DNA of 64,000 nucleotides, taken from contig NZ_CP144914.1 in the NCBI RefSeq assembly GCF_008014775.2, positions 2,480,001-2,544,000 of the forward strand, written 5' to 3'. The stretch's first letter is position 1. The number at the start of each line of letters is the position of its first letter. The stretch comes from Alkalicoccus halolimnae (GTDB taxonomy: Bacteria; Bacillota; Bacilli; Bacillales; Salisediminibacteriaceae). The notes beneath the pieces are model-generated. The model saw only the letters and a list, made by a program, of their open reading frames with translations. It was not told the DNA's origin and searched no databases. The position numbers and the translations under genes were made by a program. Of this stretch, positions 1-64,000 are shown one piece after another.

Positions 1-1106
1 CGTTTCCAGTAAACGAGCAGCATGAACAAAACAGCCGCAAAGGCGAGGTCCGCGCCGTTTCCAACAGCGGACGTAAACACCGGGCTGTAGAGCGCTGCGG
101 CGAGAATCCCTACGACGGCGGCGTTGATTCCGGCTGCCGCTGCACGCATTCCCGGCGCCTGCTGGATTTTAAGCCATAGAGGCAGTACGCCTAACAAAAG
201 CAGAAAAGCCGGAGTGAAAATAGCGACGGTCGCTGTAATCGCCCCCGGCGCCCCGTCGATGACCATACCGAGATAGCTTGCGAAAGTGAATAAAGGACCC
301 GGAACGGCCTGGGCAGCTCCGTAGCCGGCGAGAAAGTCGCTTTCGGAAATGAGGCCTGTCGGTACCACTTCCCGTTCCAGAAGCGGCAGGACGACGTGCC
401 CTCCGCCGAAAACGAGCGCCCCCGCCCGGTAAAAGCTGTCTGCAAGCTGAATATGCAGACTGTCGGTAAGAGCCCGCAGCGCCGGCAGAATTGCAAGCAG
501 TCCGCCAAAAAGCGACAGACAGACCGCTGAAAATTTGATGGAAAGAGTCAGCGGAAGCGACTCTGCTTTCGGCAGCTCTTTATTTCTGTAGATCCACCAG
601 CCGATAAGCCCCGCGGTTACGATGACCAGTACCTGAATCCAGACTGCCGGCACAAGCAGGACGAGCGCAAAACCAAGTACGGCAATTGACGCCCGCTGGT
701 TGTCCGGGGCGAGGTTCTTTCCCATCCCGAGCAGTGCGTGAGCGACGATTGCTACAGCTACAATTTTTAATCCGTCAATAATGCCAAGGTCAATAAGACC
801 CTGCTGCTGAAAACCTACGGCTGCCGCCATAAGCAGCAGAATGGAAGGCGTCGTAAAACCGATAAATGAAATGAGACTTCCTGTTATTCCCCCTCTTGCA
901 AGGCCGATTCCCATTCCTACCTGACTTGAAGCCGGTCCGGGCAAAAACTGGCAGAGGGCAACAAGGTCCACGTACTGCTTTTCTGTCAGCCATTTTCTTC
1001 TGTTGACGTACTCCTCCTTAAAGTATCCCAGATGCGCGACCGGCCCCCCGAAAGAGGTCAGACCGAGCCGCAGCGATACGAGAAAAATTTCGAGCCATGT
1101 TTTCAT
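1..1106 (-). CDS. chrA: Chromate transporter, CHR family (3' end outside window)
   Basis: Integral membrane chromate efflux protein of the long two-domain CHR type. About 368 residues are visible and the reading frame is open to the window edge; the family is usually about 390-400 residues, so only the last segment is missing. The N-terminal half shows the SFGGP signature near residue 20 and LPGPASSQ near residue 60. The C-terminal half repeats them as GGGHVVLPLL and AVPGPLFTFASYLG. The ATG is preceded by GGAGGG at a spacing of about 9. It lies 30 bp downstream of the phosphatase-like gene on the same strand, so the two are probably cotranscribed. CHR proteins export chromate, or act on related oxyanions; the substrate here is inferred from family only. 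Confidence 0.93.
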   Translation of the reverse strand, partial: MKTWLEIFLVSLRLGLTSFGGPVAHLGYFKEEYVNRRKWLTEKQYVDLVALCQFLPGPASSQVGMGIGLARGGITGSLISFIGFTTPSILLLMAAAVGFQQQGLIDLGIIDGLKIVAVAIVAHALLGMGKNLAPDNQRASIAVLGFALVLLVPAVWIQVLVIVTAGLIGWWIYRNKELPKAESLPLTLSIKFSAVCLSLFGGLLAILPALRALTDSLHIQLADSFYRAGALVFGGGHVVLPLLEREVVPTGLISESDFLAGYGAAQAVPGPLFTFASYLGMVIDGAPGAITATVAIFTPAFLLLLGVLPLWLKIQQAPGMRAAAAGINAAVVGILAAALYSPVFTSAVGNGADLAFAAVLFMLLVYWK

Positions 1107-1136
1107 TATGTATGTCCCTCCTGCAGCTTATTCCTT

Positions 1137-1562
1137 TTATGTTTCATAAAGATGACGAAGCACATTCCGTGCCTCCTCCTGGATGTGTGCGCTGTCCCGA
1201 TAGCGGAGAATCGTCTTCTGAGCCTCTTCTACCGTTCTTTCTCCACCTAGTTCCAGCAGTACTCCTGCAGCCACACTCCCGGTGCGGCTTCTGCCACCTT
1301 TTCAATGAAGGACGGCACTACCGCCGCGCTCCAGCAAGTCTGCTGTAAAGCGGACTGCCCGCAGCAGCTCTTCCGGATCTGTCGGACCTCCGTTTATTAA
1401 GGAAAATGATTTCGTTCCATGGACAGAAACGGTCTCCGAGAGCGGGCTTTCCGCTTCCGCACGCAGATCGATGACATAATCAGGATGCTCCTTCCGGGAA
1501 ATTTCTCCCGCTTCCGAAGCTGAACTCATGAACAGCCGCTCCAATATTTCTTCGGACCTCAT
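1137..1562 (-). CDS. Protein-tyrosine/dual-specificity phosphatase-like protein with in-frame TGA at the catalytic Cys
   Basis: A frame of 142 codons is open except for one TGA at 1302-1304. Reading TGA as X gives residues SAVLHXKGGRSRTGSVAA, which is the HCX5R phosphatase loop with X at the catalytic cysteine. The upstream DLRAEAES and downstream ERTVEEAQKTI segments fit small Bacillales tyrosine phosphatases, and the total of about 141 residues is normal for them. The chosen ATG has GGGAGG 8 bases upstream; a longer in-frame start at 1589 lacks a site. Downstream of TGA, bases 1289 to 1269 form an 8-bp stem with a CGGGA loop, starting 12 nt after the stop. Either the residue is selenocysteine or the gene is inactivated by a single point mutation (or a base-call error). 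The first gene of a probable pair with chrA. Confidence 0.75.
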
Positions 1563-1612
1563 TTTTCTTACCTCCCTTATATAAGTCAATTCCTATATAG
1601 GATAACATGTAT

Positions 1613-1642
1613 ATAATGAAGAGTGTATACGGCTGATGTCAA
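1613..1642 (-). promoter_or_regulatory. Candidate sigma-A promoter of the phosphatase-chrA unit
   Basis: On the minus strand TTGACA (1642-1637) is followed after 18 bases by CATTAT (1618-1613). A short dyad TCCTATATAGGA lies between this promoter and the ribosome binding site and could be an operator. Inferred from motif match only. Confidence 0.4.
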
Positions 1643-1786
1643 AGCAGGCAAAACGGAGGTGAACAGCTCTGTTAAATCGTGAAATAACAACCTCAAAATG
1701 GACTCTCCGCGATTGCAGTGATAATATTTATCTATATTAAGGAGATAAAGAGTCTATAATATCTTTTTTATTCAGGGAGGGTAATG

Positions 1787-2200
1787 ATGAAGTATTCAAA
1801 TGCTACAAACTACGCCTTGCATACGATGGTTTTTTTAGTGATGCAGCCTGAAGGGCATCAGGTGGGAGTTCAGAAATTAGCTGAAATGCAGCTGCTCTCT
1901 CCTACTTACCTTTCCAAGATATTAACCAAACTAACAAAAGCAGGATTAATCGAATCGACGCCAGGTGCAAAGGGAGGCTATAGAATATTCAGATCAAAAC
2001 ACAGCATCTCCTTTCTCGATGTTATTCATGCAGTTGAAGGAGATACCAGCTTATTCAACTGTTCCATTCATCATGACGGCTGCTTGATAGAAAACGTTAT
2101 GAAGCAGGCAGAAGAAACTATGAAAGGAGAACTGGCATCCAAGCTTTTAATTGATATTGCTGAGCAGGCGCAATACAAACAGGAAGCAGAAGATTGGTAA
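1787..2200 (+). CDS. Rrf2-family transcriptional regulator
   Basis: 137-residue winged-helix DNA-binding protein. The N-terminal MKYSNATNYALHTMVFL segment, the helix-turn-helix (QKLAEMQLLSPTYLSKILTKL) and the wing motif GAKGGYRI are typical of Rrf2. Only two cysteines are present in the effector loop (NCSIHHDGC), so the three-Cys Fe-S site of IscR is incomplete; it is closer to YwnA-like members. GGAGG ends 6 bases before the ATG at 1787, which is preferred over the ATG at 1784 (spacing 3). A TATAAT box lies at 1755-1760. The next gene, a methyltransferase, follows after about 100 bases on the same strand and may be in the same transcript or be its target. Ligand unknown. Confidence 0.88.
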   Translation: MKYSNATNYALHTMVFLVMQPEGHQVGVQKLAEMQLLSPTYLSKILTKLTKAGLIESTPGAKGGYRIFRSKHSISFLDVIHAVEGDTSLFNCSIHHDGCLIENVMKQAEETMKGELASKLLIDIAEQAQYKQEAEDW

Positions 2201-2297
2201 ATCTATTTTTAAGTAGTGCACGAATATGGATGAAGTGTCTGCCATTTGAACTGGACGAGAAGCGCGTCTGAATAGCTGCTTTAAGAGGAGGATGTTT

Positions 2298-2867
2298 ATG
2301 AATCACCATGACAGGCACAGCAATGGGAAAGTCTCCTACTTGGAAAGTCCTGAACGAAGAAAAGAATTTTCACCGGAACAGCTGCTGAACAGGATTCCCC
2401 TGAAAGATACCGATACCTTATTGGACTTTGGTGCTGGAACCGGGTATTTTTCAATACCTGCGGCAAAAATGATTAACGGAAACGTATATGCACTTGATAT
2501 CGATGCTGCTATGCTGGAAATAATAAAAGAGAAAGCAGTCGCAGAACAGCTCACAAATATCGTTCCGGTAAAAGGAAGCATCGAAGATCTTCCTTTGCCG
2601 GATGGCTCTTTTGATCTGATCATTGCTTCACTCGTCCTGCACGAGATTCAGCCGCTGAAACCGTTGTTACAGCAGATGAAAAAAGCATTGAATAAAGATG
2701 GGAATTTAATCTGTCTGGAACTCGAACCAAAAAGAAAGGACGGGAAGGCACCGAGATTGACAATGGAAAAGATGGAAACAGAAATGAACGAAGCAGGCTT
2801 CCAAATAGCGGAGAAACATTTTCCGTACGAATCTTTGTATATGCTCGCCGCCAGGAAGCACGATTAA
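2298..2867 (+). CDS. Class I SAM-dependent methyltransferase (UbiE/Methyltransf_11-like)
   Basis: 189-residue soluble enzyme. Motif I is LLDFGAGTGYF (about residues 42-52), the acidic post-I residue is in YALDIDAAML, and motif II is FDLIIASLVLHEI, all as in small-molecule methyltransferases that take the methyl group from S-adenosylmethionine. The first possible ATG (2292) abuts GGAGG, so the ATG at 2298 with spacing 6 is chosen. It follows the Rrf2 gene on the same strand and ends before a hairpin terminator at 2938-2970. Acceptor substrate cannot be told; metalloid or thiol methylation is a guess from similarity of layout only. Confidence 0.85.
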   Translation: MNHHDRHSNGKVSYLESPERRKEFSPEQLLNRIPLKDTDTLLDFGAGTGYFSIPAAKMINGNVYALDIDAAMLEIIKEKAVAEQLTNIVPVKGSIEDLPLPDGSFDLIIASLVLHEIQPLKPLLQQMKKALNKDGNLICLELEPKRKDGKAPRLTMEKMETEMNEAGFQIAEKHFPYESLYMLAARKHD

Positions 2868-2937
2868 TCTTTTTATTTTCAGAAGGCAAAATAAATATAC
2901 GCTCCCTGCTGGAAAATAATGAAGCTGTACATGCAAA

Positions 2938-3036
2938 AAACCTGTCAGAAACTCCTCGTCTGACAGGTTTATTCATTCCCTTGCCCGGTTTTAATTCCGG
3001 CTGTTTTGATAATCTTTTTGAGACAGTCCCCCTTAC
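2938..3036 (+). terminator. Terminator module, family D copy 1
   Basis: Perfect 11-bp stem AAACCTGTCAG/CTGACAGGTTT (2938-2970) closes the methyltransferase transcript. It is followed by a tail (CCGGCTGTTTT...TTTTTGAGACAGTC) that recurs after the hairpins at 37524 and 47860. Confidence 0.7.
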
Positions 3037-3046
3037 TGAGACGTTT

Positions 3047-3910
3047 TTAGGCCTGCACTTTTACGAGGTTATTTAAAGCATCTCGCATCGGTGTTACCGA
3101 CCGCCCGAGCACTTTTTCAAAATCGCTGTTTTCTACCTCCATTGTCCCTTGGCGGATATCATGTTGAATCCCTGTCACAAGGGAAATCACAGGATCAGGG
3201 AGCCCATACTCTTTCAGTATATGTTCAAACGTCTCATCGTCCACCTTTTTCAAAGGGATTTCCTTTTCCAATACTTCTTCCAGTTCCTGCACGAGACCCT
3301 GCATCGTCAGCAGCGGTCCGGAGAGTTCATATGTTTTATTTTCGTGCCCTTCTCCTGTGAGGACGTTCGCGGCGGCTTCTGCAAAATCCTCCTGTGGTGC
3401 CCACCCTGCTTTTCCCTCGCCGGCGGAGGTGATCCACGGAGCCCCTGCGACTGCCCCCTGAATGCTGCTTAATTCATTTTCCAAATAGCAGTTGTTGCGG
3501 AGCAAGGTGTAAGGAATTCCCGCTGCCAGAACAGCCTGCTCTGTTTTATGATGCGGAGGCGCCAGTCTGTTCCTGCTTTCCGCTGCGTTCGCCATACTCG
3601 TGTAGGCAATGTAAGGGACACCTGCACGCTTCGCAGCATCCACGGCATTTATATGCTGCCTCGCCTTCAACTCATTCTCTGAATCTGTAGAAATAATTAA
3701 TAAGCGGTCAATTCCGGCAAAGGCAATATCCAGCGATTCCGGCTGATCAAAATTCCCGTGACGAACCTCCACTCCTTCTGCCTGAAGGGCTGCTGCTTTT
3801 TCCGGATTGCGGACACTGACTGCCAGCTCATTTACCGGGACACGTTCCATCAAAGCTTTTACTACCTTCGATCCCAATCTTCCAGTAGCTCCAGTGACGA
3901 GAATTTTCAT
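3047..3910 (-). CDS. NmrA-like NAD(P)-binding SDR oxidoreductase (QorB/YtfG type)
   Basis: 287-residue atypical short-chain dehydrogenase. The N-terminus MKILVTGATGRLGSKVV is a Rossmann nucleotide-binding loop (GATGRLG). Positions that follow (IISTDSE, YTSMANA, LLRNNCYLEN, WAPQEDFAEAAANVL) match NAD(P)H:quinone oxidoreductase 2 and azoreductase-like NmrA proteins. The ATG at 3910 has GAGGGA at proper spacing; the ATG two codons upstream is too close. Soluble cytoplasmic enzyme reducing quinones or azo compounds is the family expectation. It is convergent with the methyltransferase gene and has no operon partner. Confidence 0.85.
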   Translation of the reverse strand: MKILVTGATGRLGSKVVKALMERVPVNELAVSVRNPEKAAALQAEGVEVRHGNFDQPESLDIAFAGIDRLLIISTDSENELKARQHINAVDAAKRAGVPYIAYTSMANAAESRNRLAPPHHKTEQAVLAAGIPYTLLRNNCYLENELSSIQGAVAGAPWITSAGEGKAGWAPQEDFAEAAANVLTGEGHENKTYELSGPLLTMQGLVQELEEVLEKEIPLKKVDDETFEHILKEYGLPDPVISLVTGIQHDIRQGTMEVENSDFEKVLGRSVTPMRDALNNLVKVQA

Positions 3911-3991
3911 TTTCATTCCCTCGCTTTTCAGTTACTTTGATACATAAATTGAACTTAATTATATCAGAATTTTCAGTATATTTCACTGGAT

Positions 3992-5092
3992 TTATTTTGG
4001 AACAATCCCGGTATAATGGGCCTCGGGCCGGTAAATACGATTGTTTTCTGCCTGCTCGAGTACGTGCGCACTCCAGCCGACGATTCTGCTTGCCGTAAAC
4101 GTTGCGGTAAACAGTTCATCCGGCATCTGTACGGCACGCAGCACCGCCGCTGCGTAAAATTCCACGTTTGTATACAGCTTTCTTCCCGGTTTATACTCTT
4201 CCAGCAGGGCACCCGCTGTTTCTTCTACTTCATGTGCAAGCTCGAGCCAATCATCTTTCTCCACTAAAGAAGCAGTGACTTCTTTCAGTGCTTCCGCACG
4301 CGGGTCCTGTGTTTTGTACACGCGGTGACCGAATCCCATTAATTTATAGCCATGCTCCAGCTGATCGCGCAGCCACGGTTCTACATTGCTTTTCCCTCCT
4401 ATTTCACCGAGCATCTTCGTCACTTCGCTCGGAGCACCCCCATGGAGCGGCCCTTTCATTGCCCCTATAGCACCGGTAACAGCTGATACAAAATCCGATT
4501 CAGTGGAAGTGATGACCCGGGAAGTAAAAGTAGACGCATTCATGCCATGTTCCATCGTTAAAATCAAATAAGCATTCATTGCCATCAAATGAGCTTTTTC
4601 CGGGATCGACCCATGCAGCATATATAAGTAATTCGCAGTATGAGATAACTCCTCATTCGGTTCAACTAGGATCCCTTCTTTGACCCACCGGTAGCGCACA
4701 GCAATAATCACAGGCATAATGGCCGTTAATTTCACTGCCTGATCCGACGTGGGCGGCCAGGAAAAAGAGGCGCCGCCTAAAGAAGAAATGCACGTACGGA
4801 TCACACTCATCATCGGCATGTTTTCCGGCAGGAGCTGAATTAAGCTTATTAACTCTTTGGAAAGTTTCCTCTGCTCCCGGAATTCTGCTTTCAGCGCTTC
4901 TTTCTCTTCCTGATCCGGCAGTCTGCCGTGCCACAAAAGGTAACAAATATCTTCAAATTCGTAGTGCAGACAAAGGTCACGAATATCGTATCCTCTGTAA
5001 ATCAGTCTGCCGGCTTCCCCATCGACCATGCTGACAGCCGTATCTGCAGTGACTACCCCTGCTAATCCCTGATTTCTTACATCCATTTTCAT
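3992..5092 (-). CDS. citA: Citrate synthase (minor type, CitA-like)
   Basis: 366 residues, the same length as B. subtilis CitA. It condenses acetyl-CoA and oxaloacetate to citrate. Catalytic His are visible at about 217 (GPLHGG) and 256 (GFGHRVY), and the CoA-binding/arginine elements follow (TQDPRAE). The third catalytic position, normally Asp, appears as Glu (NVEFYAAAVL, about 311). The start at 5092 follows AAAGGATGAG; a frame extension of 14 codons upstream has no site and no homology. It is divergent from the LysR gene citR with overlapping AT-rich dyads between them, the same arrangement as in B. subtilis, which strongly supports the pairing. Confidence 0.92.
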   Translation of the reverse strand: MKMDVRNQGLAGVVTADTAVSMVDGEAGRLIYRGYDIRDLCLHYEFEDICYLLWHGRLPDQEEKEALKAEFREQRKLSKELISLIQLLPENMPMMSVIRTCISSLGGASFSWPPTSDQAVKLTAIMPVIIAVRYRWVKEGILVEPNEELSHTANYLYMLHGSIPEKAHLMAMNAYLILTMEHGMNASTFTSRVITSTESDFVSAVTGAIGAMKGPLHGGAPSEVTKMLGEIGGKSNVEPWLRDQLEHGYKLMGFGHRVYKTQDPRAEALKEVTASLVEKDDWLELAHEVEETAGALLEEYKPGRKLYTNVEFYAAAVLRAVQMPDELFTATFTASRIVGWSAHVLEQAENNRIYRPEAHYTGIVPK

Positions 5093-5150
5093 CTCATCCT
5101 TTCCTGCTGCTTTAAGTGTAAGCGATGCATTCAATTAATAAAAATAAATT

Positions 5151-5182
5151 ATTATCTGATTATTGATAATGATTTATAATCA
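5151..5182. promoter_or_regulatory. Overlapping dyads in the citA-citR intergenic region (candidate CitR operator)
   Basis: ATTATC-N8-GATAAT (5151-5170) overlaps TGATTAT-N12-ATAATCA (5157-5182). LysR-type regulators bind such interrupted dyads between divergent genes. Assignment to CitR is inference. Confidence 0.5.
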
Positions 5183-5201
5183 ATAAAAGGAGGGATTTCT
5201 A

Positions 5202-6077
5202 ATGAATGTAAGATGGCTTCGTACGTTTATAACCGCTGCGAAGGTGGAAAATTTCCATCAGACGGCAGAACTGCTTTTCATGTCGCAGCCGGCTGTTTCT
5301 GTGCAGATAAAACAGCTGGAAAAAGAACTGGGAGTGACGTTGTTTGAGAAAATGGGCAGAAACGTCCGCCTCACCACCTACGGAAGATATTTTCTGCCGA
5401 AAGCCTCGCAGATTGTCGAAGAGCTGGACGCAGGTTTCGCACAAATACAGCGTCTTAAGCAGGGCTACGATCAAACGCTTACGGTTGCCGTTTCTCCGCT
5501 CGTCGCAACGACCTATCTTCCCCACTGGCTGAAAGCATTCGTTAAAAAAGAAAAGCAGGTGGAGGTCGTAATCCGCGTTATAGAATCGGAAATGATTGCC
5601 GAGGAAATAAGCAGCGGACGGTCGGATATCGGTTTATCGAGAATGGACAGTTCTATCAGGGAAGTGGAAGCGGAGCAGGTATTTGAAGAGCCTTTGAAGG
5701 TCGTAGCACCTCATGACGGCGGGGAACCTGAAAACAGTCCCCCTATTGAGCTGCGTACGCTTATTGAGGAAAAGGTTCTCCTGACCGATAATCACCCGGA
5801 ATACTGGGGAGCGATCCTGATGTATCTTCACCAGGCGTACCCTGAGTTAAGAACGATGAAAGTGTCTCAAGTACACGTGACGAAGCGTTTTATCGAAGAA
5901 GACATTGGATTTTCGATTCTGCCGAGGTCCGCAGTAAGACGGGAGCTTGCTGAAGGGCGGTTGCTGGAAATTGATGCGCCGGAATTACCGCTTCCTGCTG
6001 CATCGACTTATATACTGACCAAATACCCTCATGAACAGGCACTTAACTTCAGGGGTACTATTAAACGTTTAGTGTAG
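5202..6077 (+). CDS. citR: LysR-family regulator of citA
   Basis: 291 residues. The N-terminal winged HTH (residues 1-60) has the LysR signature FHQTAELLFMSQPAVSVQIKQLEKELGVTLFEK. The remainder (about 90-290) is the periplasmic-binding-protein-like effector domain. AAAGGAGG precedes the ATG by 8 bases. It is divergent from citA, the genomic position of B. subtilis citR, a repressor of citA. Effector unknown. A perfect hairpin lies between its end and convergent ktrB. Confidence 0.88.
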   Translation: MNVRWLRTFITAAKVENFHQTAELLFMSQPAVSVQIKQLEKELGVTLFEKMGRNVRLTTYGRYFLPKASQIVEELDAGFAQIQRLKQGYDQTLTVAVSPLVATTYLPHWLKAFVKKEKQVEVVIRVIESEMIAEEISSGRSDIGLSRMDSSIREVEAEQVFEEPLKVVAPHDGGEPENSPPIELRTLIEEKVLLTDNHPEYWGAILMYLHQAYPELRTMKVSQVHVTKRFIEEDIGFSILPRSAVRRELAEGRLLEIDAPELPLPAASTYILTKYPHEQALNFRGTIKRLV

Positions 6078-6236
6078 AAAAAGCTGAGTAAGGTCCTGCC
6101 ATGAATAAACTCTCCTACCGCAGCTTAAGAAAGAATAAAATAATACCGGGGCGATAGAGGACCAGCCGAATATTTGTTCAGCAGGACGTGCGCAATTAGC
6201 TGGCCCGTCCCCTGAAGAGCGTTCTCTACGTAACAA

Positions 6237-6264
6237 AGATTGTCGTTTCTATAAACGACAATCT
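6237..6264. terminator. Perfect 12-bp hairpin between convergent citR and ktrB
   Basis: AGATTGTCGTTT-CTAT-AAACGACAATCT. There is no clear U-run on either strand, so it may be a weak bidirectional terminator or an RNA-stabilising hairpin. Confidence 0.45.
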
Positions 6265-6296
6265 GAAATGGAAGTTCCTTTTCATATACGTTCGGT

Positions 6297-7625
6297 TTAA
6301 CCTGTAAACACATCCCCTTTAGGATACCGCACGTTGCTTAATTCACCTTTAGCTAGTGCGAATGCAAGCGTCACCGGCCCGATACGTCCGACGATCATCA
6401 GAATCATAATGATGAATTTCCCTGCTGTGGAGAGTTCATACGTTAGTCCCATCGAAAGCCCCACAGTGCCAAATGCAGAAAAGGCTTCGAAAACAATGAC
6501 GAGATAAGGTGCATCTTCCGTAATCGTCAGCACGAAAATACTGAGAATCACAAGAATTAAACTAATAACAGCGATCGCCAAGGCTCTGGTCACCACGTTG
6601 CTTTCGATTCTGCGTCCGAACGCTGCAGGTTCTTTACGCCCTCTTAAATACGTGTAAGCGGCGAGAATAATGACAAGAAAAGTCGTTAATTTAATGCCGC
6701 TTCCAGTAGACGCACTTCCTGCCCCTATAAACATTAAAACCATCATAACGGTAAGTGTGCTCGGCTCCAGCGCACTGATGTCGATTGTATTAAATCCCGC
6801 CGTTCGGGGAGTGACAGCCTGAAAATAGGAAGTCCAAAGTTTCTCCTGCATGTCTAAAGCTCCCAGGGTCGCTGGATTACCATATTCCAGCAAAAAAACA
6901 GTCAACGCAGCGCCTGCATTTAGGACAAGGGTGCCTATAATCATCATTTTTGAATGCAGGCTTAAGTGGCGGAATTTTTTCGTTTTAATGGCGTCATACA
7001 CGACGGTAAAGCCGATGCCTCCTGTAATAAATAAAATTGTTATGACGACATTGATGAGAGGATCTCCGGCATAAGCGGTTAAACTGGACGACCAGAGAGA
7101 AAATCCAGCATTATTAAAAGCTGAGACTGCATGAAACAAACTTGTAAAAAGCCCATAGCCCCATCCATATTCGGGCACCCAGCGTACTGCAAGAATTAAG
7201 GTCGCTGCCAATTCCATGCTGAAAGAAAAAATAAGCAGCATCTTCGCCAACCGGATCATTCCCCCGGGTGTCGGTTGGTTAAATGATTCCTGGACAAGCA
7301 TCCTTTCTCTTAACCCCATCTTTTTGCCAAGGGCAAGAACAATTAATACAGCTAAGGACATTAATCCGAGTCCCCCCATTTTTATTAATATCATGAGGAT
7401 TAACTCGCCGAACACTGTGAAATGCGTTTCGGTATCCACCACTACTAACCCTGTTACTGTAGCAGCTGACGCAGCTGTAAATAATGCATCTATCCAGGAA
7501 ATCGGCACACTTGTAGAAATCGGGAGATATAGAAGAAACGCCCCAGCAATAATGGAGACTGCAAACCCCACCGCTAAAAACTGCGGAGGGGTGAGCCGGC
7601 GGAAGAAAGGAGTCAGCGTACTCAT
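6297..7625 (-). CDS. ktrB: Ktr system potassium uptake protein, membrane subunit KtrB
   Basis: TrkH/KtrB K+ channel-like transporter with four M1-P-M2 repeats. The pore-loop glycines are visible in TVTGLVV, FNNAGFS, TPRTAGFN and FGTVGLS. The C-terminal RYPKGDVFTG ending closely matches B. subtilis KtrB. The start is uncertain: TTG 7649, ATG 7640 (abutting AAAAGG) and ATG 7625 are in frame. The last lies 4 bases after the ktrA stop and is consistent with coupled reinitiation, so it is used here (442 residues). It works with the KtrA ring encoded just upstream, and Na+-coupled K+ uptake for osmoadaptation is the established role. Confidence 0.92.
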   Translation of the reverse strand: MSTLTPFFRRLTPPQFLAVGFAVSIIAGAFLLYLPISTSVPISWIDALFTAASAATVTGLVVVDTETHFTVFGELILMILIKMGGLGLMSLAVLIVLALGKKMGLRERMLVQESFNQPTPGGMIRLAKMLLIFSFSMELAATLILAVRWVPEYGWGYGLFTSLFHAVSAFNNAGFSLWSSSLTAYAGDPLINVVITILFITGGIGFTVVYDAIKTKKFRHLSLHSKMMIIGTLVLNAGAALTVFLLEYGNPATLGALDMQEKLWTSYFQAVTPRTAGFNTIDISALEPSTLTVMMVLMFIGAGSASTGSGIKLTTFLVIILAAYTYLRGRKEPAAFGRRIESNVVTRALAIAVISLILVILSIFVLTITEDAPYLVIVFEAFSAFGTVGLSMGLTYELSTAGKFIIMILMIVGRIGPVTLAFALAKGELSNVRYPKGDVFTG

Positions 7626-7629
7626 AAGA

Positions 7630-8310
7630 CTAGAGACCATCCTTTTCAAATCGGGTTAAATCATTTTTGTGTCCCATTACAATAAGCAGATCATTTTCTT
7701 CAATTTCAATATCCGGCCGGGGAGCTATGTTCATTTTTTTGTCTTTTTTAATAGCCAGAACCGTTACTCCGTAAATCGCCCTCATATTCAACGTTGCTAA
7801 AGACTGACCATCTATTTTTTTCGTTGCATACAGTTCGACAATGCTGTAGTCATCCTCCAGGTCGATAAAATCGATTACTTTATCGGAAGTCATTTTGTGG
7901 GCAATGCGTTTCCCCATATCAAATTCGGGGTGCACCACAAGGTCTGCTCCAAGCTTATCCAGTACTTTTTGATGGTAGGTATTCTGGGCTTTCACCCAAA
8001 CCTTTTCTATCCCCAGTTCTTTTAAAAGAAGCGTCGTTAAAATGCTTGCCTGTATATGATCACCGATTGCGACTACTACATGTTCAAAGTTACGGATACC
8101 GATGTTCTTCAACGCTCCTTCATCTGTAGTGTCAAGCTGAACCGAATGAGTAGCAAAAGCAGAAAATTCACGCGCTTTATCTTCATTTATATCAATAGCC
8201 AGAACTTCGTGCCCTTGAGCAAATAACTCCTTGCAGACACTTCCCCCAAATCTCCCGAGTCCAATGACAGCAAACTGCCTTTGTTTCTGCCTGTGCTTTT
8301 TCTTCTCCAT
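7630..8310 (-). CDS. ktrA: Ktr system potassium uptake protein, cytosolic RCK subunit KtrA
   Basis: 226 residues. The RCK_N/TrkA_N Rossmann domain (FAVIGLGRFGGSV at 13-25, acidic D at the end of beta-2 in LAIDINED) binds ATP/ADP. The TrkA_C domain (about 140-225) is the known c-di-AMP site in KtrA proteins. It forms an octameric ring gating KtrB. AGAGGG lies before the ATG. ktrB follows directly. The 5' leader carries a candidate c-di-AMP riboswitch and terminator, so control by c-di-AMP at both RNA and protein levels is likely. Confidence 0.94.
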   Translation of the reverse strand: MEKKKHRQKQRQFAVIGLGRFGGSVCKELFAQGHEVLAIDINEDKAREFSAFATHSVQLDTTDEGALKNIGIRNFEHVVVAIGDHIQASILTTLLLKELGIEKVWVKAQNTYHQKVLDKLGADLVVHPEFDMGKRIAHKMTSDKVIDFIDLEDDYSIVELYATKKIDGQSLATLNMRAIYGVTVLAIKKDKKMNIAPRPDIEIEENDLLIVMGHKNDLTRFEKDGL

Positions 8311-8330
8311 TGTTTCCCTCTTTTCCGGTC

Positions 8331-8356
8331 AAAAAAGCTATTTCACCGAAACAGCC
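8331..8356 (-). terminator. Intrinsic terminator in the ktrAB leader (attenuator)
   Basis: On the minus strand GCTGTTTC-GGT-GAAATAGC is followed by TTTTTT. It sits between the riboswitch-like region and the ktrA ribosome binding site, the expected place for a transcriptional off-switch. Confidence 0.75.
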
Positions 8357-8510
8357 GGCCTGACCTTTATCTCTTAATACATGTTAATGAGGTTATCTGC
8401 CTAATTCGGCACTGGGAAGTTTACGACTAAATAAGATTTGCCCCGGATCTTGAATGATCCCAACTCTTGTTATAGAACCATTTCCGCAGTAGAAGGTTTT
8501 TATTAGATAG
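8357..8510 (-). ncRNA. Candidate ydaO/yuaA (c-di-AMP) riboswitch upstream of ktrAB
   Basis: Read on the minus strand, the leader contains GATCCGGGG and then, about 60 nt later, GCCGAATTAGGCAGATAACC, followed by TCATTAACATGTATTAAGAG. These resemble the conserved ydaO core (CCGAAUCCGUCAGCUAACCUCGUAAGC). The position before ktrA and the adjoining terminator match B. subtilis yuaA. Family assignment is from memory of the consensus, not a covariance search. Confidence 0.65.
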
Positions 8511-8514
8511 ATTT

Positions 8515-8543
8515 AAATTACTCCCGTCTTCTCTTTTTGTCAA
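8515..8543 (-). promoter_or_regulatory. Candidate ktrAB promoter
   Basis: TTGACA (8543-8538), 17-base spacer, TAATTT (8520-8515) on the minus strand. This would start the transcript at the 5' edge of the riboswitch-like leader. Confidence 0.5.
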
Positions 8544-8659
8544 TGTATGACAAATGTTTTAAATGTATGCAGAGAATGCTGCAAAATTTCCCTGACGGCC
8601 ATGTTTATTTCCAAGTGTCTAAGGAAAGTGAAAAGTGAAAAAGAGTAAGAGAAGATTTC

Positions 8660-8935
8660 TACGGCAGATGTCATTGTAGCCGGCGGAGGTTTGAGTGGTC
8701 TAAACGCGGATGAAGAGCTCGATTATCCCGTTCGTGCTTGCAGCGAGGGGCTTTCAGGCGGTCGAACAAGGAAAATTAAAGGTGTCAAAAAAGGAGAAGG
8801 AGATTTTTACAGCCAGGAGCCCGTTTGATGTAAGGGGACATTGGAAGCGGATATAACGTTTCGAACAAAGTGGTGACCTATTAAAGGACGAACGTGGAGA
8901 GTTAATATTTTTTCAGTACAAGAATTCAGCTGAAG
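8660..8935 (+). pseudogene. Decayed flavin monoamine oxidase/phytoene-desaturase-like gene fragment
   Basis: Translating from about 8665 gives DVIVAGGGLSGLNADEEL, the FAD-binding GxGxxG strand-loop-helix, then EGLSGGRTRKIKG, which matches the RxGGRTR element of amine oxidases. The frame then stops (TGA near 8827). In the next frame FDVRGHWK continues the family's FDxGGHW motif. There is no start codon and no remaining catalytic part, so this is a degraded N-terminus. Confidence 0.6.
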
Positions 8936-9006
8936 CGAAGGTCATGTACCTATTATGTTTTTTCAGGTGGACTGCTATTATAGAATACATTCAAGGGAGA
9001 GATTAT

Positions 9007-9213
9007 ATGGAAATATTCACTATCGTCATTATATCTTTAACCTTGCTTATTTTAGGTATACTCATCGCATTAATTAAAATTTTAACCGGCAAAGAGACAA
9101 ACCGGCATTCTAAAGAACAAATCAGGATAACTAAAAAATTAATTATAATCAATTTCGCTATCCTGCTTTTCCTGCTGGTGCTTAGTTACATAGTGACTAC
9201 TTTTATTTCTTAA
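9007..9213 (+). CDS. Small two-helix membrane protein, unknown function
   Basis: 68 residues with hydrophobic segments at about 3-25 and 46-66 separated by a basic loop (KETNRHSKEQIRITKK). AAGGGAGAG precedes the ATG. A family A repeat begins immediately after the TAA stop, and the stop codon itself is part of the 9-bp direct repeat flanking that element. No homolog recognised. Confidence 0.6.
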   Translation: MEIFTIVIISLTLLILGILIALIKILTGKETNRHSKEQIRITKKLIIINFAILLFLLVLSYIVTTFIS

Positions 9214-9511
9214 GCTCTGTTAAAGCATTCTGTTGTTGATATATATAAGAAAACTTCGCTTCAACTCGGCAGGCTTGCCGTGGAGGAGCTTTCCAGCTTC
9301 CTAGGGCTGCGCCCTGCGGGATCTTCCAATCTCCTTCTTCCACAGGCGTCCGCCGGTTTCCGCTTCGTTATAATTTTCCAATACAGAAAGCCCGCTGGTT
9401 GAATCAGGAAGGGACAAAAGGTAAAGACCAGTTCCAAGGCGATTTTTCAAGACGCCTGCAGAAAAAGGAGCCACAGCCCCTCCAATAACAACACGGAGCT
9501 TTAACAGAGCC
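9214..9511. mobile_element. Family A repeat, copy 1 (MITE-like, with 9-bp target duplication)
   Basis: About 298 bp, ends GCTCTGTTAAAGC and GCTTTAACAGAGC (13-bp inverted repeats), flanked by ATTTCTTAA at 9205-9213 and 9512-9520. No transposase inside; the short open frames in it are not conserved as proteins among copies. Confidence 0.75.
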
Positions 9512-9518
9512 ATTTCTT

Positions 9519-9562
9519 AAAAAACGAACAGGAAGCACTGCTTTTAATAGCTGCTTCCTGTT
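9519..9562 (-). terminator. Terminator of the acetyltransferase gene
   Basis: Minus-strand stem AACAGGAAGCA/TGCTTCCTGTT followed by CGTTTTTT. Its 5' arm overlaps the last codons of the gene. Confidence 0.7.
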
Positions 9563-10050
9563 CCACGCTGTACCGTACTTTTATCAAGCCTTTTCTCCAT
9601 GGAAACGACGTCTATTTCGACGCCTCCGGGTTTATGGATCGTTTCTTCTTCAAACACCCGGTAGCCCCACGTTTCATATTTTGTAATGTTTTCCGGGGTG
9701 CTTTTGCGGACTTTGCAGTAAAGATAATCGATGCCGAGCGTCAAAAAATGATCCTCCAGCGCTTTAACGAGCGATTTCGCGATGCCTTCCCCCTGCTTTT
9801 CCGGATGAACCGCCAGCCGGAAAAAATACCAGCCGTGATCTCTCTTTGTAAACCTCACCACAGCCACCGGCTTCTTATCCTCAATAGCGATCAGCGCCTC
9901 TTCCCCGTTTTTCATACCTTCTAAAATAGAGTCTGTCGTTTCTTTTACCGCTCCGGATGGAGGAAACTCGTTATTATAAACGGAGAATGCCCCGTGCATC
10001 AGGTCACGTATCGTTTCTGCATCAGAAAATGCCGCTTCTCTTATGAGCAT
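9544..10050 (-). CDS. GNAT-family N-acetyltransferase
   Basis: 168 residues. The GNAT core is visible as FRLAVHPEKQGEGIAKSLV, with the acetyl-CoA pyrophosphate loop Q/RxxGxG/A as QGEGIA, and a C-terminal YETWGYRVFEEE strand. AAAAGGAG lies 9 bases upstream of this ATG; a longer frame to 10101 has no site. Monocistronic, with its own terminator. Substrate unknown. Confidence 0.87.
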   Translation of the reverse strand: MLIREAAFSDAETIRDLMHGAFSVYNNEFPPSGAVKETTDSILEGMKNGEEALIAIEDKKPVAVVRFTKRDHGWYFFRLAVHPEKQGEGIAKSLVKALEDHFLTLGIDYLYCKVRKSTPENITKYETWGYRVFEEETIHKPGGVEIDVVSMEKRLDKSTVQRGTGSSY

Positions 10051-10235
10051 GGTAGTACTCCTTTTCTCGTAAAATAAAATTTCTACCACACATATTAACA
10101 TGGCTTCTCCCTGTAAGGCATCTTCCGGTGTCCTGAAGATTTTTGTCTAAAATTTTTCCCACAGCCGCTTCTAATTTGCAGTTCCTCTTATTAATATCCT
10201 TAAGTACAAGGGATTTCAGTTAACTATATAAAAGC

Positions 10236-10679
10236 CTACCTCTCCGAATTCTTTTTTACTTTATTTACTATGAAGATAATTATCCCTAATAGAAGATACA
10301 TAAAGGCATAGCTTATTGATGCGTCGATAAAGGCATCCGGGTGCAGTTCTGTAAAGAGACTATTGCTCCAAACATAAGCTAAAAGAATAGCCCAGGTTAA
10401 AATAAACGTCATTATATATAATAATAATTTTGACTTTATCCTTTTTCTCAAAGTATCGAAAATATATAGCCCATTCACCAGTAAAGAAAGGAGGATAAAT
10501 CGGCCCAATAAGTGAATATACGGTCCTTCTCCTATTTTAGCCGGCCATAATCCCAGCAGAATCGGTATGGTATCTAATAGAGTAATAACGGTAAACAGAA
10601 TGCATACCGTTACAAACTTATTGTTTAAAATTTTTGTATACAACTCTGGCATTTTACTATTCCCATTACCGATTTTCAT
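10236..10679 (-). CDS. Four-helix membrane protein, unknown function
   Basis: 147 residues with four hydrophobic spans (about 22-45, 57-75, 86-106, 122-140) and a lysine-rich C-terminus. GAGGGGAGGG precedes the ATG. A resemblance to DUF6608-type proteins is possible but not certain. No partner genes; flanked by non-coding DNA. Confidence 0.65.
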   Translation of the reverse strand: MKIGNGNSKMPELYTKILNNKFVTVCILFTVITLLDTIPILLGLWPAKIGEGPYIHLLGRFILLSLLVNGLYIFDTLRKRIKSKLLLYIMTFILTWAILLAYVWSNSLFTELHPDAFIDASISYAFMYLLLGIIIFIVNKVKKNSER

Positions 10680-11162
10680 TTAGTTCCCTCCCCTCCAGGT
10701 TCGACTAAATCTGATCGTGAATACCTCTAACAGGAACTGCGGCTATGAAAGTGGTAATCAAAAACTCTTTCAATTCTTTTATTCAACAAAGTTCAAAATT
10801 CTTCCTCCCACTATTGGAAAATCCCTGTTTCCTGTTAATTTCCCAGTTCAACTTTTTTCATATCGTGAAAGAGGACTCGAAGTACCATGAATTATTCCGT
10901 CTTTTACAAAAGGGAAAAGCAGAACCTCCTAAAAATCCGCCGAATTTTTTTCATTATTTATAGATCCCTTTACTGACAAGCGGTCTGTCGTTTTTTATGA
11001 CTTCTTTTTTTGCCTTCCGCTTTTTCCGTTCGTCAAAACTGCTCGTGAATTTAATTTCTATTCCCCTTTTTTTCTCATTAAATCAAACCCGTTTGTTTTG
11101 TAAAAGATGTTCCATCCTTTATAATACATTTGTGATGATTTAAATATGCTGGAGGTTTTAGA
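10680..11162. other. Intergenic region, nothing firm
   Basis: AT-rich. The only open frame (10745-10963) lacks a ribosome binding site and has low-complexity Phe-rich composition. It holds the divergent promoter regions of the flanking genes. Confidence 0.5.
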
Positions 11163-11447
11163 ATGAATGTAGAAAAATTATTTACTGCTCAAAAAAAGGT
11201 ATCAAGAGAAGAATTTATGGATCTGGCTCAAGGCGGTATGCGGGAGTTATTTGATCTTGAACAGTACAAAGTGCTCGATGGTTCCAAAGAAGACGAAATA
11301 AGCCATTTTGTTTACAACACAGAAACGCACGACTGTTATTTAATCGATCTGCGCACTTCCTATGAACTGCTGGCCGCGTTCTACTGCGGCGGAGATAAAG
11401 CGACTGTCAAAGCGTCTATAGAAAAAATTGCTTCCTCTGTGGAGTAA
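11163..11447 (+). CDS. Small soluble protein, unknown function
   Basis: 94 residues, mixed alpha/beta, no membrane segment or signal. It contains a central HDCYLIDLRTSYELLAAFYCGG stretch with two Cys. A GGAGG-containing site (GCTGGAGGTTTTAGA) precedes the ATG, and a strong terminator follows directly, so it is a genuine single-gene unit. Family not recognised. Confidence 0.7.
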   Translation: MNVEKLFTAQKKVSREEFMDLAQGGMRELFDLEQYKVLDGSKEDEISHFVYNTETHDCYLIDLRTSYELLAAFYCGGDKATVKASIEKIASSVE

Positions 11448-11458
11448 GCAGAAATGAA

Positions 11459-11508
11459 TAAGGCTGTCTCGCAAGTCTATGTAATAGACGTGAGACAGCC
11501 TTTTTTTA
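11459..11508 (+). terminator. Intrinsic terminator
   Basis: AAGGCTGTCTC / GAGACAGCCTT with an inner AAGTCTA/TAGAC helix and a T7 tract. Confidence 0.85.
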
Positions 11509-11789
11509 TGATTTATACCGACGTATTCATGAACGCTGTGTCTTTATATGGTTGCATCAACTGTCTGAAATGACTTTCAGTATGCATCTATTTTTAATAT
11601 GAAGATAATCACCGGAACATCCTGCTGTGGAGAAAATCTTCAGCTTTTTTTATATCAACGGGACTGGCTGGAAGTATCGGGCCATATCCGCTTCGCTTTA
11701 TTGAGGCAAAAATCCGGGTGCCGGCTTTATTCAAGCTGAACGGTTAAAATTGCACAGTTTCTAAGGTGTGGCAGGAGCGGAGGAATGGT

Positions 11790-11832
11790 GGTTCTGTTAA
11801 TTGCTGACTCAGTTCTGTTAATTCAGGCCGAA
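11790..11832 (+). repeat. Tandem GTTCTGTTAATT motif pair
   Basis: Two copies of GTTCTGTTAATT about 21 bases apart just outside the left end of the IS3 element. Degenerate versions recur at 23176-23328. Confidence 0.5.
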
Positions 11833-11913
11833 GTTTTGAAGTTAGTATAAAAAGTGGACACGTGTTCATGATAGAATAACAGCTACTAAACAGAAAGCAG
11901 GGAGGGATCACGG

Positions 11914-12225
11914 ATGCCGAAAGGAGAGAATCATTACGACAAAGGCTTCCGCCGGTATGTTGCCAAACTGGTCGTGCAGGATGGACGGAAGCCGGCGGAT
12001 CTGGAGCGGGAGCTTGGCATTTCCTATAGTTCCCTCATGCGATGGATTAAAACGTATAAGGAAGAACAAGAAAAAGCAAAAAAGACGGACCAGGAGCGCC
12101 TCCTCACCGCCACGGAATACCGCAGTCAGCTGGAAGCTTCCGAGAAAGCGCGGCGGGAGCTGGAAGAGGAAAATGATATCTTAAAAAAAGCGCTGCACAT
12201 CTTCGCGGAGGACCCGGAAAAGTAG
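11914..12225 (+). CDS. IS3-family transposase OrfA
   Basis: 103 residues: N-terminal helix-turn-helix (residues 10-50, ADLERELGISYSSLMRWIKTY) and a C-terminal coiled coil/leucine-zipper (65-100). GGGAGGGATCACGG precedes the ATG. The tail contains T2A7G at 12181-12190; the heptamer A AAA AAG there is the usual -1 frameshift site that fuses OrfA to OrfB. Confidence 0.93.
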   Translation: MPKGENHYDKGFRRYVAKLVVQDGRKPADLERELGISYSSLMRWIKTYKEEQEKAKKTDQERLLTATEYRSQLEASEKARRELEEENDILKKALHIFAEDPEK

Positions 12226-12266
12226 CATGGTTTACGTTTATCGAGGAGCACGCGGAGGAACACCGC

Positions 12267-13124
12267 GTGACGAAGATGTGCCAGGTTCTCGGGGTCTCCC
12301 GTTCCGGGTATTATGACTACATCAAACGAAAGAAGGAAGGTCCCTCTTCGAGGGAAAGCGGGCGGCGGAAACTGGAGCAGGCGATCCGTCGGCTCTTTCT
12401 GGAGAGCCGCGAAACCTACGGCAGCCCGCGGATCCATGCCCGCCTGATCCAGGAAGGATGGATCGTCTCCCAAAAGACCGTGGCCAACCGGATGAAGGAG
12501 CTCGGGCTTGCGTCCCGCCGCTGCTGGAAACGGGTGGGCACCACGAAAGCTTCCGCTCACGGACAGGTATATCCCAATGAACTGGGACGTGCTTTTCGCC
12601 CGAAAGAGCTGGATCAGGCCTGGGCTGTGGATATCACCTACATCCCAACCCTCGAAGGGGCGCTGTATTTCAACCCGGTGCTGGACCTGTGCTCCAAACG
12701 GATCCTGGCCTACAGCCTGGAGGATCATATGAAAACGGAGCTGTCAAAACAGGCCCTGGAAGAGGCCCTCGGGCGTCGCCGGCCGGAGAAGGGACTGATT
12801 CATCACTCGGACCAGGGTTCGCAGTACACCGCCAAGGATTACGTGAACGTCCTGCAGGAAGTGAAAGCGACCATCAGTATGAGTGCCAGAGGCGACCCGT
12901 ATGACAATGCCTGTCTGGAGTCCTTTTTTTCGGGATTCAAGCAGGAATTCCTCTACCTCTGGGACCTGCCGAGCAAACGAGAAGCCCGGGAGCTGATCGC
13001 GGACTATGTGCACTTTTATAACGAGGAACGGCTGCATTCCACGCTCGGGTACGAGACCCCGGCCGCCTTTGAACGAGAGAAAAAAAGACAGACACTTTCA
13101 TCGATCAGCTTTCCATCTGGATAA
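12267..13124 (+). CDS. IS3-family transposase OrfB (DDE integrase catalytic domain)
   Basis: 285 residues from the internal ATG, but normally made as the OrfAB fusion by -1 frameshifting at 12184-12190; its frame is open back to that point. HTH_21 region (SRETYGSPRIHARL) at about 50-75, then the rve domain with catalytic D in WAVDITYI, D in HHSDQGSQYT and E in NACLESFF, ending FYNEERLHSTLGYETPAAFE. Intact and apparently active. Confidence 0.95.
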   Translation: MTKMCQVLGVSRSGYYDYIKRKKEGPSSRESGRRKLEQAIRRLFLESRETYGSPRIHARLIQEGWIVSQKTVANRMKELGLASRRCWKRVGTTKASAHGQVYPNELGRAFRPKELDQAWAVDITYIPTLEGALYFNPVLDLCSKRILAYSLEDHMKTELSKQALEEALGRRRPEKGLIHHSDQGSQYTAKDYVNVLQEVKATISMSARGDPYDNACLESFFSGFKQEFLYLWDLPSKREARELIADYVHFYNEERLHSTLGYETPAAFEREKKRQTLSSISFPSG

Positions 13125-13328
13125 AAGCGGGAAACGTGGACAGAGTGGGAAAAACAGGAACAAAAGCAGAAAAAAGGTGACCGTGTTTTGTCCACTTTTT
13201 TGACAGAAGCACAAGTTCTATTTATTCACCCCCTCCCACTCATGTTTCTTATACAAATCCGGATGATCGAAATACAAAACGGCAGCTTACCAAATAAATA
13301 CAGCAGGACAAAAGGCTAATCTGACAAT

Positions 13329-13364
13329 AAAAAAATCAGCCGTATAAAAACGGCTGATTTAATC
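13329..13364 (-). terminator. Terminator downstream of the YusW-like gene
   Basis: Stem AAATCAGCCGT/ACGGCTGATTT, with a T-run on the minus strand. Confidence 0.8.
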
Positions 13365-13367
13365 TAA

Positions 13368-13988
13368 TTACTCATCTTCTGCTTCGATTTCTTCATCGTC
13401 CATGAATTCAATTTCTATATCCATTTCATCATAATCTTCTTCCAAATCAAAAGCAGCAATCACTTGATCCATCGTTTCTTCTTCTGAGCTGTCTTCTGTC
13501 AGATCAAGCTCTGTTAAAGGAGTCTCCATTTCATCCAGAGCTTCCTGACCTTCCATTTCAACTTCTTCTCCGCCGCGGGAATCTTCAATTTGACCTTCCG
13601 GGCTGCCACCGTTATATTCGTATTCAGCTTCGTACTGGCCTTCACTGTATTCTGCATCCAATTCGAATTGGGCAAAGTTAAGATCTTCGTACCATTCTCC
13701 TCCGGATGCTTCTTCATTTCCGGAGTTATCCGCGGTATTATTACCCGCATTTTCATTCGAGTTGTTTTCTGTTTCATTCATTTCTGCGTTATCGGTTTCT
13801 TCTTCATCCGCACCGTCATTTTCCGTTGCGTTGTTTTCTTCTGCACTCATGTTATTTTCTTCTGCAGCGGTGTTGTTTCCTGTGTCCGCATTTGTGTTTC
13901 CACCGTTATTGCCGTTGTCTTCTGCCCCGCAGGCAGCAAGTGTTAATGCAAGCGCAGCTGCAGCTTTCGATAGTAGTGTTTTTTTCAT
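13368..13988 (-). CDS. YusW-family lipoprotein, acidic
   Basis: 206 residues. Signal peptide with lipobox LAAC at about 17-20, so it is membrane-anchored outside the cell. Residues 22-98 are an Asn/Glu/Thr-rich low-complexity linker. The YusW domain (about 98-200) alternates hydrophobic and acidic residues (FAQFELDAEYSEGQYEAEYE) and ends in an extremely acidic tail. The overall charge fits an extracellular protein of a salt-loving bacterium. Function unknown. Confidence 0.82.
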   Translation of the reverse strand: MKKTLLSKAAAALALTLAACGAEDNGNNGGNTNADTGNNTAAEENNMSAEENNATENDGADEEETDNAEMNETENNSNENAGNNTADNSGNEEASGGEWYEDLNFAQFELDAEYSEGQYEAEYEYNGGSPEGQIEDSRGGEEVEMEGQEALDEMETPLTELDLTEDSSEEETMDQVIAAFDLEEDYDEMDIEIEFMDDEEIEAEDE

Positions 13989-14165
13989 GTGAAATCATCC
14001 CTTCAAAATGAACTGCTTTTGTAGCGTTCCCATCGATATATCATTTTAAACATAGGATAATAAAGAAAATCGCTGACTCTTTAACTTGCACGAACATTAA
14101 AAACAGGTAAATGAAAGTGGTAAAATTTAATGGAGGAGCAGCTGAATAAAAAGTCTGCATTATTT

Positions 14166-14192
14166 AGGGACATGATTTTACACCATGTCCCT
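14166..14192 (-). terminator. Hairpin downstream of the rRNA methyltransferase gene
   Basis: Stem AGGGACATG/CATGTCCCT, 9-base loop; no strong T-run. Confidence 0.5.
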
Positions 14193-14202
14193 TACGCCTA
14201 TT

Positions 14203-15588
14203 TTAATTTTCCTTCTTCTCCAGCCTGGCCACGCACTCGACGTGCACGGTCTGCGGAAACAGATCGACCGGCTGCACGACTTTTAGTTCGTAGCCGAAGA
14301 CTTCGAGCTGTTTGATGTCCGTGGCAAACGTGTCCGGATTACAGGAAACGTAGACGATCCGCTCCGGCTGGGCACGCCCGATTTTGCGCATCACTTTGCC
14401 GCCTGCTCCGGAACGCGGTGGATCCAGAAGCAGCAGCTCCGGACGTCCGAACGATTCCAGCATCTCTTCGATTCCTTCTCTTGCACTGTTGGCAAGAAAC
14501 GTCGTATTGTTTACCCCGTTTTCTTGCGCATTTCTTCTTGCAGAAGCAATCGAGCTTTCAACCAGTTCAATTCCGGCAAGTTCGCCGACTCTGTCGGCAA
14601 ACGGAAGCGAAAACGTTCCGACACCGCAGAAAAGATCCATCATTTTTTCCGTTTTCTTCGGCTCGGCCATCTCCAGTGCGATATCAACGAGCTTCTGTGC
14701 CTGGGTCGGATTCGTCTGGAAAAAGGTATCGAACCAGAGGCGGAACCGGTAGCCGGCCATCTCATCGTAAATAAAATCGCGTCCGGAGAGCAGGTGCGTT
14801 TTTTCAGACTGCGTCCGGTCCGCCCAGTCCCGGTTTTCAAGCCACATAATGCTCTTGACCTGCGGAAACTTGTTTTCAATTCGTTTTACGAGCTGATCGA
14901 CAGCGTCCGCGAGCGGCCCTTGCGGTGATTCTGTCGCAAACACGCCGAGCATGATCTCACCTGTCGCAAAAGACTGGCGGACCATCAGGTGACGGAGCAG
15001 CCCTGTGTGCTCCTCTTTATTATACCCTTCGAGACCGTGTTCCTTCGTCCATGCAGCAACTTCCATCGCTGCATCTACCATCTCTTCTCCTGCAATCAGG
15101 CACGTTTCCAGAGGAATCACATTGCGGAAGTTACCCTGTTCCATCAGACCCATATGGCCATCGGGAGAAAACGTGAACTCCATTTTATTCCGGTACTGCC
15201 AAGGTTCCTCCATGCCGATCGTATCCCGTACGAGAGCGGGATCAAAGTCCTCGCTTTTCAATGCCTGTTTTACATAGCTCGTTTTTTCACGAAGCTGTCC
15301 TTTATACTGCCAGTGCTGCCAGACACATCCGCCGCATTTAACAAAATGGGGACACGGCGGGACTATCCGCTCTTCATGAGTCGTAACAATCTCATCGGCA
15401 TAGGTCCGCCACCGCTTCAGTTTCCGTGTCGGCACCGTTACAAGCACCTCTTCTCCCGGCAGCGTCTGCGGAATGGTAAGCTTCATTTTTTTCAAGTTTC
15501 CTTTTTCGTTTTCACGCCACACCTCTGCCCGGCCGGCTCCTTTATAATCCAGCTCATGAATGGTGGCTTTCCTCGTTTCAGAAGTCAA
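14203..15588 (-). CDS. rlmD: 23S rRNA (uracil-C5)-methyltransferase, RlmCD/TrmA family
   Basis: 461 residues. N-terminal TRAM RNA-binding domain (about 1-60). Four Cys that could bind [4Fe-4S] (CPHFVKCGGCVW near 80-92, with a later C). SAM-binding motif MMDLFCGVGTFSLPFA near 310. Catalytic Cys in VYVSCNPDTFATD near 405, and LLLDPPRSG. It methylates uridine C5 of rRNA at U747/U1939-type positions; B. subtilis has two paralogues, so specificity is open. The start is TTG with AAAGGGG about 8 bases upstream. Confidence 0.9.
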   Translation of the reverse strand: MTSETRKATIHELDYKGAGRAEVWRENEKGNLKKMKLTIPQTLPGEEVLVTVPTRKLKRWRTYADEIVTTHEERIVPPCPHFVKCGGCVWQHWQYKGQLREKTSYVKQALKSEDFDPALVRDTIGMEEPWQYRNKMEFTFSPDGHMGLMEQGNFRNVIPLETCLIAGEEMVDAAMEVAAWTKEHGLEGYNKEEHTGLLRHLMVRQSFATGEIMLGVFATESPQGPLADAVDQLVKRIENKFPQVKSIMWLENRDWADRTQSEKTHLLSGRDFIYDEMAGYRFRLWFDTFFQTNPTQAQKLVDIALEMAEPKKTEKMMDLFCGVGTFSLPFADRVGELAGIELVESSIASARRNAQENGVNNTTFLANSAREGIEEMLESFGRPELLLLDPPRSGAGGKVMRKIGRAQPERIVYVSCNPDTFATDIKQLEVFGYELKVVQPVDLFPQTVHVECVARLEKKEN

Positions 15589-15639
15589 TTCCTTTTCCCC
15601 TTTCTCTTTGTGCAGTCAATAGTCAAAAAGCTGCTTGCC

Positions 15640-16090
15640 CTCAATTTTATGATATCGTTTTTCCGGAAAGCTTCCTCTGCTTTCCAAAACGTTTACGGCG
15701 TGTTATTCCTACTCGGTTTATAGCTGCAGCAAACTGTGCGCCTTCCAGCCCTGGATCATAATAAAAGCAGTGGAACCCGCTCCAGGATAACGAGCGGCAG
15801 TGATATCCAACCGGCTGCCAGTACTCCGATCACAAAATCGGCTGTAGCGCGTCTTTTTTAACAGTACAATGCTGTTCCTGTTGCAGCAAGCATTACAGCT
15901 GAATGCCAGTCCTGCATTCGGCCATCCGTAAAAATGCAGCGCAGAAGCAAGGTTAGCAAAAACAGCCACCGTCGTCCATTCCTAATATAAAGCAAAACTG
16001 CCGGTAACGAAAAGTGCCTGAGAACGGCTGGTTGGAAGCAAACGCTTACCAGATGAAAAAAAATGTTGAAACCACTGCAAACGTTGCGAG
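15640..16090 (-). pseudogene. Possible decayed membrane-protein gene
   Basis: No intact gene in 15589-16415. On the minus strand, pieces in different frames (AVFANLASALHFYGWPNAGLAF; ADFVIGVLAAGWISLPLVI; HSAVMLAATGTALY) look like fragments of a multi-helix membrane protein broken by frameshifts. Family not identified. Confidence 0.3.
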
Positions 16091-16300
16091 ATTTCATAAA
16101 AAATAACTTTTTTAAGTCTTCCCGTAATCCATACGGAAATCGGCTTTAACAATGCTAAAAAGGCTTAAGTACGTTTTACTATCGCGAGTGATTTTTATCC
16201 TTGGTCCGAAGTTCAGAAATCCTCCGGTCTTTTTTACGATACTTTATTATACTACGGTAATAATCATTCTGCTCCAGTGGTAACATTAGCGTCAGTGTAT

Positions 16301-16354
16301 AAAAAGAGCTGCCCCGCGTCTGTTTTCAGACTAACGGGGGCAGCTCCATTTTTA
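16301..16354 (-). terminator. Terminator downstream of the YflT-like gene
   Basis: GAGCTGCCCC / GGGGGCAGCTC with inner GTCTG/CAGAC, followed by TTTTTATAC on the minus strand. Confidence 0.8.
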
Positions 16355-16415
16355 TCGCTCAGACCTTTTTTGGGATCCTGAACAGTCATTAATCAGAAAA
16401 TGCTAAAGCTCTGCA

Positions 16416-16802
16416 TTATGCATCAACATCTGCATCTACAAGAACCAGCACTTTTCCTTCCTGTATTTCCTTTTCATGCGTATTAGCCTGTTCGGAACTC
16501 AATCCATATTCAACCAATGATTTACCACTGTTGTCCAGATCTTTACCATGAAAAGAAATGTTTCCTTTAAATGATTCTTTGACTTTGTCCCAGAAGGAAA
16601 GTCCTTCTCCCTCATCTGACATCGTATGACCTCCCGCAGAATCCACAGGGTTGTCTGTTTCTTTTCGCAGCCAGCTTATCTTATCGCTTTCATTAGCTAG
16701 AAGTAAAACCTCATGCGGCTTATAGCCCTGCTTTTCCAATTGTTCCACTGCTTCTATAATTTCGGATTCCTGTTCATATGCTCCAATTACTCGTTTTGCC
16801 AT
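16416..16802 (-). CDS. General stress protein 17M/YflT-like protein
   Basis: 128 residues, soluble. The YflT domain N-terminus RVIGAYEQESEIIEAVEQLEKQGY and the C-terminal KEIQEGKVLVLVDAD are characteristic; a low-complexity middle (about 50-75) is typical. AGAGGAGG precedes the ATG. B. subtilis yflT is a sigma-B general stress gene. A GTTTAA element lies upstream on this strand, but the expected GGGTAT partner is not clear, so sigma-B control is only a possibility. Confidence 0.82.
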   Translation of the reverse strand: MAKRVIGAYEQESEIIEAVEQLEKQGYKPHEVLLLANESDKISWLRKETDNPVDSAGGHTMSDEGEGLSFWDKVKESFKGNISFHGKDLDNSGKSLVEYGLSSEQANTHEKEIQEGKVLVLVDADVDA

Positions 16803-17029
16803 ACTATAATTACCTCCTCTTATAATTACGGCATAAATCTCTTATAGTAATCTCTTTCCACTTAAAGCGAAATTTAAACTAACTCAAATCAAATACGTGC
16901 GGACTGTAAACCATGCAATCCGGGTGAAAAAATTAAAGGAAAGGCTCTGGAGTGGCCGCTTTTGTTGTCTTCCATTCGCAGACTTGCCTTAGAGGAACCG
17001 CAGGTATTTTAAAATTATGACACGAACCA

Positions 17030-17338
17030 TTAACAGAGCCACTCACGCAGGATCGCTGTAACATGAGACATGAAAATAGCCTTCTATAGGAATGGAGCTC
17101 CCCCTTTATACAGATGGATGACTGATTTTCACGCAGGGGTTTTCTTTATCAGCACGCAGATGCTGTTCTGTATTTTTTTACCGTAAGCCGAAAGGCACAT
17201 CGGGCGACTCCAGGGCGATGAAGGACGAGCCCCACTCCGCCCGACTACAGAGAGGACAGGATTAGCTGAGGCCGGCGCGCCCCCATGGAAACGAAAGCGC
17301 ACGTTCATCGATTATCTACTTTATTTTCAAGGCAGCTG
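17030..17338 (-). repeat. Family B repeat, copy 1 (inverted)
   Basis: Left edge TAACAGAGCC, right edge CTACTTTATTTTCAAGGCAGC. The interior CCATGGAAACGAAAGCGCACG and the block around 17090 match the copies at 35.5, 58.0 and 60.6 kb in reverse orientation. The rest of 16803-17478 shows only the promoter region of the next gene. Confidence 0.7.
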
Positions 17339-17478
17339 AAGAAAAAATATAAGTAAATATTAATATCTACTGGTCTTAGGCGGAAGCTATATAAGTCAGA
17401 AGCAAAGGAAGAGAAGCTGCCCGCTTCATGATACAATGACGCTATCTAAAACTTGTAAAAAGAAAGGACTTGGGATCG

Positions 17479-18183
17479 ATGACTGAAAAACAGCCTTTAC
17501 CGCCATTGTCGATGTACCGTATAACCGCGAGGCTTTTTACTCACGTAGAGAAGTCCGTATATAATTCTTTTGGAGAACATGGTCAGGCACTTGCAGAAAA
17601 AGGGATCGAGCGTTTTGGGTTTGACCTTGCCAAAAATATCGCGGTAAGAGCCACGGAGGAGGGAGAAACCCATACACTCGGAAGCTATATACCTGAACCA
17701 GTCAAAAACAAAAAGCTGGATCAGAGTGAAGCTTTTGTTTACGGACAAATGGCCAAACTGTTTGCCCAGGTGGCAAAAGCAGTCGTAGATGAATACGGAA
17801 GCCAGGGAGAAGACGCGATCCGTGAAGGTGTAAGAACGTTCGGGGAAGCAAGAGGAAAAGGCATTGCTGAACGGGCTGCCCATCTGGGACAGGATAACAG
17901 CATTGAGAATTATCTATCGAACTATGACATGGCACGCAGTGAATTATTTGAAATGGAAACGAACCACTATCCCGAAGTTATCGAACAGACATTTACGAGG
18001 TGCCCGTTCGGTCAGCAGTGGGCTGACGACGGTACAGGGGAGTATGGCATTTTGTACTGCCAGATGATAGACCCATCCATTGCGAAGGGATTCAACAGCG
18101 ACTTTGAGGTCGATCACGATCAGTATGTGCTGAAAGAAGGCGTCTGTGATTTCAAGTTTAAACTTCAAAAAAAACAGGAGTAG
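17479..18183 (+). CDS. L-2-amino-thiazoline-4-carboxylic acid hydrolase-like protein
   Basis: 234 residues. The C-terminal half shows the ATC-hydrolase family pattern: FTRCPFGQQWADDG with a likely catalytic Cys near 178, then LYCQMIDPSIAKGFN and a late Cys (EGVCDFKF). The N-terminal half is helical (two EHG/EYGxxGxxAxxxG repeats). The founding enzyme opens the thiazoline ring of ATC toward L-cysteine, but most family members have untested substrates. AGAAAGGA precedes the ATG at 17479, preferred over the TTG at 17470. No metabolic partner genes nearby. Confidence 0.78.
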   Translation: MTEKQPLPPLSMYRITARLFTHVEKSVYNSFGEHGQALAEKGIERFGFDLAKNIAVRATEEGETHTLGSYIPEPVKNKKLDQSEAFVYGQMAKLFAQVAKAVVDEYGSQGEDAIREGVRTFGEARGKGIAERAAHLGQDNSIENYLSNYDMARSELFEMETNHYPEVIEQTFTRCPFGQQWADDGTGEYGILYCQMIDPSIAKGFNSDFEVDHDQYVLKEGVCDFKFKLQKKQE

Positions 18184-18236
18184 GAACTGCCGATTCCTAT
18201 TCCCTGCTTATATTTTTTCAGTGGGAAAAACGGATA

Positions 18237-19247
18237 CTACTGCGAAGCGGCATGCTGCAGCCTCCCTTTCCCTTCATATTTTCCTGTGTACAGCGCGTTA
18301 TCGGCTTCCAGAACGGATGAGGTCAACGAATGTTGAAGATTGGCCGCTCCGGCGGTGAACGATAAATTTGTCACCGGTTTTTCACTGAAGTGAAAAACGT
18401 GCGCCTGATAGTCAGCCAGCATATGCTCAAAATAACCTTTCACTTTTCCCGGATCTTCCAAAGGGAAATAAACAAGAAATTCTTCCCCACCCCAACGTGA
18501 AGCGAATCCTTCTTCTGGCACATGCGATTTTATGATTTCTGAGAGCTGTGTTAATACTTCGTCACCGGAGTCATGTCCATACGTATCATTTATCGATTTA
18601 AAATCGTCCAGATCCATCAGCAGTATGCTCCCGGTTTTATCTGCCTTCAGCTGATGCTCAAGCAGCTGCGTCATTTTCCGCCGATTCAGCAGACCTGTTA
18701 AAGGATCATGTGCAGCAAGCCATTCCAGCTGATTAAAAAGATCTCTGTTTTTGTTGAAATAAAGATAAAAGACATAGGAGACAACCAGGACAAATATAAT
18801 TGCGTTTATTCCAAACAAACTGTTCAGCGTCATGGAGGACAGGGCCTGCGTCGAGGCAGGTGGAATAAAGTAGGATAGAAAAAAAGCTATCACGGAAGTT
18901 CCTATAATCCAGCGCATGTGAGTACGCGGGAAAGCGATCCATCCGAATATAGGGAAAATAAACAGATAAAAGTAAAATCCGCTTCCGCTTCCGAGCACCC
19001 AGGAAGTTAGTAATGCATTACTCAGCGTCAACAAAAAAATGACGATAATAAGAGTATAGACGCGTGAGATTACTGACTTAAACTGTATAAGCAGAAGAAA
19101 AGCTGCAGCTGTCCCGCTGAAAGCTGCTAAAAACCAGCTTTCAAAAGTTAAGAAAAAAATGGTATATAGCAGAAATGCCAGCCAGACGGCCGGAAGAAGT
19201 CTGCGGATGTCGGCAAGCTGATAAAACATCGTATTGGAATAGTTCAT
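18237..19247 (-). CDS. Membrane-bound diguanylate cyclase (GGDEF)
   Basis: 336 residues. Five or six transmembrane helices occupy about 18-165 with no recognisable sensor fold, followed by a GGDEF domain (about 175-330): metal-binding LLMDLDDFKSINDTYGHDSGD and active site WGGEEF. No RxxD inhibitory site precedes the motif (EEGFASRWGGEEF), so product feedback by the classic I-site is unlikely. It makes c-di-GMP from two GTP. AGAAAGGG precedes the ATG. It could feed the ydaJ-ydaM-ydaL-like exopolysaccharide cluster 20 kb away, which in B. subtilis is c-di-GMP controlled. Confidence 0.92.
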   Translation of the reverse strand: MNYSNTMFYQLADIRRLLPAVWLAFLLYTIFFLTFESWFLAAFSGTAAAFLLLIQFKSVISRVYTLIIVIFLLTLSNALLTSWVLGSGSGFYFYLFIFPIFGWIAFPRTHMRWIIGTSVIAFFLSYFIPPASTQALSSMTLNSLFGINAIIFVLVVSYVFYLYFNKNRDLFNQLEWLAAHDPLTGLLNRRKMTQLLEHQLKADKTGSILLMDLDDFKSINDTYGHDSGDEVLTQLSEIIKSHVPEEGFASRWGGEEFLVYFPLEDPGKVKGYFEHMLADYQAHVFHFSEKPVTNLSFTAGAANLQHSLTSSVLEADNALYTGKYEGKGRLQHAASQ

Positions 19248-19569
19248 CGTTTTCCCTTTCTAAAAAAAGAATGCAGTCTGATTTTTTATGGAAATGCCAC
19301 ATTGTGCATTTATTATATTTTCCTTATATTTTTATTATACCCTACTTTCCCAACTGTAACCCAGTCATCTCCAATAGATGTGAATTATTATCTTCTGAAT
19401 GATCTTTTTTCCATTTTATCCCTCTTCTTTCCCGAATTTCCGGGAATGCAGCCGCTTCCCTGCAGGAAAAGGAAGGAAGAAGGCCGAAAATAAACTGTAT
19501 ACACCTGCCAGCAGATGTTCTGAAAGATTCTTACGGCATGATAGATTCCACAGGAAATGAGGAATAAAG
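19248..19569. other. Intergenic region, nothing firm
   Basis: AT-rich upstream region between divergent genes. No repeat, hairpin terminator or small gene is evident. Confidence 0.4.
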
Positions 19570-20430
19570 ATGGGAAAAATTTTAATCAGCGGTGCTTCTG
19601 GGAATATCGGCAGTGCCGCATTGGATCATTGTCTGCGTTCAGACAGCCCTGTAGTGACAGGTTCAAGGTCCGTTAAGAATCGACGGAGTATCTCTTCCCT
19701 TCACGAGGAAGTGCCGTTTGATCTCACAGACGCCGATACGTTCAATGAGGCGCTTAAAGGAGTTGACAGGGTTTTACTCATCCGTCCTCCGCAGCTGGCT
19801 AATCCGAAAAGGGACATGTTTCCATTTATGGATGCCGCTGCTTCAGCCAACCCTTCACTTCATGTCGTTTTTGTATCTTTACTCGGAGTCGAAAAAAATC
19901 CTATCGCCCCTCACGGAAAAATAGAAAAGTATATTCGGAAAAAGGCGCTGCCGTTCACGATGCTCCGGCCCAGTTTCTTTATGCAGAACCTGACCACTGC
20001 CCATCGGGACGACATCCGCCTCCGGAATGAAATTGCCGTGCCTGTCGGAAAGGCAAAAACGAGTTTTATAGACACTCGGGATATCGGAGAAGCAGCTGCT
20101 AATTGTTTGCTGCATCCGGAAAAGCATGCCAATAAGGTCTACACGTTGACAGGCGACAAAGCGCTCACTTACGAAGAAGCGGCTTCCATTCTTTCCGAAG
20201 TGCTGGAGCGGCCGATTTCGTACCGGTCCCCTTCTTTTCTACGCTTCAGAAAAGAGCAGATTTCCTACGGATCCTCCCGTGCTTTTGCGAACGTGATGAC
20301 GATGCTTTATTTTTTAACTCGTATGGGAAGCGCCCGCACTGTAACGTCCGATATCGGTCGTCTTCTCGGCCGGCCTCCCCGGTCTTTTTATACGTTTGCG
20401 CAGGATCATAAACAATATTGGATAGATTAA
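19570..20430 (+). CDS. NmrA-like SDR-family NAD(P)-binding protein
   Basis: 286 residues. Nucleotide-binding loop ISGASGNIGSAAL at 5-17, acidic VPFDLTDADTF after beta-3, active-region VFVSLLGVEKN and LRPSFFMQNL near 135. It resembles the protein at 3047-3910 but is clearly a distinct paralogue. GAGGAAT precedes the ATG. Oxidoreductase or redox-sensing role; substrate unknown. Monocistronic. Confidence 0.83.
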   Translation: MGKILISGASGNIGSAALDHCLRSDSPVVTGSRSVKNRRSISSLHEEVPFDLTDADTFNEALKGVDRVLLIRPPQLANPKRDMFPFMDAAASANPSLHVVFVSLLGVEKNPIAPHGKIEKYIRKKALPFTMLRPSFFMQNLTTAHRDDIRLRNEIAVPVGKAKTSFIDTRDIGEAAANCLLHPEKHANKVYTLTGDKALTYEEAASILSEVLERPISYRSPSFLRFRKEQISYGSSRAFANVMTMLYFLTRMGSARTVTSDIGRLLGRPPRSFYTFAQDHKQYWID

Positions 20431-20639
20431 ACGTTCCTCTCCTGGCATTTTCTTGAAAAGAGTACTGGTTATTTCTATTGAAAGCGAAATATGCAATGCC
20501 ATTATCCGCTTACTTTTCCCTTTTCAAAAAAATCTCTCCTTCTTTCCAACCGGAAGACTATGCTAAAATTGATAGTAACCAATTGGGTCTATTCTTAACT
20601 TAGCCTTCATTCAGCTTGAAAGCAGCGAAAGGAGAAGTC

Positions 20640-21377
20640 ATGAGTAAATTCACAGAGAAACCGGAAGTATCGACTGCAGCTCAGGAAAAAAAAGTAGCCA
20701 GTGGTGTCGGCCGCCTTTTAAGAGATTCCTTCGGACGCGGGCCGGAAGCTGCTCACACAAAATTAGCAGACAACTATGTGCTCATTCTCCTGAAAGGCTT
20801 CCTCTCTCCGATGGAAAAAGTTATCGTGGATGAGAAAGGTCCTGATGCGCTTCATTCCATACGGGAGATGATGATGGAGGAAATCACAACAGATATCCGT
20901 CATGAAGTGGAGAAAGTTACGGGATATACGTTCAACGATTTCTTTTTTGACTGGAATATCGATAAAAAAACCGGCATCCTCATCGGTTTAAAACCTTACG
21001 CTTATGAAGATGCCGGCGAATATTCGTATTCTCTCGTCAAAGATTTTCCTCATAAGGATGCACTGGAGGAAAAAATTGCTTATTTAAGCTCTCTTGCCGA
21101 GCGCAGACCTGATTCCTGTACGTCCGTCAAAATAGACAAAAGGACGTTTCTGGTCGTAAGGGAAGGCATTCTCGTCGCTATTGAGAAAAAAATGATCGAG
21201 ATGGGCATAGAAAACTCTTTAAAAGTGGCCAAACGCTATGTGGAAAAAGAGCTTCTGAACGAGAGCGACAACCTGAGCAGCATTTTAGGAGTTCAGATTG
21301 ACGAAATATTTGTAGACTGGAATTTCAAAAAAGACCTTAGTACTATTGTTATTATTACAGAAGATTACCCTGATTAG
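20640..21377 (+). CDS. Tandem DUF2294 domain protein
   Basis: 245 residues with two DUF2294-type units: one starting VGRLLRDSFGRGP (about 24-118) and ending FNDFFFDWNIDKKTGILIGL, and a second (about 145-243) ending IDEIFVDWNFKKDLSTIVI. The repeated FFFDWN/FVDWN motif shows the duplication plainly. AAAGGAG precedes the ATG at 20640. Soluble; function of the family is not established. Confidence 0.8.
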   Translation: MSKFTEKPEVSTAAQEKKVASGVGRLLRDSFGRGPEAAHTKLADNYVLILLKGFLSPMEKVIVDEKGPDALHSIREMMMEEITTDIRHEVEKVTGYTFNDFFFDWNIDKKTGILIGLKPYAYEDAGEYSYSLVKDFPHKDALEEKIAYLSSLAERRPDSCTSVKIDKRTFLVVREGILVAIEKKMIEMGIENSLKVAKRYVEKELLNESDNLSSILGVQIDEIFVDWNFKKDLSTIVIITEDYPD

Positions 21378-21610
21378 ATCGCACCGGCTTTCTTCCAGCT
21401 GAAAAAACTTGCTTATAATCCAATTTCCTAGTATATTAATAGGAGCTTCGTATGTATATATAAGGAGCATTTTTTCGTGACCGTAATTTCCTGACAAAGA
21501 GCTGGAAATAAGTCACATTCGTTGATTGAATTTTATTACAGGAATGAAGACAGTTAAATAGAGAGTTTACAGAATCAGTGGTAATCCGGAGACGATAGTG
21601 CTCCCAGATA

Positions 21611-21648
21611 AGCTGTAAAGGAATTTCTTCCTTTGCAGCTTTTTTTGC
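21611..21648 (+). terminator. Strong terminator with no obvious upstream gene (possible small RNA or leader end)
   Basis: AGCTGTAAAGGAA-TTTC-TTCCTTTGCAGCT then TTTTTTT. The 230 bases since the DUF2294 stop contain no gene; this may end the DUF2294 transcript, a small RNA, or a leader of the next genes. Confidence 0.7.
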
Positions 21649-21732
21649 GTTCTATAAAGTGCATAGGAAAAAAGGGGGGTAAAAATAATTCAGAACGCTT
21701 GTCATAACAAGTTATAAGGAGACTGATAACCG

Positions 21733-21924
21733 ATGGAAAAGTATGTCATCAAAAACTCCCAATCCGACTTGTTCGTGCAAACTTTTGTAAGCAGCAGTGA
21801 AATCGTGCAGACCAGTCTGATTGAAGAAGCAATGGTTCTCCCCAGTAAAAAACAGGCTGATGATTTAAGTAAAAAGCTGACGAGGCATGGAGGAAGTGAG
21901 CACTACGAAATCGTCGTCCTGTAG
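21733..21924 (+). CDS. Small protein, unknown function
   Basis: 63 residues, soluble, MEKYVIKNSQSDLFVQTF start and a C-terminal HYEIVVL strand. ATAAGGAGA precedes the ATG. It may be cotranscribed with the coiled-coil protein 53 bases downstream. No family recognised. Confidence 0.55.
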   Translation: MEKYVIKNSQSDLFVQTFVSSSEIVQTSLIEEAMVLPSKKQADDLSKKLTRHGGSEHYEIVVL

Positions 21925-21977
21925 TTAAGCCGGGCCGGGATCGTACTTAATTTTTCAATAAAGAAAGTTGGAATAAT

Positions 21978-22223
21978 GTGAGCCAGAATCGGATCAAGGC
22001 TTTAAATGAAGAGCTTATACAAACAGCAGTGCTCATAGAAAAAACCGAGAAGAAAATTCAGGAACAGGAACGGCTCCTTACGAGGTTCCGCAGCCTGTAT
22101 ACGAGAAAAAAGAAGACGGTCGAAATTAAAAAACTTCAGCTGCGCCTTGATAAACTGAGAAAAAAATATGCTAAATCAGAAAAAAAATTAAATATGTTGT
22201 GCACTTCGAATCGTCCTTTGTGA
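21978..22223 (+). CDS. Small basic coiled-coil protein, unknown function
   Basis: 81 residues from a GTG start. Almost entirely heptad-like Lys/Glu/Leu-rich helix (IEKTEKKIQEQERLL; KKLQLRLDKLRKKYAKSEKK). The ribosome binding site is weak, so the start is uncertain, but a strong terminator follows at once. Confidence 0.5.
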   Translation: MSQNRIKALNEELIQTAVLIEKTEKKIQEQERLLTRFRSLYTRKKKTVEIKKLQLRLDKLRKKYAKSEKKLNMLCTSNRPL

Positions 22224-22234
22224 CACAAACATCT

Positions 22235-22280
22235 AAAAGGCACTCCCGCCAGCTGTCTGCTGATGCGGGAGTGCCTTTTT
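22235..22280. terminator. Bidirectional terminator between convergent genes
   Basis: AAAAGGCACTCCCGC / GCGGGAGTGCCTTTTT. Confidence 0.88.
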
Positions 22281-22284
22281 AACG

Positions 22285-23082
22285 TTATCTGCGTAAACGG
22301 TCCGCCTCAAAAATATATTCACTCAATGCCCGGGTTATCACATACATTGATTCTAAATCTTCACGCGGATTTCGGTAGTCCGCGTGTATCTCCAGCTGCA
22401 GCGCTTCGATGCTCAGTTCACTGCTAGCAAATTCTGCGAGAGTACGGGAGTAATCCAAAGGCACCGTTTCATCTTTGACGACGCGGCCGATATCATTTTG
22501 GTAGAGATAAGCCGCCAGCGTTTCTGCTTCGAGTGGAGATATATACTCTTCTTCCCCCGTCGCAATATGAACGTGGAAATTACGTGATTCCGCAGCTCCG
22601 TGCAGATCGATAACCAGCTCAAATTCCTCCTCTTCTGCGAGTACACGCATCTCTTCTTTTATCGGTGCCCCTTCGTAAAACGCAGGGTCTGCTGATGATT
22701 GGATTGTATATAATACGTGAGCTCCGGTATAGTCATGAAGCAGCTGAATCAGCGCCCCGGTATAGATCTGCGCCGGCCGTGTTTCTTCATTTGTCATCTG
22801 GGTAACGGTATGCGGGGCCGTGATCAGCACGGTCGATGCCTCCTCTCCCTTCTGATAGTCATAAAGCACATTTCCTTCTATCTGCCCTTCGTAATCAGCT
22901 GCGGAAAAAGTGCTCTCGTAGTCAAAAACTTTTTCTTCAAACAATCCGCTGTCCCAGTCTGCCTCCATCCTCTCTCTCACTTCACTCACCGGTGAAACAT
23001 CCACGTTCGTTTCCAGCGTATCTTCCCCGTTACATGCGGCCAGAAGTATCAGTGTGCCGGCTGATAATAGAATTTTTTTCAT
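22285..23082 (-). CDS. Lipoprotein with N-formylglutamate-amidohydrolase-like fold, unknown substrate
   Basis: 265 residues. Signal peptide with lipobox LLAAC, Cys at 17. The body has LITAPHTVTQ, an early candidate metal His, and LVIDLHGAAESRNFHVHIA, with the DLHG motif typical of N-formylglutamate amidohydrolase/poly-gamma-glutamate hydrolase-like metallopeptidases, then ALQLEIHADYR. AAAAGGAGC precedes the ATG at 23082. Surface-anchored hydrolase acting on a peptide or amide is the inference. Confidence 0.65.
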   Translation of the reverse strand: MKKILLSAGTLILLAACNGEDTLETNVDVSPVSEVRERMEADWDSGLFEEKVFDYESTFSAADYEGQIEGNVLYDYQKGEEASTVLITAPHTVTQMTNEETRPAQIYTGALIQLLHDYTGAHVLYTIQSSADPAFYEGAPIKEEMRVLAEEEEFELVIDLHGAAESRNFHVHIATGEEEYISPLEAETLAAYLYQNDIGRVVKDETVPLDYSRTLAEFASSELSIEALQLEIHADYRNPREDLESMYVITRALSEYIFEADRLRR

Positions 23083-23175
23083 CTCTCGCTCCTTTTCAAA
23101 TTTTCTTAGTACAAATTTTTTTATTTCATCAGTCGATTTCCCGCATGGATAAATTACAGATCCTTTGGGAGATAT

Positions 23176-23328
23176 AGGTTCTGTTAATTTACAGTTCATT
23201 TTCTGCTTATCTTGAGCTCGGTTCTATTAATTCCTGACTCTGTTATTTCTTCTTTTTCTACTTATTCCCCGTTGTTCTGTTAATTGACCCTTTTATTTTC
23301 TTAATTATCCCTATATTTCTATTAACCT
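23176..23328 (+). repeat. Degenerate TTCTGTTAATT-type repeat cluster
   Basis: Copies GTTCTGTTAATT, GTTCTATTAATT, GACTCTGTTATTTC, GTTCTGTTAATT and TTTCTATTAACC spread over about 150 bases upstream of the lipoprotein gene; same core as at 11790. Rest of 23083-23367 shows nothing else. Confidence 0.45.
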
Positions 23329-23367
23329 TCACCGAAATTAAAAATAAACGAGTATTTTTTTACTTAG

Positions 23368-23698
23368 CTCTGTTAAAGCCTGTTGTTTATATATATAAGA
23401 AACATCGCTTCAACCCGGCAGGCCTGCCTTGGAGGAGATTTCCAGCTTCCTCGGGCTTACGCCCTGCGGGATCTTCCAATCTCCTTCTTCCACGGGCATG
23501 TTTCCGCTTCGTTTTCATTTTCTAATACGGAAAGCCCCCTCGTTGAATCAAGAAGGTACTAAGGTAGAAGCCAGTGCCAGGGCGATTTTTCAAGAGGCCT
23601 GCGGAAAAAGAAAGCCGGAAGATCCTCCCGGACGCAAGGGAAGCCGCATGCTTTCTCCGCGGCAGGCGAAGAAAAAGGGGCCGCAGGCAATCCAATAA
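23368..23698. mobile_element. Family A repeat, copy 2 (right end lost)
   Basis: Begins AGCTCTGTTAAAGCC. It matches copy 1 through GGGATCTTCCAATCTCCTTC and the AATCCAATAACAA segment, but the terminal GCTTTAACAGAGC is absent. Confidence 0.65.
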
Positions 23699-23857
23699 CA
23701 ATAGATTCTTTCTCTTGTCTGCTTTTTTATTATGGAACTGCCTTGAAAAAAACATCTATTATATGTTTGACACCATATTTAATTTCCACTTCTGTAAACA
23801 ACTGCTTTCATTTTAATGAGGGCTCCGGCCTGGTCCAAGCTGATCCCTACTTTTCAT

Positions 23858-23896
23858 AAAAAAAGATGCATCCCCTGTCAGCCAAGGGATGCATCG
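23858..23896 (-). terminator. Terminator of the amidase gene
   Basis: GATGCATCCC/GGGATGCATC followed on the minus strand by a T7 tract. Confidence 0.88.
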
Positions 23897-23906
23897 TTTC
23901 TATCAG

Positions 23907-25322
23907 CTATCTTTCATTAAAAAAAGTTTCAATTCCTTCGTACAGCGCATCGGCTGAATCTTCCCGGAACTGATCCGTTTTCATTCTCTCAGCTTCCTGA
24001 GCGTTTGTTTTAAAACCGAGTTCAACGAGAGCACTTGGCATGTTCGTGTTGCGGATGACATAAAATCCATTTTCTTTAACGCCGCGGTCAACTGTGTCGA
24101 GCTTGTCGATCATCTCTGTCTGCAGGTCATCGGCAAGCTTGTAGCTGTCTCCGCCCCAAGTCCTTAGATCATAAAAGGTTTCCGATCCGGAAGCCTGTGT
24201 TGGCACCGCTGCGTTTGTGTGCACGCTGACAAAAATGTCTGCCCTCGCATTATTTGCCTGGGTAACTCGTCCGGAAAGGGAAGGATACCAGTCGGAGCGG
24301 CGGGTCATGATCACATTCGCTCCTGCTTTACGCAGTTCCTCTTCCAGCCGCAGACTCACATCAAGGACAACTTCTTTTTCGTAAAGGCCATTCGCTACGG
24401 CTCCGGGATCTCTTCCTCCGTGGCCCGGATCGACAACAATCGTTTTGTCCAGCAGCGGACTGCTTTGTTCAAAATAGTCAACAGCAAGGTAGCTCTGGGA
24501 CACGTATCCTTCGATGTCGTCCGTTGCTACTTTGGCCCAGTTCCCTGTACGTTCATAAACGTCAACATCTTCACCTTCCACAAGCCGGCCGATGGCACTC
24601 TGATTCGTTGACGGAGACGGCCGCACATTTAACGTGGCGCTGTTTACTACCACTCCGGTGCCGATCGCTGATTCTTCGTCAGGCGCACTTTCGGATGGAT
24701 CCGTTTCTGGTCCACCTCCTGTTACAGGCCGGTATTCCGGATACAGTGCGCGTGCTACCATCAGTGAAAATTCTAGACGCGTAATGGAACGGTCGGGGCG
24801 GAAAGTGCCATCCGGGTAGCCGTCTGTAATGCCGGATCGTGCGAGATTTAAAATATAGTTATAGAAATAGCCGTCAGATTCGACATCCACAAAAGATACG
24901 TCGTATGTACTGTTCAAATCAAACCCACGCGAGACGACAGCCGCCATTTGAGCCCGTGTAAGCGACTCACCAGCACCGTATGTCCCGTCTGTTTTACCTT
25001 GAATAATGCTTTCTTCCACCGCCGCATGTATGTGTCCAGCAGCATAGTGCTCACGGGTAATATCCGGGAACGAGGTCCACGTATTACCGGTCTCCAAATT
25101 CAGAGCCCGCACCATCATCACGGCTGCTTCGGCTCTGGTTACTTCCCTGTTTGGCCGGAATGTGTCATCTTCGTACCCGGTAATAATCCCGTCTTCATAC
25201 AAAGTCTGTACTTCTTCTTCGTCTGCATCCGGAAAAGGATTCCCTGCAGAAACCTGTGGTGCTGCCAGCAAAAACATGAAAATCAGGAAAATCAGCATTA
25301 ATAGTATTCGATTATGTAACAT
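23907..25322 (-). CDS. SLH-domain N-acetylmuramoyl-L-alanine amidase
   Basis: 471 residues, secreted. Signal peptide 1-26. Three S-layer homology repeats (about 28-70, 85-128, 142-188; GYEDDTFRPNREVTRAEAA, GYPDGTFRPDRSITRLEF) anchor it to wall polymers. A linker is followed by a bacterial SH3 domain (about 220-278, VVNSATLNVRPSPSTNQ) and Amidase_3 (about 290-468). Zn ligands: His in VVDPGHGGRDPG, Glu in YEKEVVLD and His in VSVHTNA; catalytic Glu in ALVELGF. It cleaves the amide between muramic acid and peptide. Monocistronic with a strong terminator. Confidence 0.95.
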   Translation of the reverse strand: MLHNRILLMLIFLIFMFLLAAPQVSAGNPFPDADEEEVQTLYEDGIITGYEDDTFRPNREVTRAEAAVMMVRALNLETGNTWTSFPDITREHYAAGHIHAAVEESIIQGKTDGTYGAGESLTRAQMAAVVSRGFDLNSTYDVSFVDVESDGYFYNYILNLARSGITDGYPDGTFRPDRSITRLEFSLMVARALYPEYRPVTGGGPETDPSESAPDEESAIGTGVVVNSATLNVRPSPSTNQSAIGRLVEGEDVDVYERTGNWAKVATDDIEGYVSQSYLAVDYFEQSSPLLDKTIVVDPGHGGRDPGAVANGLYEKEVVLDVSLRLEEELRKAGANVIMTRRSDWYPSLSGRVTQANNARADIFVSVHTNAAVPTQASGSETFYDLRTWGGDSYKLADDLQTEMIDKLDTVDRGVKENGFYVIRNTNMPSALVELGFKTNAQEAERMKTDQFREDSADALYEGIETFFNER

Positions 25323-25688
25323 TCGTTATTCATCCACTCCCTGTTTATTTAAAATTATAGTGCGCATTCCTGTTCATTTTACTAGTTATGAATAAAAAGT
25401 ATATGATACTTTTCTTTTTGTTTTTCAGTATAGTTGACTCCCGATATTTCTCGAAACTGTAAACATTCCGTTCAAAGGTGTTTTATACATTCTGCACTTT
25501 ATAAACATTAACACTCTCAAAAATGGTAAAATATATAAAATATATAATCTTCTTATCATTAAGAATTCTTGTCTTTTATGCTTTTTATCATTATATCGAA
25601 CGATTTTTTCAAAATAACAAATTTATTTCTCCATTAAGGTATTTTTTAGGTTAAAATAAGAAAAAGTGTGTAAGGAGGCGATCAACAA
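25323..25688. other. Intergenic region upstream of sinR
   Basis: Very AT-rich (TATATAAAATATATAAT near 25530). I looked for a sinI-like small gene on the + strand and found none. Confidence 0.5.
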
Positions 25689-26024
25689 GTGATGGTTGGG
25701 GAAAAAATTAAAATGTACCGTCTGGAGAAAGGTATGAATATGAGCGAGCTGGCAGAACGTGCCGGAGTCGCAAAATCCTATTTAAGCACGATTGAGCGGG
25801 ATATTCAAAAAAATCCTTCAGTGCAGTTTCTGGAAAAGGTAGCACCGGTTCTGGATACTGATATTTACAGTTTACTGGGTATTTCTGCTTCTAATGGCAG
25901 CAGCGGAGAAGAGTTAGACGAAGAGTGGAAGGAATTAGTAGGAGAAGCTATGAATTCAGGCATTTCCAAAGAAGAATTCAGCAATTTTCTGGAGTTCAGC
26001 AGATGGAAAATGAGTCAGGGGTGA
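25689..26024 (+). CDS. sinR: SinR-like biofilm/sporulation transition regulator
   Basis: 111 residues, the length of B. subtilis SinR and alignable from end to end. HTH_3 domain at 1-66 (GEKIKMYRLEKGMNMSELAERAG, KSYLSTIERDIQKNPSVQFLEK). The C-terminal SinI/SinR dimerisation helices are at about 75-108 (DEEWKELVGEAMNSGISKEEFSNFLEF). Start GTG 25689 has AAGGAGG at spacing 10; ATG 25692 matches the B. subtilis N-terminus equally well. In B. subtilis SinR represses matrix operons and is antagonised by SinI from the adjacent gene; no sinI is seen here. Confidence 0.9.
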   Translation: MMVGEKIKMYRLEKGMNMSELAERAGVAKSYLSTIERDIQKNPSVQFLEKVAPVLDTDIYSLLGISASNGSSGEELDEEWKELVGEAMNSGISKEEFSNFLEFSRWKMSQG

Positions 26025-26053
26025 CTGCTGTCTTTACATAGAAGGGAAATTTA

Positions 26054-26094
26054 AAGGGGACCAGGACGAAAATAAATCGTCCTGGTCCCTTTTT
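26054..26094 (+). terminator. Terminator of sinR
   Basis: GGGACCAGGACGA / TCGTCCTGGTCCC followed by TTTTT. Confidence 0.9.
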
Positions 26095-26119
26095 ATGAGC
26101 GGATCAGCTATAAATGAAT

Positions 26120-26869
26120 TCAGCTGCTTTTTATCCAGTACTCTTCGCAGTCTCTGCTTCTTTCCATAAATCCGTATTCAATAAAATATCTTCTCAGCGT
26201 AGCAAAGTCGTCGTACACGCCTTGTAAAACTGCATTCACTTCTTTTTCGGAATATATTTTACCGGGGGTGAAATGGTTGAGAAGATGCTGCAGGACGATG
26301 ATTTTCCGCTTTTCTTTGCTCGGAAAACTTTTTAGTCTTTCTTCCTCGAAATAAGCAGCCAGAACTTTTTCTTTCTCCTTGGAAGTGACCTGGTACCGCT
26401 CGTCGACCATCGTTGCTCCTTGATGAAAATCTACAAAATCATTCTCTTCATCCTTCCTGGCATGGATGAGGTACATAGCTGCCAGAAAAACTTTTGCCTG
26501 CTTTTCTTTTTCCCTGAATTTGAAACGGTGGTTGCGGATCGTCGAAGTACTCCCTGCCCCCATCTCATTCACGATTTCCTTGTCGTTCTTCCCCTCTCCC
26601 AAAAAATAAAGAAGTTCTTTCTGGAGATCGGAAAGACCGGTAAATTTTTTATCCATTTCAAGCAGATGAGGCAGCATCGATCCGTGCTCAGCCGCAGTAT
26701 GTTTTTCCGCGGCCTTCTCCGCTTCAAATTGCCGATTCCCGATCGTGAATATTTCTCCTTTTGCAAATTGACTGTGGCATACGAGACAAACGTAGCTTTC
26801 TTTTTCTTCCTCGTACGTGTATCCCTGGGCCATTTCCTCAATTGAAGCATTCCAGAACAATTCCCTCAT
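26120..26869 (-). CDS. DUF2087-domain transcriptional regulator
   Basis: 249 residues. N-terminal zinc-binding-like part (CLVCHSQFAKGE... H..H), a LuxR/sigma-70 region-4-like HTH (about 80-118, LSDLQKELLYFLGEGKNDKEIVNEM), and C-terminal DUF2087 (about 170-247, RLKSFPSKEKRKIIVLQHLL, YGFMERSRDCEEYW). AAAGGGG lies 8 bases before the ATG at 26869. The promoter overlaps a 17-bp palindrome at 26894-26910, suggesting autoregulation. Target genes unknown. Confidence 0.82.
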   Translation of the reverse strand: MRELFWNASIEEMAQGYTYEEEKESYVCLVCHSQFAKGEIFTIGNRQFEAEKAAEKHTAAEHGSMLPHLLEMDKKFTGLSDLQKELLYFLGEGKNDKEIVNEMGAGSTSTIRNHRFKFREKEKQAKVFLAAMYLIHARKDEENDFVDFHQGATMVDERYQVTSKEKEKVLAAYFEEERLKSFPSKEKRKIIVLQHLLNHFTPGKIYSEKEVNAVLQGVYDDFATLRRYFIEYGFMERSRDCEEYWIKSS

Positions 26870-26893
26870 CATAAAAACCCCTTTGTTTATTAA

Positions 26894-26931
26894 TGTATAA
26901 ACATTATACAATTACGTTTGTATATTAGCAA
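26894..26931 (-). promoter_or_regulatory. Promoter and palindromic operator of the DUF2087 regulator
   Basis: Minus strand TTGCTA (26931-26926), 17-base spacer, TATAAT (26908-26903). The palindrome TGTATAAACATTATACA (26894-26910, arms TGTATAA/TTATACA) covers the -10. Confidence 0.65.
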
Positions 26932-27168
26932 ACAAAAATAAAATTACAGGTGGACTACTTACATGAAAAATCCTCTGTACCACTGTCAGCGGCCGTTTTC
27001 TGCCCTTCAGCCTGATTTTTAGCTCACGTCAGACATTTTCAGTCTAGTGGATACTCCAGCCTCAGAAGCTGCTGAAATGAAAAATTATTCATTTCAGATT
27101 TCAGGGTAGCTCCACACTACGCTTTGCCTTAAGATAGAATAATAACATTTGAAGGAGGTGGACAGAGC

Positions 27169-28119
27169 TTGCTGAACAAACCAACAAAGACGACTGGTTT
27201 TCTGCTTGTTATCATCGGTGCCACCTGCTGGGGTGTGGGAGGCACGGTATCACAGCGGCTGTTTCAGGAGCATGCAGTCGAAGTCGACTGGCTTGTCACC
27301 GTCCGCCTGCTGATTGCGGGCCTGCTGCTTCTCCTCGTCCAGTCCCTCAAAAAAGGGTCTGCTGAAGTTTTTGCAGTATGGAAAAATAAAAAGGCAGGCA
27401 CGCAGCTTGTGATTTTCGGCCTGCTCGGCATGCTCGCTGTTCAGTATACATACATGGCTTCCATTCATCATGGAAACGCGGCCGTAGCAACTCTGCTCCA
27501 ATACCTGGCCCCGGTAATGATTATTATCTACCTTCTTGTGAGGCGGTTAACAGTGCTGACAGGGAAAGATACGATCACAGCAGTGCTCGCTTTAACCGGC
27601 TGTTTTTTTCTGCTGACAAACGGCTCTCTCTCTGCACTCGCGGTTCCTGCTCCAGCAGTAATCTGGGGCGTATTGTCCGGAGCAGCTCTTGCCTTTTATA
27701 CCCTTTACGCAGTTCCGCTCCTGAAGCAGTTTAATTCTCTCGTTGTTGTCGGGTGGGCTATGATCATCGGCGGCGGAGCACTCAGCTTTATCCACCCTCC
27801 CTGGCAGATCGACATTGCAGCATTTACACCTGAAATGTATGCCTACCTGTTTTTCATCGTCATCTTTGGTACGATGATCGCTTTCTGGTTTTATATTGAA
27901 AGCCTGCAGAGCCTCGCTCCTCAGGAAACGAGCCTGCTCGGCAGTCTGGAGCCGCTTTCAGCCGTCTTTACTATGGTGCTCTGGCTGGGAGAGCCGTTCG
28001 GAGGACTGCAGTGGTTCGGCACCGTCTGCATTATCGGCATGACGTTCCTGCTTGCTTTTAGTAATAAAACAAGCCTGCCAGAAGAGAAAAACGTTAAAAA
28101 ATCGCGTCAGGCTGGATAG
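27169..28119 (+). CDS. EamA/DMT-family transporter
   Basis: 316 residues with ten transmembrane helices in two EamA repeats (about 10-140 and 158-300). Typical elements: [16 protein letters not shown] near the N-terminus, [13 protein letters not shown] at the end of repeat 1, [20 protein letters not shown] in repeat 2. Probable exporter of amino acids or other metabolites. The start is TTG with GAAGGAGGTGG ahead. Its own terminator follows. Substrate unknown. Confidence 0.9.
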
Positions 28120-28121
28120 TA

Positions 28122-28179
28122 AAAAAGAGGACTGTTCCATTTCGATAATCCAAATTATCGATGGACAGTCCTCTTTTTA
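28122..28179 (+). terminator. Terminator of the EamA gene
   Basis: AAAAGAGGACTGT / CAGTCCTCTTTTT with inner CGATAAT/ATTATCG. Confidence 0.88.
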
Positions 28180-28355
28180 TCGGATAGAGGCTTTATTAAT
28201 AGTGTAATGAAATGCACAAGCAGGGAGTAAAGGAACCGCTGCGTATCCGATATAAATACGGCTCAATAACAGCAGTGATACCTGTAGGCACAATAAACAA
28301 CCGGATATAAAACCGTATAAATATTTTTCTGTATTGTCAATCTTTATTTCGCTAT
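28177..28355 (-). pseudogene. Possible gene remnant encoding a membrane segment
   Basis: A start-less frame of about 58 codons ends at 28177: EIKIDNTEKYLYGFISG followed by two hydrophobic stretches. It looks like a truncated C-terminus of a membrane protein; upstream DNA to 28663 has only broken frames. Family not identified; could be chance. Confidence 0.25.
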
Positions 28356-28663
28356 CGTGTTTAGGAAATAATATTTTCTTTCAGAAGATTCGATTTGCAG
28401 AAAAAGTCTTCTTTTTTCAAATAAGCTATTGATGCTTTCTCAAAACACTGGAGGTACGAAACTTTTTGTTCCGTACGTCATCTCCTCCGCGTTATTATTT
28501 ATTTGCGTGATTAATAACCTTATTGATAAAAGACTCAACACCGGTTCAATTAGAAATTTCATCTGTCCGCTGTTAGAAACCTTAGTCCAACTAAGGAATT
28601 CCATCGCTATAAGAGTATTGGTTTCCCGCTTAACAGGCTTCACTCTTTTCAATAAAGCTTGTG

Positions 28664-29164
28664 TTATAAATCCAGTGCCATAAAAAGTTCTTCGATATAG
28701 TTCCCGTCTATTTTAAGTCCTTTTTCATCTTTACCGTAATCAGAAAATCCTAGTGTCTGATACAGGTTTTGAGCTGCGCGGTTTCTTGAGGTAACCGTTA
28801 AGTATAATTTTTCGATATCTGGATCATCTGCTGCAAATTGGACCGCTTCTTCCAAAAGCTTTCTGCCGATCCCCTGATTCCTTTTATTTTTGCACACATA
28901 CACAGCCACAATCTCCGCTTTATGTTTCGTCTTTATTTTGGACCCTTTCACTACTGTCACTGTCCCGGTAAGCACACTATTGGAAAAAGCACCTAACGTT
29001 TTGGCATGAGATGATAACAGTCTTTCTGCCGTTTGTTCAGCTGTTTTATCTTTTTCCTCTTTAAAACTGGAAGAAAAAGCTTCTGGAGCTTCCTGCAATC
29101 CGAGAAGCCGGAGCTCAAGCAGTTCTTCCGCATGAATCGGATGAAGTTCTTTCACCTCAATCAT
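28664..29164 (-). CDS. GNAT-family N-acetyltransferase
   Basis: 166 residues. IVAVYVCKNKRNQGIGRKLLEEAV is the GNAT beta4-alpha3 acetyl-CoA site (RNQGIG); LYLTVTSRNRAAQNLYQTLGF follows, as in RimI-like and small-molecule acetyltransferases. GGGGGATT precedes the ATG. Stand-alone gene, substrate unknown. Confidence 0.9.
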   Translation of the reverse strand: MIEVKELHPIHAEELLELRLLGLQEAPEAFSSSFKEEKDKTAEQTAERLLSSHAKTLGAFSNSVLTGTVTVVKGSKIKTKHKAEIVAVYVCKNKRNQGIGRKLLEEAVQFAADDPDIEKLYLTVTSRNRAAQNLYQTLGFSDYGKDEKGLKIDGNYIEELFMALDL

Positions 29165-29451
29165 TGATCAATCCCCCATTCTCTGAACTATTTACTCTAT
29201 GTATTAATTTGACACCCGGGCCAGCTGACACGTTTCTTTTTTGAATGCGTACTCTTAAAGCGGTTTTCGAAATATATCAGCTGAAAGCGGCGCTTTACAG
29301 TAACCGAAAATGGTGTTCTCCGTATATAGATGTTCTATCTTCAGGGCAGCCTTTTCATAGGATTCCGGGTCTTGGGGAGTCGGTTTGCTAATATACTTTT
29401 TCTCCCAATTGCGCTAAACTGGAAGCGAATGAATTGAAGGAGGTTTTATAG

Positions 29452-29820
29452 ATGATCGTTGGACTGCATCACGCTCAGATTACTATTCCGAAAAATTGTG
29501 AAGAGGAAGGAAAGCAGTTTTACTGTGAACTTCTCGGTCTCAAAGAAATCGAAAAACCAGATTCGCTTAAGGGAAGGGGCGGTTTCTGGCTCCAGGCAGG
29601 CAGCCTTGAAGTTCACGTCGGCACCGAGGATGATGTGGACCGTCTCTCTACAAAATCGCATCTCGCTTACCAGGTCGACAATATTGACCAGTGGAAAACG
29701 CATCTTACAGAAAACAAGGTTCTCCTCTTAGAAGCTGTACCGATCCCTGGTGTCGAGCGGTTTGAATTCCGGGATCCTTTCGGAAACCGGGTGGAAATGA
29801 TTCAGACTCTTCCCGAATAA
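29452..29820 (+). CDS. VOC-superfamily (glyoxalase/dioxygenase-fold) protein
   Basis: 122 residues, one betaalphabetabetabeta pair. HHAQITIPKNCEEEGKQFY start with His at 6/7, LEVHVGTEDD, and FRDPFGNRVEMIQ giving the usual terminal Glu metal ligand. GAAGGAGG precedes the ATG. Such small VOC proteins act as lyases, dioxygenases or antibiotic-binding proteins; no context to decide. Confidence 0.88.
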   Translation: MIVGLHHAQITIPKNCEEEGKQFYCELLGLKEIEKPDSLKGRGGFWLQAGSLEVHVGTEDDVDRLSTKSHLAYQVDNIDQWKTHLTENKVLLLEAVPIPGVERFEFRDPFGNRVEMIQTLPE

Positions 29821-29984
29821 CAAAGTACAAATTCTGTTAGCAAGGTTTTCTTCATGCATAGGCTGCTTCTTCCTTTTAAAAGCCGTAGTTACAGGCATAA
29901 GCGGTTTGAGGTAATTAGTTCATTTTAGATTTATTGGTATATATAGCTTCATACCACCAAGTTTGCTTAAGAGCCACAGACTCC

Positions 29985-30365
29985 CTCGGTAAGATAGGTT
30001 TATCTCTCAAATACTCGCTCATTCGCAGGATGTTCCCCCTTTTCGATCGCACCTGACGGATAGATCAACGAAAGAAACGGAAGAGGAGGCGCTCCAAGAC
30101 AGGCGGAAAGAAAGGAGGTCGCGAAAACTCCATTTTTTACCATATCCTGCACGTCTTCTCCACGCGGTCCCTGGAGGCTTTTCCTCCCATGTCTCAACGG
30201 GTCCATGCCCTCTCATTCCTTTGTCATGCCTGGCCAGGGGGTGGAGGCCGGTTTTGCTTTAACGACGGGTCCGGGCCCTTTGGTTTGTGGTATCCGGTCC
30301 TCCGTGCTTTCTTTTTCATCCTGCGAATAAGCCATGATTCGATGAGCCGACGGGACGATCACCCC
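29985..30365 (-). ncRNA. Candidate bridge RNA region of IS110 copy 1
   Basis: Non-coding, GC-rich segment identical in both copies. A hairpin GGCCGG (30246-30251)/CCGGGCC (30271-30277) presents a loop containing TGCTTTAAC (30255-30263), identical to the sequence at the outer flank of both insertions. Such loops in IS110 bridge RNAs recognise the target. A 3' location is as described for the IS1111 group. Inference. Confidence 0.5.
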
Positions 30366-31637
30366 CTAGACAGCAGACGGAAGCGGTCGGACTTTCTCTG
30401 AACAGTAGGGTTCTCCCCCTCTGGCGAGGGCCACGAGGATTCGTGCCAGCTTGCCCATCAGTTTCATGACCGACTTCATCTTTTTCATCTTTTTGCCCTG
30501 CACATTGACGTGGTGGAGGTGCCGGAAATCCGCGTTGTTTTTGATCAGGCTCAGCGTGGCCAGGTATAAACAGCGCCTCAGCCGGGACCTTCCGCGTTTG
30601 GAGAGGACCACTTGTCCTTTCCATTTGCCGGAGCTCGCTTCGGCCAGGTGCAGGCCGGCATGACGTAAGAGCGCATTACCATGGGCAAAACCACGAATAT
30701 CACCGGCTTCCCCCAGAATCCCCGCCAGGGAGAGATCGCTGATCCCATCGATGGCAAGGAAGGAGTGGCGGTAGGTCACGTGCTCCAGGGTGGCAGCCAC
30801 CTCGTGTTCCACCCGTTCCAGCTGGGCCGTGACCAGGTCCCATTCTTCGAGCAGCTGGTCCAGGTGCAGGAGATACGCCTCCGGCGCCTGCGTGCTTCCC
30901 ACGGACCGTTTCGCCACCGCAAGCAGCGTTTCCGCTTTCCGGTGGCCGGCGTGACGTTTCATCCCTGTTTTCCATCCGTGGATCACGTCCGCCACGTCCA
31001 GCTCCCGCAGTTGTTTCGGCATGGGGAACAGCCGCAGGGTAGCGATGGCCCCTTTGCTTTGGAGATCCTGAAAGACCTCCCGGAGTTCCGGGAAGACAAT
31101 ATCGACCCAGCGGTGCAGCTGATTGATGGTCGCAACGCGCCGTTTCACGAGCACCTCCCGGTTGGCCATGAGCACCCGGAGCGAGTCGAACGTTTCCGAC
31201 GTGGGATGGATCTGGCTGTAATAGCCGTTTTTAACCATGTCGGCAATCACGAGGGCGTCTTTGGCATCGCTTTTGGACTGGGTATGATCCCGGTTTTCTT
31301 TATTCTTTTTGACCAGGTGGGGATTAACGGTGACAACATCGATCTGCCGGCCCTTCAGCCAGGCGGTCAGGTTCAGCCAGTAATGGCCGGTCGGCTCCAT
31401 CCCGACGATTTCGGTCGTACAGCCGCTCGCTTCCTTCCACGCAGCGATCCTGTCGAGAAGCCGGGTAAACCCTTCCTCGTTGTTTTCAAAAGCCAACGGC
31501 TTACCAAAGGCGATGCCCCGGTAATTGACAGCACGTGCCACGTGGTGATGCTGGGCAATATCCACCCCGATAATCAGGTGGCTGGAAGAAATACGGGCAA
31601 TCCGTTGATTTTGTTGGTCCTGCATTTTAAACTTCAT
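30366..31637 (-). CDS. IS110-family transposase
   Basis: 423 residues. N-terminal DEDD_Tnp_IS110 RuvC-like domain: D26 in IIGVDIAQHHH, E in VGMEPTGHYW, and paired Asp in SKSDAKDALVIADM. Middle coiled-coil, then Transposase_20 domain with FLAIDGISDLSLAGILGEAGD and the conserved Ser region EASSGKWKG. GAGGAGGG precedes the ATG at 31637. Identical to the copy at 61469-62740. RNA-guided recombinase by family knowledge. Confidence 0.96.
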   Translation of the reverse strand: MKFKMQDQQNQRIARISSSHLIIGVDIAQHHHVARAVNYRGIAFGKPLAFENNEEGFTRLLDRIAAWKEASGCTTEIVGMEPTGHYWLNLTAWLKGRQIDVVTVNPHLVKKNKENRDHTQSKSDAKDALVIADMVKNGYYSQIHPTSETFDSLRVLMANREVLVKRRVATINQLHRWVDIVFPELREVFQDLQSKGAIATLRLFPMPKQLRELDVADVIHGWKTGMKRHAGHRKAETLLAVAKRSVGSTQAPEAYLLHLDQLLEEWDLVTAQLERVEHEVAATLEHVTYRHSFLAIDGISDLSLAGILGEAGDIRGFAHGNALLRHAGLHLAEASSGKWKGQVVLSKRGRSRLRRCLYLATLSLIKNNADFRHLHHVNVQGKKMKKMKSVMKLMGKLARILVALARGGEPYCSEKVRPLPSAV

Positions 31638-31805
31638 AGTAAGGTCCCTCCTCAAGGTTTGGAATAGTAGAGTCGTGTCTCTATTCTTATCTTAGCGAGG
31701 GGCCCCTGTTTTTTCAAAGTGGAAATTAACACTCTACAGGAATGCTTTAACACTGCTTGTACATAAAGAAATATATCCTCACATTGAACATGCTTCTTTT
31801 TAAAT

Positions 31806-32366
31806 TCAGTCTGATCTTTTAAAGTAAGCCATCGTAAGCAGATGATGATATATATTCTCCTCTGTTTTTACAGCTTTGAGGTGCCGGCCTTCTGTCTGGA
31901 AGTGGAACTTTTCGTAGAGGGCAACCGCGCTTTCGTTCTCTTCGAACACTTCGAGCGAAACTTTTTCAATGAATGGATGCTCATCCACCCACTGCAGAAG
32001 GGAGGTTAACAGCGCCCTGCCGACTCCTTTATTGCGGAACTCTTTCCCGACGCTCATTCCAAAGGTTCCATGGTGCCGGGTCCGCCGCCTGTTCCCGTTT
32101 TGAAAATCGAGCAGCCCGATCATCTCTCCTTTATATTCGGCGAGAAGACAGAGGTACGCTTCCTCTTTTAAGGACTGTTCCAGCTGCTCCCGCTCTTCTT
32201 CATAGGTCGTATGAAATTCATCCGGTGTGGTCAGCAGGTAAGGAGCTTCAACAAAAATCTGTCTCGTAAACGACAGTATTCGTTCTGCATCCATCGGCAC
32301 AGCGGTCCGCACCTGGAATTTTTCGCGCTGACTCGACATATACGCGGCAGGATCTATTTTCGCCAA
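31806..32366 (-). CDS. GNAT-family N-acetyltransferase
   Basis: 186 residues from a TTG start with GAGAGGAAC upstream. GMSVGKEFRNKGVGRALLTSLLQW is the acetyl-CoA site (RNKGVG), followed by VSLEVFEENESAVALYEKFHF. Resembles RimJ/RimL-YhhY-like acetyltransferases. It lies close to the nucleotidyltransferase gene (32 bases), so the two may share a transcript. Confidence 0.88.
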   Translation of the reverse strand: MAKIDPAAYMSSQREKFQVRTAVPMDAERILSFTRQIFVEAPYLLTTPDEFHTTYEEEREQLEQSLKEEAYLCLLAEYKGEMIGLLDFQNGNRRRTRHHGTFGMSVGKEFRNKGVGRALLTSLLQWVDEHPFIEKVSLEVFEENESAVALYEKFHFQTEGRHLKAVKTEENIYHHLLTMAYFKRSD

Positions 32367-32397
32367 AGTTCCTCTCCCCTTTCTATTTTTAATACCG

Positions 32398-32970
32398 TCA
32401 TAAAAGTGAAGGAGCGTCCTCTATTTTTATCTTCTCCCATCTTTTCTGCCAGTTTTTCTTACGTATCCGTTTATTATAAACGTCATGAAGCGCCGGGGTT
32501 TCCAGAAAAAATGGCGTCGGCCTGACTTTCATAAGCAGTGCATCTTCCAATCCGTGCGGAGCGGTAAGAACGAGATTCTTATTTTTATCCAGTTTTACTC
32601 CCAATGCCGCAGCCGTCTCCGGAAATCGGGAAATGGCATCTTCCGAGGAAGTATAAGGAGCAGTCCCATTAACGAGGTGCATCCGTGCCTGATTTTTTAC
32701 CGACCAGGGATAAGAGGGCTGCTTTTCATTCAGTGTTTTTTCCAGCTTCTTTTCCTCTCTTTCATCCGGGTTTAACGGATCGAAATAAATAACATCTATA
32801 TCTGCCGGAGGGGTCTTAAGGCCGTGCTGAATATCCCAGATTTTCGAACGGATAAACCCGGCACATATCCACCAGTCCGGAAGTTCCAGCTCCGCAGCTG
32901 TGGACAGAATAATCATCATCGACGGATCATCTCTTATTGCCTGTTTAACTTCATCAGCGCTCTGCAGCAT
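32398..32970 (-). CDS. Nucleotidyltransferase-family protein (NTP_transf_6)
   Basis: 190 residues. WWICAGFIRSKIWD and the acidic pair in PPADIDVIYFDP are typical of the small nucleotidyltransferase family found widely in bacteria; MHLVNGTAPYTSSEDAISRFPET follows as in that family. GGAAGGAG precedes the ATG at 32970. Probable soluble enzyme of unknown substrate. Upstream of and co-oriented with an acetyltransferase gene. Confidence 0.83.
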   Translation of the reverse strand: MLQSADEVKQAIRDDPSMMIILSTAAELELPDWWICAGFIRSKIWDIQHGLKTPPADIDVIYFDPLNPDEREEKKLEKTLNEKQPSYPWSVKNQARMHLVNGTAPYTSSEDAISRFPETAAALGVKLDKNKNLVLTAPHGLEDALLMKVRPTPFFLETPALHDVYNKRIRKKNWQKRWEKIKIEDAPSLL

Positions 32971-33069
32971 GGCTTTCTCCTTCCGCAAATAAAAAGTTGC
33001 TCTTTTCCCTGGGCCCCGCTATACTTTATGTAAATAAATACAGGCGAACATTAAAAGGAGTGGAAAATG

Positions 33070-33987
33070 ATGGATCTTATCCGCCATTCAGAATGGAAAG
33101 ATACGAAGTTGACCATCCACCTCATTTCCCAGATTCTCGGTAAAATCCGTCTGGAGGCTGCTTACCAGGAACCTCAGTGGGCTCATGTCATGCTTGCTCT
33201 CACACCGCACGGCTTCACAACCGGCCTGCTCGATTTTAAGGATCACTGGTTTGAAGTATCGGTCGATTTGACCCACAGCACTTTAGAAGTCACCGTGGAC
33301 AGCCGGGTAAAAACGAAGAAGCTGGCCGATGGAGTTGCTGTCAAAGATTATTTTGAGTTCATCTTTCAGACGCTGGAGGAAGGCGGGGTAATGATTTCGA
33401 TTTTCCCTGTGCCTCAGGAAATGAGTCTGCGCACGCCTCTGAATGAGGATACCGAGCACCGCACATATGATGCTTCCCTTGCGCGGCGGGGCTTCCATCT
33501 TTTTCAGTGGGCATTTGCCGAACAAATGAAATTCATCGGACCGCTCCGCTCCCGGAAAGTAAAACCCGGTTTGTTCTGGGGGACGTTTGATGTTTCCTGT
33601 CTCATCGTTTCCAATCGTCCGGAGCCATTCCCGGAAGACAAAGTGATTGAAAAAGCTGCTTTCGATGAGCAGTTTATCGAATACGGATTCTGGCTCGGAG
33701 ATGACAACGTGGACATTCCTACCTTATTTGTTCTCCCCTACCCATTTCAGAATAAAGATTTAAACAGTCCTGATATTTCCCCTCCGGAAGCTTATTATGA
33801 CAAGGATCTTAGTGAATACTTTCTTTCTCTGGAAACTCTTGTGCAAAAAGAAAACCGAAGCTCCCTCGTACAACAGTTTTTCCATTCGACTTTCGGTGTG
33901 CTATGCGGGGAGCTCGGCTGGAACAATATCGAGGAAGTTAAAAAGCCGCTGCTGATGAAAAAGCAGGTGGCAAAAGATAACGGTTAA
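33070..33987 (+). CDS. DUF5996 family protein
   Basis: 305 residues, soluble. SEWKDTKLTIHLISQILGKIRL and WAHVMLALTPHGFTTGLLDF at the N-terminus match DUF5996; FHLFQWAFAEQMKFIGPLRSRKVKPGLFWGTFDVS follows in the usual order. AAAGGAG lies before tandem ATGs at 33067 and 33070. Function unknown. Its end nearly meets the convergent lipoprotein gene. Confidence 0.78.
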   Translation: MDLIRHSEWKDTKLTIHLISQILGKIRLEAAYQEPQWAHVMLALTPHGFTTGLLDFKDHWFEVSVDLTHSTLEVTVDSRVKTKKLADGVAVKDYFEFIFQTLEEGGVMISIFPVPQEMSLRTPLNEDTEHRTYDASLARRGFHLFQWAFAEQMKFIGPLRSRKVKPGLFWGTFDVSCLIVSNRPEPFPEDKVIEKAAFDEQFIEYGFWLGDDNVDIPTLFVLPYPFQNKDLNSPDISPPEAYYDKDLSEYFLSLETLVQKENRSSLVQQFFHSTFGVLCGELGWNNIEEVKKPLLMKKQVAKDNG

Positions 33988-33993
33988 TCTCCC

Positions 33994-34404
33994 CTACTCC
34001 AGCAGCCTTCTCAGGGCTGCTGTTTCTTCCGGGGTCGTTTCATACCCTTCCTGGTCATAACCGGTGAAAGTAAACAGACTTTTTTCCCCTTTGTCTCCGA
34101 GGAAAAGGTGAAGGAGACGCGCGCCTTCCGATTCATACTTAATAACAAAATCGTACCGGTTTTCTTCTGCTCCGTTTTCCGCAACGTCCGTTTCCACCTC
34201 TTCTGCATTTTTCATAATCTCTTCCACTTTTGATGTTTCCCTCATGACCAGAAAGAAATCAGCGTTAATTCCGCTGAATCCTTCCGATTCGGAAATAGAA
34301 ATTTCTTTTATGTCGTCTGACAAGGGTACGCCCTGCTCTCCATTCAGGCAGGCAGAAAGAAATAAAGCGTGGGAAAGCAGGATCAGTATTCCAATTTTCT
34401 TCAC
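33994..34404 (-). CDS. Small lipoprotein, unknown function
   Basis: 136 residues. Signal peptide with lipobox LSAC, Cys at 19; acidic mature part with no recognised domain. It starts at a GTG whose last two bases overlap the TGA stop of mmuM (GTGA), so it is translationally coupled to that gene. A role with homocysteine metabolism is not implied by the sequence. Confidence 0.75.
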   Translation of the reverse strand: MKKIGILILLSHALFLSACLNGEQGVPLSDDIKEISISESEGFSGINADFFLVMRETSKVEEIMKNAEEVETDVAENGAEENRYDFVIKYESEGARLLHLFLGDKGEKSLFTFTGYDQEGYETTPEETAALRRLLE

Positions 34405-35363
34405 TGATTATCTTCTTCCACGCTGAAGCCTGTCCTTCCCCAGGATGCGAGGCGGCGGATATCTTCCGGACCGGTGCGGCAGCAGCCGCCGATAATTTTC
34501 GCGCCCTGCTCGTACCAGTGGCGGGCGTTTTTATCAAAATCTGCGGCGTGGGAATCCCCCTGCCACGTATTCGTTGCAGCGTCATAGGTTTCACCTGAAT
34601 TAGGATAGACGATAAGAGGTTTAGTCGTTTCCTGGTTTATCTCTTCGATCAGCGAGGAAATGTACTGCAGCGGAGTACAGTTCACTCCGAAAGCGGCGAT
34701 TTGGTGCTGTTTGTCTGCCCAGGCAGCACATGCTGCGATGCTCTCCCCGTCGCTTATATGTTTCTCATCTTTCGCACTGAAGCTGATCCAAGCCCATGCT
34801 TCCGGAAATTCGCCGAGCACCTCTGCAGCTGCTTCCGCTTCAAGCAGGCAGGGAATCGTTTCAATCGCGAGGATGTCCGCTCCCGCTTCCAGCAGTTCTT
34901 TCATGCGGGGCCGGTGAAAATTCTTCAGCTCTTCTTTATTCACGCCGTAATTCCCGCGGTATTCAGAACCGTCTGCCAGGTAAGCCCCGTAAGGTCCGAC
35001 GGAAGCTGCAACTAGAGGTTCCGGACGACCTGTTCGGTTTTCAAGGTCCTGCCAGAATTCATTACGTGCTTCTTTGGCCAGCTCCACAGAAGTGCGCATA
35101 AGCGCTGCCGCTTTTTCTTCAGATAACCCCCGCTCCTGAAACCGTTCGAAAGAAGCCTGATAGCTTGCGGTAATAGCACAGTCCGCTCCGGCTTTAAAAT
35201 AATCGTGATGCACCTGTTTAACGAGTTCCGGCTGCTCTATTAGAACTTTAGCCGACCAGAGACTGTCATCTAAATCGCAGCCGTACTTTTCAAGTTCTGT
35301 AGCCAGTGCTCCGTCCAAAATGAGCAGCGGCCGTTTATGGAGAATCATTTCAATTGGATTCAT
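34401..35363 (-). CDS. mmuM: Homocysteine S-methyltransferase
   Basis: 320 residues, complete. TIM barrel with the zinc Cys in FGVNCTP (near 220) and the pair in IIGGCCRTGPEDI (near 300); ILDGALATELEKYG at the start. It transfers methyl from S-methylmethionine (or SAM) to homocysteine to give methionine. GAAGGAGAT precedes the ATG. No S-methylmethionine permease is adjacent. No S-box-like leader is evident in the 100 bases upstream. Confidence 0.94.
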   Translation of the reverse strand: MNPIEMILHKRPLLILDGALATELEKYGCDLDDSLWSAKVLIEQPELVKQVHHDYFKAGADCAITASYQASFERFQERGLSEEKAAALMRTSVELAKEARNEFWQDLENRTGRPEPLVAASVGPYGAYLADGSEYRGNYGVNKEELKNFHRPRMKELLEAGADILAIETIPCLLEAEAAAEVLGEFPEAWAWISFSAKDEKHISDGESIAACAAWADKQHQIAAFGVNCTPLQYISSLIEEINQETTKPLIVYPNSGETYDAATNTWQGDSHAADFDKNARHWYEQGAKIIGGCCRTGPEDIRRLASWGRTGFSVEEDNQ

Positions 35364-35510
35364 CGTTTATCTCCTTCACTTTACGAGTTTATGGTGTCTC
35401 TTTAACTACCTTCGCTGTTACAGACAAAATCCCTTCCTTTTTATGGAGAACGAGTCCAGGATAGTAAACTCTCATTAATATGATTTTTAAAGCAGATGTT
35501 TATCAAGAAG

Positions 35511-35819
35511 ACTGTCTTGAAAATAAAGTAGATAAGCGTGCGCCTTTGTTTCCAAGGAGACGCTTTCCGGGCGGGGCTGCCTCAGCTAATTCCATCCTCC
35601 CTTCCGTCGGGCGGAGCGGGGCTCGTCCTTTATCGCCCCGGAGTCGCCTCATGTCCTCTTCAGCTTACGGTAAAAAGACAGAGCAGGAGCCGCCTTCTAA
35701 ATAAAGAAGCCCCCTTCTGACCATCCTTTCATCTGTATAGAGAAGAAGTTCCATTCCTATAAAAGTCATTTTCATCCTTCATGGTTCAGCGATCCTGCAA
35801 GAGGGTCTCTGTTAAAGCC
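35511..35819 (+). repeat. Family B repeat, copy 2
   Basis: ACTGTCTTGAAAATAAAGTAG at the left, GTCTCTGTTAAAGCC at the right. The interior GACGCTTTCCGGGCGGG and the AATAAAGAAGCCCCCTTCTG block match other B copies. Region 35364-35510 shows nothing else. Confidence 0.7.
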
Positions 35820-35929
35820 GAAGATTCTTAGCATGCTTAGGAAAAAGTGAAAATTAATATTAGAACTAGTTCCCTATTTTTGATGAAGGGATTTTAAAGG
35901 TCACTATTTTATTATTTTCAAACATAGTT

Positions 35930-36067
35930 AATGATTTCCACTCCAGACGGACGCTTTCCGTGGGGCTCGTCTTCAACTAATTCTTCCTCAGCATTGCTCC
36001 GGAAGAATGGATTTTCAGACTGCGCTGATCCCAGAGGAGTCACCGCCTTATGTTCCAATTATCCGTT
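35930..36067 (+). repeat. Family C repeat, copy 1
   Basis: AATGATTTCCACTCCAGACGG to CAATTATCCG; about 75-80 percent identical by eye to 52730-52868. Shares GACGCTTTCCG and a CTAATTC segment with family B, so may be a diverged relative. Confidence 0.6.
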
Positions 36068-36079
36068 TCTTTTTATGAG

Positions 36080-36373
36080 GCTTTATTATAGCTCCGTGTT
36101 GTTTTTGGAATGTCTGCGGCGTGCGGGAGGACCTTCCTGCTTTCTTTTTCTGCAGGCATTTCTGCCCTGGCCCCGGTTTGACGGAATGAGAAATATGGTT
36201 CGTTAAAAAGCAGAAGTAGGTCTCTTTTAAGGCCAAAAAACGAAGCGGAAACGTGCCCGTGTAAGAAGGAGATTGAAAGATCCCGCAGGGGCGCAGCCCA
36301 CCCGAAAGTCTCCTTCACGGCAGAGCTGAAGCGAATTTTTCTATATTTATTAGCAACAGACTTTAACACAGCT
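36080..36373. mobile_element. Family A repeat, copy 4 (inverted, left end degenerate)
   Basis: GTGTTGTTTTTGGAATG and GAAGGAGATTGAAAGATCCCG match copy 3; right end CTTTAACACAGCT. Confidence 0.65.
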
Positions 36374-36398
36374 ATCAAGAAAGGATCCGTCCGCTGCA

Positions 36399-37188
36399 TT
36401 AAGAGAGTATCGTGGATATAACCAGAACAGCCTGCATTGTCAGATGAGTACAGATGTGGGCTGCCATCGCCGTCTCCAGGTTTTTCTTCCAGTAAAGCCA
36501 GCCGAATACGACGCCGCCAAATCCATTAAGAATGACCATCCTCACAAGCACCGGGGTTGTGATTTCCGTTTCCAGAGCGGTTACAGAATAGTGCCCGACA
36601 GCAAACACGAGCGAAGATACGAGGATCGCTGTCCAGAATACAGCGTACGGTGGTACCTGCTTTTTCCTGGCGGCTACTTTCCAAAAAAGCCATACGAGAA
36701 GTGTCATCATGCCCCAGCGCATCATGATTTCTTCTATAATACCTCCGTAAACGACACTGAGCAGAAGCGTGTAAAAATCGAACTCCTGGTGCCACAAGCT
36801 CAGTACGTCGGGTACAAACGGATGAAAAAAGAAGTCAAAAAGCAGCAGTACCACTCCAGTGAGAAATCCGCTGACTGCCCCCCCATGTTCCCGCTTTACG
36901 CCATTTCCCTGATGCCGGCTTTCCATCACGGTCTTTTATGTAAATCAAAGAAGTTAGGCCGGTAGATCGAGCCAGCAAATGTCCAGCAGTTACGGCAAGT
37001 AGTATAATAATCATTGGATTAATCAGTGAGAGAAGTGCAAGTACAGGCGTTGACGGGAGATTCTCCGGTTCGGTGCCCATTTCCCGAAGCGCGGCCGTGA
37101 TCACTTCCAGGTTTAACGGAATCAGTAGTAAAGTTCCTCCCAGCCCTGCAAGAATAAATAACAAAAAGGACCTCCAAGGTTTTCTCAT
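36399..37188 (-). pseudogene. CPBP-family intramembrane glutamic protease, frameshifted at a G7 tract
   Basis: Two overlapping frames make one protein. The first (from 37188, RBS GAGAGGAAAAAC) gives an N-terminal helix and LALLSLINPMIIILLAVTAGHLLA. The second (to 36399) holds the protease core: EEIMMRWG (first catalytic Glu pair), FAVGHYS (His) and HICTHLTMQ (His). Removing one G from the G7 run (C7 at 36878-36884 on the + strand) joins them in register as GTWGAVSGFLTG. As read, the product is truncated after about 100 residues. Could be phase variation, a recent mutation or a base-call error in the homopolymer. Confidence 0.72.
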
Positions 37189-37249
37189 CTGTTTTTCCTC
37201 TCTTCCAACAGCTTAATTAATTTCTTCTATACGCTTATCGAAAATCTAC

Positions 37250-37520
37250 GTTGAAAATAAAACATTCAGCGGCATATCCTTTTGGCTGCACTTTTGTAAG
37301 CTTCCGCTTTTGTTTTGAAAGGTCTTTTCGTCCATTATAGTGCAGCAGTCCTGCATGGATGTCTCTGTCAGTGCTTAATGCTGCTGTCAATGAGCACCTG
37401 CGGCTCCTTCACCTGCCGAAGAAGTCCTCCCTTTTGATCAACGTTTATTTTCAAGGCACCCTTTTAGATAGAGAAAGGTAAAAAGGCCTTCCCATAAGGA
37501 TAGGAGCACAGCTTCACACG
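37250..37520 (-). repeat. Degenerate family B-like sequence
   Basis: TTTATTTTCAAGGCACC and AAGGCCTTCCCATAAGGATAGGAGC recall B ends and interior, but order and spacing are disturbed. Low confidence; otherwise 37189-37523 is empty. Confidence 0.35.
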
Positions 37521-37523
37521 GAC

Positions 37524-37630
37524 AAAAGCCTGTCAGACAAATCCACGTCTAACAGGCTTTTCAACATCCAGTCCGGCTCCGCGTAAGCTTTCCAGGCTGT
37601 CCTGATATCCCTTTCGAGACAGCCTCTTTA
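37524..37630 (-). terminator. Terminator module, family D copy 2
   Basis: AAAAGCCTGTCAGAC / GTCTAACAGGCTTTT, then tail with AGCTTTCCAGGCTGTCC...GAGACAGCC forming a second hairpin (AGGCTGTC/GACAGCCT). It lies downstream of the minus-strand zinc-finger gene. Confidence 0.7.
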
Positions 37631-37636
37631 TAATAC

Positions 37637-37864
37637 TTATTTTCTACCTTGTTGCTCTGCCCTGGTTTTTTTCCATTCCTTATACTTCCCACTTCCTCGG
37701 CACCCCTGGCATTCTTCAGGCTCTTCATAATAAAATTCATTAATATATGCTCTGCTTCGTCCGCGGCCTCTGCAGTCCGGACATTTATCCTTCACTTCAA
37801 ACCTGGCAATTCTTCTTTCATAAAATGGACGTCTGCGGCTGCCTCTGAAGTCGACTACTGTCAT
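37637..37864 (-). CDS. DnaJ-type zinc-finger miniprotein
   Basis: 75 residues. Two CxxCxGxG motifs, CPDCRGRG and CQGCRGSG, separated by 19 residues: one half of a DnaJ cysteine-rich domain, enough for a single zinc site. Basic flanks. Start ATG at 37864 preferred over GTG 37873, which sits inside the AAAGGGCGG site. Similar free-standing proteins (YuiA type) are common in Bacillales; function unknown. Confidence 0.75.
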   Translation of the reverse strand: MTVVDFRGSRRRPFYERRIARFEVKDKCPDCRGRGRSRAYINEFYYEEPEECQGCRGSGKYKEWKKTRAEQQGRK

Positions 37865-38169
37865 ATTGTCCACCGCCCTTTAAAAATGATTAAATATGAC
37901 ATCTCCACAGGTCATGGTTTCAGCAACTTCTTTCCGCAGGTTTCTTTCCCGGCATCCCTCCTTTAAGAAAGCTCTGCTGATTTTCAACAGCTTCGTCCTG
38001 CGATAAAAGAAAAACTCCCGGCCGGTCTTATTTTTCTACAATTTTCTGAAGAAAAAGTGAACCTGTCAGGAGAAAGAAATCCGCGGTGCAAGGCCGCTTC
38101 TGCTGTTTCTATTGTTAATTTCATCATATCTGAAAAAGCGTTTCTGATCAACTATCCTTCATCCAATTT
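37865..38169. other. Intergenic region, nothing firm
   Basis: About 305 AT-rich bases with no gene, repeat or clear terminator. Confidence 0.4.
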
Positions 38170-38526
38170 TTAGGGTTTTTTACCAGCGTCCGTTTTTTTC
38201 TTTTCTTCCCGTTCAAGTTGAATGTAATGAAAAATTTTCGTTGCAAAACCCATGATCAGACCGATCCCCGTAAAAATATAAAGAATTGTAAATATTTTTC
38301 CGAAGTCGGTCTGTGGGGTAAAATCACCGTAACCGACAGTTGAGAGCGTGATCACGCTGAAATAGAGAGCGTCCAGAATTCTCAGACCTTCGACTGTAGC
38401 GTAGAACACCGTGCCTGAAAGGAGAGTCATGCACGTAAGGAAGAATAAAACCTGGAATTCCGGCTCTTTCAGCCCTCGGACTACAGCCCGTATAATCCTG
38501 CCAAGCGTCATAAGAAAAGCAACCAT
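38170..38526 (-). CDS. Two-helix potassium channel protein
   Basis: 118 residues, Ion_trans_2 type: helix at about 28-48, pore helix and selectivity filter STVGYGDFTP near 62-71, second helix about 78-98, short basic cytoplasmic tail without an RCK domain. GAGAGGAGG precedes the ATG. Forms a tetrameric K+-selective pore by family. Alone in its transcript. Confidence 0.93.
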   Translation of the reverse strand: MVAFLMTLGRIIRAVVRGLKEPEFQVLFFLTCMTLLSGTVFYATVEGLRILDALYFSVITLSTVGYGDFTPQTDFGKIFTILYIFTGIGLIMGFATKIFHYIQLEREEKKKTDAGKKP

Positions 38527-38577
38527 CTGCTCCTCCTCTCTTTCTATCGTCTTCGGCGATCATTTATATTCTATTTA

Positions 38578-38723
38578 GCTGTGTTCAAGCATTGTTGTTG
38601 ATACACTTAGAAAACTCCGCTTCAGCTCTGCTGTGGAGGACGGATTTAGCTGAGGCGGGTTCTACGCCCCATGGAAACGAAAGCGCACGTTTATTGCTTA
38701 TCTACTTTATTTTCAAGACAGGC
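38578..38723 (-). repeat. Chimeric repeat: family A end joined to family B end
   Basis: 38578-38638 matches the left end of A copy 1 (GTGTTCAAGCATTGTTGTTGAT, CTCCGCTTCAGC). From 38639 it matches the left end of B in reverse (CCATGGAAACGAAAGCGCACG, CTACTTTATTTTCAAG). Confidence 0.65.
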
Positions 38724-38809
38724 TTTTTTTAATACCTTCCTATGTCCCACTCGTTCTGATGAATAGACAGAGAAAGACCTTTTTGTCGGGAATTACGCCT
38801 CTTTATAAG

Positions 38810-39241
38810 TTAACTGAAATCTTTTTTAAACACATAACTCACCTTGTCGTACGCCATTTTTTCTTCGTAAAAACGATGAGCGGCGGAGCGGTTCAGGCCG
38901 GACGATAAAGCGACGCAGGTGTATTCGTTCTTTTCGGTCCACTGATGCACAAAGTCCAGCAGCTTTTCTCCATATCCGGATGAGCGCGACGATCCATCCG
39001 TTACGAGATCGCATACCCATACGAAGTGCCCGTAGTAGAGCGTAATCATCGGTTTGAAACCGATAACGGCCTTTATTTCTCCTTCTTCTTTCATAGCATA
39101 CAGCTGGTACCTGTCCTTTTCACGGGCGTCCTTTACGAGATCGGTATACGCTTCTTCCGTGAGATGTGTCCTCAGCTGTTTCATGACCGGATAGGCCTCT
39201 TTTATCTGTTCCTCTGTCTTAAGCTCGATAACGGTTTCCAA
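38810..39241 (-). CDS. GNAT-family N-acetyltransferase
   Basis: 143 residues from a TTG start with GAAGGGG upstream. VWVCDLVTDGSSRSSGYGEKLLDFV is the acetyl-CoA site (RSSGYG), then VALSSGLNRSAAHRFYEEKMAYDK. Substrate unknown. It is downstream of the exopolysaccharide operon on the same strand, but separated by 213 bases and a hairpin. Confidence 0.88.
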   Translation of the reverse strand: METVIELKTEEQIKEAYPVMKQLRTHLTEEAYTDLVKDAREKDRYQLYAMKEEGEIKAVIGFKPMITLYYGHFVWVCDLVTDGSSRSSGYGEKLLDFVHQWTEKNEYTCVALSSGLNRSAAHRFYEEKMAYDKVSYVFKKDFS

Positions 39242-39362
39242 ACGACCCCTTCTTTCCAGTATACTTGATCATTATATTATACAGGAAATTCCTTCTCACA
39301 GAACCGCTGCGCACACAATACTGCTATGATCCTTATTTCACGAAACACCTGCCCCTTTCTAA

Positions 39363-39404
39363 CAGAACAGCTCCTCACCTCAAAGGAAGAGGCAGGAGCT
39401 GTTC
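39363..39404 (-). terminator. Hairpin downstream of the exopolysaccharide operon
   Basis: GAACAGCTCCT / AGGAGCTGTTC with inner CCTC/GAGG; weak T-run. Confidence 0.55.
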
Positions 39405-39454
39405 TTCATCGAATCGGGACTTTGCTCTTGTTCCAGCAAGTGTAATCCAACCGC

Positions 39455-40573
39455 TTACTGTGAGTTCATTCTTTCTTCCGCGATAATCGGCAGAAGATTA
39501 TCGAAAATATGCGTGTCTCCGTCTGTGACGCCGAACCCTCCATAATAATCACTGTTTTTGTTTTTCACCTGGAATTCCTTCATTCTCTGGAAAATATCCT
39601 GTGCAAGACTGTCCTCGCCAATTTCCGTACAGTAGAGAATGAGGAAACTGTAAACAGCCGGTGACTCATAATCAACGAGCGGTTCTTTTGTTTCTCTGCT
39701 GTAGATGCCGTTGACGACACCCCGTCCTGTCATCTGTTCCTCAATAAAGGACAAAAACGGTTCAGAACGCTCCCCCCGCTGACCTTGATGATAAGCAGTG
39801 ATCGCCTGATCCACGATATTGATCTCATCGTCATAAAGATACTCCTGATCATCCACATTGTAAGCTTTAGGATAAAAAACATCATCCATCGGCGCATTTC
39901 TCAGTACATCAATCGTGCTTTCCGCTGCTTCTGCATCGAGATTCGCTTCTTCTGAAAGCAGTTCCAGGGAAGGGGGTTCAATATAAGATAAGGTGATCAA
40001 CTCACTTGCATACTGATCATTCGTTTCGTAGAAGTCGGTAAAAATACCGTTGCGTACGTTATTTGTGTTCAAGTATCTGTTGATAAGAGCAGAAGCTTCC
40101 GTATATTTTTCTTCTTCCCAGAGGTTGTCTGCACGCCTCAGCGCTGCAGAGATACGGATGTCATCGATAAAGGCGTTGGCGTTCACTTCGCTTTCCCCAT
40201 CTTCTGTCAGCTTCCAATTAACGAAGCCGTCTTCCTCCAGATAATATTCCTGAAGCTGGACGTAAGTTTCCTCGAATTTCTCCTGATCCTCTAACTCAAG
40301 AGCATGTTCCATCCATAGTCCCAGCGTTTCTGAGAGCGATTCTCTTCCTTTAACGAGATCTTCATCTACTTCATCGCCGCGTTTAATATAAGTGGCAAAA
40401 GTTCCGTTTTCGTTAACGAGCCAGGTTTCTATGAATTTTTCCGTTGCAGAGAGCGGTGCCGGTTCCTGCTCCTGCGTTGCATAATTAAACGCTGCGATGA
40501 GAAGCGCAGACAACACGACAAGTGATACGATTAGTACACCCATTTTCCTGCGTCCTTTCTTATATCGTTTCAC
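39455..40573 (-). CDS. ydaJ: GH8-like membrane-anchored glycoside hydrolase (YdaJ-like)
   Basis: 372 residues. An N-terminal basic segment and helix (about 11-30) anchor it outside the membrane. The (alpha/alpha)6 glycoside hydrolase 8 pattern is visible: RESLSETLGLWMEHAL with the expected proton-donor Glu, and NAFIDDIRISAALRRADNLWEEEKY, the Asp-containing helix. It is last in a four-gene operon, 4 bases after wecB. In B. subtilis YdaJ is part of a c-di-GMP-stimulated polysaccharide cluster; by analogy with BcsZ it trims the polymer during export. Confidence 0.78.
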   Translation of the reverse strand: MKRYKKGRRKMGVLIVSLVVLSALLIAAFNYATQEQEPAPLSATEKFIETWLVNENGTFATYIKRGDEVDEDLVKGRESLSETLGLWMEHALELEDQEKFEETYVQLQEYYLEEDGFVNWKLTEDGESEVNANAFIDDIRISAALRRADNLWEEEKYTEASALINRYLNTNNVRNGIFTDFYETNDQYASELITLSYIEPPSLELLSEEANLDAEAAESTIDVLRNAPMDDVFYPKAYNVDDQEYLYDDEINIVDQAITAYHQGQRGERSEPFLSFIEEQMTGRGVVNGIYSRETKEPLVDYESPAVYSFLILYCTEIGEDSLAQDIFQRMKEFQVKNKNSDYYGGFGVTDGDTHIFDNLLPIIAEERMNSQ

Positions 40574-40577
40574 TGCT

Positions 40578-41708
40578 TTAAACCCGGACTCCGCTTGGAG
40601 CTTTGACCTTGAATTCTTCTTTAATAAAATTTAAAATTTGCTCTGCTGCGTCCCCTGTGCCAAATGGGTTGCTGATCGCTGCCATTTTCTGATAAGCTGC
40701 CTCATCGCTTAACAGCTCCTGGCATTCTTTATAAATTTTACCTTCCGACGTGCCGACGAGTTTCAGCGTTCCCGCCTCCACACCTTCCGGCCGCTCGGTC
40801 GTATTGCGCGCTACAAGTACCGGCTTCCCGAGTCCTGGAGCTTCTTCCTGAATACCACCCGAATCCGTGATGACGATGTGGGACTCCTTCATGACGTGAA
40901 CAAAATCCTGGTAATCAAGTGGTTCAATGACGTGAACATTTTCTGTGTCTTCAATTTCTTTCAATACTTTCTGGCGGATAATTGGATTTTTATGAACCGG
41001 AAATACAAATTGAACATCTTCGTTTTCTCTGACTAAGCGGTTTACAGCACGGTAAACATGCTGCAGTTCTTCCAGGTTTTCGCGCCTGTGGGTTGTCATC
41101 AGAATGGTTCGTTTTCCGTTTTGGAAAATCTGTTTCAGATTCTCCGGAAAATCATGCGGTTTCTCCGTAATCTGCAGAAGTGCATCAATCACCGTGTTTC
41201 CCGTGATGGTAATGCGGCAGGCTTCCACATTTTCCAGAATCAGATTCATTTTATTTTTTTTCGTCGCTGCAAAATGATACGTCGCGAGCCGCCCGACCAT
41301 CTGACGGTTCATTTCTTCCGGGAATGGGGAGTGAATGTTATTTGTCCGAAGCCCCGCTTCCACATGACCGACTGGAATCTGCTGTAGAAAAGCAGCATAG
41401 GCTCCGATAAATGTCGTTGTCGTATCCCCGTGGACGAGTACGAGATCCGGCTGTTCTCTGCTTATAATAGGAGAAAGCTCTGCAAGCACTCTCGCAGTTA
41501 ATTCTTCCACCGTCTGTCCGGCTTTCATAATTTCGAGATTGTAGTCCGGGACAAGCTCAAACAGGTCCAGAACCTGATCAAGCATTTCTTTATGCTGCCC
41601 GGTATTTACACAGACGCTTTCCAGACTTTCATCAAGCTGAAGCGCCTGAACGACAGGCGCCATTTTGATTCCTTCCGGCCTTGTACCGAATATTGTCATA
41701 ACCTTCAT
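40578..41708 (-). CDS. wecB: UDP-N-acetylglucosamine 2-epimerase (non-hydrolysing)
   Basis: 376 residues, full-length. GTRPEGIKMAPV start, VHGDTTTTFIGAYAAF, GHVEAGLRTNN, PFPEEMNRQM and ITDSGGIQEEAPGLGKPVLVARNTTERPEG are the diagnostic segments. It converts UDP-GlcNAc to UDP-ManNAc. Its ATG overlaps the stop of the glycosyltransferase gene (ATGA) and it is followed by the hydrolase gene. Presence inside the operon suggests a ManNAc-containing polymer, though a general wall-teichoic role (MnaA) is possible. Confidence 0.94.
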   Translation of the reverse strand: MKVMTIFGTRPEGIKMAPVVQALQLDESLESVCVNTGQHKEMLDQVLDLFELVPDYNLEIMKAGQTVEELTARVLAELSPIISREQPDLVLVHGDTTTTFIGAYAAFLQQIPVGHVEAGLRTNNIHSPFPEEMNRQMVGRLATYHFAATKKNKMNLILENVEACRITITGNTVIDALLQITEKPHDFPENLKQIFQNGKRTILMTTHRRENLEELQHVYRAVNRLVRENEDVQFVFPVHKNPIIRQKVLKEIEDTENVHVIEPLDYQDFVHVMKESHIVITDSGGIQEEAPGLGKPVLVARNTTERPEGVEAGTLKLVGTSEGKIYKECQELLSDEAAYQKMAAISNPFGTGDAAEQILNFIKEEFKVKAPSGVRV

Positions 41709-43048
41709 TTATTGACTCTCCCTTCACGCCGGCGTTCTTCGGCAGTAAGTGCAGCTTTGACAGCTTCTTTGGTTTCTCCCTGTTTGAAGCGCTGGGTTTT
41801 GTACCATTTGACTTCCTGCTTGAACAATACACGCTTTGTCTCCAGGAATGTTGCGTATACGACGAGAATTACCCAGAGCTGGGAATAGGTGAAATACATC
41901 AGCAGGACAACGAAAAAGTTTTTAACGGTCAGCTGACCTTTCTCCATACTCAGGGCGAGCAGGACTTCCGTGACGAATAACAGGAAGCCTGTCAGCAGCA
42001 GGACATAGGAAACGATCCCTATCGTCAGGTTCAAATCGACGAACAGATTCGTCACAAAAATAGTATGTGAGATAAGAATACCGCCGAAGAACAAAATATA
42101 CGTAAACATAAAGTAAAAGAGATCGAGCCCAATCTTTTTGTTTTCAAGCTTTGAAAACTCCATTAAATATTTTCCGATGACGTACTCATTCCCCCGTGCC
42201 CAGCGTGTCCGCTGCTTCCACCATACTTTCAGGTTCTCCGGCTCCTGCTCCCAGGTGATCGCTGCCGGAAAAAAGCGGATATGGTATCCGAGGTTATAAA
42301 CACGGAAGCTCAGTTCGGTATCTTCCGACAGGGCTTTTTCATCCCAGCCGCCGAGTTCTTCAAGGATAGAGCGGCGGATCGCAAAGTTTGTACCTGGAAT
42401 TGTCGTCATTTTAAACCAGAACCACCGTCCTGCCTGGGCAAGCCACTGAAAAGTCAGTGTTTCTACGTTGATCAGACGGGTAAGCAGGTTTTTGTTCGCA
42501 TTCAGTACTCGGAATTTACCGACGACCGCTCCTGCTTTTTCATCATTGTTTAAGCCGATCGCAAGGTTGTATGCCGCTTCGGGTTCCGGAGTATTATCCG
42601 CGTCATAAACAGCAATAACTTCCCCTGTAGATACTTTTAATCCCTGGTTCAGCGCTCCGGACTTTCCTTTCCCTCCATTCGGCGGCTTCGTGTGAAGCAC
42701 TTTAATATAAGGATACTTTTCGGCGTAGCTGTCACAAATGGCGCCTGTATTGTCACTGGAGTTATCATTAATAACGATAACTTCGAATTTATCTTTTGGA
42801 TATTTCATAGCAACCATCGAATCCAGTGTTTTTTCAATGACCATTTCCTCGTTATGAGCAGGAATGAGTACACTGAACGTCGGCATCGGACCCGGATTTT
42901 TATCCCATTCTTTCTTCTGATCCGGGTGTTTAAGATAATGCAGGTATCCTCCCTGCATTAAAAACATGTGGTAGAACAGCATAAACCAGATTAAAAACAG
43001 TGAGATATAAAGAAATAATTCAGCCAATTTTCTTTTCCCCTTTCTCAT
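41705..43048 (-). CDS. ydaM: Processive family 2 glycosyltransferase (YdaM/PgaC-like)
   Basis: 447 residues. N-terminal transmembrane helix (about 8-28), then GT2 catalytic domain (about 55-290): PAHNEEMVIEKTL, INDNSSDN, AVYDADN (DxD), LSEDTELSF (catalytic Asp of the ED pair) and QRTRWARG, the QxxRW motif of processive synthases. Four or so C-terminal helices (about 315-415) form the export channel. Its start overlaps the deacetylase gene by 29 bases. Likely polymerises an N-acetylhexosamine chain across the membrane. Confidence 0.9.
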   Translation of the reverse strand: MRKGKRKLAELFLYISLFLIWFMLFYHMFLMQGGYLHYLKHPDQKKEWDKNPGPMPTFSVLIPAHNEEMVIEKTLDSMVAMKYPKDKFEVIVINDNSSDNTGAICDSYAEKYPYIKVLHTKPPNGGKGKSGALNQGLKVSTGEVIAVYDADNTPEPEAAYNLAIGLNNDEKAGAVVGKFRVLNANKNLLTRLINVETLTFQWLAQAGRWFWFKMTTIPGTNFAIRRSILEELGGWDEKALSEDTELSFRVYNLGYHIRFFPAAITWEQEPENLKVWWKQRTRWARGNEYVIGKYLMEFSKLENKKIGLDLFYFMFTYILFFGGILISHTIFVTNLFVDLNLTIGIVSYVLLLTGFLLFVTEVLLALSMEKGQLTVKNFFVVLLMYFTYSQLWVILVVYATFLETKRVLFKQEVKWYKTQRFKQGETKEAVKAALTAEERRREGRVNK

Positions 43049-44780
43049 GCTCCCTGCGCGGTCTGCGGAAAACAGTGTAGAAAATAAACATGATTACTGC
43101 GGTAACTCCGATCCCTGCAACTACCCAGGTAACTTTATCGATAAAGTTTTTGATATGGTACACCGGGAAATCGATGGAAGAAGTCATGAGCCCTGCAGTA
43201 TCAATATCTGTTTCAATTCTTCCGTTGCCGCTTTTAATTGTGATGTTTTCCACTTCTACCGTGTTTCTCATTTCTTTCATATCCAGCCATTCCAGATCCG
43301 GTATGGTTTCCATCTCGTCAAGCAGATCTTCCAGACCCTCTACACCGAGGTAAGGGTGATAAAACCCGCCGATCATTCCCCCATCGCTGATCTGATATTC
43401 TTCTGCTCTGGCCATCATTTTCTCCACGGCCTGATTGTCCCCCGGCTGCACATAGCCGATCGTTTCCGGCAGCAGTGTCATGCCGTTAAGGAGAGTTGGT
43501 TTGGACACGTTAGGAGTCGTATCCATCGCTTCCCAGTATTCATCGCTCAGCTGTACCTGGCCGACATAGGTGGAAAAGTGTTCTGATGCTACGCGGTAGC
43601 CGTTCTGGGACATCGTGTAGTGAGGTGCCTCGAAGGCTAAAGGATAAAGCCCGAAGTTCGACAGCTCCTGCACCCCCCGCGTTAACCGCTGTCTTACATA
43701 GTCCGATTCGAACCTTTTATTTTCAATCATATACGCCTGGTAATCTTCATTTGTAGCGAAGGAAGAAGCCGATTTATTCCTCGGTTCATCATCCGGACCA
43801 TGATAGACAGGCATGTCGTTTTCTACATCCCAGAATTCAAATCCTTCCCCTGTTTCGGTCGTTCTGAACTGGTGTGTATAGCCGTGCAGGACGACGCTGC
43901 CGCCGTTATCCTGCATATACTTTAAAGCTTCCAGCACTTCCGGTGCATCATTGAAATGATACCTGCGTCCTGTTTCTGGATTCGTGTAAACCGGTACGAC
44001 AGCAATCATGTATGGAATTTCCCTTTCTTTTAAAAGTTCTGCTATGTCCATCAACCTGTCCGCATCTGCGAGCGGGTGCACGTCTTCCAGACGAAGATAT
44101 CCCGGAGTCGTATCCACCGGTTCTGTATCAAAAAAGTTATGCAGCGCCTGCGTGAAATATACGGAATAGGGAGGAACAAGCTTATCCGATGCTACGTAGT
44201 AATTCCCGTCATTTTCAGAGATAAGAGGGAACGTTCCGTTATCACCTTCTGCTTCAACGATCGTACTCGTATCTTCTTCCACCTCAGTGGCAAACAGAAG
44301 GTTCGGCTCGATTTCTCTTTCTTTATCTTCCTGACCCGGCATGTCCAGTTTAGTAACAACTTCCTCGCCTCCGGTTTCGAGGTAGTCGAACTTTTCGCCG
44401 AGTTTCTCTACGTTATTGCCAATCGCCATCGTTGGCCCGTCAAAAGCATCCAGGATATCGACGACTTTACCGGAAATGGCATCATTTGTTTCGCCATAGT
44501 AGATCAGGTGGGTTTTTTCCCCCAGATCTCCTTCCGTTACTTCCAAAACACTTTTAAAAGTAATATACTCTGTGAAATGTCCCAGATGCATATCCATCAG
44601 CCGCTGATCGGGGCTGATCTCTGCATTTTCAGCTGAGTAAATTACAAGTACGGATGCTGCTGATCCTGAATTCCGCAGATCTGCCGCTGCCCCCGCCCCG
44701 TTTGTAAAAAGACTAAAAGCTAGAAGAAAAACCATTGGTACCAAAACACTCTGCTTCAAAAATTTCTTATGCCGACCCAC
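43020..44780 (-). CDS. ydaL: DUF2334 polysaccharide deacetylase-like protein (YdaL-like)
   Basis: 586 residues. Signal anchor at the N-terminus, a flavodoxin-like part (about 40-200), DUF2334 (about 215-480) with LRLEDVHPLADADRL, VVLHGYTHQF and GGFYHPYLG giving the Asp/His/His metal set of NodB-like enzymes, and a C-terminal transmembrane helix (about 545-570). GTG start at 44780 with AAGGAGG at good spacing. First gene of the operon; probably de-N-acetylates the nascent polymer. Confidence 0.82.
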   Translation of the reverse strand: MGRHKKFLKQSVLVPMVFLLAFSLFTNGAGAAADLRNSGSAASVLVIYSAENAEISPDQRLMDMHLGHFTEYITFKSVLEVTEGDLGEKTHLIYYGETNDAISGKVVDILDAFDGPTMAIGNNVEKLGEKFDYLETGGEEVVTKLDMPGQEDKEREIEPNLLFATEVEEDTSTIVEAEGDNGTFPLISENDGNYYVASDKLVPPYSVYFTQALHNFFDTEPVDTTPGYLRLEDVHPLADADRLMDIAELLKEREIPYMIAVVPVYTNPETGRRYHFNDAPEVLEALKYMQDNGGSVVLHGYTHQFRTTETGEGFEFWDVENDMPVYHGPDDEPRNKSASSFATNEDYQAYMIENKRFESDYVRQRLTRGVQELSNFGLYPLAFEAPHYTMSQNGYRVASEHFSTYVGQVQLSDEYWEAMDTTPNVSKPTLLNGMTLLPETIGYVQPGDNQAVEKMMARAEEYQISDGGMIGGFYHPYLGVEGLEDLLDEMETIPDLEWLDMKEMRNTVEVENITIKSGNGRIETDIDTAGLMTSSIDFPVYHIKNFIDKVTWVVAGIGVTAVIMFIFYTVFRRPRREHEKGEKKIG

Positions 44781-44822
44781 GCTTGTTCCCCCTCCTTGAA
44801 TTTCCAAAAATAAGAAAAATTG

Positions 44823-44836
44823 TTCGTAATAACGAA
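44823..44836. promoter_or_regulatory. Dyad upstream of the exopolysaccharide operon
   Basis: TTCGTAATAACGAA, 43 bases before the ydaL start, with a further half-site GGTTCGTTATAAAG near 44891. It may be an operator; the regulator is unknown. The 44781-45271 interval otherwise holds only AT-rich divergent promoter DNA. Confidence 0.4.
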
Positions 44837-45271
44837 TTTATCACCATAACATAGAGAACGCAAAGCTCAAATTCTGTTAGAATCGGGTTTGGTTCGTTAT
44901 AAAGCATATTAATGCTTCGTTTTCCTTCATTTTGCTTCAAATACCTTCTTAATAAAGAATTCACTGTACAATTTTTGTTCTTTATTGAGAAATTAATGAT
45001 TTATAGTGACTTATTGCGGCTTTTTTAATGAATCCGGAATGTATAATGTAGGAAAAGAAGAGCTGTTTGGAATGTTTCTCTTCTGTTTCGGGAAAGGGGG
45101 GTATAGGTTCTTCTACTTATTTTGCAATTAATCACTAATGCAAACGGATTAGTTTCTTCTATTATATATAGTTCCTTTTGTGAAAAGAGCTTTGTGCCTG
45201 AAGTGAACCCCTCGTTATGTTGTTCCATCCGTACGAATCTGGCAGTAAAACGACGGCAGGTGTTGAAACAG

Positions 45272-46228
45272 ATGAAATTTCATCAAAAAAATTATCCTTT
45301 TTTAATAGCGGCGGCAGTACTTGCCGGTCCGGGAGCCGGGCAGTACGACGCAGTGCGGGAGACTGGCGCGGCTCTCGTACTCCCATTATTGATTCTCATG
45401 CTGTTTCTGACTTTTCTCCCCATTCCTCTGAACCGCTTTTTCTCTTCCTTTTTAAATTTACGCTTTACGATCTCCAGTCTGGTTATGAATTTTTTATGGA
45501 CGCCGCTTCTCGCATGGATGCTTGCTTCTCTTTTTCTTCAGGGGCACCCTGCCCTGTGGACAGGCTTTATTATGCTTATGGTCACGTCGTGTACGGACTG
45601 GTATGTCATCTTTACAGGACTGGCGAAAGGAAATACAGCCATTTCCAGTGCCATTCTTCCGGTAAATCTTCTCCTGCAGATGATCTTGCTGCCGGTTTAT
45701 CTTTACCTGTTTGCCGGTACTCAGACTGAAATTGAAGCAGGACTGCTTCTGGAAAGTGTGATAACTGTTCTGTTTCTTCCACTCCTCACAGCCATTGCTG
45801 CGAAAGGATTATTAAAAAATCACCCTGAAAGGCGAAAAAAGCTGTTTACTGTTCTGGAACCGCTTCCCGTTTATTTACTCGCTCTGGCAATCGCATCGAT
45901 GTTTGCTTCCCAGGCCCGGGCGCTTACAGAAAATGCAGAATACGCTCTTCTGCTTCTTTTTCCGATAATGGTGTTTTTTGCGGTTAACTTTCTGGTCGGT
46001 TCTAACATCAGTTCCATCATGCAGTTTTCCTTTCCAGATAGAGTAAGCTTTCATATGACAACGATTGCCCGCAATTCGCCGCTTGCCCTTGCTGTGGCAG
46101 TGAGTGCTTTCCCAGATCAGCCGCTTATTGCTTTAACGCTCGTCATCGGTCCTCTTTTGGAGCTCCCGGTTCTTGCAGCGCTTACCCATCTGCTAAACGT
46201 TATCCGTCGCAGAACTGCAGCCTGCTGA
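45272..46228 (+). CDS. Arsenic resistance/bile acid:Na+ symporter family permease
   Basis: 318 residues with about ten transmembrane helices. MLMVTSCTDWYVIFTGLAKGNTA carries a Cys in helix 4, the position of the essential Cys of ACR3-type arsenite exporters, and a late TTIARNSPLALAVAVSAF matches the crossover region of the family. The start is uncertain; ATG 45272 with AGGTG upstream is used (GTG 45260 also in frame). No arsR or arsC nearby, so arsenite transport is a family inference. Confidence 0.8.
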   Translation: MKFHQKNYPFLIAAAVLAGPGAGQYDAVRETGAALVLPLLILMLFLTFLPIPLNRFFSSFLNLRFTISSLVMNFLWTPLLAWMLASLFLQGHPALWTGFIMLMVTSCTDWYVIFTGLAKGNTAISSAILPVNLLLQMILLPVYLYLFAGTQTEIEAGLLLESVITVLFLPLLTAIAAKGLLKNHPERRKKLFTVLEPLPVYLLALAIASMFASQARALTENAEYALLLLFPIMVFFAVNFLVGSNISSIMQFSFPDRVSFHMTTIARNSPLALAVAVSAFPDQPLIALTLVIGPLLELPVLAALTHLLNVIRRRTAAC

Positions 46229-46482
46229 AAGACAGCGCTATGGAAATAGGGATCTCGATGGAATATATCCGGTTCTATAAGACCACATACAAAGTATGGG
46301 TACTTTTATAGTATTACTTGGTATTGTTTGGCCCCTGTTCTCTTTCCAACCGGGGTTCAGGGAAACCGATTGTGAATGTTTAAAAAACAAAAAACCATAC
46401 CGTAACGAAATAAGGTTTATTTACCCGCTTTTGAAGGGAATGTAGTCACGGTATTACTCTTATACAGAAAGGGGGAAGATTA

Positions 46483-47853
46483 TTGCTTGCCTGGCTGCCC
46501 GAATCGTTAAGAAAGTATTTTCAAATGTCCAGACGGGAAAGAAAATACGAGATGTCCTCGACGCTCTGGTATATGCCTTTCTTCTATATTTCATTAGCTA
46601 TTATTTTAGTTATAGGTACACTTTTTCTTGACCTTGCAACAGATATCGACCAGTATGCATTTGAAATGCTCCGAATCGATACGGAAACGACCCAGATTCT
46701 CGTCAGTACACTGATCGGCGGTATCTTAACACTCAGCGCCTTCACCTTAAACTCTCTGCTTGTTTTCCTTACGACATTCAGCGGACAGTTTTCTCCGCGG
46801 ATGCTGCTGAATTTTGTTGCCGAAAAGCAGACGCAGCACGCACTCGGTATATTTAATGGAAGTTTTGTGTACGTTCTGCTCGTCTTCCTGTTTATCGGCA
46901 GTACCGAAAGGGAAGTTTTTGTTGCTGTTCCATTGATGACAATCTTTCTCGCTTTTTTCGCCGCCGTTACGTTTATTTACTTTATTAATCACGCGACAAC
47001 GTGGATGCAGGTCCATAACATAACCGATACGATGAAAAAAAATTCTCAGAAAATTGTGAAGCATACCTTAAGCCGGGAGCTGGAGATTTACCGGACTAAG
47101 GATCCGGGTAATATTGACGAAAAAAAATTAAGCCGTGGTGTTACACTCCATGCGCCGCGTAACGGCTATATTCAGCTTGTTGATTACAGGCAGATGATCG
47201 AATGCGCCCGAAAAGACAATATCATTGTTCAGTTCCACTTTCGTATGGGCGATTATATTCTTGAAGGAAACAAACTGCTCACCTACTGGGGAGAAGATAT
47301 CGCTCATGTAAAGGATGATAAATATTCCGGAATGATCCGGATCGGCCATAAGGAGCTGGAGCTTCAGGATATCCATGTCGGGATGCATAAGCTGAGTGAG
47401 ATCGCAATCAAATCCATAGGAAATAACGACCCTAAAACAGTAATTAACGCGATCCACCAGATGAGTGAACTCATGCTCGATGTCGTAAGCCACGTCACTT
47501 TTACGCCCTATCTTGTTGATGAAAGTAGGGAAGTACGTCTGATTCTTTTAAAAGAAACGTTTGAATCCTACGTCCACAAAGGGTTTGGATATATCCGCTA
47601 CTATGCCGCCCGGGACCATTTAATTATCGGCGAGATGGTTAAATCCTTCAGTATGCTTGCTGAAAGTATCGATGAAGAAAAGCGTCAGACGCTGTGGGAT
47701 TTTGCTTATGATACGTCTCTTTTCATGCGCAGTGAGGAGATTTACAGGCTGGACCGTAAATTTCTGCTCCAATCCTTTGAACAGCTTGCCATTACAACGG
47801 ATAATATAGAAGATTATAAAGAAATGGAAGATCGTTTTTTGAAGCAAATTTGA
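46483..47853 (+). CDS. DUF2254 membrane protein
   Basis: 456 residues. Helices at about 29-50, 70-92, 122-140 and 146-170; then a soluble domain with GVTLHAPRNGYIQLVDYRQMIECARKDN and IGNNDPKTVINAIHQMSELM, hallmarks of DUF2254. TTG start behind AAGGGGGAAG. Function unknown. Ends just before a family D terminator module. Confidence 0.88.
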   Translation: MLAWLPESLRKYFQMSRRERKYEMSSTLWYMPFFYISLAIILVIGTLFLDLATDIDQYAFEMLRIDTETTQILVSTLIGGILTLSAFTLNSLLVFLTTFSGQFSPRMLLNFVAEKQTQHALGIFNGSFVYVLLVFLFIGSTEREVFVAVPLMTIFLAFFAAVTFIYFINHATTWMQVHNITDTMKKNSQKIVKHTLSRELEIYRTKDPGNIDEKKLSRGVTLHAPRNGYIQLVDYRQMIECARKDNIIVQFHFRMGDYILEGNKLLTYWGEDIAHVKDDKYSGMIRIGHKELELQDIHVGMHKLSEIAIKSIGNNDPKTVINAIHQMSELMLDVVSHVTFTPYLVDESREVRLILLKETFESYVHKGFGYIRYYAARDHLIIGEMVKSFSMLAESIDEEKRQTLWDFAYDTSLFMRSEEIYRLDRKFLLQSFEQLAITTDNIEDYKEMEDRFLKQI

Positions 47854-47859
47854 ACGGCC

Positions 47860-47970
47860 AAAAGCCTGTTAGCCCCCCCGTCTAACAGGCTTTTTAACAC
47901 CTTGTCCGGATGCGCGCGAGCTTTCCAGACTGTCCCGATATACCTTTTTGAGACAGCCGCTTCTTAATAT
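47860..47970 (+). terminator. Terminator module, family D copy 3
   Basis: AAAAGCCTGTTAG-C7G-T-CTAACAGGCTTTTT followed by a tail (GTCCGGATGCGCGCGAGC, CTTTTTGAGACAGCC) nearly identical to copy 2. The remaining 300 bases up to the next gene show no gene. Confidence 0.75.
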
Positions 47971-48291
47971 GCAGTTAAATCCGCTTTCTTTCATTCTGAA
48001 TCCGTAAGAAATCAGCTCTGCTGAAAAACGGCAAAGAGGCTGGGTATGAAAGCCGGGCAGCTGCTTTAAATGAACGTTGAGGAAACTTCTCTGAAACTCT
48101 GATTGTATGCTGCATTGGAGTTTTCTATATGACAAAAATGATCGCTGACAGAGAGTAAAATGTAAAGATAGTGAGACCCCCCGAAAAAATATCTGATTAT
48201 TCAAAATATTATTGTTTTCATATTAGAAATTGCGGGAAAAATATACAAAGGGGATTGGGAGGGACTATGTTTTTACAGGAGGACACAGACG

Positions 48292-48810
48292 ATGAAGAAA
48301 CAACAGAAACTTCTTCTTATTGCAGCTGCCCTGTTGCTAAGTCTAGTATTTATTACCCCTGTCAGCGCAGATCATCATATCGCTTTCGAAAACGACTCTT
48401 TCCGAATTCATAATGTAGAATCAGATGGACAAATGATTGATATTTTCGGTGAAGCAAGGGTTTTTGAAGGAACAGTCGCCTATGTCGTTACGGAAGAAGG
48501 TGAAGAAATTGACGAAGGCTTTACGACAGCAACGGCAGGCGGGCCGGAATGGGGTGAATTTCACCTGTCTATAGAAGTCGTGGACACTGGAGAAGAAATG
48601 AGAGAATTAACGGTTACTGTTTTTGAAGAAAGTGCCGATGACGGCAGCCGTGTCGATGCTATTGATATTCCAATTACGCTAGGTGAAACACCTGATTTTG
48701 GTGATGACCTGCCGGCGACTGCTTCCGGTTACCCTGCGCTTCTCTTTATAGGGCTTCTGACAGCTGCTGCCGGTATGCTTTTCATTCCGCGCAAAAAACC
48801 AGCCGTTTAA
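48292..48810 (+). CDS. Secreted Gmad2-like protein with LPATA cell-wall sorting signal
   Basis: 172 residues. Signal peptide 1-26 (cleavage after PVSA). Ig-like Gmad2-type domain (about 27-130; IFGEARVFEGTVAYVV). Strongly acidic. The C-terminus is a sorting signal: LPATA, a hydrophobic helix, then RKK. LPxTA is the form used by class D-type sortases. AGGAGGACAC precedes the ATG. No sortase gene in the window. Surface role unknown. Confidence 0.78.
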   Translation: MKKQQKLLLIAAALLLSLVFITPVSADHHIAFENDSFRIHNVESDGQMIDIFGEARVFEGTVAYVVTEEGEEIDEGFTTATAGGPEWGEFHLSIEVVDTGEEMRELTVTVFEESADDGSRVDAIDIPITLGETPDFGDDLPATASGYPALLFIGLLTAAAGMLFIPRKKPAV

Positions 48811-48971
48811 CCGGAACCTCCCCTCCCCTGTTCATTTACCAATACGGATAAATTGTACAATTAAGGGAATTTCATCAGTGCTCGTCTCAGTTAACTATAC
48901 GAATACTTATAGAAAATTATACACTCATGTTCGCAGCTATGAATAGCCACAGCGAACGCGAACACTTTCAT

Positions 48972-49002
48972 TCAAAAAAAAACAGTTTTCCTGTTTTTTA
49001 CG
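48972..49002. terminator. Small terminator-like hairpin
   Basis: AAAAACAG-TTTTC-CTGTTTTTT, upstream of the MATE gene. Confidence 0.55.
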
Positions 49003-49094
49003 TAATTAACTGGCTTCGTGCTCCTTTTTTGTTAGAATAATAATATCGACAAAACGAAGCCGTTTTATAATTTTCACAATCAGGAGCCCCGTAT

Positions 49095-50474
49095 ATGAAA
49101 CATGTAGAATCACGTAAAGATAAAATCCAGCTTTTCTCAAGAATATTATGGCCGATCATGGTGACGCAGCTGAGTTTATTTGCGATGAACCTGGTTGATA
49201 CGATTATGTCCGGGAGAGTCGGGACGGATGACCTGGCAGGGGTCGCTATCGGAACCAGTATCTGGATGCCGGTCTTTACCGGTATTAACGGTATTCTGCT
49301 GGCGGTCACCACCATCGTGGCCCAGCTTGTCGGCAGCGGACGAAAAGAGCATATTACGAATACAATCAATCAGTCGCTCTATCTTTCAATAGCACTTGCC
49401 CTCGCTGTCCTTGCCGGGGGCGCTTTACTTTTAGAGCCGGTTTTGTCTCTTATGAGTCTGGAACAATCGGTGGAGCATATTTCCTTTCATTATTTAATCG
49501 GTCTTTCTTTCGGGATCGTTCCTCTGTTTCTGGCTAACGTGCTCCGCAATTTCTTTGACGGACAGGGACTGACCCGGCTGACAATGATTATCACCGTTGC
49601 CGCAGTGCCATTTAACGTCCTGCTCAACTACGGATTTATATTTGGCAACTTTGGCCTGCCGGCACTTGGAGGTATCGGGGCCGGATATGCGACGGCTGTG
49701 ACGTTCTGGATAATGTTTGTTTTCAGCGTCTGGATGACGTTCCGTGTTTCTGCTCTTAAACACTACCGTATTTTCCTTTCATGGGCCCGTCCCTCCTGGA
49801 AAATATGGAAAGAACAGCTCGGGATCGGCATCCCTATTGGATTATCCATCTTTTTTGAATCGAGTATATTTTCAGCTGTAACTCTTATGATGGGCGCTAT
49901 GTTTACGACGCTGACCGTTGCTGCTCATCAAATTGCGCTCAGTTTTACTTCCCTCATTTTCATGATCCCGTTAAGTATTTCCATGGCGCTGACGATTGTT
50001 GTCGGTTTTTCTGTTGGCGGCGGCAAGTTTCAGGCAGCCCGGCAGTATGGAAGGCTCGGCGTGTGGGGAGGAATCGGCTTTCTTGCGGTATGTGCTGTCT
50101 TTCTCTATTTCTCCCGGGAGCAGATTGCTTATTTTTATACGGCGGACCGGGGCGTTGTGCTGCTGGCTAAACAGTTTTTCCTGATTGCTATTGTGTATCA
50201 GCTGTCCGATGCGGCCCAATCGGGTCTTCAGGGCGTGCTGCGGGGATATAAGGATGTACAGGTACCGTTCCTGATTGCCCTGATTTCCTACTGGCTCATC
50301 GGTATCCCTGCCGGTTATCTGCTCGCTTCCGCCACTGCGCTGGGCCCTTTCGGCCTCTGGGTCGGCATTACTCTCGGGCTGACGTTTGCCGCCGCAGGCT
50401 TTTATGTTCGTCTGCAGATTGTCCAGCGCCGTGCTGAAACTGCTGTTCATGTATCTGCCGCCAATCCTGATTAA
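49095..50474 (+). CDS. MATE-family multidrug efflux transporter (NorM-like)
   Basis: 459 residues, twelve transmembrane helices in two MatE repeats. WPIMVTQLSLFAMNLVDTIMSGRVG at the start and PIGLSIFFESSIFSAVTLMMGA opening the second half are typical. Na+ or H+-driven export of cationic compounds. TCAGGAGCC precedes the ATG. The UbiA gene follows 19 bases later, likely cotranscribed. Confidence 0.93.
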   Translation: MKHVESRKDKIQLFSRILWPIMVTQLSLFAMNLVDTIMSGRVGTDDLAGVAIGTSIWMPVFTGINGILLAVTTIVAQLVGSGRKEHITNTINQSLYLSIALALAVLAGGALLLEPVLSLMSLEQSVEHISFHYLIGLSFGIVPLFLANVLRNFFDGQGLTRLTMIITVAAVPFNVLLNYGFIFGNFGLPALGGIGAGYATAVTFWIMFVFSVWMTFRVSALKHYRIFLSWARPSWKIWKEQLGIGIPIGLSIFFESSIFSAVTLMMGAMFTTLTVAAHQIALSFTSLIFMIPLSISMALTIVVGFSVGGGKFQAARQYGRLGVWGGIGFLAVCAVFLYFSREQIAYFYTADRGVVLLAKQFFLIAIVYQLSDAAQSGLQGVLRGYKDVQVPFLIALISYWLIGIPAGYLLASATALGPFGLWVGITLGLTFAAAGFYVRLQIVQRRAETAVHVSAANPD

Positions 50475-50493
50475 AGAAAGGAGGTGTCCATTC

Positions 50494-51420
50494 ATGACTG
50501 AACAAGCTCATTCTCTGCTGAAGACATGCTGGACGCTGATGCGTGCGATAGCGGTAGTCTCCTCGAGTCTGGCTGCCGTCGTGTCCACTACGCTCCCCTT
50601 GTTTTTTTACCCGTTTTTATCGACCGGTTACTTAGTCGTGCTGCTCTTTCTGCTGACAATCGGTGCCTTTACGATCCATGGTATATTAACACACATTTTC
50701 AACGATTATGCCGATTATAAGTCAGGGACGGACGCTTACAGCCCCGCTCTTCTTTCCGGCGGCAGCCGGGTTATTCAAAAGGGAATGATTTCCTTACATA
50801 GAATGAAGCAGCTCGGGTTCGGAATCAGCTTCGTCCTGCTGCTGATCGCAGCTGTATCAGCACTGCTCGGCAGGCACGAGCCGGCTTTATTACTCGTTGT
50901 CGGAGTATGGGCAGCTGCCTCCTATTCTCTTTCCCCGCTTCGGTTAAGCTACCGGCCGTTTCTCGGGGAGTGGCTCAGTTTGTTTCCTTCCATCTTTTTT
51001 CTCGGTCTGGCCGCCCCGTGGATCGCTCTCGGTGAACTTCCGGTATGGGGTTTTCAAAATGCTCTCGTAAATGCTCTGTTTTGTGTGGCATGGGTGATGG
51101 TGCACCATATTCCGGATTTGGAAGCGGACAGAAAGGCTGTCCCGGTTAAACGGACGAGCGTCGTCTGGTTTGCCGATACTTTCGGTATGTATTACGCACG
51201 TTTTCCGGCTCTCCTCTACTTTTTAATGATGGCATTAACGGCTTTCTGGTTTGCCCCGGAACGCATTTGGGCTGCGGGCGGGGTTTTGGCTGCCTCTGCC
51301 TTTGCCGTAGTTCTTGTCCTGAAAATGGATGTAACTGATCCCGAGCAGGTTTCCGCTTACGAAAAACTGCTTCTGCTTGCAGCAATGGCAACTGCCCTAT
51401 GGATAGGGATTTTCGTCTAA
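50494..51420 (+). CDS. UbiA-family prenyltransferase (MenA-like)
   Basis: 308 residues, about nine transmembrane helices. First Asp motif NDYADYKSGTD (near 70) and second motif DLEADRKAVPVKR (near 208) bind prenyl diphosphate through Mg2+. It resembles 1,4-dihydroxy-2-naphthoate prenyltransferase, but no menaquinone genes are adjacent, so the acceptor is open. A perfect AAAGGAGGTG site precedes the ATG. Confidence 0.87.
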   Translation: MTEQAHSLLKTCWTLMRAIAVVSSSLAAVVSTTLPLFFYPFLSTGYLVVLLFLLTIGAFTIHGILTHIFNDYADYKSGTDAYSPALLSGGSRVIQKGMISLHRMKQLGFGISFVLLLIAAVSALLGRHEPALLLVVGVWAAASYSLSPLRLSYRPFLGEWLSLFPSIFFLGLAAPWIALGELPVWGFQNALVNALFCVAWVMVHHIPDLEADRKAVPVKRTSVVWFADTFGMYYARFPALLYFLMMALTAFWFAPERIWAAGGVLAASAFAVVLVLKMDVTDPEQVSAYEKLLLLAAMATALWIGIFV

Positions 51421-51436
51421 AGATTTTTATTTAAGC

Positions 51437-51477
51437 GACAAAAAAGCGTCACAGTGGACTTCCGCTGCGGCGCTTTT
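51437..51477. terminator. Terminator between convergent genes
   Basis: AAAAAAGCG...CGCTTTTT with inner CAG/CTG helix. Confidence 0.7.
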
Positions 51478-51498
51478 TAGAGTTTTTAAAGATGACTT

Positions 51499-52530
51499 TT
51501 ACGACATTTTGAGCTTTTGACCGACGCTGATTTTATTAGGATTGGAAAGTTTGTTGACACTGACAAGTCTGGAGACTGTCGTTTTGTACTTGGCGGCAAT
51601 ACTGTAAAGCGTGTCTCCCGCTTTCACCGTGTAAGTGGTACCTGCAGATGGAGCGGATGGGGCAGCTGCAGTTCCGGAAAGTTTCAGCTTCTGACCCACT
51701 TTCAGGACATTCACATTTTTAATGTTGTTTAAAGCGGCAAGCTTGGCGACCGTCGTTTTATTCTTAGCAGCAATGCTGGACAGCGTATCCCCTGCTTTAA
51801 CTGTATACGTTTTTCCTGAAGACTGGGAAGGCTGAAGTTTCAACATTTCGGAAACGGTAACGAATTTGTATCCTTTTGCTTTCAGTTTCTTAATAATGTC
51901 CGGAAGTGCTGCAGGTGTACCCGGTGCTCCTGCTCCGGTATGCATCAGGACGATGGAACCAGGGACGATATTGTTAACAACCTTGTTTGTGACTTCTGTT
52001 TTAGAGAGACCTCTCCAGTCGATGGTATCAATGTTCCAATGAAGGGTATGGGTGTAGCCTGCATTACCGACGGCCGAGAGAACTGCAGCGTTAGTGTAAC
52101 CGAACGGGGCCCGGAAAATTGGTTTTGTCGTTTTCCCGGTTATACTTTTGGCAAGCGCCTCCGTTTTATTCAGCTCACTTTTAATTTGAGCAGCTGTAAG
52201 CTTCGTAAAATCCTTATGAGTATAGGAATGGTTGCCAATCTGATGTCCTTTGGCCGTAATATTTTTAATGCGCTGAGGATGATGGTTCATACCGGTGCCG
52301 GTTAAAAAGAAAGTTGCTTTTACTTTATGGGTTTCCAGCGTGTTTAAAATTTTATTGACGTTTGTTCCATCAGCGCCGTCATCAAATGTAAGTGCGACTA
52401 CTTTTTCATTTGTGTTTCCTTTCGACACGAGTTTGGAGCTGGCAGCTTCAATATCAGCAGGACTAAAGGTAAAAACAGTGACAAAAATCAGCAGAAAGGC
52501 AACAGCAGCCTTAACTAATTTGGCACCCAT
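51499..52530 (-). CDS. Secreted polysaccharide deacetylase with two LysM domains
   Basis: 343 residues. Signal peptide 1-30. NodB domain (about 42-225): LTFDDGADG (catalytic and metal Asp), [13 protein letters not shown] (HxxxH metal site), FRAPFG and IVLMHTG. Two C-terminal LysM units (about 240-285 and 298-343; [14 protein letters not shown]) bind peptidoglycan. Likely deacetylates GlcNAc or MurNAc in the wall. ATG at 52530 with AAGAGGTG; the GTG three codons upstream overlaps that site. Confidence 0.93.
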
Positions 52531-52729
52531 CTCTTTCACCTCTTAAATTATTTATGCCCTGAAAGTCTGGCATATGTATATTAAAAAGTATTATTAAATT
52601 GATAAAATATGTATATTACATCTTATATTATACTCCTGTTTTTGTAATTTACTACTGCTTATTCAACTATTTTTTAATAATAGAATCAATTTCATAAGTC
52701 CCTGTAAGAGAGGGATTTTCGAACAAAAT

Positions 52730-52868
52730 AAATGATTTCCACTTCAGACGGGTGCTTTTCGCAGGGCTCGTCTTCAACTCATTCTTCCAGTGCTTTACTC
52801 TGGATGAATGGATTTTCAGACTTCGCTCAATCCCGCTGGAACCGCAGTCTGCCGTTTCAATCATCCGA
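52730..52868 (+). repeat. Family C repeat, copy 2
   Basis: AATGATTTCCACTTCAGACGG through TCAATCATCCG, matching 35930-36067. The surrounding 52531-53390 is AT-rich without genes. Confidence 0.6.
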
Positions 52869-53390
52869 TTTTATATACAAATATTCAAACTATAAATTAA
52901 TAAAATGTTCGTTAAAATAACTTGAAAAGTATATTATTAAATTGATTCAATAAATATAAAGCAATACTGTCTGTGTCTTTTATATTTATAGATTCTCTAA
53001 AGATTTTTCTATCTGTATTTCCCTTTCCAAATTATAGTCATAATATTCCTGCTTTAAATTATAATCATCTTGTTTCTTGAAAATATTTTGGGAATTTCCA
53101 TTAAAAACGTTGACTTTATATCTGAAAATTTGAAATAATCAAAGGGAACCTTTTACATATTAGTATTTCAGAAATAATACCGGCGCTTTTTTGTTACCGG
53201 ATTTCCAGCAGATAAACCCGGCACTATAATAATCAGGTTTGGCAGCATGCCGGGTTCTTTTGAGTTTCCTGTTATAGGTCAGAAAGAGGAGAGCTTCGTG
53301 TGGGTTATAATAGTTTCGGCAGCTTTCCTTTACCCTGTCAAAATCCTCACATTAAAGCCGGTATACGTCATTAGGAAAGCAGGTGGAATT

Positions 53391-53573
53391 ATGTGGATAC
53401 TTATCAGCTTCTGGATCGTTGCGCTTCTTACCGTAGCCGCTACGATTAAATATCGAAAACCGATGCTATTAACCGTACCCTTCTTCGCAATGATTGGGTT
53501 TCTTTTTGTACAAGTCGCTATGGTACCGATGCCTTTCTGGGATACGGTCCGGTTTGTTTTCAGTTTACGCTAG
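53391..53573 (+). CDS. Small two-helix membrane protein, unknown function
   Basis: 60 residues; hydrophobic helices at about 2-19 and 26-46, short KYRKP loop. GCAGGTGG precedes the ATG. A longer frame to 53247 has no site. 21 bases before the zinc-ribbon protein, possibly one transcript. Confidence 0.5.
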   Translation: MWILISFWIVALLTVAATIKYRKPMLLTVPFFAMIGFLFVQVAMVPMPFWDTVRFVFSLR

Positions 53574-53594
53574 AATCCGGGGAGGCAGACTAAA

Positions 53595-53879
53595 GTGAGT
53601 AAAAATAATAAACAGATCCAGAGTCCTGTCTGTCACTCGTGCGGGAGCTCAGAAATCGTCATCGTTACTATGGGACGGTATCTTTTTATGACATCGATAC
53701 TGCCGGTGCTTGTCGTGCTGGCTATCGGACTATTTTTCGAACCGCTTTTTTTCTTGTTTATCCCAGCTGTTATAGTAACAAATTATATTCTCGCCAAAAG
53801 AAAAGCTCCTATGGTGATCTGCCGAAGCTGCAGACATGTAGAGAATAAGTACTCTTTACCTGCAGGGGCTGAAAAGTAA
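53595..53879 (+). CDS. Small membrane protein with zinc-ribbon cysteines
   Basis: 94 residues from GTG with GGGGAGG upstream. CHSCGSS near 13 and CRSCRHVE near 75 flank two hydrophobic helices (about 30-65), so the two CxxC knuckles could pair on the cytoplasmic side. Unknown function. Confidence 0.65.
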   Translation: MSKNNKQIQSPVCHSCGSSEIVIVTMGRYLFMTSILPVLVVLAIGLFFEPLFFLFIPAVIVTNYILAKRKAPMVICRSCRHVENKYSLPAGAEK

Positions 53880-53888
53880 CCTCATTTT

Positions 53889-53904
53889 TTGAAAGCGATT
53901 GCAT
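53889..53904 (+). promoter_or_regulatory. Candidate catabolite-responsive element (cre)
   Basis: TTGAAAGCGATTGCAT matches the CcpA consensus WTGNAARCGNWWWCAW with one mismatch, 145 bases upstream of the DUF4212-symporter operon. Confidence 0.55.
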
Positions 53905-54048
53905 GACAATTTCAGGATTCTTTCTAGTCTGCGTCTTGTCCAGGTGCGCCCTGTATCTGGTAAGGAGAAGCTTTGCATACATTATTTAAAGGGGGTGACT
54001 TTGTTAAACACTGTGAAAACTTGAGCACATAGAAGGAGGAAGGCTTCG

Positions 54049-54354
54049 ATGAAAAAAGTAGATAAAAAAGTAGCAGACCAATATTTTAAAATCCGAACGA
54101 CAATGATCATTATCTTTCTGGCTATTGGTTTTTCCGTTTCCTTTGGAGTCGCTGCTTTTGCTGATGTTATTCATGAGACAGGAGCAACGATCATGGGGAT
54201 GCCGGCGCACTATTATATGGGAGCTCAGGGTGCTGTTGTAACATTTGTAATCCTGTTGTTCCTGAATGCCATCATTAGTGACCGCGTTGATAAAAAGTTC
54301 GGTATCGATGATAAACAGAACGAACAAATCAGCGGGAGCGGTTCCGGTCACTAA
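54049..54354 (+). CDS. DUF4212 small subunit of sodium:solute symporter
   Basis: 101 residues; two helices (about 18-40 and 62-82). ADQYFKIRTTMIIIFLAIGFSVSFG and YMGAQGAVVTFVILLFLNAIISDRVDKKFG are characteristic of the small partner of VC_2705-type symporters. AGAAGGAGG precedes the ATG. First gene of the operon. Confidence 0.92.
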   Translation: MKKVDKKVADQYFKIRTTMIIIFLAIGFSVSFGVAAFADVIHETGATIMGMPAHYYMGAQGAVVTFVILLFLNAIISDRVDKKFGIDDKQNEQISGSGSGH

Positions 54355-54390
54355 AAACGGAAAGCAACCATCTTTTGGGAGGGATCATTT

Positions 54391-56052
54391 GTGGATCAGC
54401 AATCACTCGTTTCACTAATACTTATTTTAATAACTTTTGCTCTTTATATCGGCATTTCGGTTTATAACCGTGCCAAAGTTACTTCTGACTTTTACGTAGC
54501 AAGCCGCGGTATTCCACCGTTCTGGAACGGGATGGCCATCGGCGGCGACTGGATGAGCGCTGCTTCCTTCATTGGTATGGCAGGAACCGTCATGGTACTT
54601 GGATACGACGGACTTGCTTATATTATGGGCTGGACCGGAGGGTATCTTCTGTTAACCTTCCTGCTTGCTCCGCAGCTCAGGAAGTACGGGCGCTTTACGG
54701 TTCCGGAATTTATCGGGGACCGCTTCGACAGTAACCCGGCCCGCCTGATCGCTGCGATCGCTACAATCATTATCAGTTTCACTTATATTATCGGACAGCT
54801 TTCGGGCTCCGGTGTTGTTATTGGAAGGCTCCTCAATCTCCCAGCTTCAACCGGGGTAATGATCGGGGTAGTCGTTATCGCGATCTATGCCTCTCTCGGG
54901 GGGATGAAAGGTGTAACTTGGACGCAGGTCGCCCAGTACATGATACTTATTACCGCTTATATTATTCCTATCGTATTTCTATCACTGCAGATTTCCGGAA
55001 ATCCGCTGCCTTGGCTTACATACGGAAATGTGGTAAATGAGCTTGGAGCACTTGACCGGGAGCTTGGCCTTTCCGAATATTTCGCTCCGTTTGAAGAAGG
55101 GAATAAAGCTCAGTTTCTGGCCCTTCTGTTTACATTAATGGTCGGTACAGCTGCCCTACCGCACGTCATCGTCCGTTTTTATACCGTTACAACGATGAAA
55201 GCGGCACGCTGGAGCGGTGCATGGGCCCTTTTATTCATCGCCCTGCTTTATTTGTCAGCACCGGCCTATGCCGCATTCTCACGCTTTGTAATTATGACAG
55301 AAGTCGTCGGCTCTCCTATCGATAACCTGCCTGGATGGACGGAAGCCTGGCTGAATACCGGTCTTCTTGAAATTGCCGATTCAAATGGTGACGGCGTCCT
55401 CCAATGGGAAGAGCTTGTTATTCATCAGGACATCGTAGTTATGGCGACACCTGAAATTGCCAACCTCGGAATGTTTGTCGTCGGCCTTGTTGCTGCTGGT
55501 GCCATGGCTGCTGCCCTTTCCACTGCCGGCGGTCTGTTAATTACCATTTCTTCCTCGTTCGCCCATGATATTTACTACCGGCTGATGAGACCGGATGCTA
55601 CGGACGGACGAAGACTGCAGGCAGGCCGTATTGCCATCGTGCTCTCTACGATTGCTGCAGGACTTGTTGCACTTGACCCGCCGGGAGTTATTACCCAGAT
55701 CATTGCCTGGGCGTTTGCTCTTGCCGGAGGTACCTTCTTCCCTGTCCTCTTCCTCGGTGTATGGTGGAAGCGGATGAATAAACAGGGAGCTATGGCCGGT
55801 ATGCTCGGCGGACTTTCCGTTACGCTCGGCTATATCTTCCTATCAATGGCCGGTATTACGTTCTTTGGTATTCAGGATACCGGAGCCGGGGTATTCGGTG
55901 TTACCGCGAACCTGATTTTAGTTATCGTCGTTTCTCTTATGACTCCGCCTCCGGAGCAGCGCCTTCAGGATGAAGTAACTGATCTTCGCTATCCGGAACA
56001 GATGACTTATAAAGATGGGCAGGTTTGGATGAATGACAACTCCGACAAATAA
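54391..56052 (+). CDS. Sodium:solute symporter (VC_2705 subfamily large subunit)
   Basis: 553 residues, about 13 transmembrane helices of the LeuT/SSS fold. FYVASRGIPPFWNGMAIGGDWMSAASFIGMAG at the N-terminus, SGSGVVIGRLL, and AAALSTAGGLLITISSSFAHDIYYR in the later core. GTG start behind GGGAGGG. Close relatives transport acetate or similar monocarboxylates. Overlaps the DUF294 gene by 20 bases. A cre-like site upstream suggests carbon catabolite control. Confidence 0.93.
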   Translation: MDQQSLVSLILILITFALYIGISVYNRAKVTSDFYVASRGIPPFWNGMAIGGDWMSAASFIGMAGTVMVLGYDGLAYIMGWTGGYLLLTFLLAPQLRKYGRFTVPEFIGDRFDSNPARLIAAIATIIISFTYIIGQLSGSGVVIGRLLNLPASTGVMIGVVVIAIYASLGGMKGVTWTQVAQYMILITAYIIPIVFLSLQISGNPLPWLTYGNVVNELGALDRELGLSEYFAPFEEGNKAQFLALLFTLMVGTAALPHVIVRFYTVTTMKAARWSGAWALLFIALLYLSAPAYAAFSRFVIMTEVVGSPIDNLPGWTEAWLNTGLLEIADSNGDGVLQWEELVIHQDIVVMATPEIANLGMFVVGLVAAGAMAAALSTAGGLLITISSSFAHDIYYRLMRPDATDGRRLQAGRIAIVLSTIAAGLVALDPPGVITQIIAWAFALAGGTFFPVLFLGVWWKRMNKQGAMAGMLGGLSVTLGYIFLSMAGITFFGIQDTGAGVFGVTANLILVIVVSLMTPPPEQRLQDEVTDLRYPEQMTYKDGQVWMNDNSDK

Positions 56053-57964
56053 AGATTACACAGATCAGGCATGGAAGCATCCGATTTTCAGCGGTGCTTC
56101 CGCTGCCGAAGCGAAGGAACTGCTTGAACAATGTGATTTAAACAGCTATAAGAAAGGCGGGAAGATCCTCTACGCGAAATCTGCGCGTGAGGGTCTCCTC
56201 TTAATTCTTGAAGGTGTCACGGAAGTCTGCATCGCATCCGACAGCAGCAGTGACCAGAAAGAAGTACTCGAAGTACTCGAAGTAGGCGAGATGATGGGGT
56301 TTTCCAGTCTTGCCGACTTTTTGGGAGAACCGAACCCCCATGATGAAAACTATACCGTGGAAGTAAGAGCCGCCGAAGATGCTGTCTGCCTGCACATTCC
56401 CTACGAAGTACTCGAAGCCCGCTGGCATGATGAAGCTGTCCGTGACTATGTGATGCGCCAGGTCGCTACCCGGCTGCGGGAGATTTATGCCTCTCTTGCC
56501 GAGCAGGTTAAACTGGCACGCCAATGGGGAGAAAGTGACCCTTTTATCCGGAGAGTTCAGGATTTGATGAATGAACCGCCTGTAGTTATCGCCGAACAGG
56601 CTTCCGCCCAGGAAGCGGCGCAGAAAATGATGGAGGATAACGTCACTTCCCTGCTCGTCGTTGATGATCACGAGAAACTCAGCGGCATCATTACAGAAAA
56701 GGATATCGTCTCCCGAGTTGTCGCGGGCGGCGCTTCCAATAAGACAACCGCAGAGGATATAATGACTGCTGATCCATTTACCATCCGCAGAGATGCCTAT
56801 TACTATGAAGCTCTGTCCACTTTTTTAATCAAAGGCGTCAAACATATGCCTGTCACACAAAGCGGGCGTCCGATCGGTATGATTACCCTTTCGGACCTTC
56901 TGCGCAAAAAAAACCGGGGCACATTTGATATTCTGCAGGAAATTGAAGTTTCTTCAGAAGAAAATATTCATGAAGTCAAACATGCCATCTACGGTGTTCT
57001 CGGCAAACTGCTGGAAGATGAAATACCAATCCTCCACGTCCTTGATGTAATTACAAATCTTTACGACCGTCTCATCCGGCACTGCGTGGATCTGGCACTG
57101 GAGAAAATGGAACAGGACAACTACGGGAAACCGCCGGTCCACTTCGGATTTTATGTAATGGGAAGCGGCGGACGCGGAGAGCAGTTTATGCTCACCGACC
57201 AGGATCACTTCCTCGTCTACGAAGATCCGCAAAAAGAAGAGAAGGAAGCGGTGGAAGCGTATTTCGAACAGCTCGGTATTCAAATCGTCAACTTTATGGA
57301 GATGGCGGGATACAAACGCTGCGACGGGGATATGATGGCAAGTTTCAAACAGTGGCGCGGCACAATCAGCCGCTGGGAGGAACGCTTGAGAACGTGGGGT
57401 CTGCGGGCAACAAACGATAACATTCTTCTCGGCAATAACTTTCTCGCCTTCCGTTACATGTGCGGAGATGAGGTGCTCCACGACGAATTTACGGTAATGG
57501 TCCAGGATCAGCTTAAGAAATCACGCATTTTCCTTTACCGGGCAGCCGAACTGGAGAAACAGACTCCTGTACCGACGCTCGATCATCCTATACGAGCCCT
57601 CTTCAAGATGAAAAGGGATAAAATTGATATTAAAAAGCAGGCGCTTTTTCCTCTTTACCACGGCCTGCAGCTTTTAGGCGCCCATCACGGTGTTGTGGAA
57701 GGAACTCCGAAAGAAAAGATTTCCCGTCTCCGGGATCAGAAAGTATTCACTGTTGATTTCGCAGATGAGCTGTACTTTGCTTACGAAGTGGTTGTCTCCA
57801 TCCGGGTTCATCAGTCCTGGGACCGTTATCAGCGCGGGGAAGAAAAATCGAGTGAAATACATTTTGCGCACATGAAAACCCGGGAGAAAGAAGAGCTGAT
57901 GATTGCTTTAAAAACGATCCGCTCTCTGCAGAATAAAACACTCACAGCTTTTGGGATAATGTAA
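56033..57964 (+). CDS. cNMP-binding, CBS and DUF294 nucleotidyltransferase-like regulatory protein
   Basis: 643 residues. Cyclic-nucleotide-binding-like domain (about 10-135), two CBS domains (about 175-285), DUF294 nucleotidyltransferase fold (about 310-450) with MGSGGRGEQFMLTDQDHFLVYE, and the DUF294 C-terminal helical domain (about 480-625). Usually encoded with DUF4212/SSS transporters; likely a signalling or uridylyltransferase-like regulator of uptake, but the modified target is not established. Start overlaps the symporter end. Confidence 0.92.
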   Translation: MTTPTNKDYTDQAWKHPIFSGASAAEAKELLEQCDLNSYKKGGKILYAKSAREGLLLILEGVTEVCIASDSSSDQKEVLEVLEVGEMMGFSSLADFLGEPNPHDENYTVEVRAAEDAVCLHIPYEVLEARWHDEAVRDYVMRQVATRLREIYASLAEQVKLARQWGESDPFIRRVQDLMNEPPVVIAEQASAQEAAQKMMEDNVTSLLVVDDHEKLSGIITEKDIVSRVVAGGASNKTTAEDIMTADPFTIRRDAYYYEALSTFLIKGVKHMPVTQSGRPIGMITLSDLLRKKNRGTFDILQEIEVSSEENIHEVKHAIYGVLGKLLEDEIPILHVLDVITNLYDRLIRHCVDLALEKMEQDNYGKPPVHFGFYVMGSGGRGEQFMLTDQDHFLVYEDPQKEEKEAVEAYFEQLGIQIVNFMEMAGYKRCDGDMMASFKQWRGTISRWEERLRTWGLRATNDNILLGNNFLAFRYMCGDEVLHDEFTVMVQDQLKKSRIFLYRAAELEKQTPVPTLDHPIRALFKMKRDKIDIKKQALFPLYHGLQLLGAHHGVVEGTPKEKISRLRDQKVFTVDFADELYFAYEVVVSIRVHQSWDRYQRGEEKSSEIHFAHMKTREKEELMIALKTIRSLQNKTLTAFGIM

Positions 57965-58045
57965 AAAAGCGGATTCTCCTGTGACAGAAGGTTAACTTTC
58001 CCTTATAATGATATTAATTGAATTTTCTGACCTTTTCTTTTAGAT

Positions 58046-58326
58046 ACCTTGAAAATAGAGTAGAAAATCGGTGAATGTGCGCTTTCGTTTCCATAGGGAT
58101 GCTTACCGGTCGTGCGGAATGGGACTCGTCCTTTATCGCCCAGGAGCCGCCCCATGTGCCCTCCAGCTTACAGTAAAAAATACGGAGCAGGATCGGCCTT
58201 CTAATAAAGAAGCCCCCTTCTGCCTATCCTTCATTCGACCTGTATAGAGAGGGCATTCCATTCCTATAGAAGGACATTTTCATGCCTCATGGTGCAAGGT
58301 TTTTGCATGATTGCCTCTGTTAAAGC
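58046..58326 (+). repeat. Family B repeat, copy 3
   Basis: ACCTTGAAAATAGAGTAG to CTCTGTTAAAGC; its right end is also the left end of family A copy 3. Confidence 0.7.
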
Positions 58327-58582
58327 TTCGTGTTGTTTTTGGAATGACTGCTTTCTTTTTCCGCAGGCGTTTCTGCCCTGGCACTGATTTCTACCTTGGT
58401 ACCTTCTTGATTCGAAAAGCAGGCTTTCTATATTTAAAAATCAAAACGAACCGGAAACAGCCCGTGGAAGAAGGCGATTGGAAGATCCTGCAGTGGCGCA
58501 GCCCACCCGGAAATTTTCTCCACGGCAGGTCAAAGCGGAGTTTTTTACATTTATCAAAATCAGCTTTACTTTAACACAGCTT
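58313..58582. mobile_element. Family A repeat, copy 3 (inverted)
   Basis: CCTCTGTTAAAGCTTCGTG to CTTTAACACAGCT; interior GGAAGAAGGCGATTGGAAGATCC matches copy 1 in reverse. It lies about 30 bases before the exonuclease start. Confidence 0.7.
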
Positions 58583-58613
58583 TAATGGCTCAAACTAAAG
58601 GAGCGTTCCGGCT

Positions 58614-59282
58614 ATGATGTTTTGGAAAAAGAAAAAGATGCATTACCAGCTGACTCAGGAGCAGCCTCTCAATACGCCGATCCGCGACCTCTGCTTTACT
58701 GTTTTTGATACAGAAGCAACAGGTTTTGCAGTAGGCGGCCAGGACCGGCTTATCGAAATCGGTGCTGTGCAGGTAAAAGGCCTTCACGTTACAGACCGCA
58801 CCTTTCAAACCTATGTCAATCCCCAGAGAAACATTCCGGAGCGGATAACGGAACTGACCGGCATTACAAATGATCATGTCGTTGACGCTCCTGATTCGTT
58901 CACAGCCATCGAAAAATTTTATGAGTACATTGAGCAGAACGGAAGTGACGGCTGGGTCGGGCATTATCTGGCATTTGATGTAATGGTGCTGAAAAAGGAG
59001 CTCCAGCGGCACAAATATACGTTTGATGAGCCAATATATGTCGATACACTCGACCTTATCGGCTATCTTGCTCCATCCTGGGATATGCGGGATCTGCAGC
59101 ACTATGCGCTTAATTTCGGGACAAAAATATTCGAGAGGCACAGTGCTCTCGGTGACGCTCTGACGACTGCGCACCTGCTCGTGGAGCTGCTGCGCTATGT
59201 GGAAGACCGTGGCAAGACAACGCTGGGAGATCTTACAGATATTACAAATACGGAAAACGGCGGCTGGGCCTTCCAGCGCTGA
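58614..59282 (+). CDS. DnaQ-like 3'-5' exonuclease
   Basis: 222 residues. DEDDh motifs: FDTEATGF (Exo I), VGHYLAFDVMVLKKEL (Exo II), HSALGDALTTAHLL (Exo III, HxxxxD). AAAGGAGCG precedes the ATG pair. Stand-alone epsilon-type exonucleases commonly accompany DUF294/SSS genes; here the gene is separated from them by repeats B3 and A3, which probably changed or removed cotranscription. Confidence 0.92.
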   Translation: MMFWKKKKMHYQLTQEQPLNTPIRDLCFTVFDTEATGFAVGGQDRLIEIGAVQVKGLHVTDRTFQTYVNPQRNIPERITELTGITNDHVVDAPDSFTAIEKFYEYIEQNGSDGWVGHYLAFDVMVLKKELQRHKYTFDEPIYVDTLDLIGYLAPSWDMRDLQHYALNFGTKIFERHSALGDALTTAHLLVELLRYVEDRGKTTLGDLTDITNTENGGWAFQR

Positions 59283-59305
59283 TAGTTTATCCAGACATGA
59301 AATCA

Positions 59306-59347
59306 AAAAAGCGTCCTGACGAAAATTTCGTCAGAACGCTTTTTTCT
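59306..59347. terminator. Terminator
   Basis: AAAAAAGCGT-C-CTGACGAAA / TTTCGTCAG-A-ACGCTTTTTT. Confidence 0.9.
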
Positions 59348-59376
59348 GCGGCATGTTTACTTTTATTACGATCCCG

Positions 59377-59610
59377 CTAATCTTTCAGCCGGTTCCGGGG
59401 ATTTTCATTTGTTTCTACTCTCTTTCCCTGTTTTTCTGACGATCCGGGAAGACCGGTACGGGCACGAAAGACCGTTTCTGTTTTAAGAATTTCCTTTTTA
59501 CCGCCGATGTTTACTTCTTTTTCTTCCACTCTCGCTACAGTGGATTCCTCCTGTTTCTCCAGATCGGTGATCAGTCTTTTCAAATCATTGAATATATCGC
59601 GTTTTTTCAT
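59377..59610 (-). CDS. Small charged protein, unknown function
   Basis: 77 residues, helical N-terminus (KRDIFNDLKRLITDLEKQEE), basic disordered tail. GAGGAGG 7 bases before the ATG at 59610. No family recognised. Confidence 0.6.
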   Translation of the reverse strand: MKKRDIFNDLKRLITDLEKQEESTVARVEEKEVNIGGKKEILKTETVFRARTGLPGSSEKQGKRVETNENPRNRLKD

Positions 59611-59836
59611 ATTCAAGCCTCCTCACGCTTTCGTCTTTACTGGTCCTTTCCCGTTTTAAGCTGATTTTAAGCCAAGGCTAAAGGCTCAGACATGAAAAAG
59701 CCTGTCCACTTTTCGTGAATGGGTTGGACAGGCAGACCTCCCGGAAAGCCTCTCCAGTGAAACAAAGGCGGCTGACAGTAGAGAAATGTATAAATAATAA
59801 GTGCAATCTATACAGATATAATTGTCGTACTATCTT

Positions 59837-59933
59837 AAAAACGAAGGGAGACCAGCCTGTAGAGAAGGAGCCTCGAATTCCTGCACGACGTGTTGCCGAG
59901 CTGCAGGGCTCCTTTACGGCAGAGTTGAATCCA
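59837..59933. repeat. Degenerate family A fragment
   Basis: AACGAAGGGAGACC, AGAAGGAG, CTCCTTTACGGCAGAGTTGAA resemble the right half of A copy 4. Rest of 59611-59984 shows nothing. Confidence 0.4.
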
Positions 59934-59984
59934 AGGTTCCCCCTGGTAGTAAATGAAAGCTGCCTAAGCCATTTAGAGAATTCT

Positions 59985-60452
59985 TTACAACGTATTTGTA
60001 ACCAGATCGATCGTGCTCTGCATTGTTTCGTAGGCCTGGATGTAGCGGATGATGATGAAAATAAAGATAAGCACTGTAAGCACATACGCAGCACCGAGAA
60101 TCGTATTTCTATCCAGACCGGTTCCTGCAAAATTCGTCCCGGTCATGATCAGCGCTGCAGCACCGGTTACAGCAAACAAAAGGACGGCCCAGCCAGCCAC
60201 CGCTTCCATTTGCTCGGCCTGTTCCTCTACGTTGGCCAGAGTGAGTACTTCGATCTGACTGAATTCTTCTTTATTTATTTCATAGACGTCTGCATTGAAC
60301 GCGCCGTTTTCTATCGTAATGGTTGTTTCCGTTTCTTCATAGGAAGAAGCTCCCGGGTAGATGCTGAATACGTGTACGCACAGCAGCATGACGATAACCG
60401 CTGCAGTAAGCAGGCCGGCGAGATTCAGCTGAATTTTATTAGTAGAGGGCAT
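59985..60452 (-). CDS. Three-helix membrane protein, unknown function
   Basis: 155 residues. Helix at about 11-32, an extracellular acidic segment (TITIENGAFNADVYEINKEEF), then helices at about 86-106 and 117-137. AAGGAG is 12 bases upstream of the ATG, rather far. Single gene with no recognisable family. Confidence 0.6.
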   Translation of the reverse strand: MPSTNKIQLNLAGLLTAAVIVMLLCVHVFSIYPGASSYEETETTITIENGAFNADVYEINKEEFSQIEVLTLANVEEQAEQMEAVAGWAVLLFAVTGAAALIMTGTNFAGTGLDRNTILGAAYVLTVLIFIFIIIRYIQAYETMQSTIDLVTNTL

Positions 60453-60586
60453 AAATAAAGTCGACTCCTTCTTACATAAAACTATTTGAACAGCTCTGTT
60501 TACGTTTGGTATTACATTGGGATCAGCGGACAGTCAGGCTCTCCCTTTTTCAGTTCTTCCCAATAAGTTAAGGCTTATCTTGAAGG

Positions 60587-60910
60587 CTGCCTTGATAATA
60601 AAGTAGAAAAGCGATGAACGTGCGCTTTCGTTTCCATGGGGACGCTTTCCGGGCGGGCCGGCCTCAGCTAATTCCGTCCTCCCCTTCGGTCGGGCGGAAT
60701 GGATCTTCGGCTCGTCCTTATTCGCCCAGGAGTCGCCCCATATCCACTCCAGCTTACGGTAAAAAGACAGAGCTGAATCTTCCTTCTAACCAAAATGCCC
60801 TTTTGAAAATCCTTCATTGCACCTTGTATAAATGGTAAGTTCCTTTCCTATAGAAGGCCATTTTCATGCCTCATGGCGCAAGGCTTTTGCATGAGTGTTT
60901 CTGTAAAAGC
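60587..60910 (+). repeat. Family B repeat, copy 4
   Basis: GCTGCCTTGATAATAAAGTAG to TTTCTGTAAAAGC; interior CGTGCGCTTTCGTTTCCATGG. The 160 bases between it and IS110 copy 2 hold nothing recognised. Confidence 0.7.
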
Positions 60911-61087
60911 TCCGGGTTCTTACGCAAAAAAAAGGGAACTTGGCTTTCCGGCTTACGACTACATAAGGTAACTTAACTAAAAAAGCTGGTGGCCCAGGCT
61001 TGAACGATAGAAGTTTTAAGGGTCAAATTAGCTTTTTTGTCAGATATAACTTATTTTCACCAAACGTGTGTTAGAGCCACAGACTCC

Positions 61088-61468
61088 CTCGGTAAGATAG
61101 GTTTATCTCTCAAATACTCGCTCATTCGCAGGATGTTCCCCCTTTTCGATCGCACCTGACGGATAGATCAACGAAAGAAACGGAAGAGGAGGCGCTCCAA
61201 GACAGGCGGAAAGAAAGGAGGTCGCGAAAACTCCATTTTTTACCATATCCTGCACGTCTTCTCCACGCGGTCCCTGGAGGCTTTTCCTCCCATGTCTCAA
61301 CGGGTCCATGCCCTCTCATTCCTTTGTCATGCCTGGCCAGGGGGTGGAGGCCGGTTTTGCTTTAACGACGGGTCCGGGCCCTTTGGTTTGTGGTATCCGG
61401 TCCTCCGTGCTTTCTTTTTCATCCTGCGAATAAGCCATGATTCGATGAGCCGACGGGACGATCACCCC
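61088..61468 (-). ncRNA. Candidate bridge RNA region of IS110 copy 2
   Basis: Identical to copy 1. The guide-like loop TGCTTTAACG is at 61358-61367 and shares ten bases with this copy's right flank. Confidence 0.5.
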
Positions 61469-62740
61469 CTAGACAGCAGACGGAAGCGGTCGGACTTTCT
61501 CTGAACAGTAGGGTTCTCCCCCTCTGGCGAGGGCCACGAGGATTCGTGCCAGCTTGCCCATCAGTTTCATGACCGACTTCATCTTTTTCATCTTTTTGCC
61601 CTGCACATTGACGTGGTGGAGGTGCCGGAAATCCGCGTTGTTTTTGATCAGGCTCAGCGTGGCCAGGTATAAACAGCGCCTCAGCCGGGACCTTCCGCGT
61701 TTGGAGAGGACCACTTGTCCTTTCCATTTGCCGGAGCTCGCTTCGGCCAGGTGCAGGCCGGCATGACGTAAGAGCGCATTACCATGGGCAAAACCACGAA
61801 TATCACCGGCTTCCCCCAGAATCCCCGCCAGGGAGAGATCGCTGATCCCATCGATGGCAAGGAAGGAGTGGCGGTAGGTCACGTGCTCCAGGGTGGCAGC
61901 CACCTCGTGTTCCACCCGTTCCAGCTGGGCCGTGACCAGGTCCCATTCTTCGAGCAGCTGGTCCAGGTGCAGGAGATACGCCTCCGGCGCCTGCGTGCTT
62001 CCCACGGACCGTTTCGCCACCGCAAGCAGCGTTTCCGCTTTCCGGTGGCCGGCGTGACGTTTCATCCCTGTTTTCCATCCGTGGATCACGTCCGCCACGT
62101 CCAGCTCCCGCAGTTGTTTCGGCATGGGGAACAGCCGCAGGGTAGCGATGGCCCCTTTGCTTTGGAGATCCTGAAAGACCTCCCGGAGTTCCGGGAAGAC
62201 AATATCGACCCAGCGGTGCAGCTGATTGATGGTCGCAACGCGCCGTTTCACGAGCACCTCCCGGTTGGCCATGAGCACCCGGAGCGAGTCGAACGTTTCC
62301 GACGTGGGATGGATCTGGCTGTAATAGCCGTTTTTAACCATGTCGGCAATCACGAGGGCGTCTTTGGCATCGCTTTTGGACTGGGTATGATCCCGGTTTT
62401 CTTTATTCTTTTTGACCAGGTGGGGATTAACGGTGACAACATCGATCTGCCGGCCCTTCAGCCAGGCGGTCAGGTTCAGCCAGTAATGGCCGGTCGGCTC
62501 CATCCCGACGATTTCGGTCGTACAGCCGCTCGCTTCCTTCCACGCAGCGATCCTGTCGAGAAGCCGGGTAAACCCTTCCTCGTTGTTTTCAAAAGCCAAC
62601 GGCTTACCAAAGGCGATGCCCCGGTAATTGACAGCACGTGCCACGTGGTGATGCTGGGCAATATCCACCCCGATAATCAGGTGGCTGGAAGAAATACGGG
62701 CAATCCGTTGATTTTGTTGGTCCTGCATTTTAAACTTCAT
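61469..62740 (-). CDS. IS110-family transposase
   Basis: 423 residues, identical to the protein at 30366-31637 (DEDD catalytic domain, C-terminal Transposase_20 domain). Start ATG at 62740 after GAGGAGGG. Identity of both copies implies recent movement or gene conversion. Confidence 0.96.
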   Translation of the reverse strand: MKFKMQDQQNQRIARISSSHLIIGVDIAQHHHVARAVNYRGIAFGKPLAFENNEEGFTRLLDRIAAWKEASGCTTEIVGMEPTGHYWLNLTAWLKGRQIDVVTVNPHLVKKNKENRDHTQSKSDAKDALVIADMVKNGYYSQIHPTSETFDSLRVLMANREVLVKRRVATINQLHRWVDIVFPELREVFQDLQSKGAIATLRLFPMPKQLRELDVADVIHGWKTGMKRHAGHRKAETLLAVAKRSVGSTQAPEAYLLHLDQLLEEWDLVTAQLERVEHEVAATLEHVTYRHSFLAIDGISDLSLAGILGEAGDIRGFAHGNALLRHAGLHLAEASSGKWKGQVVLSKRGRSRLRRCLYLATLSLIKNNADFRHLHHVNVQGKKMKKMKSVMKLMGKLARILVALARGGEPYCSEKVRPLPSAV

Positions 62741-62863
62741 AGTAAGGTCCCTCCTCAAGGTTTGGAATAGTAGAGTCGTGTCTCTATTCTTATCTTAGCG
62801 AGGGGCCCCTGTTTTTTCAAAGTGGAAATTAACACTCTACAGGAATGCTTTAACGCAGCTATC

Positions 62864-63142
62864 TTAAAAGAAAACCATGATCGCCAGTATACCAAAAACA
62901 ATTGGCAGGAGTACTCCGATTCCGCTGCAGATCATGCCTGCCAAAATCAGGCCGCGTCCTTTTTCCCGGCTCTCTTTTATCTCTCTTTTACCCACTATGC
63001 CGGTAAAGATCCCTGCAAGTGCAAGACCCAGTCCTACGACTGGCAGCAGGAAGAGAACAATCGAGAGAATGCCGAAGACAATCGAATAGATAGCTTTTAA
63101 GTTGGTTTGGTTCTGGGTGTGCGGTGTGGAGAGTGCTGCCAT
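62864..63142 (-). CDS. DUF4190 membrane protein
   Basis: 92 residues: short polar N-terminus, helix at about 18-45 (IVFGILSIVLFLLPVVGLGLALAGIFTGIVG), charged KREIKESREKGRG loop, second helix about 65-92. AGGTG precedes the ATG. The IS110/A-type flank begins about 10 bases beyond its stop, so the C-terminus is close to an insertion site but seems complete. Confidence 0.8.
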   Translation of the reverse strand: MAALSTPHTQNQTNLKAIYSIVFGILSIVLFLLPVVGLGLALAGIFTGIVGKREIKESREKGRGLILAGMICSGIGVLLPIVFGILAIMVFF

Positions 63143-63455
63143 TTCTTCACCTATTTTCTTAACAATTTCCGTTTTGCGGAACAGTGTTTATTGTAAGGAT
63201 GATGCCAGTTTTCTCTGCTGAAAACGAGCCCCTCGGATACCTTCCGACCGCCGGTAAGCGGAAGAAAATTAATCTCCTTCAAATCCATATATACTCATAC
63301 GAAAAAAGAAAACGATGTTTTCAATCAACGACGAGCATCCATTCAAACGGACCCTGATACTGTTTGTCATTTTAACAGAGTTTCCCGCAGGAGTCATGAA
63401 AAAATCCTATTGCGCTTCCTCCTCCTGTGGAACATTGATGAAAACGTTCTCCTTA
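63143..63455. other. Intergenic region
   Basis: No gene. A short TTTAACAGAGTTTCCCGC at 63373 recalls a family A end but has no partner. Confidence 0.35.
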
Positions 63456-63499
63456 CGAAAAAGGCCTTCACGACTTACGTCATGAAGGCCCTTCTTTTC
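63456..63499 (-). terminator. Terminator
   Basis: AAGGCCTTCA...TGAAGGCCCTT hairpin after the last minus-strand gene pair; T-run on the minus strand. Confidence 0.8.
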
Positions 63500-63501
63500 A
63501 C

Positions 63502-63831
63502 CTACTGCTGATCGTCTTCGTTCAGCGTATCCATAAGAACAACGAACATCTCGTCCACGCGCTGAACGAGCGCGGCTTCCTGAGTATCGGCAGGCTCGAA
63601 TTTCTTTAATTCTTCACACGTCTCCAGGAACGTTTCGATATCTTTTGTTCCAATCTGGGCAATGGCCGTATAGGAGAGCAGTTTAATGTTCGGCTTCGTT
63701 TCCGAATGGAGCATTGGAACAAGAGGCTCCAGAAGTTGTTTTGCTTTGGCGTAATCTTTATTATGAACAGCTTCGTATCCATTGAGGACCCGCTGTGCCA
63801 TTTTATTCATTGCTTCCTTATTTTGTGACAA
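63502..63831 (-). CDS. Small helical protein, unknown function
   Basis: 109 residues from TTG (AAAGGAAGTGG upstream) or 101 from ATG 63807. All-helical, TPR-like pattern (YEAVHNKDYAKAKQLLEPLV, LLSYTAIAQIGTKDIETF). 21 bases downstream of the DinB-family gene and probably in its operon. Function unknown. Confidence 0.6.
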   Translation of the reverse strand: MSQNKEAMNKMAQRVLNGYEAVHNKDYAKAKQLLEPLVPMLHSETKPNIKLLSYTAIAQIGTKDIETFLETCEELKKFEPADTQEAALVQRVDEMFVVLMDTLNEDDQQ

Positions 63832-63852
63832 ACTTCCACTTCCTTTCCAAAA

Positions 63853-64000
63853 TTACAAAGAGAGATAAGGAGTATTAAAATGATCCCATTTCTCACGCTG
63901 GCCGTTTATCCACGTTCTCAGCATATTCATCTGGCCGAGATGGTAGCTTTCATGATGCAGCAGGTGATAGAGCACCCATTCCGGAGAATACATTTCTTCA
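63853..64000 (-). CDS. DinB-family protein, C-terminal part
   Basis: Last 48 codons of a gene entering from the right edge: EMYSPEWVLYHLLHHESYHLGQMNMLRTW. The HxxxHxGQ arrangement near the C-terminus is the conserved metal-binding helix of DinB/YfiT four-helix-bundle proteins. Many act as thiol-dependent transferases. Ends in TAA at 63853. Confidence 0.75.
   Translation of the reverse strand, partial: EEMYSPEWVLYHLLHHESYHLGQMNMLRTWINGQREKWDHFNTPYLSL

What the first reader, a model, noticed from the sequence alone, without database searches (positions are those of the whole stretch)
1137..1562. In-frame TGA exactly at the catalytic cysteine of a phosphatase, followed by a SECIS-like hairpin
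Seen: one continuous frame with a single TGA at 1302-1304, and translation through it gives H-X-KGGRSRTG, the HCX5R loop. Twelve bases after TGA an 8-bp stem (1289-1282 with 1276-1269, one G-U pair) closes a CGGGA loop with G in the second position, about 20 nt from TGA. Known: bacterial SECIS elements need a stem-loop about 16-37 nt after UGA with a G in the first two loop bases; Sec usually replaces catalytic Cys. Inference: either a selenocysteine tyrosine/dual-specificity phosphatase, which I do not know as a described selenoprotein family, or a one-base nonsense mutation landing on the key codon. The rest of the frame is undamaged.
Basis: partly seen in the sequence, partly recalled or inferred. 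Interest (0 to 1): 0.87.

Follow-up and report, generated by a model that had tools for sequence, protein, structure and literature searches.

The report
Selenocysteine phosphatase beside chromate pump
A small bacterial phosphatase-like enzyme appears to use the rare amino acid selenocysteine, written by a codon that normally means stop, as its catalytic residue; the same arrangement recurs in about twenty related bacteria, often next to a chromate pump gene, and is not in the selenoprotein catalogue that was read.

Summary
The 141-codon minus-strand gene (1137-1562) has UGA exactly at the catalytic position of an HCX5R dual-specificity-phosphatase (DSP) loop. The genome has tRNA-Sec, selA, selB, and a selD that itself carries an in-frame TGA. 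Genes with TGA at the same codon were found in 21 genomes of Bacillaceae and kin (19 open frames, 2 decayed); the 13 tested for selA and selB all have both. They share one hairpin 20 nt after UGA that fits the bacterial SECIS model; silent sites are constrained there and not elsewhere; protein is conserved on both sides of UGA.

Context suggests function: Cys homologues sit in arsenic operons (17 of 22 loci examined; same kind as Orf8 of Bacillus CDB3), Sec genes beside the chrA chromate transporter (11 of 21 loci, against 0 of 22 Cys loci). Sixteen of 19 intact Sec proteins have an extra conserved Cys that Cys forms lack; the window's protein has not. I read it as an oxyanion-stress enzyme with Sec as nucleophile. 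The substrate is unproven and no protein has been seen. No CX5R-phosphatase selenoprotein is in the 2026 catalogue read, and no NCBIfam selenoprotein model matched.

The parts
1137..1562 (-). Sec-DSP gene, 141 codons plus TAA, UGA as codon 87
   Evidence: Translation; Pfam Y_phosphatase3 24.7 bits over cut-off 22.2, DSPc 22.9 below its cut-off 33.5; 21 genomes with TGA at the same codon
1302..1304 (-). UGA read as selenocysteine at the catalytic position of HUX5R
   Evidence: Aligns with the TGC/TGT codon of 18 Cys homologues
1269..1289 (-). SECIS-like hairpin, 8 bp in the window (7 bp shared by the family), loop CGGGA at 1277-1281
3..1106 (-). chrA-family chromate transporter, start 30 nt after the Sec gene's stop, same strand; runs past the window's edge
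   Evidence: PF02417 249 bits; TIGR00937 345 bits over cut-off 171.7; full match G000:C1:2479961-2481073

Best explanation
A selenoprotein gene. UGA 87 is decoded as selenocysteine by SelB and tRNA-Sec, guided by the hairpin 12 nt downstream, giving a single-domain DSP-fold enzyme whose nucleophile is Sec in an HUX5R oxyanion-binding loop (about 0.95; by comparative genomics, not shown biochemically). Function, inferred and only about 0.5: it is the Sec branch of a family that serves oxyanion stress. The Cys branch rides in arsenic operons; the Sec branch is often paired with the ChrA pump. The loop would bind a phosphate-like oxyanion or a phospho-ester, and the selenolate would attack it, selenium keeping the nucleophile reactive and repairable in oxidising, alkaline surroundings. 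The confidence below is for the Sec part.
For: UGA on the catalytic codon in 12 TGA loci read side by side with 18 Cys loci, 21 TGA genomes in all. Complete Sec machinery, with selD itself TGA-bearing. 13 of 13 TGA genomes tested have selA and selB, against 10 of 21 with only Cys homologues, Fisher 0.0012. Shared hairpin: 99.2% of 126 pair cells on 18 rows, slid controls 14-54%. Silent change in codons +1 to +12: 0.471 Sec, 0.730 Cys; elsewhere 0.77-0.80 in both. pN/pS 0.44 after UGA. chrA beside 11 of 21 Sec and 0 of 22 Cys loci; ArsC beside 17 of 22 Cys loci and 1 of 21 Sec loci. One chrA-family match per genome in 37 of 37.
Against: No protein evidence. Only one of seven stem pairs shows a two-sided change, in 3 of 18 rows, and four never vary. 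The published SECIS limits are loose: 9 of 18 Cys genes also hold some hairpin within them, at -7.8 to -8.8 kcal/mol, against -8.0 to -19.8 in the 12 TGA loci. Two of 21 copies are decayed. For function: 10 of 21 Sec loci have no chrA; the window has Asn at the general-acid column and Ser where most Sec forms have the extra Cys. Related Orf8 of CDB3 did not replace ArsC. Genomes are related, so the Fisher values overstate independence.
Confidence: 0.93

Rival explanations
1. Same Sec protein, but an ordinary phosphatase of signalling or metabolism; its neighbours are incidental and selenium only raises rate or resists oxidation.
For: DSP-like sequence throughout. 14 of 19 intact Sec forms keep the Asp aligned with the DSP general acid. 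10 of 21 Sec loci lie by unshared genes.
Against: chrA within 3 kb in 9 of 16 TGA genomes that each have one chrA; ars operons around the Cys branch; Asn for the acid in 5 of 19 including the window.
Confidence: 0.35
2. UGA is a real stop used as a selenium- or stress-controlled switch; the functional product is the 86-residue piece or control of chrA translation.
For: chrA starts 30 nt after the gene. Protein sets hold only 86-residue pieces for the two close relatives found, as gene callers would give in either case.
Against: The catalytic loop and C-terminal part follow the UGA and are conserved with pN/pS 0.44; UGA lies on the catalytic codon; 10 of 21 loci have no chrA.
Confidence: 0.03
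3. Nonsense mutation or sequencing error in a Cys phosphatase (pseudogene).
For: Two of 21 TGA copies are decayed (G006, A. bogoriensis), so loss does occur.
Against: Same TGA in 21 genomes with 19 open frames; conserved hairpin and selection; all 13 tested have Sec machinery.
Confidence: 0.01

Closest known systems
Orf8-type dual-specificity phosphatase of arsenic operons (Bacillus sp. CDB3 ars1, arsRYCDATorf7orf8)
   Same: Homologues of this gene in other Bacillales sit in the same kind of operon, with ArsA and a HesB-like gene; CDB3 orf8 is called a putative DSP (PMC4562236 and PMC5481582, passages). The CDB3 sequence itself was not compared.
   Different: Cys, no shared hairpin, arsenic rather than chrA context; the Sec branch has an FxCG Cys in 16 of 19.
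Cys-based dual-specificity phosphatases (DUSP10, archaeal-type PTP)
   Same: Profile match to DUSP10 at 1.1e-10 over positions 6-135, HCX5R loop
   Different: Sec for Cys; Asn in the window at the column aligned with the Asp that I recall as the general acid.
Catalogued prokaryotic selenoproteins (119 families/subfamilies, PMC13188914 Table 1), including arsenate reductase (TIGR00014) and arsenite methyltransferase
   Same: Sec at the reactive Cys position, bacterial SECIS just after UGA; Sec in arsenic chemistry has precedent there
   Different: No phosphatase of the CX5R kind is in the table. A Sec peroxiredoxin fused to a PP2C-type phosphatase is described in PMC2398784 (passages); there the phosphatase is of another fold class and is the fusion partner.
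LMW-PTP-type arsenate reductase ArsC
   Same: CX5R loop enzyme for an oxyanion, encoded by efflux genes; a model for how a phosphatase loop can serve toxic-oxyanion chemistry (recalled)
   Different: Different fold family: LMWPc was not among the Pfam matches of the window's protein, while ArsC of L083 matches LMWPc

Membership tests
Bacterial selenoprotein | In-frame UGA at a site where homologues have Cys | tested here: met
   12 TGA and 18 TGC/TGT loci
Bacterial selenoprotein | SECIS: 3-9 nt loop, 4-16 bp stem, G in first two loop bases, 16-37 nt spacing, MFE at most -7.5 | tested here: met
   Window: 5-nt loop CGGGA, spacing 20, -13.8 kcal/mol (limits). The limits alone are weak: 9 of 18 Cys genes also meet them somewhere
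Bacterial selenoprotein | selA, selB, selD and tRNA-Sec in the genome | tested here: met
Bacterial selenoprotein | Selenium found in the protein | not testable with these tools
   Needs 75Se labelling or mass spectrometry
Dual-specificity phosphatase | HCX5R loop in a DSP-like sequence | tested here: met
   HUX5R
Dual-specificity phosphatase | Asp general acid | tested here: not met
   Asn in the window and 4 other Sec forms, Asp in 14 of 19; rests on the profile alignment
Dual-specificity phosphatase | DSP fold in a structure or model | not tested
   Prediction service busy at all ten tries
Dual-specificity phosphatase | Phosphatase activity | not testable with these tools
   Needs assay
Orf8-type ars-operon DSP | Homology to the Cys branch | tested here: met
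Orf8-type ars-operon DSP | Location in an ars operon | tested here: not met
   No ars gene in the first 12 kb of the window; 1 of 21 Sec loci has ars genes, beyond chrA
LMW-PTP arsenate reductase | LMWPc domain | tested here: not met
   Not among Pfam matches at E 0.001

The most novel reading that the evidence does not exclude
A selenium-dependent oxyanion enzyme on a dual-specificity-phosphatase fold: Sec in the P-loop attacks chromate or a similar oxyanion and, in most members, the FxCG Cys resolves it as a selenenylsulfide, in partnership with the ChrA pump. It would be a further independent turn of a CX5R phosphatase loop toward toxic-oxyanion chemistry, beside ArsC and Cdc25-like Acr2 (recalled), and the first known to me with selenium. 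The window's own protein, without that Cys, would need an outside thiol.
Probability: 0.33. Interest if true: 0.93.

Novelty: new variant of a known kind. Interest (0 to 1): 0.86.

Why it matters
The review read says most selenoproteins are thought to have redox roles; this one puts Sec at the nucleophile of a phosphatase-type loop, so it is a natural test of what selenium buys in that chemistry. It ties the Sec trait to oxyanion-resistance genes in saline and alkaline bacteria. It is also practical: the genes are cut at UGA in the protein sets searched, and one family model would recover about twenty of them.

Tried and rejected
Pseudogene, sequencing error and regulated stop: rejected (see rivals). 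Another genetic code: of 33 non-overlapping ORFs of at least 200 aa in the window, 7 end in TGA. Formate dehydrogenase as a second selenoprotein: three matches in the genome, none with TGA. Viral contigs: 0 matches to the TGA pattern. Plasmids: 5 records with protein matches at 29-31% identity, annotated dual specificity protein phosphatase. Phylum-wide: 9 of 398 genomes match and only the window has TGA. Direction of the Sec/Cys switch: distant outgroups gave a weak root (76/71) and long branches, so it is left open. Neighbours of Sec genes without chrA: no shared partner seen in the proteins scanned. Promoter- and terminator-like scans near the gene found two of each, against 1.1 and 0.8 in shuffles; one terminator-like site, 1175-1157, lies inside the end of the Sec gene; I rest nothing on them. 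Structure prediction never ran, so the Sec-to-Cys distance and the acid residue were not modelled.

Literature: searches. Read: PMC13188914 (abstract, section 5, section 7 parts 1 and 2 of 3, word search). Word searches and passages only: PMC12013277, PMC4562236, PMC5481582, PMC7539508, PMC9312934, PMC10298544, PMC2398784. Zheng et al. 2013 seen only as cited in PMC4562236. PMC9739294, the one paper with the word selenophosphatase, was not opened. No preprints and few subscription papers are in the library.

Full report
THE THING ITSELF. On the minus strand, ATG 1562 opens a 141-codon frame interrupted once, by TGA 1304-1302, and closed by TAA 1139-1137. With U at the TGA it reads LHUKGGRSRTGS, the HCX5R loop of Cys phosphatases with Sec in place of Cys. 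Pfam puts the protein in the PTP/DSP group (Y_phosphatase3 24.7 bits, cut-off 22.2; DSPc, PTP-SAK and Tc-R-P below their cut-offs). A profile of 31 family members finds DUSP10 in the PDB sequences at 1.1e-10.

SEC MACHINERY. The assembly (3.69 Mb, one contig) holds tRNA-Sec (61.1 bits, gathering score 47; ARAGORN tRNA-SeC), selB, selA and selD, all within C1:1968271-1973604. selD has its own in-frame TGA before GCKIGPADL. The three FdhA-family matches have no TGA.

HOMOLOGUES. Of 150 relatives 34 have a homologue at 0.001, 13 of them with one TGA inside. I read 30 of those loci: 12 have TGA, 18 TGC or TGT, at the catalytic codon in each. A TGA-bearing pattern scan of the species-genome collection gave 16 loci from 15 named organisms of Alkalicoccus, Evansella, Salipaludibacillus, Halalkalibacter, Halalkalibacterium, Alkalihalobacillus, Sinobaca, Litchfieldia, Mesobacillus and Bacillus; such a scan finds only TGA forms by design. 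An order-wide profile search (75 of 397 genomes at 1e-15) added G541 and G554. Matching contigs by length, I count 21 distinct TGA genomes. Nineteen are open through the family's length, though I could not assign a sure start codon in MRMR6, H. wakoensis and Litchfieldia. G006 (altered inside the hairpin, frame lost) and A. bogoriensis (frame broken) are decayed. G003 (A. chagannorensis) and G554 carry both a TGA and a Cys copy. Contig lengths make two genomes of the window's own genus A. saliphilus and A. chagannorensis, so the window is probably an Alkalicoccus (inference). Most homologues in the order are Cys forms, and some genomes of the window's genus (G002, G004, G005, G007) have no match.

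CO-OCCURRENCE. The 13 TGA genomes all have selA and selB; 86 and 87 of the 150 genomes have them, and 10 of the 21 genomes with only Cys homologues have both (Fisher 0.0012). The other 8 TGA genomes were not tested.

SECIS. The TGA genes share a 7-bp stem and a five-base loop with GG, the loop starting 20 nt after UGA (for L044 the program pairs one more and reads 21; the decayed G006 copy gives another hairpin at 29). On 18 rows (the decayed A. bogoriensis copy included, G006 left out, G541 and G554 not yet found), 99.2% of 126 pair cells form, against 14-54% with partners slid. One pair of seven has a two-sided change (A-U to G-C, 3 rows); four never vary. In these 18 rows the Arg, Ser and Val codons of the stem are always CGC, AGY and GTG, as in G541 and G554; among 19 Cys genes 3 use CGC and 4 have GTG there. 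Mean silent differences in codons +1 to +12 are 0.471 (17 Sec genes) against 0.730 (19 Cys genes); upstream 0.778 and 0.775, after the hairpin 0.799 and 0.767. A coding-region SECIS predicts exactly such a local brake. Against over-reading: when I let a script look for any hairpin within the published limits, 9 of 18 Cys genes had one too, so the position and sequence shared by the TGA genes, not the limits, carry the argument. The model search over 150 genomes gave the 13 TGA genomes at 2e-6 or better, then four Cys homologues (4.3e-5 to 0.009) and three other matches near 0.008; 12 of the 13 had trained the model.

SELECTION. Among 17 Sec genes pN/pS is 0.55 before and 0.44 after UGA, among 19 Cys genes 0.41 and 0.38 (silent sites near saturation). 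For the window's three nearest relatives the part after UGA has pN 0.26-0.36 and pS 0.70-0.72. The part after UGA is kept as protein.

TREE. On 36 rows Sec and Cys need two changes. Eighteen Cys rows form a clade, with Litchfieldia's Sec gene beside it; G003's second, Cys, copy is a long branch near the window's group. The window groups with A. chagannorensis, G021 and Sinobaca. With distant outgroups Sec needs three changes and the root is weak. Which came first is open.

NEIGHBOURS. I compared 21 Sec loci with 22 Cys loci, the ones whose flanks I fetched (flanks from 0.1 to over 6 kb a side). chrA lies by the Sec gene in 11 of 21 (two of these the decayed copies) and in 0 of 22 Cys loci. ArsC adjoins the Cys gene in 17 of 22, 13 of these also with ArsA and 11 with a HesB-like gene; among Sec loci only H. 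ligniniphilum has ars genes, beyond chrA. Fisher 6e-5 and 9e-7, not corrected for kinship. Each of 37 genomes searched has one chrA-family match at 1e-40. In 9 of the 16 TGA genomes among them it lies 30 to 1774 bases from the Sec gene by match ends; position alone would give 9 or more with probability about 2e-21, if genomes were independent, which they are not. In the window chrA starts 30 nt after the Sec gene's stop, same strand. Ten Sec loci have other neighbours.

RESIDUES. Sixteen of 19 intact Sec proteins have a Cys near residue 14 (F-x-C-G/S/A); none of 19 Cys proteins has. In 14 of 19 it and Sec are the only two such residues. The window and A. chagannorensis have Ser there and Litchfieldia Gly, so a Cys-Sec pair cannot be the mechanism in the window itself. 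The column that the profile aligns with Asp of DUSP10's ATDS (its role as general acid is recalled) is Asp in 14 of 19 and Asn in 5, the window among them.

HOW IT PROBABLY WORKS. By comparison: UGA is decoded as Sec at the loop's nucleophile. Inferred: the loop binds a tetrahedral oxyanion or phospho-ester and the selenolate attacks it; the company of efflux genes in both branches argues for oxyanion stress. Orf8 of Bacillus CDB3, a putative DSP of an ars operon, raised arsenate resistance in E. coli but did not replace ArsC (PMC4562236, passages, citing Zheng et al. 2013), so plain arsenate reduction is not the obvious job of the Cys branch. Selenium would keep the nucleophile active and recoverable under a strong oxidant such as chromate (Sec chemistry, recalled).

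NOVELTY. The 2026 review tabulates 119 prokaryotic selenoprotein families or subfamilies, none a phosphatase of this kind, and its text has no word beginning with phosphatase. NCBIfam gave no match but PRK12361, far below its cut-off (four proteins). A single-sequence search of public proteins found two relatives, both 86 residues long; in a profile search none of the names shown for 120 of 686 hits says selenoprotein. Six phrases such as selenophosphatase found one paper, not opened. So: a new selenoprotein family as far as these searches reach, and a Sec variant of a known phosphatase kind.

Noticed in passing
G000:C1:1970248-1971174 (L146): selD of this genome has an in-frame TGA before GCKIGPADL and stands among selA, selB and tRNA-Sec: a second selenoprotein gene in the same genome.
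   Followed up: partly
window 1784-2200 (+): Rrf2-family regulator divergent from the Sec-DSP gene; it had no relative among the 30 loci compared.
   Followed up: no
L070 (G006) 5981-6401: Decayed TGA copy: the hairpin loop region is replaced by a longer stretch with its own inverted repeat and the frame is lost, while the flanks still match; chrA follows.
   Followed up: partly
L064 283-625 (Alkalihalobacillus bogoriensis): Second decayed TGA copy, frame broken, with the SECIS-like hairpin still intact and chrA still next door; G541 of the same genus has an open copy.
   Followed up: partly
L079 6074-6454 (A. chagannorensis, G003): A divergent Cys paralogue on a long branch, without ars or chrA genes nearby, in a genome that also has the TGA gene.
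   Followed up: no
L060 1041-4928 (Halalkalibacterium ligniniphilum): Sec-DSP, chrA, a relative of a PadR-like gene and arsR-arsB-arsC stand in one row, a possible bridge between the two contexts.
   Followed up: no
L063 5832-6927 (Halalkalibacter wakoensis): chrA matches in two pieces, so it may be frame-shifted or mis-assembled there.
   Followed up: no
L065 3118-4377 (Halalkalibacter akibai): Near a Sec-DSP gene without chrA stands a CitMHS/Na_sulph_symp-type anion transporter with a TrkA_C domain.
   Followed up: no
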